Source of the DNA: Dermacentor variabilis
Taxonomy: Eukaryota > Arthropoda > Arachnida > Ixodida > Ixodidae
Assembly (NCBI RefSeq): GCF_050947875.1
Contig: NC_134574.1
Coordinates: forward strand, 155,274,051 to 155,338,050
Direction: 5' to 3'
Length of the DNA: 64,000 nucleotides
Positions within the stretch are counted from its first letter, which is position 1; the number at the start of each line of letters is the position of its first letter. A program made the translations under genes and the position numbers. The notes beneath the pieces are model-generated. The model saw nothing but the letters and a program-made list of their open reading frames with translations, had not been told where the DNA came from and did no database searches. Below are positions 1 through 64,000 of the stretch, in pieces.

Positions 1-1101
1 CTTCTAGAGGAACTCTGTTTCCAGCTTACTTCGATGTATCTTAAGATAGTTCGATACATTCGCAAATTTCGTGTTATAGATGTATACAATGTGTAGATAG
101 CAGCAGACGCGTATGCACAAATGTTTGCTTGGAACCAACCTTGTTCCATTTGAATGAAATGTCAATATCTCAGTTTTTTGTCTTTCTTGCTCAAAGTATA
201 TTTTCATTTCGAAACAATATATTGGGGTTGCTTTAGCTGCTTAGCATGAAAGCTCTTTATACACTATGCTGTATGCGGATTTTGCTGATCGCTTGTGCTC
301 TGCTTGCCGTCCAGCTAGCGGGTCGCCATCTAAATACAAGAAGGTCAATAAAAAGCATCACGATGGCGCAAATACAGCTGTGGAGTTATACATTGTCCGC
401 AAACGTACGTATTACCGTTTACGCATGTAACGTAGTCCTAAAAAAATGCGTTTGGTGCTTGCGAGCAAGAATCACGTACGCAAAGTAGCCGCCTTATGCA
501 CAAGTCTCCCGGAAGTAGCGCCATCCACGCTTTGGTTCACAACAGTCAAACATGCGTCCACAAAATCCTTCAAATCACTAATGTGTGAAAGCCACTAGAG
601 GCAGGGAACCACATTCTTCCATTCTTTGGACTCCGTAACGATCGAAGCACCACGCAATTAAGAGAAACTTCGATAACAACACCATATAGCGGCCTCAGAA
701 TTCGCGCGAAAGACTCCGCACGCATTGGCGTACGCAGTACAGCACGGTGGCTACGAGCAAGCGTCATGCCACCGACGCAACTAAAGAAACAAAAGGTCTG
801 CAGCGCGCTTGTTTTCTAGCGAAGCTTGTGTTGACTCACAAGCGGCGTTGTCGTGGTCACGCAAAAAAAAAAAACTTGCTTCCAGAGCAGAGCAGCTGCG
901 GGAAAGGGTGGTTTGATAAGTTGACAGCTGCGTTGGAGCGTCAGCAATTAGCAACGATTCCAGCTGCATAGGCGCGCGCTCGCGCCACGCGCGCAGCCAA
1001 TCAGCCGTTTCGCTTCCGCCAGGGAGGGAAAGGGCAGGAAAGGGATTCGCGCGGGCTTAGTTTCGGTTCAATTCAGTCTCAGAAAATGGATGGGACAGCC
1101 A

Positions 1102-1169
1102 ATGGCCTCCGAGATCACCCCTGCGCCTCCGAGATCAACCCTGCGCATGGGGGTGATCTCGGAGGCCAT
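1102..1169. repeat. Hairpin built on GGCCTCCGAGATCA
   Basis: The left arm ATGGCCTCCGAGATCACCCC pairs with a right arm ending in GATCTCGGAGGCCAT, with a 2-nt bulge. A second direct copy of GCCTCCGAGATCA lies in the loop. Related words (ATCTCAGAGGCC) recur near 27850 and 36830, so this looks like a dispersed repeat. Confidence 0.55.
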
Positions 1170-1584
1170 GGGACGGCCACGCGTTGTGCGTCCCCCCGCG
1201 GTAATGTTACGGCTTTAAGAAGAAACCAGCCTCCTCATAAACGTTACCTTCAGCATCGTTGATGTTGTTATCACAGTTTTCCTTTTCAAAAATTTTTACA
1301 CCACGGGGTGCGAAACTGGCCCAAAATCACACGCCTCCATCGAATGCTGCGGCTTGTCCGTGGGAGCCGAGGGGAAACAATGTGCCGCGTGCAGCGCGTT
1401 CAGCCAGCGGGCGAGGAGAATCAAGGAGGAGAATATCGCTATCTTTAAATTAACAAGGGGCTTTGAACCACATAAAACTAGCGGCATCTGTCAGGTGCCA
1501 TTTTACTCACCGACGGCAGTAAAGGGCCGAGATGCATAGTTTCCTACAATTATTGTATGAAGCTCTATGCGGTGATGTATAGAG

Positions 1585-1617
1585 TTACTGTATATGCTAC
1601 CAAAGCATATACAGTAA
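1585..1617. repeat. Micro-palindrome, copy 1
   Basis: TTACTGTATATGCT and AGCATATACAGTAA form a perfect 14-bp inverted repeat around a 5-nt loop. Related copies lie at 14426-14456 and 41272-41312. Confidence 0.6.
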
Positions 1618-1659
1618 TACTAGTGATGTATGCAACGACACTACTACCTCCCCTGCCCC

Positions 1660-1786
1660 CCTACTTCCGAGGCGATTTTCTCTTAAACCGAGTCTTTTCT
1701 TGGTACAAAAGAGGTGATGTGAGGTTTCTGCAATGTTTACAGTCCACATTCACCTAACATTTGCCTTTAGTGTCCCTTCAAGTGGA
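1660..1786. mobile_element. Right-end fragment of a MITE
   Basis: The end TTTGCCTTTAGTGTCCCTTC matches the right terminus of the complete MITE at 16893-17767, and the subterminal AGGTTTCTG.AATG is shared. I did not find a matching left terminus, so this is probably a truncated copy. Confidence 0.5.
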
Positions 1787-2657
1787 ACTGCCATCATTAA
1801 AAGCTTTTGAAGCGAAGAACAGTGGGTGTATGTGGCATTAGCAGCTGTGTCATGGGACTGAAGTGCATTCTCCAAGCCAAGTGTCCCGTCAGGCAGACAG
1901 TTATTCGTTCTGATGCAAAATGCGGCACAGAACACAAATACTGGTTACATGCTTTTTACAAAAACCAATTGACTCAGAACTGCGTTTGAAGAATGTAAAC
2001 AGTTCCCTGTACGTAATTGAAAAAAAAACGATTGCACGCATTGTGCATCTCTTAACCCAGTATTTTTCCAGGTAGCTTCGCTTAACCTACCCTAGATTCC
2101 TATGAGTGTGATGAATCTGCCGTTTTTCTCTCTTTCTCGGGACAATTGTAAGCATGTGAACTACCGATATTGTAGGGGGTAAACATGAAAACAGAAATTT
2201 GCTGCTTGATGTTGGCTGAACACCATACGCAATATAAGTGCTTCGCCATTGTAATAGTTAAGGTAATTCTTAATTCTAGAGTAAAAATCTGCGATTGCTC
2301 CTGTTCTCACGGGTATCCTTTCAGTTGAAGTATGAAATCTGCAAGAACTGCACTCGGTGAAGAAAAGCTTGTTTTGAACGATTCATCTACATTTCAAGCC
2401 AAGTTGGCCCCAAGTACTACTGCGATTGCAATGACGCGACAATTCTGATGGCCCATAAAATAGCTTCTTGGGAGCTCGGTGCTATGAAAGGGGTGAGCGA
2501 ATATTCAAAAATTTAGAATAACAAATCAAATATTCGATTTGATTTTTGAATAGCCATTATTCATAAATACGGATAGTTCTAGAATATTTTCGAATCATTA
2601 ACTGCGCTTTATTTAAACATCAACTTGGAGCAAAAGTACAATAAATGTTATCTCTGT

Positions 2658-2661
2658 GGCC
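2658..2661. other. Target-site duplication GGCC (left)
   Basis: The four bases before the left LTR equal the four bases after the right LTR (5217-5220). A 4-bp duplication is usual for LTR element integrases. Confidence 0.6.
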
Positions 2662-3237
2662 TGTGGGGTCTCTCACACCCGTACTCTTGGGACAAAGGAA
2701 CAACACACTAGTGCAAACAATCACAAGGGCATTTATTGCACCTTTCATAAATCAGTGCCTGCTAGCCGAGTTGCTATCCACAAAACATGCCGATGGGCGC
2801 GCGACAAATCTAGAAGTCTGACTCACCGCGACCGGAAGCGAGCGAATATGTTCGCCCCATGCTGGATCCCAACGCCTGGTCGTTCGCGCGTACAGTCACG
2901 CGAATCGTGGCGCGTTCGAAGGCGGCCACGCGAGGCGGTCTCGCAGAAGCAAGGGTCGCCGCGCGCACGCGCGGGACGTCCCCGCCGCGCGCCGACCCGC
3001 CGGGGAAGAGGGTCGCTGCACGTGCGGCACGACCGTCCCACTTGCCGTGTCGACCCCAACCGCCCGAGCGCCTTGTCTCCCGACGCCCGAGTAACCCCGC
3101 AGCGGCGCGACGCTCGCGCCATCTCTCGCACCGCGCTTGTACCGCTCCAACCGCCGCGGGCGAAGCCGCCCTGCAGGAGACGAGCCATGCGGGAAAACTA
3201 GATCTCAGGGGAGGCGTGAGAGTCACGCATCCCCACA
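2662..3237 (-). repeat. Left LTR (3' LTR of the element)
   Basis: It is a direct copy of 4641-5216 with the same 576-bp length and TG...CA ends. It differs by scattered single bases, for example CCAACGCCTGG against CCAAGGCCTGG. Confidence 0.85.
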
Positions 3238-3250
3238 TCCCCCCAACCTT
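3238..3250 (-). other. Polypurine tract
   Basis: Read on the minus strand the sequence is AAGGTTGGGGGGA, ending directly at the LTR. This is the expected position of the primer for plus-strand DNA synthesis. Confidence 0.6.
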
Positions 3251-4620
3251 AAATCACTACATATTCCGGCGAAACATTTCACACAGTCTAACATCAACAC
3301 GTGCTCCGTGAACAAGGTGGTACATGCAACAGTGGCGGCGCCGGGGAAATGTCCACACGCCGTCCATAGCATGCAAGCCGACATTGTCCTTGGGTGCACC
3401 GCTGGCGTCCGCCGGTCACAGCGGCAGCTTTGCAGACTCGACGGCACGATGCCAGGCCAGGACTCCGGAGACGACGACGCAGTAGTCGGTACGAACAAGC
3501 GTCGCTCGCGCCGACGCGCCCTGCTGGGAAGAGCCGCCGTAGCTGGCGGTGACCGCCGGCTCTTTTGTCGGCCACCGAGGGTTGTGAGCTGGATGCAGGA
3601 GGCCGCCGAAGTCGCCGCGCCGAACTGTCCACAGCATCACCATCGCCCGGGGTGGCTCGGTCGTAGTCCGGGGCAGCAGCGCAGACGATGTGCAGGTGAC
3701 AGCAAACCAGGGGTGACTCCAATCACGCTGCGTAAACTCAACACACTCGGCAAACACTAAAGTAGTGCAAGGGAGAGGAATTATGCATGCGCATCGCCCA
3801 CGTGGTACGATGTTCAACTCGGCTAGCAAAAGATCGGGCAGCTACTCAGATGCTAAGTTCACGTGAACGAAGCTCGCTTTCTTGAGTCGAACGAGTAATT
3901 TCAATTCGTGCGAGGCTAAATATAATGAGGGAAGCGAATTGCAACACCTCAACGCCACGGTCCACCAGGTTGTGTCCCTCCACGTGCGACAGGCAGCTTC
4001 GTAAAGCCTTAGGCCTAAATCGTCGCTACCCTGACAACAACCGGCATCCAAAAACAACACCCAAAATGAGCGCAAAACAGGCAGCCGCGAGGAGACGTTA
4101 GCTCTGTGAGGTGGTCCTACTCCGCTCGGTGCACGCAGCATCCGAGTTGACGGCGCCCACCGTCCCAGACGGTGTCGGAGCGCCCGGTGCCAGGCCGCAA
4201 TACCAGTCAGCCCGTAGTGGCACCCGTGGCCCGCGGCCACCCGGCTCCCAGAGCCGCGACTTCATCAGAGTCAAAGAGATAGAAGAAGCTATTTACATAA
4301 GAAATTCGGACCACCCACGAGGCTTCCGTACTCACTCGCTTCAGGCTTGCCAATGCTCCGCGGGCGCTGAGCCTCGCTCTTCCAGGATGCAGACCACGTG
4401 GCTCTCGTACTGACGAATTTCATAAAAAAAAAAAAAAAAACACTTGCGGAAAGGCTTAGCATGTTGACATGTTCAAACACACTACAGCCACCATCACCTC
4501 GCTCAAGAAAGCACGCCGCCGACGCTAGCGATCAAAATTCACGCTAGGCCTACGCTTCGGTTCAAACAAAGGTCTCGAACGAAGCAGAACTGTTAAAACT
4601 ATCGTCCGATGCCCCAAGAG
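3251..4620 (-). other. Internal region of the non-autonomous LTR element
   Basis: About 1.4 kb with no recognisable protein domain on either strand. Frames of 91-142 codons occur on both strands but none has zinc-knuckle, protease or polymerase residues. An A17 run lies near 4424-4440. Confidence 0.5.
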
Positions 4621-4638
4621 GTCCACGTTGGGCAGCCA
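4621..4638 (-). other. Primer binding site, tRNA-Lys-like
   Basis: On the minus strand the site reads TGGCTGCCCAACGTGGAC and starts two bases inside the LTR. It resembles the retroviral Lys1,2 primer site TGGCGCCCAACGTGGGGC with one inserted T and differences at the end. The match is by eye. Confidence 0.6.
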
Positions 4639-4640
4639 GA

Positions 4641-5216
4641 TGTGGGGTCTCTCACACCCGTACTCTTGGGACAAAGGAACAACACACTAGTGCAAACAAT
4701 CACAAGGGCATTTATTGCACCTTTCATAAATCAGTGCCTGCTAGCCGAGTTGCTATCCACAAAACATGCCGATGGGCGCGCGACAAATCTAGAAGTCTGA
4801 CTCACCGCGACCGGAAGCGAGCGAATATGTTCGCCCCATGCTGGATCCCAAGGCCTGGTCGTTCGCGCGTACAGTCACGCGAATCGTGGCGCGTTCGAAG
4901 GCGGCCACGCGAGGCGGTCTCGCAGAAGCAAGGGTCGCCGCGCGCGCGCGCGGGACGTCCCCACCGCGCGCCGACCCGCCGGGGAAGAGGGTCGCTGCAC
5001 GTGCGGCACGACCGTCCCGCTTGCCGTGTCGACCCCAACCGCCCGAGCACCTTGTCTCCCGACACCCGAGTAACCCCGCAGCGGCGCGACGCTCGCGCCA
5101 TCTCTCGCACCGCGCTTGTACCGCTCCAACCGCCGCGGGCGAAGCCGCCCTGCAGGAGACGAGCCATGCGGGAAAACTAGATCTCAGGGGAGGCGTGAGA
5201 GTCGCGCATCCCCACA
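4641..5216 (-). repeat. Right LTR (5' LTR of the element)
   Basis: The 576-bp partner of 2662-3237, with TG...CA ends. It is followed by GGCC (5217-5220), the second copy of the target duplication. Confidence 0.85.
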
Positions 5217-6272
5217 GGCCAAGTAGGCATAAAACATGAATAGTGGAGCAGGCTATACGTACCTTGGGCAGTCAAAACTGACTGTCTAAGCTGCAATCAT
5301 TCACGCTCTCCAACGGGTCTTGTGTAGGTGAAAAAACTACGTGTGCTCCTAATGCTGAACTTTGTGCTTTTAATAAGCAAAGCTTTATGATAAGCAATGC
5401 AGTGACTGAAAACAAACATTATTAATACTAAGACATCAAGATTGTTTTATAATGGGAGAAACAGCTGTTCATTAATCAAAAACTATTAAAGAAGTACAAT
5501 TCACTTCTGGCACAATTTTATTCGTATTCAATCCAATACAAGAAATGCTTGAAATGACCATAACTTCTGCTCAAGAGAGCTGTCTGACCTGCCTACTGCC
5601 ATGATTTTCACAGGGTCTAAAGGTAAATGTATAACCAGACACAAGAAGTTGCACGTCCAATCTCACTGCTAAAGAACAAATACCTTAAAAACATTTTTAG
5701 TGTGATCATAACTTGAAATAACGCAGAAGTGATTGTCAGTCTGATAGTGCCTTTCAAAGATGTCTCTTCTCATTTCTGAATGAAATTGAGGGAGTACTGA
5801 TTCATGTGTTGCCATTGTCTTCAATTAGCACTTCCATTAACTTTCTTGACAGTTGGTCTTCGCTACAAGATTGGTCTGGTAGCACAGAACACTGCTGCAA
5901 CACTGCAGCAGTGTTGCCTTTCAACGTTGCCACAACATCGGCAATGTCCTCCGTGTCTTGCATTCTAGCAACATCAGTATGCAATGTTTTAATAACACTA
6001 CACTAATGTTTTAGCAACATAGCATATATGTTTTAGCGATGTTAGCTTAACATTTTTAGACCATTATTTTATCAGCTTTGCAATGTTAGGGAAGCATCTG
6101 CACGTGCACTGCATCCCATACACTGCTGGCCCACACTTTGAATCCTGAAGTATTCCCGCATTTACTGCGCGTTATATAGTATGCCATTTCACTAAACAAG
6201 ACCAAGGAAAGAATGTCGACCTGTAATCATATACACCACCAATTTCACAACTACTTGCATGGAAAAAGTCAC
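5217..6272. other. Gene-free interval
   Basis: AT-rich sequence between the LTR element and the end of the DUF4806 gene. The open frames are under 70 codons and I recognise nothing in them. Confidence 0.5.
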
Positions 6273-6278
6273 TTTATT
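6273..6278 (-). terminator. Poly(A) signal AATAAA of the DUF4806 gene
   Basis: TTTATT on the plus strand reads AATAAA on the minus strand, about 37 bases after the proposed stop codon at 6315-6317. Confidence 0.5.
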
Positions 6279-6314
6279 GTTCCTGAAACTTTTGCTCCAG
6301 AATCGATGGGTTCT

Positions 6315-6363
6315 CTATGCTACTCGTGCCGGCACAGCTGGCATCCTCTGGTGCATTCCAATG
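6315..6363 (-). CDS. DUF4806 gene, proposed last exon
   Basis: The acceptor GCTTTTCAG is followed by 16 codons ending in TAG, in the phase left by the previous exon. AATAAA follows shortly. A second frame through the same exon is also open (it ends at a TAA) but would need a further exon upstream, so this exon is the weakest in the model. Confidence 0.45.
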
Positions 6364-9300
6364 CTGAAAAGCAAAAGACAATACAAAATGCTACACATAT
6401 CAAGCTTAACATGAAACTTTTTACAGCTCACAGCTCATATATTTACAAGAATGCAGAGCATAACTGATGTAATGCACAGGAAACTAACAGCATAAATGAT
6501 CAACACAAGCAAAGTGCCGATACGAAAATTGCCTCTGCCACTTTTTTTAGGTGGCTGTTGAACAGTCAAAATTTGAACATTTTCTTTTCTTTTTCTTCAA
6601 AATATGCATCAAGCACAGACAGCCATCAGTGTGAAAAACGAGACTTGTAATGACACTGAAAGAATATATTGCAGCCATGTGGTACTGCAAACTCTGAAGG
6701 CTGCCGAATTGGTCCTGAACACAAGGGGATATGCGCTCCCCTCTTGTCCATTAAGTGGTCAATGGACTTGGCTTCCTCAAACATGGCCGTAGTGTCTGTA
6801 CATAGGATTGGCAGGTTTGGCTACTTTGTGCCAAATTGGCTACTTCCGAAGGCTCGTGGAGAAAAACTCTTGGGTTGGCTACATGGATTCTTTCTGGCTA
6901 CTTCTAAAATAAAAATTTTCCTATTATAACTTTTTCCTATTATAACGGTGCTTACATGCACAAAAGCTGCCTGTTTTGATTTTGTTGACATTAATTGATG
7001 TCAACAAAAAGTGGCTAGCATTATGTATCTCAGGTGAACGATGGGCGGTCGCTGTACCTGCCGATGTAAACAAATGCACCAGTCAGTGCTTTGGACTGTC
7101 GGCGGCGTTCTTGCGGGATACAAATGCGGAAAGTCGCACACGACAACTTACAGTGAGCTTGCGAAGCGCCTCCCTGAGAAGGGGCAAAACACCTAAAATA
7201 GCAAGCAGCACATATAAAATCAGTGGTTAGGGCTACCCGTGGTGTTACATCGCAGCACAATATGTAGCGCATGGGCACTGGCTGTCGTGGTGGCAGTCGA
7301 ATGTGAAAGGCGATTTGTGGCTATTGAATTCGTCAGAATCACAACTGTCAATATTTGACAGATCCAAAGAGCTGGTTCACCTGACATTGTCACCCGAAGG
7401 TCCGGCACGGTCACGAATCAGCAGTCTCTGCTCTTCGCTGGTTTCGTCCGCCCAGCGGGCGAAACTGTCATGCCTTGGGCGCCTTCACCACCAGGGACAC
7501 TTGTGACGTCACACGAAGAGGTTCGCTAGGCTGTTTGGCCAGGTTTTAGTCTCACTTTTGCGTTTTTTCTTATTTAAAATTATTTCCGAACTTGCGGAAC
7601 AATTCTACTATCAGACATGCAACAAGGAGGTCTCGGGAACCTAAATGTTCCATTACCTTGACATGGTCAAAAAATTGCTGGAGTTGCACCATAAGTGATT
7701 GGCTATGGCGGCAGTCTGGTGACCTTTCTGGCGACTTTTTTAAGCACCTGCAAGAATTGGCTACTTTTTTGGCTACATTTCGCGATTTCCTGGCTACTAT
7801 TCACTTTTCGGACCTTGCAACCCTGCCTGTACACTCGCCACGATGGCTATGGCTCTCCGCAGCTAAGCAGGAGGTCACGAGTTTGATTTCCAGTTGCAGT
7901 GCCCACATTTCAATGGGGACGAAAAGCAAAAACACTTAGATTTAGGTGCAAAGAACCTCGGGTGGTCAAAATTAACTTCAAGTCTGCCATTACGACGTGC
8001 TTCAATCAGGTTGTGGTTTTTATACGTAAAACCGAAATATATTGTGTTTCTTTTGCTGTGTGTTGTGGGCTCAGGGCTGTGGCTGTCCCCACAGTGTGTA
8101 CGCTTCAATGGTATCTGGTACCACGAGACCATCACAGGAGGTTTCGTTGATGTGTTAACTGTCATTTTTTCACATCTGAAGCAATGCTGCTCATGGCGTG
8201 CGTTTTGAACTGGTTACAATAAAAGGCAGTGCAATTATATATTTTTTTAATCTTAGGGAAGTATCAGCATCAATACTAGGTCACTAGCTATGAAGTAAAG
8301 GAATAAAAACAAGACGCATTCTTCTGTCAGTGCTCCTTCAATTCTGAACAGAAACGCCGACGCTCTTGCGTCTGGCACACGCATGAACCATTACGAGCTG
8401 AAATGCAACATGCCCGAGGCACCTACAGCTTGGGCAGCACTTTCAGAGTATAGACAGATCATTCGAGAAAAAAATTCTGTACCTTCTCTGAAACCTTGAA
8501 GGAGCGTAATGCAGCCAGTCAGCAGCATATGACCTCAGCATCATGTCGGTGGCATCAGGGAAGTTCTTCTTCACTGCCTCTGAAAAGTGTAAATACAATA
8601 CCATGGAACCTGATTTACGTTTTACATTCACAGATGTTTAAAATATTTTACAATCTATTTAAATCCCAAATTTTTCATTACAATGCCCATGTTTCGTGTT
8701 CATACATGTGCAAAGATGTTGCAAAGTTTTGAGGCTGGACGTGAGGTGTCTTACTTAGCTAACATGACCTGTTACATGGGAGAAAAAAAGAATTCAGTTT
8801 TTTTTTGTTCCGCAGCAACATCAGAAACAGCTTGGAATGGCTGCCACATAGTTATTAGATGTTTTGAGGTTCGTACTGTGACCGGAGATGGTGCATGCGC
8901 GTCAACATAATTGAGCAACACATACAATGCCCTGTTACAGTGGCCCGCCTCCACTCTTATATTTACAGTATTCTAAAGAAGTGAAGCTGGCTTCAGGAAA
9001 CCGGTCACTGCGCACCTTTGTCTCTGTCGCAGTTCTCTATGCAAGTCTTGATATAAAGTGAACTGAAATAGGCCTACAAATAGTGGCTTGTATTTAAATC
9101 TGACTTCGGCTAGTTACCTTGTGCTTAATGGCAATTATGGTGCGGCTGTGCAGCATGATGTGCATTTTTCTGTCTTTTATTTTTATTTAATTTTTTTTCA
9201 GTCAGCTGGGCCAGTCTTTTGGGAAATTTATGGCTGCTTATGCACAATCGGAACGATTGGTTGGAATTCGGGAGTGTCCCGGACAGATAGGGAGAGTTGG

Positions 9301-11987
9301 CAGGTATGCTATGCCTGCAGCAAACAGGAGGAAAAAAGATAAATGCTTTAGCTGGCTTACCGATCATGGCACTGAAAAGTTGAAGGCTCATGAATGGTTT
9401 CTTCCCTTTCCTCCCCGTCATGCTAAACTTTTGGGCATAGCTGTCTTGCATGCACCTCTGCATTACGTGGTGCATGGAATCCTGTGGAGATGATCCTCCT
9501 ATTGTTGACAGGCAGGAGACCTAAGAACAGAAGTATTATAAGAGACCACTATAGCAGCATATTATTATCGCTACAGCATAAAGCTGAAGAAGTGCCTAAT
9601 AACTTGCCATGGGCTGTCACAAGGGCACTAACGAAAATGGACAATGCGATGATTTCAGCCATTCTTGCCACTTTTGCAGGCTCCGTTCAGTAAAATGGAG
9701 ATATGTTAAGCATCAATGACCAGATGTGCAAAGTCATTTTGCAGGCAAAATATTCAACACATTTATGCAACAAGGCATATAATACCATAAATGCTGCCTC
9801 TGAACCTTATTCATGGCATTTGCTGTGGCTCGAGCCAAGCCATATACAAACAGTGCGAATAAAGGCAGAGGCTTTTACCATGCAAGTAGTACTATCAACA
9901 TGACAGCCACAGTGCCAGTTAATACTATAATATTGCTGAAATGTATTAAAAATGAGTGCACAATGCTAACTTCAAATGATAATAAACATAAGGTAAAACT
10001 TACAAGGTTAGCCCTACTCTGGGCAGTACAGAGTCGATTCTCGAGCTCCTGCAACCCTTCATGGGATGTCAATGGTAGTACATCAAGCACGCCGCAGTCA
10101 ACAGGTCTGGCATTCTGGGCATGTGCTTGCAGTGAGTACGATGACATTTCCAACTTCTTTAAAATATCTACATGTGTCGAGAGCTCTGCTGTCATCTTTT
10201 CCAACTCCTTCAGAATTTTCTTCTGCCGTCCTGTTGGAAAAGCAAAATGATGTTTCGCATTAGTACATCAGAGATGACAAGATTTAAGGAACGGCAATAT
10301 AAGTTTTCTTCTGCAGTGCTGTTAAACGGGCCCTGAACCACTTTTTATTGAAGTGGAGAAAGGCGTTTGAAATGAAAATAGCTATTTCAGAAATACTTTG
10401 CCGCAAAAAATACTTCAATGCGTTGAGCAGAAGCGGAGTTATTGGCAATCAAACACGGCCTCTGCTATGCTCCCGTTCCTTCTTCAATGCCTTTCACTGC
10501 GAAAGCTATGGCGCAGTGGGGCATGCCCATATGCCTTGCCCTTGTCACCACGGCGCGCAGTTCACATTTCATTTTGGATGTTAACGTAGACGCCACGACT
10601 TCCGATTTGGGTGCCCACGACACGCGAAACATAAGCCAAATGTACTTGTCTGCAGTGCCCTTAACCAGTGGACTCGTGGTGGCACCCCGTGGCAGCTGCG
10701 GTATATACACTATGTAGCTGATTGCAGCTAGCAATAGCAGTCGCTTATGGGAAGCCACTTTATTACGAAATAAAGCGTAAAGCCTGCCTCCTTAAGAGAA
10801 TGAGGAGGCAGGCTTCTGTTAAAAAGAGAGTGTTTCAGAGAAAGGTGACATCGCGATCCGCTTGTGAGCTCCATGCACACAGCAAAACTTGGCCGAGATG
10901 TTCACAGCAGCGTGTGCTACTCGTAGACTATGTTATTTCACCAAGCGCGAGTGGTGGTTCGGGGCCCCTTTAAGGAAAAGGAAAACAATGTTTCGCATTA
11001 GTATATCAGAGATGACAACTGGATTTTCTTCAAGACTGAAGAGTGGCAGTAAGAGTTCGGACGTTTCTTGTACAATGCGCAAAGCAAGCTACAAGACCTA
11101 CTCATTAAATTTTGAGTTGGTATTTCACCACAGCTGCTACAGCAGCTGTTAACCGCTGAGTGAGCACACATGCAACTAGGGAGTGAAACAAGGTGGTTCC
11201 ACTTGGCGATTAAAAAAATGAAAGTAATGAGCATTTACATTTATGTGTAAGAACATGCAGATGACAGCACACGTACAGACAGCTGGTGCTACTTCTACTC
11301 ACTTGACATCTGCGAATTCCTTTCTCTGTAAGTTTGACCTTGCACTGATGATGTAGGCACGGCTGAATATCCAGTGTGCTCAGAGGTCATCGCCAGGGAA
11401 GGCACATCAGTCGAGCGGCTAGTGGTGCTACTCAGTGGGGCTAGAGGACTGGGACGGGGAGCAAAGTTTGCTTGCAGAAGCGAGTGTGTTGAAGTTTCCT
11501 CTGAGCCATGTGAAAAGCCACCATTGTCTACACCACACACTCTCCCCTCATCTGAAGAAATTAATCTTGTGGCACGTCGCCGCCGCCGCTGCTGCTGCCG
11601 CCTTCTGTGCTGGCTGCTGCCATCTTCACTAGCCAAGTCCGATGTTATGGCAGCCAGCTGCTCTTCTTTTTGTGCTGCATTATAAATTTCTGAAAGAAAA
11701 AGGAAAAAGAGAGGAAAAAAAAGGAACAACATAGGATAAAGCACTTCAGTAACGAAGTCAACATTACAGTGAAATCATCCATTTCTATGAACGTATAGCT
11801 TACCACACTTGCAGCTACGTTCTTCCCAAGTGGTCATTGGAATTGCAGAGTTTTTAATTGCTAATGATATTCTGTGAGAGTTCTTATATGGTGGCCATGC
11901 AGCTTTCCCTCTGCTTATTAGACAAGTAGATGGTATGGCAGACACCTGATCACTTTTTTTAATGTGAACAAACGCAAAACAAGGCCC
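6315..11987 (-). CDS. DUF4806-domain protein, 5' exon missing
   Basis: Six exons (11987-11804, 11689-11303, 10230-10004, 9520-9361, 8579-8483, 6363-6315) join in frame to 1104 nt including the stop. The first exon shows the N-terminal block common in proteins of this family (FVHI...VSAIPS near the start, then WPPYK about 30 residues later). The second is low-complexity and serine-rich, with an arginine run (RRRQQQRRRRR) that could be a nuclear localisation signal. The last four carry the DUF4806 domain: LPLTSHEGLQELENRL, then STIGGSS, then FSMTGRKGKKPF, then EAVKKNFPDA. The family is found in arthropods and fishes and has no established biochemical role; I assign none. An upstream exon ending in phase 0 and carrying the start codon is needed, because no ATG precedes the first exon. 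Confidence 0.85.
6364..8482 (-). other. Intron of the DUF4806 gene
   Basis: Contains an old SINE at 7836-8045. The word TGGCTAC recurs near 6820-6900 and 7755-7800, which suggests decayed repeats. No coding sequence was recognised. Confidence 0.45.
7836..8045 (+). mobile_element. Diverged tRNA-derived SINE (Ruka-like)
   Basis: It aligns by eye with the SINE at 48825-49040: CGATGGCTATGGCT near the A box, then TTAGATTTAGGTGCAAAGAA, GGTGGTCAAAATTAA and a tail with ACGTAAAACC. The B box has decayed. It lies antisense within an intron of the DUF4806 gene. Confidence 0.6.
8483..8579 (-). CDS. DUF4806 gene exon, C-terminal end of the domain
   Basis: Acceptor ACACTTTTCAG, donor GTACAG. Encodes EAVKKNFPDATDMM and a segment with W..YAPSRFQR, the usual end of the DUF4806 domain. 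Phases 1 in and 2 out fit both neighbours. Confidence 0.8.
9361..9520 (-). CDS. DUF4806 gene exon, domain core
   Basis: Acceptor CTGTTCTTAG, donor GTAAGC. Encodes LSTIGGSSPQDSM followed by FSMTGRKGKKPF, the most conserved block of DUF4806. It begins in phase 0 and ends in phase 1, matching its neighbours. Confidence 0.85.
10004..10230 (-). CDS. DUF4806 gene exon, domain start
   Basis: Acceptor TTTTCCAACAG, donor GTAAGT. Starts with a lysine- and glutamate-rich helix (KKILKELEKM), then encodes DVLPLTSHEGLQELENRL, the typical opening of the DUF4806 domain. Confidence 0.85.
10251..10284. repeat. Direct repeat copy A, flanking a TTAA MITE
   Basis: TGTTTCGCATTAGTACATCA and the following bases recur at 10988-11016. 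With the preceding GGAAAAG.AAAA stretch the match covers about 45 bases. On the minus strand this copy lies just upstream of the acceptor of the exon ending at 10230. Confidence 0.65.
10326..10969. mobile_element. MITE with TTAA target sites
   Basis: The left end CGGGCCCTGAACCAC and the right end GTGGTTCGGGGCCCC are near-perfect inverted repeats. The element is flanked by TTAA at 10322-10325 and 10970-10973. TTAA duplication is typical of piggyBac-type transposition. No transposase frame is present. It sits in an intron of the DUF4806 gene. Confidence 0.65.
10988..11016. repeat. Direct repeat copy B, flanking a TTAA MITE
   Basis: Near copy of 10251-10284 (TGTTTCGCATTAGTATATCA) about 735 bp away, on the other side of the MITE. 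Confidence 0.65.
11303..11689 (-). CDS. DUF4806 gene exon, low-complexity linker
   Basis: The acceptor has a strong pyrimidine tract (CTTTTTCTTTCAG) and the donor is GTGAGT. Encodes EIYNAAQKEEQLAAIT, an arginine-rich run and a long serine/threonine-rich stretch. Both phases fit. Confidence 0.8.
11804..11987 (-). CDS. DUF4806 gene exon, N-terminal conserved block
   Basis: Acceptor GGGCATTCAG, donor GTAAGC. Encodes the block with VSAIPSTCL, AAWPPYK and TTWEERS that precedes the linker in this family. It begins in phase 0, so the start codon must lie in an upstream exon that I could not identify. Confidence 0.8.
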
Positions 11988-12192
11988 CTGAATGCCCACC
12001 TAACTTCCAGTTTTTGGACTCTTGTCAAGATGTTTGATGTGGAAGAAACAGGTGACCCACTGAAATATTTCAAAGTGTACTCTGCAGGCAAATGTCGAGT
12101 TTCATGTCCTCTTTTCATGCCCATTACGCGGTATTGATACAGTGCAGCTAACCTTCAGGTTTACATAACAGCCGAGATTTCGAACAATCACT

Positions 12193-12730
12193 CAAAGGGG
12201 TACTGGCATGACATCTTCAAATGTTCATTTGTTACGTTGAATGAAAGTCATAGATCTCTAAACCCTAGAAAAAATACTGACAAGCCTCGGAGCACCGATA
12301 ATTATTTAATATGACATTAAATAATTGGTTTAAGCTGAACAAGCAGTGCACTTGACGATCAGTATGTGGGAGCAGGACATTGCAACATTTTGACACTTTT
12401 TGACACTTTTTCCAGCTCTCTTGGTTGCCTCGTATGCTGCTACTCATTGTGAAGGCCAATGTAGCAGCATAGTGGACAACCGAGCAAGTCGGACCAAGTG
12501 TAAAAATGTTGCGTTGTGCTGCTCTCATGTGGCTACATCCTCTGTTGTGACGTCATGACACAGTATTGTTATGGAAATGAAACCGAAATTGGTTGTGGCA
12601 AAGCTGTTATATGAAATTATTTACAGCAATCTGAGGCTTGCCACTATCTTTTTCTAGGGTTTAGAGCTCTATGACCTTCACTAAACACAATAAAATGAAT
12701 TGTCAAAAATATCACGTCAGTACTCCTTAC
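12193..12730. mobile_element. MITE with terminal inverted repeats of about 100 bp
   Basis: The left end (AAAGGGGTACTGGCATGA, then AGTCATAGATCTCTAAACCC) is repeated inverted at the right end (GGGTTTAGAGCTCTATGACC, then AGTACTCCTTA). The arms continue into TAGAAAAA and AAGCCTC. No transposase frame is present. Confidence 0.65.
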
Positions 12731-14204
12731 AACATTGCAAGTCTTTCATAAAAGATTTTTCAATAAAAAAAGTAGGTAATTTTTGGTCAGAATCCGGGAT
12801 AATGGAATGGCACAGAATGGGTTAAGCATTTATCTCTGCAACACTAGCAATGCAGTCAATGGATCCACTGTGTTCGGTGTTCATCTTGCCCATCTTTGGC
12901 ACACTGACAGCAGTGTTGTATGGCGCAGTCATTGGTACCGTCTGTGATGCACTGGGTTCTGATGAAAGCCTCAAGAAACCATGCAGTGCCGGGCAGCAAA
13001 ACAAAAAATAGTTGGGTAATCAACACTCTCTGTCTTTCTGGAAAGTCCTTCCAGCATCCACACTTAGCATGCCCACGATGACCTTGAGCACACAATTCAA
13101 GTGAATGAGGTGTGAACCCACTCTGACAGCCTTACTAACAGCAAGCATGCCACCAATATGATGGGCCAGAATATCCGTATACCATGCATTATACCACGCT
13201 GTCCAACCGGAAACTCTGCCGCAGAAGTCACCATTTTATAACCATTATGTCTGAACTTAAAAGCGCTGCCTGTAAACGTTCACTGGGACAACAGCTGCGC
13301 ATAAAAACGGAGCAGCATCAAAAAAGGAACCGACTGCACAAAATTCACAGAAAGGCTTGTTGCAAGTGAGCTGCGACAAGACGTGTACCGACAAGCTACT
13401 AGCGTCTGTACTGTCTGCATGCACCAACATTTCAGACTAAGACCTGTGCAAATCCCCAACCAAATTTCGTTTCTTTTACTCGAGGCACAAGTTTAACGAC
13501 AGCTAGCGCTGTTTCGCACATGTGCTTTGCCCCTGTGTACTGTTTGTTTTTGCTTCTTGTTGTTTGTGAATGTGAAACAAAGAGCCCATCCTTGCAGCTA
13601 CAAAAGCAGCTGACAACACACAAACTGGGGATTGGCAGCTTTGAACAGCTGCCGTGAACATTTGGCTGCCTCTTGCTCCTTGAGCAGGCTGAACCATGCA
13701 AGTGTTGACTTTGGGAGGTTAGGCTAGCCCTATATGCGCAGCATCCTCAACTTGGTGCTTCTACTGCACAACAAAAATTCTGAACTGCAACAGCACATGG
13801 TACCTTGCAACAATCGCAAAGAGATGGTGCTGCTCTCTGCTCAAGAGAGCTACAAGAGGACTGGGCGCGAAGAAAGGGCACCCTTAAATAGCATTGCTTG
13901 CCTGGTATGTGCCAACCACGTGTCTACTTGAGCAGCGTTTCCCTCAGGTGGTGAGTCACTGTAGCATCTTTTGCCACTTACAAACCAGTGAAGTGAAAGG
14001 AGGGTGTGGGGGTTGCCTCAATGAGTGGCACTCTCCACATGACCTGGATGCCTAATACCTGGGGCCCACATGTAGGCGACTTATCGCCATAAATTAAAGC
14101 ATGCAGATAGAATGATCAGTGCGAGTAGCAGTTCAGATTATTTAACTGCAAACATTGAGAGGATAAGCCTGTTGCAGAAAGGAATTGCCAACATGAATTC
14201 CCTT

Positions 14205-14340
14205 TGCGCGTCAGTGGCTCCCCTTGTGTTCATTTCACTCTCCTGCTTAAACTTCCTGCCCTACACGAATGCCCTCCGCGAGTCGGTGGTTCCCCTTGCG
14301 TTCATTTCACTCTCCTGCTTAAACTTTTTTGCCGACCATT
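14205..14340. repeat. 72-bp tandem duplication
   Basis: TTCATTTCACTCTCCTGCTT and its surroundings occur twice with a 72-bp period, with a few differences. Confidence 0.6.
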
Positions 14341-14425
14341 GTCGTGCACCTGAATGTTCAGTCGGCAGCAGCAATTAATATGTATGACACTGTGAAGTTC
14401 TTTCTTGCATTTTGGGTCTCTCTAT

Positions 14426-14456
14426 TTATTGTATATGCTGGGAGCATATGCAGTAA
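14426..14456. repeat. Micro-palindrome, copy 2
   Basis: TTATTGTATATGCT and AGCATATGCAGTAA around a 3-nt loop; related to 1585-1617 and 41272-41312. Confidence 0.55.
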
Positions 14457-15772
14457 TTCTTTTTCAAGGTTGAGTTGCCACTATGCAGATGACGTGGCTC
14501 GTCTCTCCACTCACTCACCCATCCTCCAAAATCTCTTTTATTGTTTGTGTTCCTTGTATTTTGTTGTATGCAGAATAAACCTTCAGTTAGATGTATGTCG
14601 CCCATTCTCGTCCTGTTATTTGCAGTGTTTCCGTTCTAACGAGCCAGGCAGAAAATCAGTCTTAAATCGCCCTGTGTGAGCATCCTAATTGGTGACATCA
14701 TAAGTCCTTGTGGAATGTCAGCGATCCCCCTAGAAGCCACAGAAACACACAGCACACCAACTAGAATGTGCCAGGTTGGTGTCAGTGTCACAAAGTGCGA
14801 CGGTTTGAAGTCAGCCTACATGAGGTTTTATCATGGCAAATCTTGCAAGCAATATTTGAACAAAAATATTGTGCATTTCCTGTATATTTTCATCACCCCA
14901 GATCTTAGCGGGCACTCTGTGACCCAACCAAATAAAGCGTTCAATCTGCTTCCATCCCTTTTTGATATCTATTTACACAGAGGAATCAAACCATGCAAAC
15001 ATCTCAAGCTTGAAATTTTGTGCTAGTGAAAACTTTTAACATGACACAAGCTTTCTGCAAGACAGGTTTAAAAACAGCTGGCTAGAGTGTGCGATGAGAA
15101 TTTAGATAAAAAGCATTTGGCTTAATGCTGTCACTGTGAGCTGATGAACTGCCAAGTGACACAGCAGTTGCACCTGCCTGTTCTTGCTCAGAGCAGTACA
15201 AGCTACGTAAACTCAACCACGCAATTTGGCAATGATCAGTCAGGAATTCTGTACTGGTCTCCGAAGCACGCTTGTAGCTAACTGTCCAGCACGAGCTGAC
15301 ATCAACGTGCACAAGAGCCAGTTGGTCTGTCAGTTGCGTAGCAAACACTATCTTCTCATTTCATTCTTTGATTAGCTTGGTCGGTTGAATGAATGCATCA
15401 TTGTTCTGGCGCCGCAGCTCCGAGTTGACGAGCATGAAGTGATTAAACACACATTACAACAGTTTTGTTGTAGCTTGGCACCGTGTGTGTGAATTTACCT
15501 GCCTATGCTAAACAAAAGCAGCACATCATTTACACAGATGCATTTGACACTGTACTTTCCACAATAGCAAAAACTCGAACCAACAGATATACTGTGGCTG
15601 TACGCATCCGTTAGCAGGAGCTTGACTTTTGTGCTAGTCTAAACTTATAAATGAGGCGCAGTGGGTACTAATGACCAGCACTCCTGCAGCACAACCTATG
15701 TAACTTATAGACAAGACAACAAGCTCATAGAAACAATAGTGGCATTCAAACACCACCAAATGAGCCAGCCCA

Positions 15773-15778
15773 TTTATT
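15773..15778 (-). terminator. Poly(A) signal AATAAA of the Phf7-like gene
   Basis: TTTATT on the plus strand. It starts only about six bases after the TGA stop, so the 3' untranslated region would be very short if this signal is used. Confidence 0.55.
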
Positions 15779-15784
15779 CATAGT

Positions 15785-16047
15785 TCAAGGTTCCTGCGCG
15801 ACAACCGCCACAATGACGCTGCCGTTGATTGTCTCAAGCATGAGCTGCAGCGTGGCACTATCGTCATGGTTTGCGCCGCCACGCATGGAGAAGTCCAGGA
15901 GGCGGCGGCTGCCCGATTTCCTGCGCTCTGAGAGCTGCTGCGGAGGTACGTCGTCGTCGTCGTCGTCACTGTCAATCTCGATAACCTCGTGCTGCAGCGG
16001 GCGCTTCTCATTGCGGCTGCTGGATGGCTGCTGGGCTGGGCCAGGAA
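15785..16047 (-). CDS. Phf7: Phf7-like exon 9, acidic tail with SIM-like motif
   Basis: Acceptor GCGTACGCAG. Encodes 86 residues ending in VAQEP and TGA. VIEIDS followed by six aspartates (residues about 322-333) fits a SUMO-interacting motif. The aspartates come from a GAC/GAT run that reads as a trinucleotide repeat at about 15951-15968. Confidence 0.85.
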
Positions 16048-19000
16048 CTGCGTACGCGCATTGCAAGCTGGCCCTTTATACGCAAGAACATGGTGGCCTC
16101 TGTTCACTTGGGCCCCAGCATTGTCATAACTTGAGAACACCAAAATGTGTTTCAACAGTTTTAAGCCAGCCGTACAACAGCGTGTGGCAAGAGTGGCGAT
16201 CAGAACCTGGCACTTCACAGCACACTTGACCCGGTAGGGTTGAAATGGTTACATTACTGGGTCACATGTGATGAAATACACATATGCTATATATTTGCAT
16301 AGCAGTGTCAGCACTTTGCTCTCTCTCTTCCCTACCTTGGTGAATTATTGGCTGGCATGCTCCACAACTGCTTTCTCAGTTACAAGGCTGAGACCGTGGG
16401 TCTAGAACAACTAAAGTTGTTCACATAGCAAAAACATCGGAAACAAAGGCACCTGTGGCATTAACAACTCACTTCGGGTGATGATCTGGCGGCAGTCGGC
16501 ACAGATCCAGTGGGTGCCTGCCACGTTGCCGCAGGATGCATGGACGCCCTGGGAGCCACAGCTGTCGCACACGACCATCCTCCAGCGACTGCGCAGTGAA
16601 TGGTTTACCTCCATGCTGTTTCATACTTAGCAAGCAACACTGCAGAGGATATGCAAGCAGTGCGATCATAGAAATCTCATTGCGTGCATTTTGTAGTGCA
16701 GTTCTTGATTTGGGATGCTTTCTAGAAAACTCCATATATTACAACCACAATGTGTGGATAGAAAGTTGCAAATTTTGTATTGTTTGTTAACCTTGCCGTT
16801 TCCAATATGCGACATACTGTGCATTGGTTGCGAGTGCTGGGACTCTTGGTTGCAAATCTGTGTCACTCTGCTTGTTCGGTGGTAAACAGGTTGAAGGAAC
16901 ACTAAAGGCAAATATTAAGTCAAGCGATAGATTAGTGCTCGAGAACCTCTAAGGCATCAATATTATGGCGAACAGAGCCTCAATAATCGAGAAATTGAGG
17001 TAAATGCAGGACATGATTAGAGACGTCTTCGGGACATACAAGTACTTTCCCGATGACGAAAGCACTCCTCAGTTGAATTCTGTCACTACAATACGACCAC
17101 TCGTTACATGAACGTCCCTGTATTGCATTATAAAATGAAATAAAATGCTACTTGTTCAGTTCTATTTAATTTTTTTAAAAAAGACCTCATTGAGATTACC
17201 CTTGACAACGATGCAGTCAGTCGAGAAGTTTCATTTTTTCCTCGACTGTGTGCCACCCACACTTAGCGTTTGAGTATTTTCGTTATAGCATAGCGCTGCG
17301 CTGGTTTTGCTGGCTCGTGAAACGCTCAAAAACTGCAAGCAGTATAGAATTCAACTTCCATGTGATGAAGTGAAGTGAAGTGAATTCAACTTCCATGTGA
17401 TGTTGCGGGATGCCCGAACGGTCTACGCCACTTGACCAAAAAGCAGCCGCAGCGACGAATCCATTGCTCTGCCTTGACTTGGTTTCTCCATGGCCGTGAA
17501 TTTGCTTTTTGGGCAAAAAGCAGTATCACTGTCCATCGGGCGCCGTTCCACGTACCAACGGCGAAGGGCGCTTACGGCATATGAAACGTTGCCAGTCCCC
17601 TGGTTCGGTGGTGGGATGTTTTAATTTTGAAAAAGCTATTCGGGCCCTTGAGATGCAATTTTCTCAAACTAAATCTTTTTCTTGACACGAAACAAGCACT
17701 GCGAGGTTTCTGGAATGGTATTTAATGAGTCCACGCCAACTTAGTATTTACCTTTAGTGCTCCTTTATGATCTGCAATGCCTTCCATGTGATGATGTCGC
17801 ATTTTGCAACATCTAAGTACCGTATTTATTCGCATAATGATCGCACTCGCGTAATGTTGACACCCCTAAATTTTGTCGTCAAAATTTGATTTTTTTTCTT
17901 TCCCGTGTAATGATCGCACCCCGAAAATGTCGCAGCGATATGTTGTGTGCCAAGTCCAGCTAATGATGATCGCACTTACCATCTGTCGAATGCCACGCGA
18001 ACGACTCTTGAAGACATACCAAGCGGTCTACACGCACCAAACATTCTTAAGCAGATGCTCCATTTCATTCCTTTCATCACTTCCCGCACTTCCATGACAA
18101 AAAATCTGAAACCAAACTTGCCTTTATTATGTGTAGGCTTTAAAATGGTTGTGGTGAACAACTACAAAAAAGGCGCCTTTCGATTCTTCGCGTCTGCATT
18201 CATGGGCACGCAACAAATTGCGAGCGACAATGATAGTGGCCACGTTTACACTGATACGTTAGCAGTTTACCCTATTCATACGCCGACGCTTGTAACACAG
18301 CTACGATATTCGCCCATTCTTAGCGGAAACGTGCCGTATTAGGATAGTAGTGAAGACAAATGCCACAGTTTTCGTAGCATGCCCGCCATATGTTTCTATG
18401 TCACTGGCAGCTAAGCGTGCCCATCTCCGTTTCTGTCCCCTCAAAGTGGACATGGCTATGTTATTGTCGCAAACTTGCCAATATTTACGATATTATTCAT
18501 TACTGATATGGAAGAAACTGTTCCAATGCACGTAATGTACCCACGAGAAGAAAACAAATCGCGTTCAGCTTGCTCTGCTGGCCGCCATTTTTGTTTTGGT
18601 GTCGCACTGTTCAGTGGCAGCCGCCTGCTTGTTGACCTGTTGTCATACCGCAGCAAACGCGGGATGAAAAAAAAATTTTTTTTTCTTTCGCGGGAAATTT
18701 AACCCGCTTAATTATTGCACCCCTGAATTTGCATCAATTGTTTTTTTGACAAAAAAGTGCATTCATTATGCGAGTAAATACGGTACGAGACTTCATGTTA
18801 CACTGAATTACATGATGAGAATCACATACATTTCATCACATACGTTGTTGCATAGTATAGCTGGGCTTTACAAGCGCGACATCCTTACCCATCCTCCTGG
18901 TGGTGGCTGCGCCCCAAGGGGCAGGAGCAACGTGGTGCATCGCAGTGCTGGTACCGGTAGAGCAGGTCCTCGTAGGCATGTGGTTCCCGCTCCCAGGAGG

Positions 19001-22000
19001 CATCTCTGCAAGGACAGCAACCTGTAGGGACCGGAGCCCCATTGAGCGGGAAATACTTACTGATCAGGCACGTAGATGCCGTGGTCCTGCATCTCCCTTT
19101 GGAAGGCCTCCTGGTTGTTGCAGTGGCCGCAGCGGAAAAAGTGGCTGCCTGCGCTTATGGCCTGGCGCTGCACAGCACAAGAGTTGTGATGGCCCCGCTA
19201 CTGCTGCTGTGTGCAACATGCAACTGACCTGGATGCACTTTCGGTGGAACATCTGCCTGCAGCAGGGTGTCACCAGCACGTCCACGGATGGGTGGACCAT
19301 CTCCTCGGAGCAGATGGAGCACAGGCTGGTGCCTTCCCGTTCCAATGGCACCACATTCTGGCGAGGGCGGTGTGCTGCGCAGTACACCCTAAAACAAACC
19401 AAGTAATGCAGAGTATGCTTGAGAACTGCAGCCCGTGATATATTCACAAGAGGGAGGGAGGAGTCTTGATGGGACCTCGCAAGCAGTTGCTCTCGCCTGA
19501 CAAGATTCACCCTTGAAGGTGTGCAAATTCATGGCCCTTATTAAACAGTTCCCGATTCCCCAAGTACACGAGTTTCACAGTATCACATCCCCTGACAATG
19601 GTGCAATGCAATTGCACAGTGCACCTTTTGACTATCCTCACAGTGATGGCGAAAAATACTTCAGTATAGCACAAGTATGACTGTGCCCGGCGAAATGGCT
19701 TTTGTCAGTGAAGGTGCATCTGAAGTGTGAATGAAAGTGCTAGCAAAGACAACGATGCCCAAGGATAAAGAGAGAGCAGCCGCAGTCTTGCTCACTTTTT
19801 CACTGCCTCTCATCCTGCCAATAAGTGGTGCTTACCTAGAACAAGATGTTCTTCGCCTTTCTATTCCTCCACAAATGAACAAGCTTGAGGCTATGTGTTA
19901 GAGCTACAATGTAGTGTAGCTACTGAAGTATTTGTGTTGAGACTAACAGTACTCATTCTGGACTAGTAAAACAACAGATTTTTTAAAATGAATTTAATGT
20001 TATGCAGCATATAGCAAAGTGTTAATGGTGTCATATCATACAGTGACGCGAAATGATAAGACTTGCATGGTGGTGATTCAATGCTAAGGCAGAATCTCGG
20101 AACAGAACGCATGTGCAACTTTTGCAGGAACAAAATGCCCTCCTTTGCATACATTAGCAAGAGGAAAAATCGTAGCTTTTTTTTTTTTATGTCCCCACTG
20201 TACCTGTGCAAAATACTGCCTCAACAACACTTCATCTCCAAAGGCATTTCCAGCTATCTATTTTCTCATTACCACAGCATGTGCCGCAGCAGTTCCCTGC
20301 TCTGACATTTGCTGCTAACATGTACACGGTCGTCCACTCTTAGTCAGAATGCCGCTCCGTGCTGCCAGCGCTCCGCGGGGCGCCTCTGTCGGGCGCCGGA
20401 GAAACTATTGCGCAGGTGCAGTGAGAGCCGCAGGCGGGGCTTCGAGCGTCGTCTGCTACAGTGCGCCCTGTACTGCGTTGAAGTGGGCTTCAAATTTGCA
20501 CTGCCTCCGCAGAACGCCGATCGGAGAAACTCTGAATAAACAAAAGACTGCTGAGAAGCCTATCAGCTGCTTTTATCCCGTTGCAGCAACCGTAGCAAAG
20601 TTTCCTACGTGCCTGGTGAAGTTGAAACACACAAATAAGCATACCGGGAAGAAAATGCGCGCCGCGTAATATTCGAAGCTTTATACTACTGCTGCAGCAC
20701 TACGATCCGCCAATATTTTTAATTTATAGGTGAACACTGGTGAGTGAACTTTACTACTGCAATCAAACATGTACACAGCTGTTCCTTCTTCAACTATGTT
20801 TACTGGCAAAAATAAAGCTATGAAAGTATCAGTGCTTGCAAACCTTATGGTTTGCTCATCTTCAGATACAACATGAGTGCCACTGGTGTCCTAGAGCATT
20901 AACTTTGGCCAAAATTGTCGCACAATTGCTGCAGCTAATAAGAATTCCACAGGCAAAAAGCCTTTGCTGAACGCATGCACCAATAGCCGTGTTCCTAGTT
21001 TTATTGAGGTAGTAAGAGAAGCAAGCATGATTGCAAACTGCCTCTTAGTGTTTCTCTTCCATTTTCCTGCTTTACGGCACACTTCCAAAGGCAATTTTGC
21101 ACTTTCTGCATTTAGCAAAGTAAAATGAAATATTCGATGATATTGCAGGCAGTGCATCCTACGTGGTGACCTCGTGACCTTAAATGCATGTGACCTTAAA
21201 GGGACCCTGAAATGATTTTGACAATATTGTACAAACGTACTGAGTCAGAGTAGGCCCTTCTGATCAATAATTGACAGCATCTAAGTGCTCCGTATAAAGC
21301 ATGTAATTTAGTATAAGGTTTTAAATATGTACATTGCTGCCGATCGCAGCACATTGCTCGGCAAAATTTTCAGCCCCCCCCCCCCCAATATGACGTAAGT
21401 CACCCAATTTACGTCAGTAGGGTGAGCTATCAGATTGGCTGCCCAGGGTGCGTCATCGATAATTTTTCCACCTTTATGGTGAACGCAAGATGTGCGTCAT
21501 AGCTGCAATGTTAGTTAATTTGTTTCTATAAAAAGACAGTTACAGAAAGAGAATGCTCGTAATGCGCGCTGCTTCGATAGCTCTCGCTCAGGGTTGACTA
21601 CTAAGCAGCTGGCGGAGAGTTTGGAGAGACTTCGCGTGCTCGCTCCTAGAGGACCAGAAGACGACGACACGACGTGCCATCATGACGCATAGCCAGTGAA
21701 GGCGGAGCTTAGCCCCAATCACTCAGCGAACGAGTTGAGGAGGAAATGCATGGCTATGGAGGAGGGCAACTTGTAATCGTCCGTAGCTCTCTTAACATGA
21801 GATGTTTCACACAAATTGTGGCGCGAATGATTAAATTTAGCTATGCCCTACGCGTCTACAAAACTTGTCCGAACTGTTTCAAGGGCCCTTTAATTCTCCA
21901 ACAGGTAGCAGGTGCTGCTTGAAAGTAAGGAGGCAAAAACTTTCGTTTGAAATTTCAGCTGATTTCACACCGATTTCCGCTTCCAGCAACCAAATTTCTA

Positions 22001-25000
22001 GGGCCAGACGGAGGCTTGGCTTAAACGATTGAAGTGAGAGTGCATCCACACTTTCAGCAAGGCAGTGTGAATTGAACAAGTTGTAGGACATAGGCCTATG
22101 CTAAGCGCATAGTGGGACTTTAAAGTGGGACATGAACTCTGTGTTGTACTCGTGGAAATATAATTTTGAGGCACATGCAGAAACTGAGCAGTAAGAGTAC
22201 CAGCTTGATGCAGTGCAACAATAGGCAGCTGGTGTTGCGGGGAAGGTTGGTCCCGCAGGTAGGGTAAAACTGCCCTCGGGAATCATAGATGTGGTGCGGG
22301 GCTGCATGCTGTGTTAGGACACCGGGTCACCACATAGTGGAGAAGAGTAGGAGAAAACAAGGCACCGTCTCCATATACAGGTGTATTTAAACAAGTGTTG
22401 TTAGACCACCACTAGGCTCAGTGGTGTAAGCCAACATGTTCGAAAGTTTGGTCTCACTGTACAAGATGTCACATCGAATGCTGGCCAGTGCACTACTTGA
22501 GCATCTCCAGTGGAACTGGTAGCAGTCACTACAAGGTCATTTTCTTGTACACTGAAGTTGTATTTTGTTGTAAAACTGACCCTTTACACAAGAAACATGA
22601 ATCTATCACTTTCGCCCAACTTTCTTTCTAGCAAGTATTTAACAAAGCCAACTTTTTGATGTGTATAGAAAAACATTCTTGAAAGTGCCATCAAATTATG
22701 TGGAGAAATAAGCTATACAGTTATGAAATTTATTGCTTCAGGTCTCAAAACTGCTTTTGCATAACATCTATCGATGCTACTGAACCCTTCGGTGACGCTT
22801 TACACATTTCTTAGTTACACATATTTGTATGCGACTTGTTTTTGCCAGTTCTGTCCAGCAATGGCAAAAGAGAAAAGAAAGAAATGTGGGCATCGCACTG
22901 CAGATAAATTGAACCCACTGCTCACACAAGGCAGCTCCATATCACTTTACCATGCAGAATATTGCTATACATGACCACTTTACTGAAAGCCCTACAATGT
23001 TTGACATGCTGCGTTCCATCAACTATTATGAAAGAATACCGACTTTCCTTCATGCTGCCTGCAGCCAATAACTAACTTGTGCATGTACTAGTTTTGAGCT
23101 GGTGATTCGATTATTTTTATTTAAAAATTCAAAGTGACTGACAGTAGACTAAGTAAGAGATTTAATTCCTCTAATTATGCAGACTCACTGGAAAATGCAC
23201 GAAGCGTCGTCCTACTACATCGAGTATTTTTTCAATGGTGTCTGCAGCATTTCTGGCTACACACATCTAACATTGGTACATTTCTCCATAGTCCAACATA
23301 ACTGCTTGACTGAAGGGGATATGCAACCAATGTGTGACTATGGCAGACTCCTACATTGTTGAAAAAAAAAAAAAAAGCAAGCGTCCTTTACAGCACCAGA
23401 GATGTGGCGACTGCAGGGTATGTTGTTTCTGACTAAGACTGATCATATATAGATTTTTTGTCACAATGCAAGTACTGAAAGTAATCTGTCGGAGCAAGCA
23501 GTGTACCACACTTGTGTGTAAAAGCATTGGAACTCATGCCAGCAGTAAGCACTGCCGCATTAGAGCTCCCGGAAATCAACTCACCTGAAGTCACCGAAGA
23601 ACTGAAGGAGGCAGTCCCGTTCAACTCCACAGGGCATATGAAACGCCTTCTTGCATGCCCGCAGGCAGCAGCCAACGGTCGCATTTTTTCGCTTGCAGAA
23701 GCAACAAATCTGTGCCACAGACGAGAAAATGACATGCCCAAAATTGGTCACAATGTTAACGTCAGCCTACTTCTCTTACGCCTTTCCTATGTTTGCTGCA
23801 CCAGTGCTTATGGCTGCCCCCAAACTGCAGGGAGTAGTAAGGCTCACTGTGTTTCAATACCTAGGCAGGCTAGTTGGTACATTATTTGGAATTAAACACC
23901 ACTAAAAACGAGACAAAATAAGAAATCGTTTTAAAGCAAGAAGGCAATGCATGGACTACTAACTGAAACATCTATATATATAAATGTGCTTATAAACTCA
24001 AAAGACAAGCAAAAAGCGCGAGAAAGAGGTACACAAAGAAAAACAAAGACGCACAATGTCTGCCTTAATAGCAAAGGTAAGCGATTTCTATATCACTGAG
24101 CCCCAGACGGGACGCTGACGCACGACACTGCGCTGAATAGCAAAGGCCTAAATTTTCCCGCACTCGTTCGCGTTAAAGTACGTGCTCGGGAGGCGCGCAC
24201 TTTCAAACTTCGGCTCGCTGTGTTTGCTTCTGGGCAAGTGCTGAAGCTTTCAAACAATGTCCGCCAACATATCGCGAGGAATACTTGCGTTACTTTTGAA
24301 CTCCACGCACAAACCAACCACCATGAGCACACACTAGAACGCGAACCGGAGCGTAATTACGTATAAGTGCGACGTGTAAACGCTCTGTGGCAGGTTTATA
24401 AGCACGTAGTAGTCCAGACTGTACGTTCTGGAGTCTTGAATTAAGCCTCTCCTGGGAGCAAACGAAACGACACACTGCAGTAGTTTCGGAATTGTTCGCG
24501 TTCGAATTTATTATGACAATTCGTGCCACAGTGTAGTTTCGTCTTCTCCTTATATGTTCTCTATATTGCCTCCCTGCATACTTGCTGGACCTCTCCTCCG
24601 TTATGGGTTAGAAAAATCTACTCCTCCCAATCTACGCTGCATTAACTTTTGTGCAAAAGAGAAGGTGCGCTGACCAGCCTGTTGCCCCGGCGTAGTTCCG
24701 CGCGCACGTCGGCTTCCATGAAACCGCGCAGTGGGTCATCCTCCTCGCCTCTCTGGTGCAGGCCACTCGAGAAGAGCTGTACAAAGACAGGTGTTGTATT
24801 TTTTTTACGTGACCCTTTGGGTTATTGGCGCTCACCATGCAAAAGTAGTGCACGTGAAGGCCGTTGCGAGTTAGAAGTTCCCCGTTGATGTCATCGCTGT
24901 GCGGCAGGTCGCAAAACGCGCACGTAGGCACCTGCTGAGAACCTGCACGGGGCATGTAGCTGCTCGCTAGGGAGCACACCAATGACCACCGACTCACCTG

Positions 25001-25064
25001 CAGTCGATGTCGTCTTGCCGCCAACCGTGCCGCGTGTTTTTTTACGGCGCGGGGCCATGACCAT
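15785..25064 (-). CDS. Phf7: Phf7/G2E3-like PHD-RING protein, complete
   Basis: Nine exons (25064-24998, 24942-24836, 24776-24675, 23709-23585, 19388-19229, 19167-19061, 19005-18889, 16588-16473, 16047-15785) give 387 residues, close to mammalian PHF7. Residues 30-140 form an extended PHD finger (CAFC, HYFC, ICCFC, VGCC, FHMPCG, YCAAH). Residues 157-203 form a RING-like finger (CSIC, CCRQMFHRKC, CGHC). Residues 269-294 form a third zinc module (CDSC, CADC). There is no C-terminal HECT domain, so it is Phf7-like rather than G2E3-like. Fly and mouse Phf7 are chromatin readers acting in the male germline, and the mouse protein ubiquitinates histone H2A; the same role here is an inference. The tail has an acidic run after VIEIDS. 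Starts at 25064 and 25058 are in frame with each other. Confidence 0.9.
16473..16588 (-). CDS. Phf7: Phf7-like exon 8, third zinc module
   Basis: Acceptor CACTGCGCAG, donor GTGAGT. Encodes RWRMVVCDSCGSQGVHASC and then WICADC, as in the third module of PHF7 and G2E3. Confidence 0.9.
16893..17767. mobile_element. MITE, AAGGANCACTAAAGG family
   Basis: The left end AAGGAACACTAAAGGCAAAT and the right end ATTTACCTTTAGTGCTCCTT are inverted repeats of about 25 bases. No transposase frame. A right-end fragment of the same family lies near 1660-1786. Confidence 0.7.
17820..18783. mobile_element. TA-flanked DNA transposon, non-autonomous
   Basis: CCGTATTTATTCGCATAATG at the left and CATTATGCGAGTAAATACGG at the right are near-perfect inverted repeats, flanked by TA (17818-17819 and 18784-18785). 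TA duplication points to the Tc1/mariner-pogo superfamily. The inner frames (up to 131 codons) show no transposase residues. Confidence 0.7.
18889..19005 (-). CDS. Phf7: Phf7-like exon 7
   Basis: Acceptor CTGTCCTTGCAG, donor GTAAGG. Encodes DASWEREPHAYEDLLYRYQH and then CDAPRCSC, a highly diagnostic block of the PHF7/G2E3 family. Confidence 0.9.
19061..19167 (-). CDS. Phf7: Phf7-like exon 6
   Basis: Acceptor TTGTGCTGTGCAG, donor GTAAGT. Encodes SAGSHFFRCGHCNN and then HGIYVPD, the end of the RING-like finger and the family link to the next block. Confidence 0.9.
19229..19388 (-). CDS. Phf7: Phf7-like exon 5, end of the ePHD and RING-like finger
   Basis: Acceptor TTTGTTTTAG, donor GTCAGT. 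Encodes VYCAAHRPRQ, closing the extended PHD finger, then CSICSEEM and CCRQMFHRKC of the RING-like finger. Confidence 0.9.
19389..23584 (-). other. Phf7-like intron 4
   Basis: A 4.2-kb intron with a TTAA-flanked MITE (21200-21889). A C10 run occurs near 21374-21387. No further exon was recognised and none is needed, because the flanking phases fit. Confidence 0.6.
21200..21889. mobile_element. Second MITE with TTAA target sites
   Basis: TTAA lies at 21196-21199 and 21890-21893. The ends AGGGACCCTGAAA and TTTCAAGGGCCCT are inverted repeats resembling those of the element at 10326-10969. No transposase frame. Confidence 0.6.
23585..23709 (-). CDS. Phf7: Phf7-like exon 4, ePHD core
   Basis: Acceptor GTGGCACAG, donor GTGAGT. 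Encodes ICCFCKRKNATVGCC and then KKAFHMPCG, the second half of the extended PHD finger. Confidence 0.9.
24675..24776 (-). CDS. Phf7: Phf7-like exon 3
   Basis: Acceptor CTTTGTACAG, donor GTCAGC. Encodes LFSSGLHQRGEEDDPLRGF and then ELRRGNRL, which links the two halves of the extended PHD finger in this family. Confidence 0.9.
24836..24942 (-). CDS. Phf7: Phf7-like exon 2, ePHD start
   Basis: Acceptor CCCCGTGCAG, donor GTGAGC. Encodes CAFCDLPHSDDINGELL and then HVHYFC, the first zinc ligands of the extended PHD finger. Confidence 0.9.
24998..25064 (-). CDS. Phf7: Phf7-like exon 1 with start codon
   Basis: Encodes MVMAPRRKKTRGTVGGKT up to the donor CAG|GTGAGT. The basic run PRRKKTR could be a nuclear localisation signal. 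The second ATG, two codons in, is followed by G and may be the real start. Confidence 0.75.
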
Positions 25065-26014
25065 TTCAAAGGTAGTCTACCCAAAGCCACCATAAAAATA
25101 TGCAACCAATCAGAGATGAAGACCACGAAGCTTTGGCGCCTTGGCCAGCTTTGGCTTCATGGATGGCTTTAGAGGATTCACTGCTCTTAACGGCTTATCC
25201 CAAAAGGAACAAAATAGAAGAGGCCTTGACGTCACGTTTTTGAAGCCGGAAATGCAGTCACGTTGGTGTGCCATCACAGAACACCTGTGCCATCTCCTGT
25301 TGCGCCTCCAATCAACTCGCCGGAGCAGATAGGCGGGAGTGGGCGGGAACTTTGAACTTGCATTGCTACGAATCGCCATAGTAATTATATGAAGCCGCCG
25401 GTAGTATGTGTGTTGCCGACGCGCGTCAGAACAGAGCATACAAAACTTCTGTAACAGTTTTAGTGAAGCAGGCGCGCTTCTGTGCTTTTCCGCGGTACGT
25501 TGAAAACGACGACGAGAACCCACGCCATGATTACTTGAGAGTGTGTGTGTTCCTGACTGACAACTCACACTCGCAAACCCAAAACATAACTTTCAAGCTT
25601 ACACACCATGCTAAAAAGTCAGGTTGTCTCGCAAACAGAATCTGTTGCGAGAAAGACAAGGGCCGAAAAATCTGCTTCACTTTTCAGAGGCCTAGAGTGG
25701 CAGCAAGAGTTGTAGTTGTTATGACAACGTTGACGTTTAATGTACCAGTCCCAGTAGTCCTTTGCGAATAACAACACGTGACTTCTGCCACACTTGCGCG
25801 CTGACCGGGGCGCGTCTCTTTCACCACAGAACACCTATACAAACTTAGAGAAGGGAAACTGTACCTTCCACAGTGCTACGGAAATAAGCGTAGCGGTGGC
25901 GTCGTGAACTAAAGTATGCGACCACAGGTGGCGCTGTACAACCGGAAACGGAAACGGGGTTTTGCGCAGGATGGCCGCTTTACCAGGTGTTCTGTGGCTT
26001 TACTGGGTTTCTGG

Positions 26015-26144
26015 CTGCTGCGCCTCGATCGTGCTCCCGCCAGTTTAGTTGCTATGTGGCAAACCTAGCGCCTAAATTTATATGTAGGCGCTACATTTGC
26101 CACACAGCAACCAAACTGGCGGGAGCACGATCGAGGCGCAGCAG
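26015..26144. repeat. 130-bp hairpin
   Basis: The arms CTGCTGCGCCTCGATCGTGC and GCACGATCGAGGCGCAGCAG continue almost perfectly for about 49 bases. An inner pair (TAGCGCCTA and TAGGCGCTA) extends the stem to nearly the centre. Confidence 0.8.
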
Positions 26145-29100
26145 AATACATGTAGCGCTGAGTCATATCGAGTTAAGGCACACTCTGAACTGACTTTTAA
26201 GGGCATCCCGAGCGGTTTTTCGTTTATTACGCCGCCGTTGCCCCGAGTTGTGCCGCCGCGCTCCAGCTGTTGCATTTCGTGTAGGGCTACTGACATAATG
26301 CGGTTTCCAGGTGGCACGATGGCCTCGACTGGAATAAACGCACACGACACCAAAGATTGAGCAAGCCTGAAAATATTTTATTTTCATTTTACAAGTACAA
26401 TAAAAAGCACACGTCTACGCATCCACACAAACGCGGTTACATAGTCAAGAACATAGTCAAGAAATGGCTCATTAATAAGGGTACCACAAACGCACAAGAA
26501 AGAAGACCTAAGCTACAAAACGTACGGCCGGCTGCTAAGTATAATAATTTCCCTGTCACCGCGTGTCACTTTTATACAGCATCTTTACAGCACTACCAGG
26601 CCGGGTAGTTTGGCGGAAAGAACGCAACAGCTTACGGCCGTCAGCTGCCTCTTCCTTACGAGTGTCATAATTATCCTAATCTCCGCATCAACGTCGTGCA
26701 ACTCCGCATACAGGTATCTGTGTCTGAACCATATGTGCCAGCTTATTACATGTGTAGTGAAATTATCATAACCACTGCGTCTTATCAAACGTATTGGTTT
26801 TGCAAATGCGCATTACAGCTGACGGAACAACATACTGTAAGAGAAGCACAAGAGAACAAGGAAAAAAGGAGGGTACAACACTTGAAGAAGAAATGAAGAA
26901 TCAGTAGGCGTACAGCAAACAAGCGATGACGGAGAACACACAATGATGCATCGGGTGTTCTGTGACATCGATTTGCGTAGTTACGGTGTTATGGAGATCA
27001 ACGGCATAAAAACGTACCTTCAAGCGTACTTCCTCAACCTCCGCCGCATTCATTATGATAATCAACGCCTAAACAAAATGAGGCACTATTTTTTGCCAAG
27101 CGTAGACCTCTTTACAGCAAGTCTATGTAATGACTCGCAGACGAAACCAGCATGCTTTCGAAAATGTTTTACCGCCGTAGTATTCGAACGCCAACGGCCA
27201 GGAAACACATCGATGCCAATAGGCTGTCGGCTGTCGGTGGTTATTCAAGTACAAAAACCTTGACGCTATGACTAAAAAGCAGCTTCAACAATCCAATTTA
27301 AAAAAATCAACTGACTATTTGCCTGAGGTAAAGAAACGTCCTTAGACACCTCGACTGTTTATGTCAATGGTTTGTGTAAAGTAAAAAATTCAGCATGTTC
27401 AGCGCCCCTAGCAGAAAAAGCACAAATTAAAGTATTCGACCAAATTACAGTAACTCCACTTGCGCGCTCACGCTGAAACACGCCTCGATTGATTTTTCGC
27501 CCTCTGTGGCCATTTGTTGAACTTGAGAGTGTGCGGGGCCTGCTTTCACGGCCTCTCCTGCGTTTTCCTTCCTCCATGGCTTATCCTTACGACCGTGCTT
27601 ACGAACGTAAGGTCTATGCAATGCCTCCTTTACTAGATGCCCGCAGCGTTGTTCGCTTTCCCGTTGTAGCGGCGGTTCCCTTAGTTGAAGTTAGTTCAGC
27701 ATAAATTCCGTGAGGCAGCGCTCGTTGCCTTTTCAACTTTCGGCGGATGTGGCAGCGGCAGCTGAATGCATCCGCCGGCGCGTTATATGCGCGGGCGTCT
27801 GTTAGCGAGCGTTATCGCGGGCCTCCGAGACGGTGACAGAGGTCATGTTAATCTCAGAGGCCACAGCACGTGATTGCAAGTTGCAGGCGTTCGCCATGAA
27901 AGGCGCTCGTCGCCTTTTTGTGACATAAGAGAGGTGACATAAGGTTAAAAGGGTAGGAAGACGTATTTAAAGAAAATCGAGAAATTCAATAACACACAAC
28001 ACAGATAAAAATAAAAGGCAAAATAAAAATCTGAGCATGGTGGCAACTGCCATCGCCCCGTTTCAAAGGGGACGCGCCTACCTTCCATCCATCCATCCAT
28101 GGAGGAGAGAAAAGAGGAGGACCCGGAACCGAGCTACCGGACAACGCGGTAGGCATCTAGTAAAGGAGGCATTGGTCTATGTCACGTCCAAGACAAGCCG
28201 AGCCGCTCACGTTCCGGCTTTCCCGTGAAGTTGGAGGCAGACGTTCTGTGGTGGCGCCAGAATTATGTAGGATATGTAATATTAGTTATACGATGTGGTA
28301 CTTCTACGTTAAACACAGTTCTGTGCCTACACGTTCACCGGTCTGCGGCATAAGTCAAGATGAGCGGGAGCACTTATAATGACGTGTCAATGGTTTGAGT
28401 AGCTGGTCTGTGGACTGTAGGCTAGCAGACGATAGAATATACGTCGTCGCCGCAGCGTCTCCTGCATCGAGGTCCGCTCTGCCTCGGTCAAGCGATACCG
28501 GTATTACGAGTATGTATTGTGGTTATACAGTGCAAGTAAACGCCACAGCGTCGTGACGACGGTGGGCTCTAGTTCAACTGTTCGCTTGCAGACGACACAG
28601 CGACGCATTCAACACTGCAGTGTGAAAGCGAGTTTTGGCGGAGAACGTGCTTGCATCAGTGCCCGTAGTGTTGTTTAGCCATTGTAATGAGGTGCGATAA
28701 CGCGCGCAGCACCTGTTTCCCCGTCGGATTCAAATATCGCTACGATCGTTTAAACTCCTTAAGGAAGATCTTTAGACAGACAAAGCTGTGACCTGGCCCA
28801 TCATTCTATACCAGTGTCATGTAGGCACAGTCTATCCTCGGTGATCAATGCTGAATGTGATCGAAACATGAAGCGTGGGTGAGGTCTCGAGTAATCGGGA
28901 GTCAAACATGCTTGGACATTACGTAGATGTGCTCGATCTGCTTTTAGTTTACTGTGCACATGTATACCAAAGCTAGCGCTTTTGTGTGACACAACCGAAA
29001 TGTGCTTTAGATCCTTGCAGACTGCAAGTACGGCAAGCTGAAATTTTGACTGGTCTGATGTGCTTTGTCTGTGTCTGGGAAAGGCGTCGTAATCCCCGCT

Positions 29101-31384
29101 TTGGGCTCGAAGAGGTGGTACTCGGAACGTGATTATTACCGCGTGGTTAAACACGTCGACGGGATTCTTTGTGTGGCTTCTCCTTCGGGTGGTCGTGCCT
29201 TTGCTATGTTGAGCACCGAGACAAAGGATCTTTATCCTTTGAGCTGTCAACCACACTGGCAGAAGACATATAATGTCTCGGTGCAGGGGGCATACCGTTT
29301 TAAGAAAGTGTAGGCAGTGAATTTAATAAAGTTACTTTGTAATTAACTTTTTGGGAGAAATCTGGGCAGGCACACTCACAAACAAAATGCAACTTCTTTT
29401 TTGTGCTCCCTCACAATTCCTTTTCAGAGCAGTGATGAAGAGTGCATTACCTTGCAGCACTGTAGCACAATGACTACAGGGACAAATGCTCACTTCTAAC
29501 TGCTTTCTTCGAAAGTCTCAGTATCAACATTTATACAGAGCTTGCAAGCACAATTCAAATGAAGAAATACGAAAAATTCAGTCCCATTGCTGTGCAAAAG
29601 CACACCATCATACTTGTTCCACAGTATATATTTTTTACTTTCTTAGTATAGAGAAAAACTTGCATAATTTGATGTACCATTTTACCTCTACTGGTGCTTG
29701 GAATCTTACTGGCGTATTCACAACATTTGAAATGCATTGGATGGCAACAACACACAGCTAGGTGTGTCTCTTGGCTTGTGCTTATTATTGCAATAGCAAT
29801 TATATAGACGTCCCAAGTGAATTTTTGCCGTCGGCAACAGTATTGCCACAAGGCTGCACATATATTTAGGTTTATGTATGCTACATTAGATGACATGCTG
29901 TATAACACGCTACATATGCAGGTTATATAGCGACCATATTCTACCACTAAAGTTGCTCACACCAGGTCTTGCATTCTTAACTCAATAATTCCTCAGAATT
30001 TTGAGAATGGCAGTCCACAGACAAATGTCATGAAGCATAACACTCGCAGTGCATGCCTGTTATCTCAAATATATTTAACCTATTAAATAATAAAAGTGCA
30101 AAACAGTATCAAAGCTCAAACCTGAAAGCGGTTTAATATTACTGGAGCAACTCCTTATGGGCAACGTAGTGGATGCCTAAGCCAATCTGAGCCTGTGTGA
30201 TGTCATTACAGGCCCTACATACTGTGGCAAAGCTTTTAAGGGTGCCATAAATTTTGGTGCACCCACTTATATCGCGTTCATGTTAGTCGGGCCTGCGTAT
30301 TCTTAGAAAAACAATCGAGAAATTCCAGCACAACGCTAAAACTTGCTATCAGAGTCGGTGTTTCGCCCGAAGAGCGAAAGCGCCAATTTCTGTGAGTCTT
30401 TGATGGCACATACCACTCCAGCCTGTGAAATATGTTGGGTCGGGAAAGCATAATTAAAATAAATAATGCCCCAGTACGTGCCACTAGGTAGCCTCCATGT
30501 GGCGTTTCATGCCACAGCCTTTGTTGCTATAGCTTACGGCGAATGTTGGCTGGGCTCTTGGGGCCGACAGCACCACCAGTGGCCACATTCGTTACAGTGT
30601 ACACTGCACACCAACCAAAATTTATTTTAATTTTAGAAACCTGACATTTCAAAGCTTGACCGTCTCTTTCTTACATTCCTAACCAGGCTGTTGAATGAAT
30701 CTGAATCGAGGCTGTTCAATCTGAATCTGAATCTGAGACCAGGCTGTTAAATGAATTGGATCTGCTGAATGTTTACCTTTACCACGTAGTGTATTACCAC
30801 GATGTGGTGAATACGCTACATTAGGATGTGCTAGTTGAGAGAAGCAATGCGCTGGAATGATGATTTGTTTACCTGGAGGCAGTGAATGAGAGAAGCTGTA
30901 AAATAAACAAAGACAAACTGTTTTGCAGTGGGAGGAGAGCAAGAGAACCGGAATCTTGAAGCTAATTGAAATACTTGTGTTTTACAAGTAGTAGTCATAG
31001 AGAATGAACCTGGCAAACCTAGTTCTGGACAGAACTATAACTTAGTAGCTGTCATAAATAGCACTAGCATAGTCTAATTTTGATCAAATTAAGGTTTTGT
31101 ACACAAACAGCTTGATCGAAGTAGGTGCTAACAACAAGTTGTGGCATGGATAACCTAGTATGTGATTGCAGGAATTAGTTGATCTACATGGTGGATCCAA
31201 GATACACTGCGAGATATATGCACTTCTAGGTATTTAAATGTCTCGGACAAAAGAAAAATTATTCATGTAATAGAAGGAGAATACGTAATTGTGATATGAG
31301 CACTGACTGACATTGAGGAATGCAGACCATTTGCTGCACCATACTGGGATTTGGAGGTGATCATACTAAAGTACAAAGCAGCCT

Positions 31385-32015
31385 AATGAATTTTACAATT
31401 AATTGGTATATACCGTTATCGTCAGCGTACCGGTGCATATTATGAGTTTAGTAAAAGGTCATTAAAATATATCTGAAAAAGGAGAAGCCGAAGGATAGAG
31501 CCTCGATACAGACTGAATTGAACGGGGATGGGCAAGTCGGTCTGTTCAAAATCCTCGGATCCAGTCAATGATTATTGGGTCAAGATTAAGGTGCAAGAGC
31601 TTATGCTGGAGAGAAACATGTGACACCTTGTTGAAAGCCTTTTTGATGTCCATATTGAGATAGAGGTGAAAATGTGAGTCATGTAGGAACAGAGCAAGTT
31701 GGGTGTCACATGAATGATCTTTTCTACATGTATAGTGATTTAGATGAAAGCAATTGACAGAAAAGTGTCAACGTGAGAATGTGCAATGTGCTTCATAAAT
31801 TTTGAACAGACACTGATGATGTAATCTGCATGGTAGTTACGAGGACAAGTGTGGTGTTCTTTTCTTGATTAAATGTGGGAATTATTTTGTGGACTTTCCA
31901 GTTGGACAGGAGTGGTACAGTTGTGAAGGATTGCTGAATAACTGCAGGCAGCCCAGGCACTTGTCTTTCGTTCCGAGAACTTGCTTGCACTTTAGTCTTC
32001 ACTACTACATGCACA
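31385..32015 (-). pseudogene. Non-LTR retrotransposon reverse transcriptase fragment
   Basis: On the minus strand the order is WKVHKIIPTF, TQLALFLHDSH, KKAFNKVSH, LNLDPIIIDWI and HRYADDNGIY (YADD codons at 31418-31429). These match the expected order of reverse transcriptase blocks in Jockey/CR1-type elements. Stops and frameshifts break the frame, so this is a dead remnant with no start or tail identified. Confidence 0.7.
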
Positions 32016-34316
32016 TGTTACATGTCTTGCCTTCTATTATTTTAGTTTCTGGGCTGCCGTGCTGTGTTTATTTTACGCAAATGGGAAAGATGCCTAAGGC
32101 AGCCAAGGAAGTTGCTCACATGCTTGCCGACTTTGGCAGTAAACTTAACATCTTCAGCTCAAATATGTGAACAGAAATGCAAGAAATATGCAGAGCAGTA
32201 TCATTCATGAACACGCTTTGAAGAATTTTGGGTCACCCTTGAAAGAGTGAACCAGGATCAAGTAGTACTTAAAAACGATAATGGGAAGCTAGACAACTAA
32301 AGAAAACTCAAGAAGCTGTTATAGAGTCTAAACAATGAAGTCAGCAGCGCAACCTTGAGATCTCAAATATTCACATTTGGTTGGGTTTAAAAATTTTGCT
32401 GTTCGAACAACCTTGGTATAAAATAATTGTGCCTCACAATTACTCTACGGCTTGGAGCTCTGTGGACATGTCGGGGTTGCCTAGGCGACAGAAGCCTTTA
32501 CACCTCTGCCGTGGCCACTTCTCAGTGGCATGTTCCCCGCACCAAACATGTGCCCGTTGTCGCTGTTTGGCTTTTCATGTCATCTGCAGCTTTCCTTTGT
32601 TGAATTTTTTTCCTGCTTTATTCTGTCTGCTTCATTCAAAGGCAGTCTGAAAAGGCCTGTCCTCAACATGAACCTTTCAACCTCTTAGTTTAAAGAAGGG
32701 TGCCAGCACCCTGGTTGCATGCTTAGATTGTCAGGTTTCTTGGTTATATGTTTTAAATGGTGTGCTGGCTTTTACTTTTTTTTTTGTTGTAGCGCAGTAC
32801 TGTTTATCGTGCAAACTTGCGACTATCTTGTCATATGCAATAAGCAGTCTAAATTGTATTTCACTTTGATTTGCTCTTATGGTTTTCATAGCATTATTAC
32901 GAGCCCCATTAAAGCCAGTTCATAATAGATGTCAATTGACCATATATTTAGTAACTTCATTACAACGACAAGCAATTGCACTGTTTATGATGCAATAATT
33001 TGCAAGTCACTGTCAAACCGTACGTTTCCTCATAGAGGCAACAGTTACCATTGAACTGCAACAGCGTAAAATTTTGCCTCTCAGTAATTCTAACAATATA
33101 CAGCACTACACCACATCGACTGAAACCAACAGTAGAACTTATTAAGTAATAATTTGCAGGAGTGTGCTGAATTGAGTTGGTTGGTTCCTGATGAAGGGGG
33201 ATAAAAACACTACAAAAGACAGGATGAAACTGCAGACTGCAAGCTGCAGACAACAGTGGCATGTCACATATATTTTTTTGTGTGTGTTTTGGTACCTTTC
33301 TGCACATAAAAATTCCTATATATTGCTACTGAAAATGCAATAAGAAGTGGTTGTTACTCAGTGCTGCGTACGTCGTCTCTGCTTTCATCCTGTCCTTCAT
33401 GCTGTGTTTATCTCCTAAGTAATAATTTCATGGAAGCCATAGTGCAGTCTGCTGCCACCCTCCAGAGAATATAAGCCTATTTTTCAGTAGATTACCAGTG
33501 GTATTTTATAACTGATAAAGAAGACTGCTGGCCTGCAAAAATTTTGTAGTATAGGAGTAACTCTTACTGTGAAGTAAAATTCAAAGGATTTCAAAACAAT
33601 ACGACGCAACTCTTATTCATCCTAAATTCTTAGTCATCCCAAAGAGAGCATGCTAAGATTGGTTCAGTTATCAGTCAACATTTAATTGAGTTAAAGATGG
33701 AAATAAGGAATCTGAGACACAATTTATTTTTACGTGCTTTGATTGATTTCAAGGCAAAGATGCCTTACAAGCTCTGGTGGTACTCGTCCGAGCCAGAAAG
33801 CCATGCCATCAAAACTAACATTTCAGGAACCGCTGTTGAAGGTTTGCACACTGTGACAAATTTTCCTAATGTCTACTAGCTCTTTACATGTGCCTAAGTT
33901 GCAAATGAAACCATATCAGAGTGCAGTTTCTAATTGCGATTACTGTCACTTTCATTGGGAGTCCTTTCAAGTGTGCTAACTGAAAGCATTATGCTACTGA
34001 GTGTGGTGATGTGTAATTTCTGTCTATTGTTTCTTGATGAATGTTTTCATGTTTTATGGTTGGTGCTGCTGTTTTTTACAATTTTGCTGATATGAAAAGC
34101 ACTGACGTACAGTTTATATAGACTTCTATTTTTTTCTACACATTGATGTTCCTGTTTTTTTAAGCAAGGAGGTACACCTAGTGTAGCTAGGTTACCCGTG
34201 AGTGATTATGGTTTCGTGAGTGGTTAAAGCAGAGGAAACTAGCATTAGAAAAATGGAGGTCAATGCTGGCATGAAGCTGGTTTGCAACAAGCATTGTTGT
34301 ATGTGCAGCGACCACA

Positions 34317-34378
34317 ATGGAGCTGGACGTGCTAGTAGCTGTATGTGGGTGCATGGTACTTCTGTTCCTCCTTGTCAG
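34317..34378 (+). CDS. CGRRF1: CGRRF1-like exon 1, membrane segment
   Basis: ATG in the context ACAATGG, then about 20 mostly hydrophobic residues (MELDVLVAVCGCMVLLFLLV) up to the donor CAG|GTACGT. The following intron would be only 55 bp. Without splicing the frame stops after about 12 more codons. Confidence 0.6.
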
Positions 34379-37300
34379 GTACGTGGGCTACAGCTGTGAT
34401 GACGGGATTGCCTAACATGCACACTGGGTCCAGGTACGGTAGAGGCATCCTGGATGGCACTGGCTCATCAGTGACATACATCGCCCAGCGTAAGGATTAT
34501 CATCCCATGGTCCAAGTGGAGAACCCCTTTGTAGTGGCCTGTGAGAGCACCGAGGACCCAGGTAATACTTCTGTGAAGGCAGTGTGTGCATGCTCATTGC
34601 TTCCTGTGAAGTTCATTTCTCAAGCATGGTTTCTGTGAGCAAGGTGCCTTTGCAAGCACTGCACTGTTTCGTAACACAAAACCAGTGAAAATTGAACAGA
34701 GAATTCGCCTCTGTGTGTCAATTTGTGAAGCAAGGATCTGTGTTTAACGGAGAAAATGAACCCTTAAACTATGTGTCAATTTGTGAAGTGAGGATCTGTG
34801 TTTAACGGAGACAATTAACCTTGAAAACTCCAAACTCGTCAATCAGAAGGTTTCGCTTTTGACATCCTTTTTTCACGGAGTCAGCTCTGTGAGAGAAAAA
34901 TTTCACAGATGATTACGATACTCCCTAATGTGAAATTAGCGCACAGCTCTATACGTGTCTTCATTTCTCAATATATTGGCTGGTGTGGACAACCTGTCTC
35001 ATGCGGCAAGTTGTAAATGGAGTGAAGTGCGCCGCGACTGCCTCACTAATCTGGAGATCACAAGAGCCAGTGCGTAGGTAATGTATGGGCGCGACGCACA
35101 GCAGCTGCCACAGACAGACCTCCCAGATGATGATGATCATATATTGGCATCCGTATTGAAATGGGGCGGGGACAAATCGTCACCTAGCCTGTTCGAGTTA
35201 TCAATGTTTTTGCTTCTAGTTCTTGTGTACATTTCTTTAATTTTCCTTGTCTACGGCGTAACGCTGCCTATGCCTTAATGGATCCTGTTGTATCAGTCTC
35301 TTCCCTGCTTTTTTTCCACGCTCTAAATGTCTCCTGCTTATCTTGACTGCTGACTGGTTGATACTTCTGTCTACGTTAAGTCCAAGCACTTCTGAAAGTT
35401 GTACATTACATACTGGTCTCGCAGCGCGAATCCCTTCACATTCTATTAGGTTGTACTGAGTGGTGTCCGGATTTTTTCTGCACATATATACATGCCTCGT
35501 CTAATTGTGAATATTTGCGCCGGTATGTTTTTGTTCTTATACAACCAGCTTGAGCTTCAAATAGCAAGGCACTTCCTTTCATATTATCGTACAGATTTTC
35601 CCTTCTAATTTCTTTTCTCTCAATCTTGTAAATCTCCAAGGTCCTTTTGATGCAATAGTGTGAAGGGCCCCTTGTCTCAGAAAATCCGGCATCGGCGTCC
35701 AGCGTAGACTGTCGTTTTGGGAATAATCATTCCGAAACACACATACCCGGCCACGCAGGCCCTCCATGTAGTGCAAGGAAGTTACTGAACTAATTTAATT
35801 TCTCAGAGTAAAATGTGGCAGGAAAATCATAAAGTACGACAACCTAGAGACATCGTAGTATCAGACTGTAATTTGAATATATGAGAAAACATCATTCTTT
35901 TACGCGGAAACTCAAACAGCTCAAGCTCAAACTCCTTTTAACGCACTAGTGTTTTCCAGCTGCCGTTTGAGGTCTGTTTTAGTAGCAGTGGTGCGAACAC
36001 CTTGGTTCCTTGCAACAGATCAAAAAGAAAAAACCACGAAGCTCCCCTTCGTGCATAGCGTTCGCCTTCAGCGTTTCCCGGTGAACATTGCGGTTACATA
36101 AGCTGCAGTTGTCGGGAAGCATGAGAAGGCACTCAGGGATCTTTGAATGCTTAGGCATCCTCAAAATATTTTTCATTTGCATTCTTTGGATCTAATTCGC
36201 TGTCTCTGTTTCTCTCTCTTTCTGATTACTTTGGGTTGTCTGTCTACACTTTCAGTTACCCTGTACTTGCTATAGCCAACTTTCTTGACCTCTTCCTCCA
36301 TTCTGTGCCCACGCTTTTTTAGGTACAGACACTTGTGCACATTAGCGGCCCATTTATTTTCATCCATGTTCCCGAGTCTTTTCTTCAAAACCAATTTTGC
36401 TCAGCGCTTCTCGTACTTCAAACGAGGCCCGACCCATGGCGTCCTGCACGGCGCGCGCTACTATGGTGCCATCTCGTAGCCATTGTCGCCGCACTGCGCT
36501 TTTCTTCTCCGCTTTCCTCCTGCCGTCTGTCACCCCCGCTGCGCTCCGCGTTCGCTTTCACCTTTCACTGCGCTCGTCGTTCGCCCGGTTACGCCGAGGT
36601 ACGACGCCGAGGCACGCCGACGCTCGCCGCAGGAACGGACATTCTAAAAGGGTGTCGAACGCAAACTGTTCGAACGTGTCTTTTGCATCGCAATAAACAT
36701 TCACTCTTTTCCCACATAGAGCATATGTTTATGTGTGCTTATAAGAGTATCGAGGCCGAACACGTGCCTGGTGCGTTGCCCGAAATATCACTCGTAAGCG
36801 GCCCGCGGACCGTATGCTCCGTTGCGATCTCAGAGGCCACAGTGGGAACGTGGTACGGTTGAAATGGGGGAGGGGCTTCAATTAACCGTCTCTGACTGTC
36901 CCGGACTGCCCGAAGCAGTGTTTACAGCCAATGAGTGTTGAGTATGCAGCGTTTTTAGTCAGTCCGGAACAAGTCGCAGTGGCGGTGAGGCAACCGTGTT
37001 GTGAAGCGAGCGGCAGCACGGAGCGTTGGATTTGGAACAAGCACTTGCGCTTCAGAGACATGGCATCAGTGGTGCCGAGAGCGCGGGGTGACGGGCGATG
37101 TGTGGTAATTAGTAGCCAATTAAGAAAAATCAAATAATTAACTTTTTTAGCCCTTTCGTTTCGGCGAGGTCATCGTAACTGGGGAATCGAAGCGAGCCAT
37201 CCCCCTCCGTACAAATGCGATTACCCGCGGAAATGCGGCACGACGAATTTCGGCTATCGGAACGCGCGAAACCTAAACCGAGAGGTTGCATATAATATAA

Positions 37301-40300
37301 AAGCCCGTTTCCTGTACATGCAATAACAAACAATAAACTTGAACTTGAGAGGTTGGAGCGAGCACACGAAGCCTCGCGCTTCGAGGCAACGTTCTGCTTA
37401 CGCCGCCCAGCAGCCAGCGCGCTGCGGCTCCGTACGTACTCCTCGATGGCGCGGCGCTGGCGTGATAGTAGTAGTACACTCTAGTGATAGCGATCTAAAG
37501 AAAGAAATTACGCTTGATTCTCCAACCGAGGGTCGTACATGCGGTACAACTTGCACCATGTAGACGTTCTGAGCTTGTACCGCATGTGCTATTTTGCTGC
37601 TGCTTGGATTCCGTGCAACTCTCCCTCTGGCGACGACCGCCTGGCCATCCGCGTTAACGCACGAGCAGGGAATTTCTGTTCTTTGCTTCCCTGTGTGTGA
37701 CGTGAGCATGGATCTGCTGTAACGTACGTGTGGATTGCGCTCCTGCTTCTTGAACATTGTTATATATAGTGTTCTCTGCGAGGTTAACCATCTGTTCGGA
37801 TTCGCGCCGAATTTATACCCTTTTTGCTTTTAAACGATCATCGTCCCTGCACGCTAAGAAGCTTAGCTTCACACGGAGAGAATAACCTTACCAGAACAAG
37901 GAGATCGAGTATCATAATAAACAGACATTTGTAACATGCCTGGTGCAGAACAAACGTGGCCCTTTCTAGGTGAAGCTCTTGAAGCCACAATGTGTCCTTT
38001 CACGTTCTCTTACTCTGCTCTAAACATTCATTATCACTGCCTCTTGCTGGACTAGTTATTGGTTCTCATACTGCAGTTAAAACTCGATCTAACGAAACTC
38101 GATTTTGCGAAGTTCCCGATCTAACGAAGAAATTTTAATTCCCCGGCAAGTACCCATAAGGTTCAATCTTGTCATCAACCTGAATCTTAAAAAAAAGCTG
38201 GCTTGCATTAAACCCGATTTAACGAAGCTTTCCCAGGAATAAATGAGTAAAAAGAGCAGTGATTTCTTTCTGATTTCGACGCAGACGGGTTTTCCGAGTG
38301 TGCGCTCTAACGCTATCGCGTTAAAACATCTAGGCACCCTAGTCGCGGCCCTAGGTTTATTTTGACGAAGCTACATGCCGCGCCCATTCACGGAACAACG
38401 GACTCGGCAGTCGCTAGCGTTCTTACGTACCAGTGGCGTACCAGTTGGGCCGCCCTCGTGGACTTTTTACGCATGCAGGCGTAGGTACCTTTTGGGTGTC
38501 GCTACGCTACAATTTTAGATTTCAAGGGCCGGAAACTTCCTTACTCCATTTTCCGAACTTCCCGTTTTAACGAAATAATTCGAGCGTGGTCATCACTTCG
38601 TTAAATCTAGCTTCATCTGTATTGTGTAAAATACGCGAAGCCACATCGTTCCTTTATGTGGTTTCGTGTCTTTTGCATCGCAATAAACATTCACTCCTTT
38701 CCCACATAGAGCATATGTTTATGTGTGCTTATAAGAGTATGCAAACTTATCTTCGTGGTCCTATTTGAAGATTCCACACACGTCACTGAAATTTATTATT
38801 GGTTAGAGTGGCGTAAGGCGACAGTTCGGCGAATTCATAAAGGTAACAGTTTTTTTTTTTGTTGTCACACTTGTTGCCGTTTGCGGATTACCGGGCTTCC
38901 GGAACACAAACGTGAGCGGCATGTTTGGTGGCGCCACCTTGTAGCTCAGAACTCAACAAGAACAAACGCAGAGTATTACTGCAGTAACCAAGTGTAGTCT
39001 ACTTTGCTGCCGATGTAAGTTTTCGGTAGCGGCGTAATCGTGAATACGTCGCGTTTTTATTGGAGACTTTTAGCGTGTCCGCGATTCCGGCAAACGGGGA
39101 TGGTTTGCCGGATGGGCGGGGGCATAAACGTGAGCGGCCGGAGCGGTGCAGCCGTCTGATGGCGTAGAGCACAACCAGACAAACACGGAGCTAAAACTGC
39201 AGTAACCCGCTATATCCTGCTTTGCGGCTGGTGCAAATTTTTGGCAGCGGCGTAATTGTGAACACGATTACGCCGCTGTCGAAAATTTACACCAGCAGCT
39301 AAGCAGGATATAGTAATTAGCTTTGTGTTTGTGTGGTTGAGCTTTGCGCCACCAGCTGGCGCCACCAACCTGGCCGCTCACGTTTATGCCTCCGCTCACC
39401 CGGCAAACCGCCCGCGCTTACCGGTATACCCGACACACTAAAATTCTCCGTTTTTTCAACGAGTACACTCGCGTAACACGAAAACGTGTCAAAGGTACTT
39501 TGGTTAGATGAAACGTCACAACATGGCGTCACCAGCGTTGCCCCTGCCGTACATATTAGCCGTACACCGCAGACGGTAGGCAGTCACGATGAAGCTCTGT
39601 AGTGTTGGTATGGCCGCCGCCATGCAGGAGGTCTGGCGCTGCAGCTATGGAGCGAGTGCCCATGCCAGGTGTGGTTCTACTGGGGGCTAAGCTACGCGGC
39701 TTTGGCAAGCTGGCCGCGGCTGGGGTGGCCGAGGCTGCGGGAAGCGGCGCAGGCGGGCAGCCTCTGGGTGGCACCCGGAGACTGCATGGTCCAGGAGCCC
39801 CCCGTTAGGCAAGTTTCCACGTGCCTTCTCTTACTGGCATAAGAATTGGTTATGTGGCTATCGCACGTACGTACGAATTCATTGGATTCGCTTAATGATC
39901 CCATATCAGGCATTACAAAATGGAATATGAGAAGGAAAAAAGGGGTGTGCCAGTATTCATTTTTTTTTCAAATTTGAGTGAAATACCTATGCAATATTAA
40001 ATTAGCGTTATTTGAACCACGTAATAATTAACATGCGCCGGCAGTGTCTTGTTATGTCCACATATGGCCGTGTAACAAATTTTGATTATCCTCGCAGCAG
40101 TGTGTAGTTAAAGAAAACGAAGTATCCTAAGATTATTCCAGTGGATCTAGGCACTGTGATGGTTCGTGGGCCTAGAAACTTAAATGCACGAAGTCAGTCA
40201 ACACGAACTAGCTAGTTTATGAACGAGGACAGCTGTACGAAAAACAAAAACGAACGGTACCTGACGTGTCGCGGAACGTAGAACACAAGTGACACGCGTC

Positions 40301-43300
40301 AATGGCATATAGGAAATGACACTTATGGAGGTTACGCAACGGTTCGCTAAGTTAAATGAATGTCTCCCGTGGATATAAGGACGGCGATTCACGCGCGCAA
40401 CGCTGCGACGACCGAAGCGCCGGGTATTGATGCGCTGAGTTGCTTGTCGTCGCGTACGTCACTCAGATAGTCGCGTTCGCCGTGCGACCCATAGAGAAAG
40501 AAATTGACCGGTCAAAGCCGGTTACCGCGCGGCCCCGCCCCGACGCTACCGCCATACTTCTTCTACTTCGTGCATCGCAATTCTAAACCGAAACTCGAAT
40601 CTTCACGGCGCACACTTATAAGTCAGCATGGTGGAAAATATTTGTAGCCCCGCATTTATTTTCTGCACGCAACGAGGGTCACGTCTATATAGTGAGTCCA
40701 ACTGTGATTACAGATCACAGCTGGAGTCACTGCTGTCACAGAACCCTGCTGTGATACTGATGATCACTGCTGGTTTCCGATATATGGTTGCGTTTAACCT
40801 CTAGTACGATGCGTCACTTGCTGCTAATCCCTGTTTGGCGCAGTGTTTAAAAGGAAATAAAAGTGCTGCGGGCGTGGCAACAATCTAGCTAAATACTCCG
40901 TGACATAAAGTCGGAACGTACGTTGATAAAACGAGGTCGTACTTGCAGCGAGAAACTTTTTTTAAATCGCCAACTTCTATATGGTAGGGATGTTTATGTT
41001 TGAGCAGTAAAAGTTACTTCATATGATTCTACATAGGAAAGCCCTAGTGGTTAACATCTTGTTAGTAGGCAGGCATTTATGAACAGAATCCCACAAGAAA
41101 CTCAACAATTACGGAATAAAGGACAGTGGCCCGGTGCGGGCGGTGTGGAAAGCTTCCCCGCGAATAGGCCTACTGTCAGAAGTCGCCGTCACATGGCGCC
41201 ACGCGTACACGTGTATTAAGGCCCCTAGACAAAAAAACTTGTTTTATCTAGGAACCTTAACCTTTATTAGAGTTAATGTATAGGCTCCCTAAAGGAAGCC
41301 ATATACAGTAACCCTAACGTGTATCGCGTCTGTGCACGTCAAACTGTAGACATTTTACAGCGCTGCTTGCATGGGCGCTGCCATCTTCGAGCACGTGACC
41401 ACGCCGCCATTGCACGCCTTCCGCGTGGTGTCCGCTTCCCATGGGGAACCAGCGCTGGATAGGCGGCGCGTCGAAAAGAGTGCGTTGCACGCCGCCCTGG
41501 CGACGAAACGCGGCATATTCCATGCCGCTCGACCAGGCGACACGTCCGCGGCTGTTTTATAGCTCGTATGTTTCCGTTTTCGCGCCGCTTCAAGTTGACA
41601 GTTTTCGTAAAGAAGCTAGCGCCATCAAGTGAAGAAATGACGAAAGAAGCTTTTTAAGCTTTATATATTTTTCACAGTGTGTCGCGGCGAGCACGTGTGT
41701 TTCTTTAACGGTTGCGCCCTGTGCCGTTGCCATGCTTGTGTGGCAGCCTGCCTCGCAAATCCAGCAGCTATGGCGCCGGTCGTGCTGCGCTATGGTTTCG
41801 GAAGTATTAGTTGGCCTGAAGACATTCCATACTTCTCTGGCTAGACATAAAAAATTCTGATGTTACTTCGCCACAGCAGTCAATAAAGAAGAAAGCTTTA
41901 TCGCATCAGCTGACTCGCGCAAACAAAGGTTTGAGTGCTCCGCTGCTTGATCCGTAACAACCCTGGCTACATTTAGCACTAATTACATAAATTTACCAGA
42001 TGCATCTCAGCGCCGAGTCCTCATCCGCATGCGCATTTTTAAAAACACATAGGTGGCTTAGTCGCGCGTGCGCCGGCAGTATGCGCACACAACTCGTATT
42101 ACAAGGCAGCTTCCCTCCCACATAATTCTTGGCAATGAATGGATAATATTTACTTTCGTATCGTTCGCTTGATGCGGTGGCATGGGAAGGGGCTTGGCGG
42201 TGCTATTGCGAAGGAAAAATGTTTGGTACAGATGCCGGATGGTGCATGCTATTGCTCATTTTGTTTCCGGCGAAATGCCGACTGCAGATTCTGCTGTTTG
42301 GTACTGCCATGGCTGCCACGGCTGACCGTCTTCACTATCGAATAAACCAAGCACACACGCGAAATTCGATTTAGAAACCAGTCCGACACCGCTTGACAGG
42401 GCGACAAGACGGGAACTTACTCCGCTCGCCTGACTGCTTGGATCCAACGCCGCGTCCGTTATTGTTCGTAGGGTTTAGATGGAAAGACACACAAGAATAC
42501 ATCCTCCCTCTTCCCGACGTAGTTGTGGCACTTGTATGCGCAACAGTATCGTCGGCGTCCTTTTGTTTCCCTTCGACTTTCAGCGCACACAACGCCACTA
42601 CCAGTAGCAATTTTCGTCCGCGAGAGCGGCTGCATTGTGCACATTCTGACCGCCAGGGCGGCTCTGCAGGCGTCGTGAAAACTCCAGCGCTGGTTCCCCA
42701 TAGCGGATGAGGTACAGAGTAAATGCAGAAAGGCGCATTTTCACTCTATGTGTGAAGTATTATTTGCCAGCGACGAAACGCTTTCAACCGACCGAAAGCG
42801 CAAGAAGAATGGGCAGTGCTGATTATTTACAAACGGCCTTATTTTAGCCCGGTGGCGATGAGCTAATCCCCCAAGTCGGCGCGGGTGCGTCCTCTGATCG
42901 AGGTGATATCCGATTAAGTGTGCTTCATTTTTCTCTATATTCTAGTGGCAGATATCTCTCTTACCTCAGTACTGTGTAATCCGTCATGACAGTGAATACG
43001 TGGGATCAGTGATCGTGAAATACCAACTTTTTGATTTCTGTATTTGCCATAACATACAAAAAAAAAAAGTTGACTCGCCATCCGGGCCCTGCGAAAGCGA
43101 ATGTCCAGCGAAGCTGTTGCAGAGGATATGCAATGCTTTGTTGGTGGTTCGGATGCTTGTTTTAAGCTTGCTCTTTGTTGAAATGTATGCTGTTCTGTGT
43201 GTTGTATTTGTGATTTTAATGAATGTATGCACTGTTCCCTTCACTTTGCTGAGCGCTTGTAGCCTGTGACTTACGGGGGTATGAACCGTTGCTGATGATG

Positions 43301-43955
43301 ATAGATTTGTTTTGAGCTTGTTCGTTGTCGAAGCGCGCGCCGTTCTTTACGTTGTATACGTGATTCCAATGAATGTGTGCACTGTTAGCTCGACTTTGCT
43401 GAGTGCTTCTAGCGATCCATTGCATTTTTGCTTGCTTAGGGTATGAGCCATTGCTGATGGTGATAATTTCTGCTTGCGGACGCACGCGAGAAATGCCGAC
43501 CACCGAGAGGCTAACAGCTTCGCTGTAAAATGTGTTTACACGGTAGTCGTTTTCGGGGTTTATCATGACTGCATTCTCGCTTACCACGTGATGTAGCGAG
43601 CAGGAGAGGCGCGGAGCGGCAGCGTCAATTGCACGTGCGCCACCTGGCGCTCGCTCTTAAGAACGGTTCGGAAAGCGAACCGCTCGCTTGCGCTCGCCTG
43701 ATTGGTCAGGAATTGACCGCGCTTTTGCTGACGGAAAACGTGACTCTGCACAAATTAACTCGCGAGGGCGAGCGAACGGTTGGCCTTTCGCGCCCCTGAA
43801 TCCCCGCGCGGCTGCTCGCGATGACGTCACGCCAGGTGTGCTCTCGCCAGCGACTCTCGGCTGTAGTGTGACTTCCCCATCTACCTTGTGCGCTCATTCG
43901 GTGCACACGTACATCACCGAATGAGCACCGAATCATCTTCGATGGCTTCTGCGCA

Positions 43956-44006
<51 letters not shown>

Positions 44007-47000
44007 GTTCCGGCCCACTAGCGTCAGGCCCGTTTCAAGACAACCGCAGGGCCGAAGGGATCGCGCGCAACGTCATTCCCGACGTTACCGTACTGGTGCC
44101 ATAGATGACATGACAGGAACTTTATTTGAGTCCTGATGGACTGAGATCGTGGGGAGCCAAAGCCGAAGGCTCGCGAAGATCAAGTCGGTGGCTCCGCTCA
44201 TGGTGGGACCGGGAGATGAAGTCCCTCCGCAATGTCGTGGGCCCTCTGTACAGCCAGTGCCACAGATCAAGCGGCGCTTTCCGTCCTCCGCTGAACACAC
44301 TGTGTTTTTTTGCGGCTCGCCGGCAACATTTCCACCCGTAAGCGCACGCGCAAATTATGAATTCATTGTCCCAAGTCTCCAGGCGCATGCATGCAATGGT
44401 CGTGGACTTCGACCCCAGGACGCGCAGGCGCCATTCCACATTAAAGAAGATTAGAACAACTTGTCCACTTCTTTTTCTGGCCGTGGAGAAAACATGGAGA
44501 AAACGTGGAGAAAACATGGCCGTGGAGAAAAGTCGTGCAAAAAAAAAAAAAAAAAATCAAGCAACCAGTGAAACGTTATTTGAATACTTTGTTTAGCGCA
44601 AAACGACAGGCACAAGAAAGACGGCCAGGACAAGGCGCTACTCTCAAGTTGAGAGTAGCGCCTTGTCCTGGTCGTCTTTCTTGTGCCTATCGTTTTGCGC
44701 TAAACAAAGTATTCATGGATTCGCACCAACTAGCCCGCCAACGCATTGTGCGAAACGTTATTTGATTTCGTATTGTTTACACTTTCGTCTCGAGGGCCAC
44801 AACCCCACATTTCGTGCACGCGACATGGCCTACGTCCTTCCTTTTTGCGTCCTCATTGAGGGTCGCGGTCACGTGCTTGTGCAGTCTCGACAGCTGCCAG
44901 CGACACCTGTGGCGTGGCGTGGGTCCCACTGTGCCACCACGCGAACCGCGCGTGTCACTTGGTGTCCTGTTTGTGCGGCTTTCCGAGGCAGAGCCCATGG
45001 AAGTGGTGAGTGAGCTCAGAGCCTTGGAGGCTTAGCATTTTTCTACGTGCTTCCGCATGGCCCACCCGGGGCGCGAAATACTGACGTATACGTGGCACTC
45101 TCGGCCACGGGAACGCAAAGTGCTGGGGCGGTGCTTGCCATATATGTGCGTATTTTTCGTCGCGGAGGTCACCGTGAGCCGGAATTGACTACACGTTACG
45201 TAACAACTACAGCATGCAAGTGTACAAAAAATTCTGGTGAGAATGTTGCGGGCGATGCTGTATAGCCTAAAATGGCAGGAGCTTTCATTCACCCAGGATG
45301 CACGCTGTGGTCTTCGAAGACCACAGCGTGCATCCAATAGCTTTATTTTCAAATTGAACCAGACATGTTTGAACTAAAGAAATAAGTGCTCGTTAATCAG
45401 ACTGGTACAAATGGGGTAAAACCGCTGCCTTCTTCATCTTTTTCAAAAAAGAGCGGCGAATGCAGTCATATTTAGAAAAAAGTACACGCTTTCCTTTAAG
45501 CTCCTTCACAAAAGAGCTTTTTGCTATAGCTGATGTGCATTTTTAGGAAATAAACAAGATACGGTGCTAGCAAACAAGCTGGCAAAACACCGTCCTCTGT
45601 AATACCAATGAATGTTATGGGCTCACCGGAAACAGATGTGCGATTGCATTTTATGCGTATCATTACAAAATAATTTTGGTTGAGTACACGTGTTCGGGTT
45701 AGAATTCATACGTTCATATTGCCTTTCCTGAAGGGCTGCCAATTATTCTGGTACTTGCAATATTTTACACGTGAAACAAGTGCATTTACATTATTGCGTT
45801 CATTTACAGTTTTTCGCCAGGTCTCCAGATTTCTTAATCGTCTTGTCCTTGAGTTACTCTATAGGGTGTCCGAGCTATCACGTGCCAACTTTTTTTTTAA
45901 GCGATGTCTTTCGTGCAGATAAAACCAACTGTGTGTTGTTAACATCAACCTCAAGATACATCCGGTATTTGTTGCATTGCTCCAAATAATTAGTTTTCAA
46001 TGATTAATTTACTGAATTTCTAATATATACATACGGCAAATCTGGCAACACTGTTTTCGAACACATTCGGAACACCAATTTTAAATATTTGCGGGGTGCC
46101 GTCTTTTGCGTGGCTCGGTTTTTTTTCTTGTTCAAGGAGGGCCCCGCCATATATAATGTCGATCCGGCATCGCGCCTGCGCAGAAAGCAGCTTGCCCATC
46201 TGTCCCATCCCATTCCATCCAACGAAGGATCGTGCGTTAGGCGATGTCCCAGCGCATGCAAAGGTATGTTTCTGTTCCTTGAGAAATGGGGCCAGGGTGT
46301 CTAGCAACCGGGAAAACTGGGAATTCTCAGGGATTTTTAATAGTCTAGAAATACTATGTGTGCTTTTATCAGCGAAAATGAGCTGTAATTTTATTGAAAG
46401 GGAACGAAAGTCGCGGTAATGCTGGCTCGAGTAACAGAGAGGAATCGTAACAAATCGTCTTTTACGCCGTGTTGTCGGCTTGAGGAGTTGCCAGTGTACA
46501 GTCAACGACCGATTTTTCGGACGCCCGCTAATTCGGACGGCTTCGCTGTACCATCGCGTACCCCATGGAGCCTATGTATAAGAACGTCTGAAATTTCGGA
46601 TGCAAGAACCCTTCGCCGTCCGATTTTCCAGACTTTATGCCGTGACAGCAGGTCCGAAATGGCATTAATCAAAGCCACCATTTTTGAGCCATTTTGATTA
46701 CCTCGCCGCCTCGAACCGGCGCTATCGCACGCAAATCAGCTGCTTCGACATTCGCTATTAAGCTTCTTGCCGTTTGGTGCCGTGTTTTTTCATTGAAAGA
46801 ATTCGCCGCTGTCGACAATGGCACCGACTCCGCCTTTGTAGTCTTCGCTATTCACTACGAATCTCGGAAAGCACGACACGTTGAGTAATGCCGGTTCCCG
46901 AACGTAAGCTTCGCCTCAGTACAGCAATGTTACGCAGCGAAGCATGCGCGAAAGTATTGAGGTGAAGCATAAGCTTGGGAAGATGCAATTGTCACGGGAA

Positions 47001-50000
47001 ATAGTATGTATTCCTTCATTATACACGCGTGCACTCGCCATTTCCTGTCACAGTGTATGACTAATAAGTGTACTGGCAGGCTTTCAGAGCTTTTTCGATG
47101 GGCCTATGGCAAGTTTGGCCCTTAAGGGCAGTAAAAGACATGCATTAATTCTTTCCGACTGCCTGATCTTTCGGACGACTTCGCGACTCCTAGGGAGCCC
47201 GAAAAATCGAACGATAACTGTACAGCTGACCAAGAGGGTGCTTCAAATGGTCCGTGGGGCGAACGCGCGGCGTAAGGAGGAGGAGAATAGAAAGGACCTA
47301 CGCATTGTGGAATGAACGGGAAAGGAAGCGTTCTGCTGCTTCTGTGAAGGAGCTCGAGCTCAAAAACAGAGTGTCGGCTGATGCCTAGATGCAGGTGTCC
47401 TCATTACAGACCAAAATAAACTCTCCAAAACAGTGAAACGCAACACTGAAGCGTTGCGCGCAGGCTGAGAGTATGTCAGGACAGTTGTGTTTATACCAGC
47501 TGTTGAGAGAAAATCTCACTTGTGACAAAGATCAGGTCTCACCCGAACGAGCTTGCTGCCAATTGATAGAAATGTATAGTGTAATGTATTGAAAACTTTT
47601 ACCGCGCTTTGTGTGTTGAAATGAGTGACAATTGATGTAGGTATGTATGTACCCCCCTGCTGTAATGCCTTCCTAGGCGATGCTGATACTGAATAATAAA
47701 AAAAGCATTTAGCTCCATCTTGTGGCAACTAATACAGCCTTAAGAGTATATGTGGCTGTCTATTTTTCGATTTGTTTGTATCTGGAACATTATTGTACAG
47801 GTGTTTTAACAAGAGCAGTAATCGAGGAGCTGCGCGAATGGCGCCAAGAACGGTCTCCATCCTGCTTCAAAACGGCATTGTAGCGGAAAACTGTGCCGAG
47901 TCTGCGCCACATGAAGCATAGGGAAGCTGAAACCCGAAACCGAAAGCACGCTCCATCATCATCGTCATCATCGTGGACGTCAACTGAGATAGATTGCATC
48001 GTAGATTGCAGTAGATTACATCGTAGATTGAAGGAATTCAGCTTCACGTTGTCTCGATCGGCTGCGGACATAAGTCAAGATTTGAAAGCACTGTCGTGAA
48101 AGCAGCGTGGCACTTCTGATGAGCGAAACGTTCTACATTAAAGCCCCGTAAACTTCGCAAAGTCGCGCCAAGCCTTCAAGAATGCCTCCTCCTCCTCGCG
48201 CGCTTTGGCCGAGGCCGACGCCGCGTCGCTATTGGCCAAATAGCATCACGTGGGCCCTCGCGCCGTGCTTCAGCGCCATTTTCGCTCGAGAAGCGTCTAC
48301 GGAGTGGCGAGGAGCGCATGTTGGCGCCGTTGCTACGCTCGAGCGGTATAGGCGGCGCCACGGTCGAGGAGGGAGCGTGAAAGGGAGGAGAAACAAGGAG
48401 GAGTGAAGGTGGAAGAGGAGAGTGTCGCTACTTTACGAAGTTTAAGGGGTTTACGAAGTTTAAGCAGCACCAACCTCCCCAGCACCGCTGGGCAGGCTGG
48501 TGCTACTTGCTGTCAGCGTGGAAAATTATTCCAAGTTGGACCACACAATGATAGCTCGCCGCGTCCGTCGTCGGAAGTGGCAGCAAGCTGGAAATAAAGT
48601 TGTCGTAAAACTGCCATTATACTTTGTTTACCTTTTTGTTGACGTCGTTAATTGCGACTCATTTGCATGCTTAGAGGTCGAGGTCACGTGAGGCCACATT
48701 AGCCGGTGGAATAAGCCCACGAACGTGTCCAGCATTGAGGTTTTAGTGTTCTGTGCCTGCTGAGATGTCGTGGACACACGTCACCAAAACCGGTGCAAGC
48801 CTTTACAAATACCCTCCCAAAAAACCTGCCGTGGTGGCTTCGCGCTGCTAAGCCCGGGTTCAAATCCCGCCCATGGCGGCCGCATTTCGGCGGGGACAAA
48901 ATGCGAAAATACCCGTGTACCGTGCATTGGGTGCACGTTAAAGAACCCCAAATGGTCGAAATTAAACCGGATCCGCCCACTGCGGCGTGTATCATATTCA
49001 TATCGCACGTGGTTTTAGCACGTAAGACGTCAGAATACAATTTTTAATGCGAAAGCATTATATGCCCTATGTTGTGACTCGGGGTCGAGGACGAGGGACG
49101 GATTTTTGGAGCATACAAAGAGGAGACGAAAAGCTTTACGCAATATGTACAGATATAGCAGGTAAAAGAATTCAAACAGCGGTAAGAGTGACGGGGCGGC
49201 TGGTGGCGACTCTCTCACAACAATGGATCGGTCCTGCCTTAAGTCCCGTTGGCGACAGGAACGGGGTGGGGCAGGTGCTGACGTCACACGCCCCGCTCGT
49301 TGCCTCGATGACAGGCGCGCAGTGTGGCACAACACCGATTACGCGGAAGTCCATCGCTGTCGGCGTGACCTAAAGGTGGTACCAAAAATGGCCAACGGTG
49401 CAAAGAGTAAAAACACGTCAAAGCATTGTATTGCCGTCGTATTGCCGTCAAATTTCTCAGGGTGGTTCCTGTAGACAAAGTAAGTTAACGGCTTTGAAAA
49501 GAAAATTTGGTACATTTCGGCCTGGATGGGTACGCTTCCCCGACGAGCACGCTTCCCCCACGCCACAGTCCTGGCCGGCCAAAGGCGTGCCTAGTGCGTG
49601 CGTTATTGGGCACGTGTCGGCGCTGCCAATGGGGAGTAGGTGGCGCCACGTCATGAGTGTATAAAATTAGCACGTTCATCACGTTCCGAAGTCTACAAAC
49701 GCTATAATGATTTCGCATTCCCACACGTAAGCAGTCTTAAGTGTCGCTGCCGATTTCTTTTTTTAAATACTCGAAAGACAAGAAACAGGCCGCAATATTG
49801 CTTGAGCCTGCAATGTGGCCCTGCACTCTCACTTGATCAAACTATATCCCACAACAATGGCCTAGAGCTAACACGTATTTAGGCCTTTCAGTTAGGCTTC
49901 TCCGTTGTCATGAGCTAATAACGAATCTCTGACTTGAAGCGGTAGGAATTATGCGGATCGTTGTTTCGGCTCAGGATACAAAAGATTCGCCATTTTCATA

Positions 50001-50783
50001 ACGTCTTCCGAATGAATAATGAAGAAAGCAAGCGAAAGCCGAGAAATTCTAGCCTTAATAGCCTTAAAATATCTTTGTGGCTTTCTTTTTTTTAACATAA
50101 AAAACACCAAAACTTTCATGTCAGAAATATATATATATATATGGGCCGTAGGTTCATCAAACTGCACTCATTCGACAGCAACGATTACGGATGCCTCGTG
50201 CGAAGACGCAATGCACGTGTACAGGAGTATATCTCGCCTGGTTTACTCGCCTGGTGGAACGCCTGGTTTACTCCCGCTCTGCCGAATGCAAGAACACTCG
50301 CGTACACCGTGCATTGTGTACGCGTGAAAGAAACCCCCGAATATTCAAAATTAATCTCAGAGTTCCAAACTGTATAGGAGGCGTGCCTCGTAATCGGATC
50401 GTGGTTCTGGCACGTAGAACACCTTTTTCTTCCTTTTTCTTTCCTTTCTCCCCGCGGAACGCTTCGTGCCGCAGGTGGCCCTCGTCGGGGCGGTGGAGCT
50501 GTCGGCGGCTGGCGTGCCTCGGCTGCTGGCCCAGCACGTGAAGCTGTCCAACGGCCAGAGCTGGCCTCTGCGCACCCTGTTCACGCCCGCGGGCGCCTCC
50601 TGCATGGTGTGCCAGGTGGAACCCGCCAGCCTGGCGCTGCTGCCGTGCCGGCATGCCGGCCTGTGCGGCGCCTGCTTCTCTCGCGTGCAGAACTGCCCCG
50701 TGTGCAGGGCGCGCATCCTCTCCTGCTTTCACGTGGACCCCCGGGCACTGGGCGACACCGAGACGACCGGGGAAGACCTGTAG
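34317..50783 (+). CDS. CGRRF1: CGRRF1-like membrane RING-finger protein, complete
   Basis: Five exons (34317-34378, 34434-34561, 39628-39808, 44885-45005, 50475-50783) join in phase to 801 nt and 266 residues. Residues 4-20 form a hydrophobic segment, a likely membrane anchor. Then come VENPFVV, WSECPCQVWFYWGLS, REAAQAG, GPTVPPREP and HVKLSNGQ, which line up with the order of blocks in vertebrate CGRRF1, recalled from memory. A C3HC4 RING finger (residues 207-241; CMVC, CRH, CGAC, CPVC) sits near the C-terminus. CGRRF1 is an ER-associated ubiquitin ligase in vertebrates; the same role here is inferred. It is shorter than the roughly 330-residue vertebrate protein, so one exon between 39.8 and 44.9 kb may be missing. 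Confidence 0.8.
34434..34561 (+). CDS. CGRRF1: CGRRF1-like exon 2
   Basis: Acceptor GGGTCCAG, donor CAG|GTAATA. Encodes YGRGILDGTGSSVTY and MVQVENPFVVACES; the VxNPF block matches CGRRF1. Phases fit both sides. Confidence 0.75.
34716..34830. repeat. 58-bp tandem duplication
   Basis: AGGATCTGTGTTTAACGGAG and its flanks occur twice with a 58-bp period. Confidence 0.65.
36675..36750. repeat. 76-bp direct repeat, copy 1
   Basis: CGTGTCTTTTGCATCGCAAT and the bases up to 36750 are repeated at 38665-38740 with one visible mismatch. It includes AATAAA. Confidence 0.75.
38074..38619. mobile_element. TIR element, CAGTTAAAACTCGAT family
   Basis: The left end CAGTTAAAACTCGATCTAAC and the right end, read inverted as CAGATGAAGCTAGATTTAAC, are imperfect inverted repeats. 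The right flank is TA; the left flank is not, so it may have mutated. No transposase frame. Confidence 0.55.
38665..38740. repeat. 76-bp direct repeat, copy 2
   Basis: Partner of 36675-36750, 1990 bp downstream in the same orientation. Confidence 0.75.
39060..39450. repeat. Fold-back repeat with arms of about 195 bp
   Basis: The left arm (GGCATAAACGTGAGCGGCC, then TATATCCTGCTT, then GCAGCGGCGTAAT) is repeated inverted in the right arm (ATTACGCCGCTG, AAGCAGGATATA, GGCCGCTCACGTTTATGCC). The centre lies near 39262. A diverged direct copy of the arm lies just upstream, at about 38905-39050. Confidence 0.7.
39628..39808 (+). CDS. CGRRF1: CGRRF1-like exon 3
   Basis: Acceptor CGCCATGCAG. Encodes WSECPCQVWFYWGLSYAAL and LREAAQAGSLWVAPGD, which align with CGRRF1. 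The best donor is GC-type, AG|GCAAGT; it gives the phase needed by exon 4. Confidence 0.75.
41272..41312. repeat. Micro-palindrome, copy 3
   Basis: GTTAATGTATAGGCTCC and the inverted arm GGAAGCCATATACAGTAAC form an imperfect hairpin related to 1585-1617 and 14426-14456. Confidence 0.5.
43158..43460. repeat. 150-bp tandem duplication
   Basis: Two diverged copies with a 150-bp period share TTTAAGCTTG/TTTGAGCTTG, ATGAATGTATGCACTGTT/ATGAATGTGTGCACTGTT and TTGCTGATG near their ends. Confidence 0.6.
43956..44006. repeat. (TTA)17 microsatellite
   Basis: An uninterrupted TTA repeat of about 51 bases. It may be the 3' tail of a minus-strand non-LTR element (see the next entry). Confidence 0.9.
44007..44450 (-). 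mobile_element. Possible 5'-truncated LINE with a (TAA)n tail
   Basis: Read on the minus strand, a GC-rich segment with a long open frame is followed by AATAAA and then a (TAA)n run. (TAA)n tails are typical of I-type non-LTR elements. No reverse transcriptase residues remain, so this is tentative. Confidence 0.35.
44581..44715. repeat. 135-bp hairpin followed by CACCAACTAGCCC
   Basis: The 67-bp arms start TGAATACTTTGTTTAGCGCA and end TGCGCTAAACAAAGTATTCA, with very few mismatches and a one-base centre. CACCAACTAGCCC follows at 44724-44736. Confidence 0.85.
44885..45005 (+). CDS. CGRRF1: CGRRF1-like exon 4
   Basis: Acceptor GCTTGTGCAG, donor GTG|GTGAGT. Encodes VGPTVPPREPRVSLGVLFV and AEPMEV, matching the CGRRF1 block before the RING linker. 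A second acceptor nine bases on (CTCGACAG) keeps the same frame. Confidence 0.7.
45296..45335. repeat. Perfect 40-bp palindrome
   Basis: GGATGCACGCTGTGGTCTTC is followed directly by its exact reverse complement, with no loop. The flanking bases (A on both sides) do not pair. Confidence 0.95.
46499..47220. mobile_element. TA-flanked TIR element, CGATTTTTCGG family
   Basis: The left end CAGTCAACGACCGATTTTTC and the right end, inverted as CAGTTATCGTTCGATTTTTC, are inverted repeats flanked by TA on both sides (46497-46498 and 47221-47222). Consistent with a Tc1/mariner-pogo-type non-autonomous element. Confidence 0.7.
48825..49040 (+). mobile_element. tRNA-derived SINE (Ruka-like)
   Basis: A-box-like GTGGTGGCTTCGCG and a perfect B box GGTTCAAATCC are followed by the body TGCACGTTAAAGAACCCCA and AATGGTCGAAATTAAACC and a tail with CACGTGGTTTTAGCACGTAA. 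This is the best-preserved copy in the window. Confidence 0.8.
50283..50422 (+). mobile_element. 5'-truncated SINE upstream of CGRRF1-like exon 5
   Basis: The body and tail (CGTGTACAGG... lost; CCGTGCATTGTGTACGCGTG, then GCGTGCCTCGTAATCGGATC and GTTCTGGCACGTAGAAC) match the SINE family. The promoter part is missing or decayed. It ends about 52 bases before the exon 5 acceptor. Confidence 0.6.
50475..50783 (+). CDS. CGRRF1: CGRRF1-like exon 5, RING finger
   Basis: The acceptor follows a long pyrimidine tract and ends CGTGCCGCAG. Encodes 102 residues and TAG. The RING finger reads C-x2-C-x11-C-x-H-x3-C-x2-C-x6-C-x2-C. It is followed by about 25 residues and the end GETDL-like tail (TTGEDL). 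Confidence 0.9.
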   Translation: MALVGAVELSAAGVPRLLAQHVKLSNGQSWPLRTLFTPAGASCMVCQVEPASLALLPCRHAGLCGACFSRVQNCPVCRARILSCFHVDPRALGDTETTGEDL

Positions 50784-52026
50784 TATATGTGCACGCGGCA
50801 CGGTTACAGTCGTGACAAGGACCGCGCACACTTTTCGAGTTCAGTGCCGTGTATACTACAACACCCTGCCAGCTTTCTCCTCGTGGGAACTCTTGGTACC
50901 AGCAAGTTCACGGACGCCTATGTGGAACAGGGGCGTGTGTGTCATGATCAGTATAGCGCTGGTTTCCTGGTAATTGATCGTGTCTTTTCATCTTCGTCTC
51001 GCGTAAACAATCTGCCGCTATCGGTGTATCGGGGAGAAATTCGGCCTGCTCGTGGTATGAAGGATTGTAGCACGGAATGCGTGTCCAACCTTCACAACTG
51101 AAAAAAGGTTTGTGGCCCTGTCAGCGATTCAACAAGGGAGCTGTTCGTAATCTACAATGGGGATTCCCGAACTTTCTGGGCTCCAGGAGGCTCCAAAAGC
51201 CTCCTGACAGTTCCAGGGAACACTCGTGTTCATTCCTTTCTGCCCATCAATTCTGCGTATGTAGGGATTCTTGGTAACATCGTGTTCACGATCGATCGAT
51301 CGCGTACATGTATTGTTTATTTCTCGGCAGCGTTAACCTTGTACCGAAACGCCTTCCAGGGAGACCAAAGAAAGAAGAGCAACAACATTCACACAGAATC
51401 GGCACATCAAGATGACAAAAGGGATTACTGCAAATGCGGATCGATTAACTGTATTATAAGTGAGAACAAGAACATACACCGGCTACATTGTTGTGAAACA
51501 ACCGTGTCGAAATCACATGTCCTATGTCTAAATCACACAGAAGGGCAACGTTCACATGCGGACGGATCTGAACAAAATTTTTGTAATGTACATTCTTCTG
51601 GGAACTTTGGCCGTGCATGCAAAGCTCCGCCACTGAACGTCGTGCAGTTATTCCGCAAACTACAAGGTTAAGGATTGGCGTGTACGCTCCCGATTTGTTT
51701 CCCTCAAACGGATCGTTTCTACTGACCACTCCGCGCACTGCCGCTTGTGACGTTTACGAAGCTTGTGCCTGCCGCTTCAGCAGCGGCAGCGGTTACCGGC
51801 AGCCTGTGGATGGATACAGGAGGACCACGGCAGGGAGCAGAATCCCATTGTCGTGAGCGACTGTGGTAAAGTATCCGGAGGTATAAAGATTTGGGCACCA
51901 TCGAGACCTTCGTAAGATGGGCTTTATTATAGACGTTATTAACGCCAATGAGAGTCGTGCGGCCCACGGGGCCCGTTTTAGAATTCGTTGTGGTTGAACG
52001 CATCGTCCAAACATGTCACCTTGCGC
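50784..52026. other. Interval after the CGRRF1-like gene
   Basis: Contains the 3' untranslated region of the CGRRF1-like gene; no convincing AATAAA was found near the stop. Plus-strand frames up to 129 codons show nothing recognisable. The retrotransposon inserted at its right edge. Confidence 0.45.
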
Positions 52027-52030
52027 GCAC
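52027..52030. other. Target-site duplication GCAC (left)
   Basis: Equal to 59003-59006, directly after the other LTR. This fixes the ends of the element. Confidence 0.8.
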
Positions 52031-52202
52031 TGTTTGGATCCGACTGCTGGTACGATCTGTTGGGAACTCGGCGCTGACGCCCGTGGTTGTACCTGGGTCG
52101 CAAGCCCCAAGGGTAGCGTTGGCCTGGCGGCCTGGGGTACAACTGCAAGCATCCGAAGGTCCCGGCAAAGCATGAGTCGACAGGTAACAACGAAACAACT
52201 TG

Positions 52203-52208
52203 TTTATT
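52203..52208 (-). terminator. LTR poly(A) signal AATAAA
   Basis: TTTATT on the plus strand, about 110 bases downstream of the TATA box in the element's sense direction. The same signal is at 58371-58376 in the other LTR. Confidence 0.55.
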
Positions 52209-52461
52209 TTAACATCGCAAAGAGTTGGCGGTCAGGTTTGACCGAAGTAGAGAGACGGGAGAGCACTTCACTCAACGGAAGAAATCGGAGCCCTCCTCTG
52301 GCGTCCGGGGGCAGCTGTTTTTATACTCTCGCAGTTGAGGGCAAGAAGGAACCCCTAAAAAGACGAGCACGTGAATGTACAATGGGCTAATGGTGACGCA
52401 CACTGTCGTAGCGATGCCGTAGCACCATGTCGTGGCGCTGCGCAAGATCTCGTAGCAACTG

Positions 52462-52702
52462 GTCGTGGCGCTGCGCAGCACACTGTCGTGGCGCTGCGCA
52501 GCACACTGTCGTGGCGCTGCCGGTCGGACACAATGACTGTAACGAGAAGATGGTCCCTGCTTTGGCTTCGCCTGTTTCGGGCACAATGACTGGAACGAGA
52601 TCCCTGCTTTGGCATCGCCTGTTTCGGGCCCAATAACTGGAATGAGATCCCTGCTTTGGCATCGCCTGTTTCGGGCACAATGACTGGAACGAAATCCCTA
52701 GG
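52462..52702. repeat. Two tandem arrays inside the LTR
   Basis: A 23-bp unit starting GTCGTGGCGCTGCGCAGCAC repeats about three times (52462-52524). A 47-bp unit containing CAATGACTGGAACGAGATCC repeats about 3.5 times (52531-52702). The same arrays occur in the other LTR from 58630. They lie in U3, upstream of the TATA box. Confidence 0.8.
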
Positions 52703-52834
52703 CGGTCGCATCGCCGCAGACGCGCCTGGAAACACCTGGCGATGAGTGTTGTGGTGACGACGATCGGGCCAAAATGTCCGCCGCCCCGCCGCCGTCGCGC
52801 CGGCAAAACCACGTGTCGCAGGCGAAACGCAACA

Positions 52835-53320
52835 GACCGCCCCGCCGGGGAAAGGAGATCCCGATGGACAGGGGACTGCATCCGCTGTCCGGAGGGATGT
52901 CGCTCGATGATGCTCATAACCGAAGTCGGGCGTCCCTTGACGTTTCTTGAGCGCAGCGCACAGAGAAGGCCTCGTTCTCTCGTTCAGGTTCGCACGGGAC
53001 ACTGCAAAGTGACTTCGGGAGAGTTCACATTTTTGTTCTCGTTCCCGGCAAGCGTTAGAACTACGCTGAAAACTCAACCGCTCAGTCAGCAAGCACGGCA
53101 CAACCCTCACTAAGCCCTGCCAGGCTCTTTCCCCTTTTTATACCACTGCCTAGTTCCTTACAGTAGTCTAGCATCACTCAGAACGCGTCCACAAATTGAA
53201 AAATTGCACTAGAAAGCATATCATCACTTTGAAACACTAAACAAAAGCAATATGTTAAAAAAAATCCTGCCTCAGGAAGAAAAACATCAGTAACAAACAA
53301 TTTTGAGGCTGATTCCTACG
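52835..53320 (-). other. 3' noncoding part of the retrotransposon
   Basis: 486 bp between the gag-pol stop and the 3' LTR. Next to the LTR the minus strand reads GGCGGGGCGGTC, a G-rich but imperfect polypurine tract. Antisense frames here are shadows. Confidence 0.6.
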
Positions 53321-56300
53321 TTAGGGGCTTCGACTTAAGCCATCGGCGTTACCGTTGAGACTCCCCTTTTTGTAACGCACCTCAAAGGAATATTGTTGTA
53401 AAGCGAGGCTCCAGCGCAGGAGGCGACCATTTTTGGGAGAGATGGTCTGCAGCCATTGGAGAGGGCAGTGATCCGTCTCAATGATAAACCTCGAGCCGGC
53501 TAGATAGCATGACAATTTCTGAACGGCCCACACGAGACATGCACACTCTTTCTCGGTGGCGCTATACGCCTGCTCACGACTGGTCAGCTTACGACTAGCA
53601 TACAGGACGGGGTGTTCTACTTCTCCATTTTCCCGTTGGCACAGTACAACGCCCATGCCTCGCTCACTAGCATCGCACTGAACAATGAACCCTTTTGTAT
53701 AGTCTGGCGATCGTAGCACAGGCTGGCTTGTTAGGGCACTCTTTAGGGCGCTAAAAGCTCTTTCCTTTGTCTCGTCCCAGACGACTGTTTGAGGCTCTGT
53801 CTTTCTTAGAGCATCCGTCAGGGGAGCCGCGATATCAGAGTACCTAGGGATGTACCTCTGATAGTAGCCGGCGACACCCAAGAACGACCGAATATCGGTC
53901 TTTGTGCGCGGCTGCGGAAAGTCTCGCACAGCGGCCACTTTTATTTCAGAGGGGCGGCGACGACCCTGACCAATCACGTGACCGAGGTAGACAACCTCGG
54001 CCTGTGCTAACTGGCACTTAGGAGCCTTGACTGTCAAGCCCGCTTCGCGCAGGCGGGTTAGCACCGCCCGCAAGTGTGCCATATGCTCAGACCAGGATGC
54101 GGAGAATATCGCTACGTCGTCTAGATACGGTAAAGCGAATTCTTGCTGTCCCCGCAACACTTTATCCATGAGGCTTGAAAAACAGTATGGCGCGTTCTTC
54201 AAACCAAAACTCAACACTTTAGGACGGAATGTTCCCATTGGTGAAATGAACGCCGCATACCTACTAGCCTCTTCTGTAAGTGGAACCTGCCAATAACCCC
54301 TGACAAGATCTAGGGTGGAAATAAACTGAGCGCTACTAACTTTCTCAAGGCGCTCCTCGATGTTAGGGATCGGATAAATTTGATCCTTAGTGATGGAATT
54401 AAGCCTGCGGTAGTCGACGCAAGGACGAGGTTCCTTGCCCGGTACCTCAACTAAAATCAAAGGGGAGGTATAATCACTCTCACCTGCCTCAATAACACCG
54501 AGCTGTAGCATTTTCTTTACCTCAGCCTCCATAATATCGCTCTGGCGGGGTGACACCCGATACGCCTTGGATCGTACTGGCTCTGTGGAGGTAAGTTCTA
54601 TATCATGAGTAAGTACAGAAGTCCTACCAGGCCTCTCAGAGAACAGACCTTGAAACTCTTGTAATAGCTGGTGTAGTTCGGTTTTCTGCTCAGGCGACAG
54701 CGGTGCTTTACTGATAAGGTCACTAATGACTTGACCGGTGTCTTCCCTGTTCGTCACTGAGCCTAGTCCTGGAAGCTCGACCGGAAGCTCTTCAGGAACG
54801 TTTACCATCATGCACCCCACTGCTTCCCTTTTTCTATAAGGTTTGAGCAGATTACAGTGGTAAACTTGCTGTGCTTTCCGCTTTCCTGGCAGACTTACCA
54901 CGTAGTTAACGTCCGACAGTTTCTGAACAGTTCGTGCTGGGCCCTCCCACTGCACGTCTAGTTTGTTGTTTAGCGATGTGCGCAATATCATGACCTCATC
55001 GCCAACCTCAAAACGACGGGCCCTGGCTGTCCGATCATAATAAACCTTGGCCCTCTGCTGGGCCTTTGTCATTGCTTCACCTGACAACTCCTGTGCCCTT
55101 CTTAAGCGTCCGAGGAGCTTAAGCACGTACTCCACCACGACTGGGTCGTCGCCCCTACCTTCCCATGATTCTCGAAGCATGCGAAGCGGAGATCGAAGCG
55201 AGCGACCGTACACCAGTTCAGCTGGCGAAAACCCCGTAGCCGCATGCGGCGCGGTCCTTAAAGCAAACATCACCCCAGGCAGACACAGCTCCCAGTCAGT
55301 TTGATGTTCAAAACACAAGGCTCTCAACACGCGTTTCATGACGGAGTGGAGCTTCTCAACGGAATTCGACTGTGGGTGGTACACTGAGCTGTGTAGCAGC
55401 TTTACCCCACACCTTTCGAGAAAAGTTGTCGTCAAAGCGCTAGTAAACACTGTGCCCTGATCTGATTGAATTTCTGCAGGAAAACCAACTCGCGCAAATA
55501 TGGACAGTAGTGCATTAACTATCTCAACTGAGCTGAGTTCTTTAAGCGGCACTGCTTCAGGGAACTTTGTCGCTGGGCAGATCACAGTCAAAATGTGTCT
55601 GTACCCCGTGGCTGTTACCGGCAGAGGTCCCACAGTATCAATAACGAGCCGTCTAAAAGGCTCCGTTATGATAGGTACCAATTTCAACGGCGCCCTTGAT
55701 TTGTCCCCTGGTTTGCCCACCCGCTGACAAGTGTCACATGTCCTCACGAAATGGTCTGCGTCCCGAAAACACCCTGGCCAATAGTACTCTTGCAAGAGAC
55801 GGTCCTTAGTTTTCTTAACTCCTAGGTGTCCGGACCACGAACCCCCGTGTGACAAGCGCAACAGATCCTGACGATAGCATTGAGGCACGACCAGCTGATC
55901 GAACTCCACTCCTCTGCGGTCTAGATACTTCCGGTACAGGACTCCACCTCTTTCCACAAAACGCGCAGTTTTCCTGGCGATACCTTCGTTGACATTGCAG
56001 CGAATGTTTTCTAGGCTGCCATCCTTCTTTTGCTCGGCTATCAAAGCCGACCGGCTGACTTTTAGCAACCTATCAAGTCCGTCTGACGTAGGCGCGATGA
56101 GCAAATCAGTAGATAGCTCTTCTAACTTTCCCGAATCGGGATTTTCCTCTCCAGTATCTGGCGCCTTCAACGCTACAGACTCAATTTTATTCTGTTCGGG
56201 CGTGCTCTGAATATCAGCTTGCTGCGCCTCTGACCCTTTTTCATTGTTCGCCAACGTCGGCCCCGCAACTACCGCCTTTGCAGCGAGCTCCCGAACCTTC

Positions 56301-57844
56301 GATCTGGTTAAGGCCTGAACACTAGCTTCACCAAACAAAAGCCCCTTCTCGCGCAGGAGGTGATCGGACCTGTTTGAAAATAGGTACGGGTACTGGGGTG
56401 GCAGCATAGATGACACTGCCGCCTCCGTCTCAAGCGCTCCGAAAGGTCCTTCAATAAGCACTTTTGCTACCGGCAGACACACGCTATGAGCTTCCACGGC
56501 TTGCTTGATCCACGCGCACTCGCCCGTGAACATATGGGGTTCTACGTAAGATGGGTGAACTACATCCATCGTAGCTGCGGAATCGCGCAGCACTCGGCAC
56601 TCTTTCCCGTTCACGAGGAGGTCTCGCATGTAAGGCTCGAGAAGCTTCATGTTCTCGTCAGTGCTGCCTAGTGAAAAAAACACAACTTTTGGTGTTGTTT
56701 CCGGACACTGCGCCGAAAAGTGACCCGGCTTCTGGCACGTATAACAAACGCCCGCTCGCCTCATCTCGAACCGCTTTCTGCGTTCGGCTTCGGCTGCCGT
56801 CTCTTTACGTTTGGTCGGATTGCTTTCACTCGCATCCTCACTACGCGTGTCCCCCTTAAATCTCATGGGCGTGAACTTCGGCCTCTCAAACTTCGAGCCA
56901 AATTCACCCTTTTGACCGTCCTTAGCTCCGCGAGCTCGACGCGTCACAAACTCCTCGGCTAGCTCAGCGGCTCTAGCCACCGTACTCACGTCTGGCCTAT
57001 CCAAGACCCAGTATCGCACGTTCTCCGGTAACCGACTATAAAACTGTTCTAGCCCGAAACACTGCAGAACTTTATCGTGGTCACCAAACGCTTTCTCTTC
57101 TTTGAGCCACTCCTGCATGTTCGACATAAGCCTATACGCAAACTCTGTATATGACTCACTTCTGCCTTTCTCATTTTCCCGAAACTTCCGACGGAACGCT
57201 TCCGCAGACAGCCGGTACTTTTTTAGCAGACTTGATTTTACTTTGTCGAAATCCTCTGCTTCCTCTCTATCCAAGCGAGCGACTACGTCGGCCGCCTCGC
57301 CGGGTAACAAAGTGAGCAAGCGCTGTGGCCATGTTTCCCGAGAGAACCCCTGCTTCTCGCACGTTCGCTCAAAGTTAACCAGGAACAAACCAATGTCCTC
57401 TCCAAGCTTAAACGGCCGCATCAGGTCAGTCATTTTGAACAATACTCGTTCTCCTGCACCGTGTGCCTGACTTCCATTACGAGCGCGTTCCATTTCTACC
57501 TCAAGACGCTTCATTTCCAAAGCGTGTTGACGCTCTTCTTTTTCTTTCTCTGCTTTACGTTCACGCTCTTCTTTCTCTTTCTGTTCTTTAAGTTCGCGCT
57601 CATATTTCTCTTTTTGCTCTTTAAGTTCGCGCTCATGTTTCTCTTTTTGCTCTTTAAGTTCGCGCTCCTGTCTTTTTGACCTCTCCTCAATAGTCTCAAG
57701 GCATTCCGACAGCTCGTCATCCTCAGCCTCTAACTCAAGAATAGCCTTTAGCAGTTCAGGTTTTCTGAGTTTGTCCGAGACATCCAGACCCAACTCTCTT
57801 GCAAGCTCCAACAATTTCGGTTTGCGCAACGACTTCAAATCCAT
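53321..57844 (-). CDS. Retrotransposon gag-pol polyprotein, 1507 aa
   Basis: Residues 1-40 look like a SAP motif. Residues 50-120 form a charged coiled coil with ERELKEQKEK-type decapeptide repeats. Residues 140-302 resemble the capsid fold from which SCAN domains derive. A zinc knuckle (CYTCQKPGHFSAQC) lies at 367-380. The protease has RDSAAT at 420-425 and a late LPPQYPYL block. Integrase (660-1005) has its HHCC finger (H666, H673, C703, C706) and catalytic residues in VIDTVGP (D736), SDQG (D795) and NSVEK (E830), then a GPY/F-like end (WEGPARTVQ). Reverse transcriptase follows (1085-1270; YLDD at 1240-1243), then RNase H (1385-1507; CDAS, ATEKE, TDHCPLQW, NADGLSR). It is one uninterrupted frame with ATG in the context GCCATGG. 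It is the catalytic and structural protein set of the element. Confidence 0.95.
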   Translation of the reverse strand: MDLKSLRKPKLLELARELGLDVSDKLRKPELLKAILELEAEDDELSECLETIEERSKRQERELKEQKEKHERELKEQKEKYERELKEQKEKEERERKAEKEKEERQHALEMKRLEVEMERARNGSQAHGAGERVLFKMTDLMRPFKLGEDIGLFLVNFERTCEKQGFSRETWPQRLLTLLPGEAADVVARLDREEAEDFDKVKSSLLKKYRLSAEAFRRKFRENEKGRSESYTEFAYRLMSNMQEWLKEEKAFGDHDKVLQCFGLEQFYSRLPENVRYWVLDRPDVSTVARAAELAEEFVTRRARGAKDGQKGEFGSKFERPKFTPMRFKGDTRSEDASESNPTKRKETAAEAERRKRFEMRRAGVCYTCQKPGHFSAQCPETTPKVVFFSLGSTDENMKLLEPYMRDLLVNGKECRVLRDSAATMDVVHPSYVEPHMFTGECAWIKQAVEAHSVCLPVAKVLIEGPFGALETEAAVSSMLPPQYPYLFSNRSDHLLREKGLLFGEASVQALTRSKVRELAAKAVVAGPTLANNEKGSEAQQADIQSTPEQNKIESVALKAPDTGEENPDSGKLEELSTDLLIAPTSDGLDRLLKVSRSALIAEQKKDGSLENIRCNVNEGIARKTARFVERGGVLYRKYLDRRGVEFDQLVVPQCYRQDLLRLSHGGSWSGHLGVKKTKDRLLQEYYWPGCFRDADHFVRTCDTCQRVGKPGDKSRAPLKLVPIITEPFRRLVIDTVGPLPVTATGYRHILTVICPATKFPEAVPLKELSSVEIVNALLSIFARVGFPAEIQSDQGTVFTSALTTTFLERCGVKLLHSSVYHPQSNSVEKLHSVMKRVLRALCFEHQTDWELCLPGVMFALRTAPHAATGFSPAELVYGRSLRSPLRMLRESWEGRGDDPVVVEYVLKLLGRLRRAQELSGEAMTKAQQRAKVYYDRTARARRFEVGDEVMILRTSLNNKLDVQWEGPARTVQKLSDVNYVVSLPGKRKAQQVYHCNLLKPYRKREAVGCMMVNVPEELPVELPGLGSVTNREDTGQVISDLISKAPLSPEQKTELHQLLQEFQGLFSERPGRTSVLTHDIELTSTEPVRSKAYRVSPRQSDIMEAEVKKMLQLGVIEAGESDYTSPLILVEVPGKEPRPCVDYRRLNSITKDQIYPIPNIEERLEKVSSAQFISTLDLVRGYWQVPLTEEASRYAAFISPMGTFRPKVLSFGLKNAPYCFSSLMDKVLRGQQEFALPYLDDVAIFSASWSEHMAHLRAVLTRLREAGLTVKAPKCQLAQAEVVYLGHVIGQGRRRPSEIKVAAVRDFPQPRTKTDIRSFLGVAGYYQRYIPRYSDIAAPLTDALRKTEPQTVVWDETKERAFSALKSALTSQPVLRSPDYTKGFIVQCDASERGMGVVLCQRENGEVEHPVLYASRKLTSREQAYSATEKECACLVWAVQKLSCYLAGSRFIIETDHCPLQWLQTISPKNGRLLRWSLALQQYSFEVRYKKGSLNGNADGLSRSP
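57585..57672 (-). repeat. 30-bp tandem repeat in gag
   Basis: Three in-frame copies encode ERELKEQKEK with H or Y at the junctions (residues about 60-90). The repeat lengthens the coiled coil of gag. Confidence 0.8.
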
Positions 57845-58178
57845 GGCTGCTCTGAATGCTGCTTTTTCTACTGCTTACTATTGTCTTGCCGCAAACTAAC
57901 CCGGCAGCAACGACAACCACAATTACCAGCTCTGTTTCTGACACTAACAAAAGCCTGGCAAAGCTCAGTAGAAGAAAGTCCCGCACTCACCAAACCTCGC
58001 AGGCAGGAATTCCGCGCAGTCGTTCCGCTGCAGGCAACCAGTCGTCACACAGGGCTCGTTGCACTGCTCCCGGATCGTCGTTGAGCTGCTCAGCATACTG
58101 TCAACTGCATCTCTTTGCTGCTGGCCTCCGTTGTCGTGATCTCGCCGCTGGCAGACCGTTGTTTGAAGTCGTAGGCGA
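57845..58178 (-). other. Leader of the retrotransposon
   Basis: About 335 bp between the primer site and the gag start. GATCTC.CCGCTGGCA occurs twice (near 58138 and 58178), so the primer-site region is partly duplicated. Confidence 0.6.
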
Positions 58179-58196
58179 TCTCACCGCTGGCAACCA
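58179..58196 (-). other. Primer binding site of the Gmr1-like element
   Basis: On the minus strand TGGTTGCCAGCGGTGAGA starts two bases inside the 5' LTR, so the complementary tRNA would end in CCA. I cannot name the tRNA. The two-base spacing equals that in the element at 2662-5216. Confidence 0.6.
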
Positions 58197-58198
58197 GA

Positions 58199-59002
58199 TG
58201 TTTGGATCGCGACACTGGAGCGATCCGTTGGGAACTCGGCGCTGACGCCCGTGGTTGTACCTGGGTCGCAAGCCCCAAGGGTAGCGTTGGCCTGGCGGCC
58301 TGGGGTACAACTGCAAGCATCCGAAGGTCCCGGCAAAGCATGAGTCGACAGGTAACAACGAAACAACTTGTTTATTTTAACATCGCAAAGAGTTGGCGGT
58401 CAGGTTTGACCGAAGTAGAGAGACGGGAGAGCACTTCACTCAACGGAAGAAATCGGAGCCCTCCTCTGGCGTCCGGGGGCAGCTGTTTTTATACTCTCGC
58501 AGTTGAGGGCAAGAAGGAACCCCTAAAAAGACGAGCACGTGAATGTACAATGGGCTAATGGTGACGCACACTGTCGTAGCGATGCCGTAGCACCATGTCG
58601 TGGCGCTGCGCAAGATCTCGTAGCAACTGGTCGTGGCGCTGCGCAGCACACTGTCGTGGCGCTGCGCAGCACACTGTCGTGGCGCTGCCGGTCGGACACA
58701 ATGACTGTAACGAGAAGATGGTCCCTGCTTTGGCTTCGCCTGTTTCGGGCACAATGACTGGAACGAGATCCCTGCTTTGGCATCGCCTGTTTCGGGCCCA
58801 ATAACTGGAATGAGATCCCTGCTTTGGCATCGCCTGTTTCGGGCACAATGACTGGAACGAAATCCCTAGGCGGTCGCATCGCCGCAGACGCGCCTGGAAA
58901 CACCTGGCGATGAGTGTTGTGGTGACGACGATCGGGCCAAAATGTCCGCCGCCCCGCCGCCGTCGCGCCGGCAAAACCACGTGTCGCAGGCGAAACGCAA
59001 CA
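58199..59002 (-). repeat. Right LTR (5' LTR of the element)
   Basis: 804 bp. Drives transcription on the minus strand from a TATA box at 58486-58493. Followed by the second GCAC at 59003-59006. Confidence 0.93.
58486..58493 (-). promoter_or_regulatory. TATA box of the 5' LTR
   Basis: The plus-strand TTTTTATA reads TATAAAAA on the minus strand. AATAAA lies about 110 bases downstream at 58371-58376, which bounds a short R region. Confidence 0.55.
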
Positions 59003-59112
59003 GCACCTATGTAGCTGTTCCCGGCATGTGCTATTCATGCTCTCCGCGAAGTGCGTCTGCTGGGGTGGGACAATGCACAAACACCGGTGCAGGTATACCT
59101 ATAGAATACTTT

Positions 59113-59275
59113 GCGGCAGTGGCTGTGGCGTCATATGCTGCTGAGCACGGGATCACGGTCTCGACTTCCAGCCACGCCGGCCGTATACCGGTGGGGGTTG
59201 AACGCGAAAAACGCTTGCGCCCTCCACTATATATGCGGCGTGCCTCGTAATACTACTGTGTAGTTTTCGGTACTT
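59113..59275 (+). mobile_element. Decayed tRNA-derived SINE
   Basis: GTGGCTGTGGCGTCATATGC near the A box, TGGGGGTTGAACGCGAAAAA in the body and GCGGCGTGCCTCGTAATACT in the tail match the SINE family; the B box is altered. Confidence 0.5.
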
Positions 59276-62239
59276 TAAATCCCACAATTCTTTTTATTTT
59301 CACACCGAGGCTGCTGCATAGCCGCTCTGGAGCGGTGGCGTGCTCGGCATCAAAAACTTAAAATTCTCAAATTTTTGTTTTTAAACTTAGTTACCAATGA
59401 CTATAAAAATAAAAATTGGCCTGCGTTTACCTCTTTTGAACAAACAACATAATTTCGCATTTTTTCTTTCTTTTTTAGTCTTTTAATTCGTCATTGTTAC
59501 TCATGGGGTGTTTCAACGGCCCCAAGCTAGCTAACAGCTACAGACGTATATCACGGGTGCAGTGGCGGAAGCTGACTGTTTTGCTGCAACGCAGCTCAAT
59601 TGAGCGGGTGCTGTCACTACGCGATAACACGAGCTAGTGTGTAAGGAGTTTACTGCAGGCGTTATACGATTGTATAACGACGTGCGATTGTGCGTGATGT
59701 ACACTAAGAGCATGTAAATTGTAAATATGTTACGGGATGCAATGAACTTCCCAATTTTAGCAGTCAGCAAAGATATTTTTAGTACTTTCGAAGGATGTGA
59801 GAGATTGCTTATACGGCTTAGATGTTTGTGATGTTACAGTTACTCAGAATGTCGGTGCTACATAAAGACCGCTAGCCCAGGGCAATAGTTTCTTGAACGT
59901 GCACGCAATGCCTTTATTCACGCCGCATATTCCACGCACCGTGAACATAATTTGCGCATTCCAAAAATGTATCACAAGAAAGCCGTAATAGCAACCAGTA
60001 GCGAAAAATACGCGCGCGCTGGTGAGATAAATATTAATGACAGGTGGTGAGGTTAGCCGAACAAATGGCTTGGAATGCTACTACGCGTTTAATATATAAC
60101 AGGAGATCAAAGGACGAGAGAGGGGAAAACAAATGTACTCGCATCCATTCTCGCAAAAACTCTGGAAGGGGCAGCAGTGAGCGTCATGAAATGACCGAAG
60201 TGGAAGCTTTAAAAGGCACCGTCAATAACCAAAATTTTATACATTTTTGGTGCAGTCAAAATGGCAGAGATAGATAACATACTGTTTGTTGACGGCGCTC
60301 TACTCGGCACCGGCTTGCTCGACTCGGCTCCGCCGTTTCATCACGCCGGTGCCGAGTCGGGTGAACAGTGAATTTGCTTACGCGACATTGCAGCATGTGC
60401 TTCTGAAAACTTTTTCCACCGTTCACTATAGGCCGTGCGTTACCGCGCTGCTGTTGGCAGGCTTTTAAAGTTAGAGCGCTGCATGGTTGGCTATATAGAC
60501 AACTTGCGCTGAAGTTTTTCGGGGCGAAGGCACCGCTAGAACAAGCAGTCTAAGAAACCGTGAAATGGAAATGGGAGGGACGCGATAGACATTCGTGGGG
60601 AGGAGGGGAGGGGAGGGCGTGACATCTGCGATTGCTTGATCACGAGACGAGTGTCCAAGATCTGAAAATGCCCATGTGTGCGTGCTCCTTAGGACTCTGA
60701 ATACCTTGCGATTGAAGAGCGAACGTTCGCGAGCTTCAGCTCGGCAAAGCTTCGTGCGCTTAACCGTTCAACACTAAGACTATAGCGTGGATAAAACATG
60801 GATCGTTGTCGTTTTTTAGAGTGCCAATTCGTGAGGCGAGCGTCGGCGTTCCCGGCGTACAGCGAAAGATGAGAGCGAAACCGGCGCACAGCCAACGCCA
60901 CCTAAACGCAGCAGGTGATGAAAATAGCGGCGAGAGAGAAGAGGCGGGAGGAGGAAAGCGGAGAGGAGGGTGCAGAGGAACGGTGAGGCGGAAAGCAGAG
61001 GAGGGTATGGAAAGCGTGAGACGAAAAACGTAGCGCGCGTCGTCTGCGGAGGTTTGCCGGCGGCGGCTTCTGTGAATCGCGCCCACGCTTCACCCACGGG
61101 CTGGGCCCACGTGCTGGCTCTCGCGATCTCCATATTAGCGAGACTTTGGCGCCACACTTTACTCCGTTTGCAATTTGCCGCACGAGACCGGTTGTCCACG
61201 CCAGCCAATATATCGCGAAATGAAAACGAGCTGCACTCAAGTTAGGGAGTATCGTAATTGTCGGTGACTTCTTTAAGGCCGTCTTTAATGCGTCCCTAAA
61301 TACCGGTGACCGAGACACTGTGGTGATGAATGAAAGCGTTGTATAGCGCCCTCTGGCTGTTGCAAGTGTATATACCTATAGTAACCAACCTTTTTCTACA
61401 AAATAACCGGAAATAGAATATTGAACGAATAAGCAAGCAGTGAACACTCCAAGCAACACATTTAGTCTACATCATCCGTAATTCACTGACTTTCTGTTGA
61501 AAGAGTAGTAAACAGAAACTTACCGCATTCTGTTCGATGGCGGTTGCTTCATAACTTGATGCACGCTCATGTACTATCTCACGTCTGATCTCTGATGATC
61601 TCAAAACTTGTACCAGACTTCGTCGAAAGTACTATGTTCTTGAGTGATCTCACTTTTCATGCATGTCACATTTTTCACTTGACGCTGCTTTCTATATTTG
61701 TTACACATACACGTTGAAGACATGGAAATTTGTTCAACGTATTCAAGAGTTCCGTATATAGCACCCGCTCTTGAGGACGGGCCGGCTACGGCGTGACGCA
61801 GAGTACTCGTCTTGTTGAGTAGGGATTTATCCGTTCCAGTGGAGTGGCGTCACAGTGGTATGCGCTTTCGATGACCGAGCAGGCCCATATGCGTGATGTC
61901 ATTTCTGTAAATACGCGGAGTACCTTCTGCAGTGACTAAGGCAGCTGGCTCCCGTGAGCATCTCCTGATCCATGTTGTATCTTTATATTTTCTAAGGCGC
62001 CAAAAAGTACACACATAGGAGGTTCTCGCACCACAAATTGTTTGTTCAGTAGTGCAGAATGTCGGCGCTAGCACAGTACTCGGTCAAGTCTCTTCACCAA
62101 GCTGCTGTCATATTGCCGCGGACACGTCCGTGAGTTGTGTTCAGACCGCTGTTGTTGCGGGCGTCAAGCTGTTCAGGTGGCGCGGCTCAAACGACCCGTG
62201 TGTGCGCGTCGCCATCTACCGCAGGAAGCAATTGTATGC

Positions 62240-62388
62240 TGATCGATCATCATACCTTGCTGGTGAAGCAGTGCACTGACACGGACACAGAGAAGACGCA
62301 CAAGACGACACTCGCTGCTTCTCTGTGTGTGTCTTCTCTGTGACCGTGTCAGTGCGCTGCTTCACCAGCAAGGTATGATGATCGATCA
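62240..62388. repeat. 149-bp hairpin followed by CACCAACTAGCCC
   Basis: The arms TGATCGATCATCATACCTTG and CAAGGTATGATGATCGATCA continue for about 60 bases (through CAGTGCACTGACACGG), with a loop of about 35 bases. CACCAACTAGCCC overlaps the end at 62387-62399, as after the hairpin at 44581-44715. Confidence 0.8.
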
Positions 62389-62911
62389 CCAACTAGCCCA
62401 ACTTTCCACATTACTGTATGCTGATTAGCGCTGGCCCTCGCCAGTCAGGGGTTCAGTCCCGGTAAGTGCGTCAGCAGTAGACTGCTTCGATTACATTCGA
62501 AAGCGCGATGGCCTTCGCAAGGCGTCTCTCGCTAAAGGAGTGATAATCGCTTCTCGGCATTTTGTCAAAGATCAAGGTATATGCACTGCCCACATGATCG
62601 CAGTCGGACCGTGACGTTTTATAAAATTTCGCTTCGTTACATCCAAGAAAAAAAGAAAGCTGGACGACAAGATCAGAAACGCCGGTGCAAGAGAAAGACG
62701 AAGTTGCCGCAATATTTATTCACAAACAGCAGCGAAGACCGTTTCAACGAGTCTTCACCGCTATGTATACGAGTCGACAATCGATACCACGACCCTTCAA
62801 TTGTAAAATGACGCATCGTGAACTATCTTTTTGGCGTTCGACTTACGAAACGGGGGTGCTATTCTGGAGACCGTCAAATCCCGCCACAACGTCGGATCCG
62901 CCATCATAAGA

Positions 62912-63606
62912 GAGTTTTAGAATAGGGGCCCCAAACGTTTTGGGGCCCCAAAGAAATAGCGTCAAAGCCACTGCGCATGCGCAAGACGCAAACTCCGTTT
63001 GGGTTTTGCGTTGGGAACGCTATTTCACCGATTTAACGGGAGCCCAAATAGCGGCCCCAAAAGCTTTGCGTCGGCAAACATGGCGGCACCCATCGAAGCG
63101 ACGGCTCTAACCTAGCACAAAACGGTTCGATTCGCGGTAACGCGTGAAGTTCGCAAGCTAGGAGAAGTGAGTGCGGTTATCGCTTTCTCTCAACTAGCGT
63201 GTGTTTTTAAGATTGACTCATTAGACGCCGCTGATTTTGAATTCGATTGTGGATTTTATGGCTCGCAGGCCTAACACGGCTAAGCTTGGCTGGTGAAGGC
63301 TAGTAAAGTTGGTTTGCTCAAAACTAAGCGCAACTAATTGTTTGCTGCTTACAGAGAATAACCTCTAAATTGTACTTAAACGCGAATACACGCAAGTAAA
63401 AATTATTACTCCTATAATAAAATGGTATATTTTATTTAATTATTTCTAATAGTTTTTCTTTGACGCCGTAGTGGCGCCGTCAGCGCAAGACGCTATCCGC
63501 AAACGTCAAACCCTATTCTAAAACTCTTCACTCCTACGTGCCCCAACGCTAACACCCGCAAAGCTCTTTGGGGCCCCAAAATATTGGGGCCCCTATTCTA
63601 AAACTC
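62912..63606. mobile_element. 695-bp fold-back MITE with GGGGCCCC palindromes
   Basis: Ends GAGTTTTAGAATAGGGGCCC and GGGCCCCTATTCTAAAACTC are inverted repeats of about 40 bases. Each end also contains its own small palindrome (GGGGCCCCAA...TTGGGGCCCC). A second right-end-like sequence (CCCTATTCTAAAACTCTT) lies inside at 63510-63527. No clear target duplication and no transposase. Confidence 0.75.
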
Positions 63607-63737
63607 CCTATTAACATTTCTGATTGGCCCACAGGGCTGCTGCGGCGCCTCCGATTGGCTCGAAACGCCGCCATTACAGAATTTGACAGCGTGGCGAAAT
63701 CTGGCGATCTCCAAGTTAGCACCCCGGTACGATGCGC

Positions 63738-63932
63738 TCACGGGGAGCAGCGACCCGGTGTGAGCAGCGAGCACTGATGGCCAGGCACTACTGCAAAAGG
63801 GTCGTGCACGGCGTCGGCCGGCCCGTCGCTGATGCAGCACGGGAGCAGCGTTCCGGCGGGACCCAGCGGCTGCTGCTGCTGTTGCTGCTGCTGCTGCTTT
63901 CGCCACTTGGCCCGCCGGTTCTTGAACCACAC
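63738..63932 (-). CDS. Homeobox gene, last exon (K50 class)
   Basis: The acceptor CCCGTTGCAG is followed by VWFKNRRAKWRK, helix 3 of a homeodomain, interrupted by an intron between positions 46 and 47 as in many paired-class genes. Position 50 is lysine, as in Goosecoid, Pitx and Otx proteins, which sets DNA preference (TAATCC-type sites are known for K50 proteins). The homeodomain runs straight into nine glutamines and then 42 further residues ending in GRCSP and TGA. The rest of the gene lies beyond the right edge. Goosecoid- or Pitx-like identity is possible but cannot be settled from helix 3 alone. Confidence 0.88.
   Translation of the reverse strand: MWFKNRRAKWRKQQQQQQQQQPLGPAGTLLPCCISDGPADAVHDPFAVVPGHQCSLLTPGRCSP
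63869..63895 (-). repeat. CAG repeat (polyglutamine)
   Basis: Eight CAG codons and one CAA encode nine glutamines directly after the homeodomain. Confidence 0.85.
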
Positions 63933-64000
63933 CTGCAACGGGCGGGCTCGTCAACGGGTCCGACCAAGAAGCGCCGATCGAACTGTCACCTCCACTCGCT

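What the first reader, a model, noticed from the sequence alone, without database searches (positions are those of the whole stretch)
53321..57844. Ty3/gypsy-type retrotransposon with Ty1/copia-like domain order in a tick-like genome
In one open frame the integrase (HHCC finger near residue 666, catalytic residues near 736, 795 and 830) precedes reverse transcriptase (YLDD near 1240) and RNase H. The sequences are of Ty3/gypsy type. Established knowledge: this arrangement defines the Gmr1-like group, described mainly from deuterostomes. An intact chelicerate copy would widen the known range and could imply horizontal transfer or old descent.
Basis: partly seen in the sequence, partly recalled or inferred. 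Interest (0 to 1): 0.88.

Follow-up and report, generated by a model that had tools for sequence, protein, structure and literature searches.

The report
Tick retrotransposon with reordered enzyme domains
This tick genome carries many young, intact copies of a jumping gene whose enzymes are encoded in an unusual order; it belongs to a known kind (Gmr1-like) whose presence in ticks and spiders seems little described.

Summary
It lies in a complete LTR element, 52031-59002, with 804-bp TG...CA LTRs and a 4-bp target duplication. The same 2.48-Gb genome holds at least 31 full-length open copies; 21 of 21 examined have matching 4-bp duplications, so it is no misassembly. In separate integrase and RT-RNase H trees (60 chosen rows) the integrase-first proteins form one clade, apart from the conventional Ty3/gypsy rows. 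Best filed as Gmr1-like, though Gmr1 itself could not be put in the trees. Gmr1-like elements were already printed from crustaceans (2013) and an annelid (2021); only the chelicerate range looks new. Arthropod members share a D,D-34-E integrase. Noticed besides: the two LTRs of one copy are nearly identical except in the last 36 nt of U5, where 12 of 21 copies differ.

The parts
52027..52030 (.). target-site duplication (GCAC), copy beyond the 3' LTR
   Evidence: identical 4 bp at 59003-59006; 21 of 21 copies examined have a matching 4-bp pair
52031..52834 (-). 3' LTR, 804 bp, TG...CA
   Evidence: self-alignment with 58199-59002; all differences lie in 52041-52058
52835..52859 (-). presumed polypurine-tract region just before the 3' LTR (weak, GGCGGGGCGGTC at its end)
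   Evidence: position only; the 25-nt stretch is the same in 16 of 21 copies and has one T-to-C change in the other 5
53321..57844 (-). single Gag-Pol frame, 1507 aa
   Evidence: no stop in 31 of 31 scored genome loci
53390..53779 (-). RNase H, residues 1356-1485
   Evidence: PF17919 E 3.4e-34, PF17917 E 7.3e-36
53972..54436 (-). reverse transcriptase, residues 1137-1291, YLDD at 1240
   Evidence: PF00078, E 3.4e-29
54839..55888 (-). integrase, residues 653-1002: HHCC finger, D736, D795, 34 residues, E830, C-terminal domain
   Evidence: PF17921, PF00665, PF22938
56573..56584 (-). protease active-site motif, residues 421-424, DSAA instead of D[ST]GA
   Evidence: DSAA in 29 of 84 aligned sequences over 1250 aa, the window included
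56699..56749 (-). CCHC zinc knuckle, residues 366-382
   Evidence: PF00098, E 1.5e-5
56936..57202 (-). SCAN-like capsid region, residues 215-303
   Evidence: PF02023, E 1.9e-13
57526..57690 (-). 33-nt tandem repeats in gag (charged stretch)
58179..58196 (-). primer-binding-site region (TGG..., 2 nt after the 5' LTR); imperfect match to tRNA-Leu(AAG)
58199..59002 (-). 5' LTR, 804 bp, TG...CA
59003..59006 (.). target-site duplication (GCAC), copy before the 5' LTR

Best explanation
A complete, recently inserted LTR retrotransposon of the Gmr1-like kind (Ty3/gypsy enzymes, Ty1/copia-like order) in a tick. Shown by sequence: LTRs, target duplication, one fused Gag-Pol frame with its catalytic residues, many open copies, purifying selection on the frame. 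Inferred: the LTR transcript is translated as one Gag-Pol polyprotein, cut by its own aspartic protease, packaged, reverse transcribed from a tRNA primer (tRNA-Leu(AAG) is the best candidate) and integrated by its integrase with 4-bp staggered cuts. The order IN-RT-RH was most likely inherited from one old rearrangement shared with the other integrase-first elements, not made in this copy.
For: Domain order. LTRs and duplication (21 of 21 copies). At least 31 full-length open loci. 21 frames of 1507 codons, 98.5-99.9% identical in DNA, normalised nonsynonymous/synonymous ratio 0.17 (105 synonymous, 55 nonsynonymous single changes; 6 codon variants with more than one change left out). Order in relatives: all 118 first-set sequences in which both domains were found (of 121) are IN-RT; all 239 conventional ones (of 243) are RT-IN. 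One integrase-first clade in both trees, 100/100 and 100/99. SCAN in Gag; in frogs SCAN was found 'in over 50% of Gmr elements only' (PMC4131045, passages).
Against: Protease motif is DSAA, not D[ST]G, though 29 of 84 aligned sequences share it. The window's primer site fits tRNA-Leu(AAG) imperfectly; only 3 of 21 copies fit it over 18 nt. The polypurine tract is weak. No expression or transposition data. Named Gmr1 was in no tree.
Confidence: 0.94

Rival explanations
1. A recombinant: an ordinary Ty3/gypsy integrase brought in front of an RT from another ordinary clade, independently in ticks.
For: The order is unusual for Ty3/gypsy, and members of one LTR-retrotransposon family can recombine often (PMC5668417, title and passages). 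Two other rows do change place between the trees with starred support: P0119 and P0103, so exchange within the integrase-first group, or long-branch error, is possible there.
Against: The window's RT-RNase H and integrase fall in the same nested clades in both trees (Amblyomma; plus Haemaphysalis; eight ticks; 19 arthropod-type rows; all 35 integrase-first rows). The conventional rows come from two searches and one genome only, so not every ordinary clade was sampled.
Confidence: 0.03
2. An assembly artefact or nested insertion that only looks like a reordered pol.
For: The element is repetitive.
Against: 31 loci on 11 contigs carry the same continuous frame; 21 of 21 examined have their own 4-bp duplications; the order is also in database proteins of other ticks, spiders and vertebrates.
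Confidence: 0.01
3. Recent horizontal transfer into ticks from a vertebrate or other deuterostome.
For: Ticks feed on vertebrates, and fish, frog and turtle have integrase-first proteins.
Against: Listed deuterostome hits are 41-45% identical, tick hits 56-98%. Arthropod-type rows form a clade (100/99, 100/100) with eight tick rows and the spider rows apart in it. Every named host among the 83 D,D-34-E rows is an arthropod; every named deuterostome row with readable residues has 35. A beetle (Onthophagus) inside the arthropod set leaves transfer among arthropods open.
Confidence: 0.03
4. A domesticated host gene derived from such an element.
For: One long frame under purifying selection.
Against: LTRs, duplications and many near-identical dispersed copies are those of a mobile element.
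Confidence: 0.01

Closest known systems
Gmr1 clade of Ty3/gypsy (Goodwin and Poulter 2002; title seen in the reference list of PMC6238403; paper not read)
   Same: integrase upstream of RT, Ty3/gypsy-type enzymes; SCAN-like Gag as in frog Gmr elements
   Different: tick host; arthropod members have 34, not 35, residues between the second D and the E of the integrase, and some tick, beetle and unnamed members have DSAA in the protease
Crustacean Gmr1-like elements: GyRex4, Gychoro2, GyMaja1, GyLiva4; also GyRex5 (PMC3587641, passages)
   Same: arthropod hosts, Gmr1-like; said there to be the first in protostomes
   Different: GyRex4 (RT/RH) and GyRex5 (integrase) were separate pieces whose order was inferred from a sea-bream element; how complete the other three are was not seen; none was compared here by sequence
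Annelid LGF3 family of Lamellibrachia (PMC8220671, passages)
   Same: placed in the Gmr1 clade in RH, RT and INT trees
   Different: annelid host; not compared by sequence here
Conventional tick Ty3/gypsy elements (L029-L035; in Ixodes Mag, CsRn1, Squirrel, Toxo, PMC4748124 passages)
   Same: same superfamily; TG..CA LTRs and 4-bp duplications as stated for Ixodes
   Different: RT before integrase; separate clade in both trees (L029 and L030 tested)
Ty3 of yeast (PDB 7q5b; P0241)
   Same: homologous RT-RNase H and integrase
   Different: RT-RH-IN order; in the outgroup of both trees

Membership tests
Gmr1-like Ty3/gypsy | integrase lies upstream of RT in pol | tested here: met
Gmr1-like Ty3/gypsy | RT and integrase are of Ty3/gypsy type | tested here: met
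Gmr1-like Ty3/gypsy | RT and integrase both group with other integrase-first elements, incl. fish, frog and turtle | tested here: met
   one clade in both trees, 35 of 60 rows
Gmr1-like Ty3/gypsy | grouping with the named reference Gmr1 of Atlantic cod | not testable with these tools
   no protein of that name among the 120 listed in each; no eukaryote genome collection is searchable
Gmr1-like Ty3/gypsy | SCAN-like region in Gag (common, not universal) | tested here: met
   PF02023 E 1.9e-13; PMC4131045
LTR retrotransposon | two LTRs, TG...CA, flanked by a short target duplication | tested here: met
LTR retrotransposon | tRNA-complementary primer site after the 5' LTR | tested here: inconclusive
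   3 of 21 copies match the tRNA-Leu(AAG) 3' end plus CCA over 18 nt; the window copy only imperfectly
Ty1/copia | copia-type RT and integrase | tested here: not met
   the listed Pfam and structure hits and the trees are of Ty3/gypsy or retroviral type; no copia rows were in the trees
errantivirus / retrovirus | envelope gene after pol | tested here: inconclusive
   486 nt between the stop of the frame and the 3' LTR; the only long frame there (52355-53110, 251 aa) runs into the LTR; not searched for env similarity

The most novel reading that the evidence does not exclude
The two LTRs of a new copy do not share one template at the end of U5. In this family the last ~30 nt of the 5' LTR, next to the primer site, and of the 3' LTR would come from different RNA molecules of one particle in about half of the insertions (14 of 26 copies examined differ there): after copying the primer site, minus-strand synthesis would switch to the still undegraded U5 of the co-packaged RNA. 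If so, each young copy records whether two different genomes were packaged together, and LTR dating must leave the U5 tip out.
Probability: 0.3. Interest if true: 0.6.

Novelty: new member of a known kind. Interest (0 to 1): 0.43.

Why it matters
It gives a complete, multi-copy picture of an integrase-first Ty3/gypsy element in a chelicerate, the first that I could find (searches in the report), and shows with two enzymes, and for the arthropod branch with one shared deletion, that the odd order is best read as one old inherited state across animals rather than repeated reshuffling. The young copies make strand transfer in such elements readable from genome data. SCAN domains of vertebrate transcription factors have been proposed to come from retrotransposon Gag (PMC11011659, passage; Emerson and Thomas 2011 known only by its title there, not held), so arthropod relatives with SCAN-like Gag are useful comparisons.

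Tried and rejected
Viral contigs (IMG/VR) were scanned twice for RT relatives: none confirmed. LTR ends at TGTTGGG were considered and dropped, because similarity runs on to TGTTTGGATC and that boundary gives matching duplications. A tRNA whose 3' end fits the commonest primer-site version was sought by one exact pattern: 0 matches. Three loci with the tRNA-Leu 3' motif gave no tRNA by ARAGORN or by Rfam at gathering scores; two others gave tRNA-Leu(AAG). Linkage of U5 tips with the leader, as a test of the two-RNA model: Mantel tests not significant for either tip; a post-hoc split by primer-site version links the 3' tip (0 of 12 against 5 of 9 unusual tips, P 0.006) but not the 5' tip (1 of 12 against 3 of 9, P 0.27), and of five later copies one (L043) goes against that link (these five were not put into the test). 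RNA folding of two tip variants was unremarkable (z -0.72 and -1.23). The host species could not be named: the nearest protein is Amblyomma americanum, 96% identical in the integrase tree's columns and 98% in the RT-RNase H tree's. Script broke off with an error after 17 copies and was redone.

Full report
What is there. The finding's coordinates are a single open frame on the minus strand. Pfam places, in order, SCAN, CCHC, integrase finger, integrase core, integrase C-terminus, RT and RNase H; a Rho_N match at the start is below its curated cut-off. A protease motif DSAA stands at 421. The frame sits in a full element, 52031-59002 on the minus strand, 6972 bp, with 804-bp LTRs that begin TG and end CA and are flanked by GCAC. 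Between the frame and the 3' LTR I saw no further gene among frames of 90 codons or more, except one that runs into the LTR; it was not searched for similarity.

Copies. The window lies in a held genome of 2,477,337,136 bases in 605 contigs. Thirty-one loci were scored with this protein, all full length, without stops, 99-100% identical; they lie on 11 contigs. Of 103183 first-look candidates only 31 were scored, so this is a lower bound, and copies with broken frames were not counted. I fetched 20 of the 30 other loci with flanks. All 21, window included, have two LTRs and an identical 4-bp duplication. In the 21 frames of 1507 codons, single-base codon changes are 105 synonymous and 55 nonsynonymous against 3145 and 9779 opportunities, ratio 0.17, with 6 codon variants of more than one change left out; pairwise DNA identity of the frame is 98.5-99.9%. 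Outside the last 36 nt, 15 of 21 copies have no difference between their LTRs. These are young insertions of a family kept functional, but the copies were picked by the search for high-scoring open frames. I know of no calibrated substitution rate for ticks and give no age.

Relatives. The protein search scored 7986 candidates, found 507 at E <= 0.001 and listed 120. Named hosts are ticks (Amblyomma, Haemaphysalis, Ixodes, Ornithodoros, Rhipicephalus), spiders (Stegodyphus, Argiope, Uloborus, Oedothorax, Trichonephila), a beetle (Onthophagus), a frog, sea turtles, several fish, a sea urchin and one EukProt entry whose identifier I take for the sponge Ephydatia muelleri (recalled; no call names it). 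Many entries have no host. By blastp with pieces of the window protein, 110 of the 120 run IN-RT-RH, 7 have IN before RT without a found RNase H, 1 has IN before RNase H without RT, and 2 lack IN. Conventional elements came from two further searches, 120 listed of 5357 and 120 of 6244, and three loci of this genome. By phmmer both domains were found in 118 of 121 of the first set, all IN-RT, and in 122 of 123 and 117 of 120 of the others, all RT-IN.

Trees. I chose 60 of the 364 sequences by hand, for named hosts and spread: 35 integrase-first, 12 chelicerate-type conventional, 13 fungal/plant conventional. Integrase (244 columns) and RT-RNase H (420 columns) were treated apart. In both, each of the three groups is one side of a branch; the integrase-first branch has 100/100 and 100/99. 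Inside it 19 arthropod-type rows form a clade (100/99 and 100/100), eight tick rows a clade (95/90 and 97/93), and spiders with unnamed rows another (100/99 and 99/96). The beetle pair moves between spiders and a tick-like row with weak support. Against full agreement: two unnamed rows change place with starred support. P0119 is sister to the arthropod rows in the integrase tree and outside all others in the RT tree, where it is the one long branch; P0103 goes with the arthropod, frog and turtle rows in the first and with sponge-like rows in the second. The fish rows also move. So exchange within the integrase-first group is not excluded elsewhere, but nothing of the kind touches the window's element. 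The root was put on the fungal/plant rows by choice, and the conventional sample does not cover all known clades.

A marker. Of 114 integrase-first rows aligned, 111 have readable D and E: in 83 they are separated by 34 residues, in 28 by 35. All named hosts with 34 are ticks, spiders and the beetle; named hosts with 35 are fish, frog, turtles and the entry taken for a sponge. The sea-urchin row reads DEE with 35 and was not counted; one Ixodes and one Trichonephila row lack the E. Of 238 conventional rows 235 have both residues, 234 of them with 35 and one (P0360) with 34. So one missing residue in the motif around the catalytic E marks the arthropod branch. DSAA at the protease is narrower: 29 of 84 aligned sequences, in ticks, the beetle and unnamed rows, while other ticks have DSGA.

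Known or not. Passages seen: PMC3587641 calls crustacean elements the first Gmr1-like ones in protostomes; PMC8220671 places an annelid family in Gmr1; PMC8556966 counts Gmr1 among clades present in several phyla and did not find it in its own annelids; PMC2774666 and PMC6238403 give the order as the mark of the Gmr1 lineage; PMC4748124 reports Mag, CsRn1, Squirrel and Toxo in Ixodes, with no Gmr1 in the passages seen, supplements not read. Listings that showed no description of Gmr1-like elements in ticks or spiders: searches (40 of 53 papers listed; 20 of 45; 20 of 1130; 20 of 45; 10 of 10; 20 of 21), in an open-access library. Repbase and GyDB were not available, so an earlier description cannot be excluded. 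Proteins of this kind from Ixodes, Ornithodoros and other ticks are in databases, mostly as uncharacterized proteins.

How it works. The likely cycle is the ordinary one of LTR retrotransposons, with one fused polyprotein. Integrase before RT should change only the cleavage products; this is inference. In 20 of 21 copies TGG stands two nt after the 5' LTR (L025 has GGG). In 3 of 21 the site matches the last 15 nt of tRNA-Leu(AAG) genes of this genome plus CCA (added by recall); in the others, window included, it has an extra base and one or two changes.

A side observation worth more work. The two LTRs of one copy agree almost everywhere: 12 differences (substitutions or gap runs) in 15971 aligned columns outside the last 36 nt, but 54 in 756 columns within them; 12 of 21 copies differ there, 6 of 21 elsewhere. 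Between copies the rates are 10.5% in the tip and 1.8% elsewhere. The drop is sharp: no within-copy difference from 37 to 200 nt before the end in these 21, where copies differ from each other by 0.4-1.9%. Tips are identical in 9 of 21 copies against 1.7 expected at random, so many copies do fit one template. In five further copies, ends only, 2 of 5 differ, with 14 differing columns in 180 of the tip and 2 in 810 of the rest. In four copies of a conventional family of this genome 3 of 35 differing columns fall in the last 36 of about 421 nt, as chance gives (counted by hand; the strand was read from the primer site). By the textbook scheme both U5 ends come from one minus-strand strong-stop DNA and should be equal at insertion. 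A second template for one of them, error at an imperfect hairpin, or short conversion after insertion could explain it. For the first: several tips recur in both positions in different copies. Against it or for error: some tips occur once only, 5' tips are more varied (15 kinds in 21) than 3' tips (11), and the leader tests were indecisive. LTR asymmetry of another kind, mostly deletions, is known for HIV-1 (PMC9278108, passages). One search on U5 and strand transfer (20 of 26 papers listed) showed no title or abstract with this pattern.

Verdict. A real, intact, young Gmr1-like element, correctly read. The interest lies in its chelicerate range, the probable single origin of the order, and the unexplained U5 tips; the element itself is a new member of a known kind.

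Noticed in passing
window 52041-52058 against 58209-58226; L009-L028, L041-L050: The two LTRs of a copy are nearly identical except in the last 36 nt of U5, where 12 of 21 copies and 2 of 5 later ones differ. Four copies of a conventional family of the same genome do not show this.
   Followed up: partly
window 54839-55888 and relatives P0001-P0120: Arthropod integrase-first proteins have 34, not 35, residues between the second D and the E of the integrase core (83 of 111 readable integrase-first rows; 1 of 235 conventional rows).
   Followed up: yes
window 56573-56584: Protease motif DSAA in place of D[ST]GA, shared by 29 of 84 aligned sequences, so kept rather than broken.
   Followed up: partly
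window 58179-58196: The primer site exists in three main versions among 21 copies (12, 6 and 3); only the rarest fits tRNA-Leu(AAG) exactly, though copying of the primer should tend to restore the match.
   Followed up: partly
G000 C3 about 79.66-79.74 Mb: Many matches to a tRNA-Leu 3' end, often about 749 bp apart or multiples of it: it looks like a tandem array; one unit (L039) is a tRNA-Leu(AAG) gene by ARAGORN.
   Followed up: partly
P0052, P0088, P0048: Two dung-beetle (Onthophagus taurus) proteins and an unnamed near relative belong to the arthropod set beside ticks and spiders; transfer among arthropods or wider insect presence is possible.
   Followed up: no
P0119, P0103: These two unnamed integrase-first rows change place between the integrase and RT trees with starred support; exchange within the group or tree error.
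   Followed up: no
window 62237-62391: Inverted repeat, 66-nt arms 94% complementary with 23 nt between.
   Followed up: no
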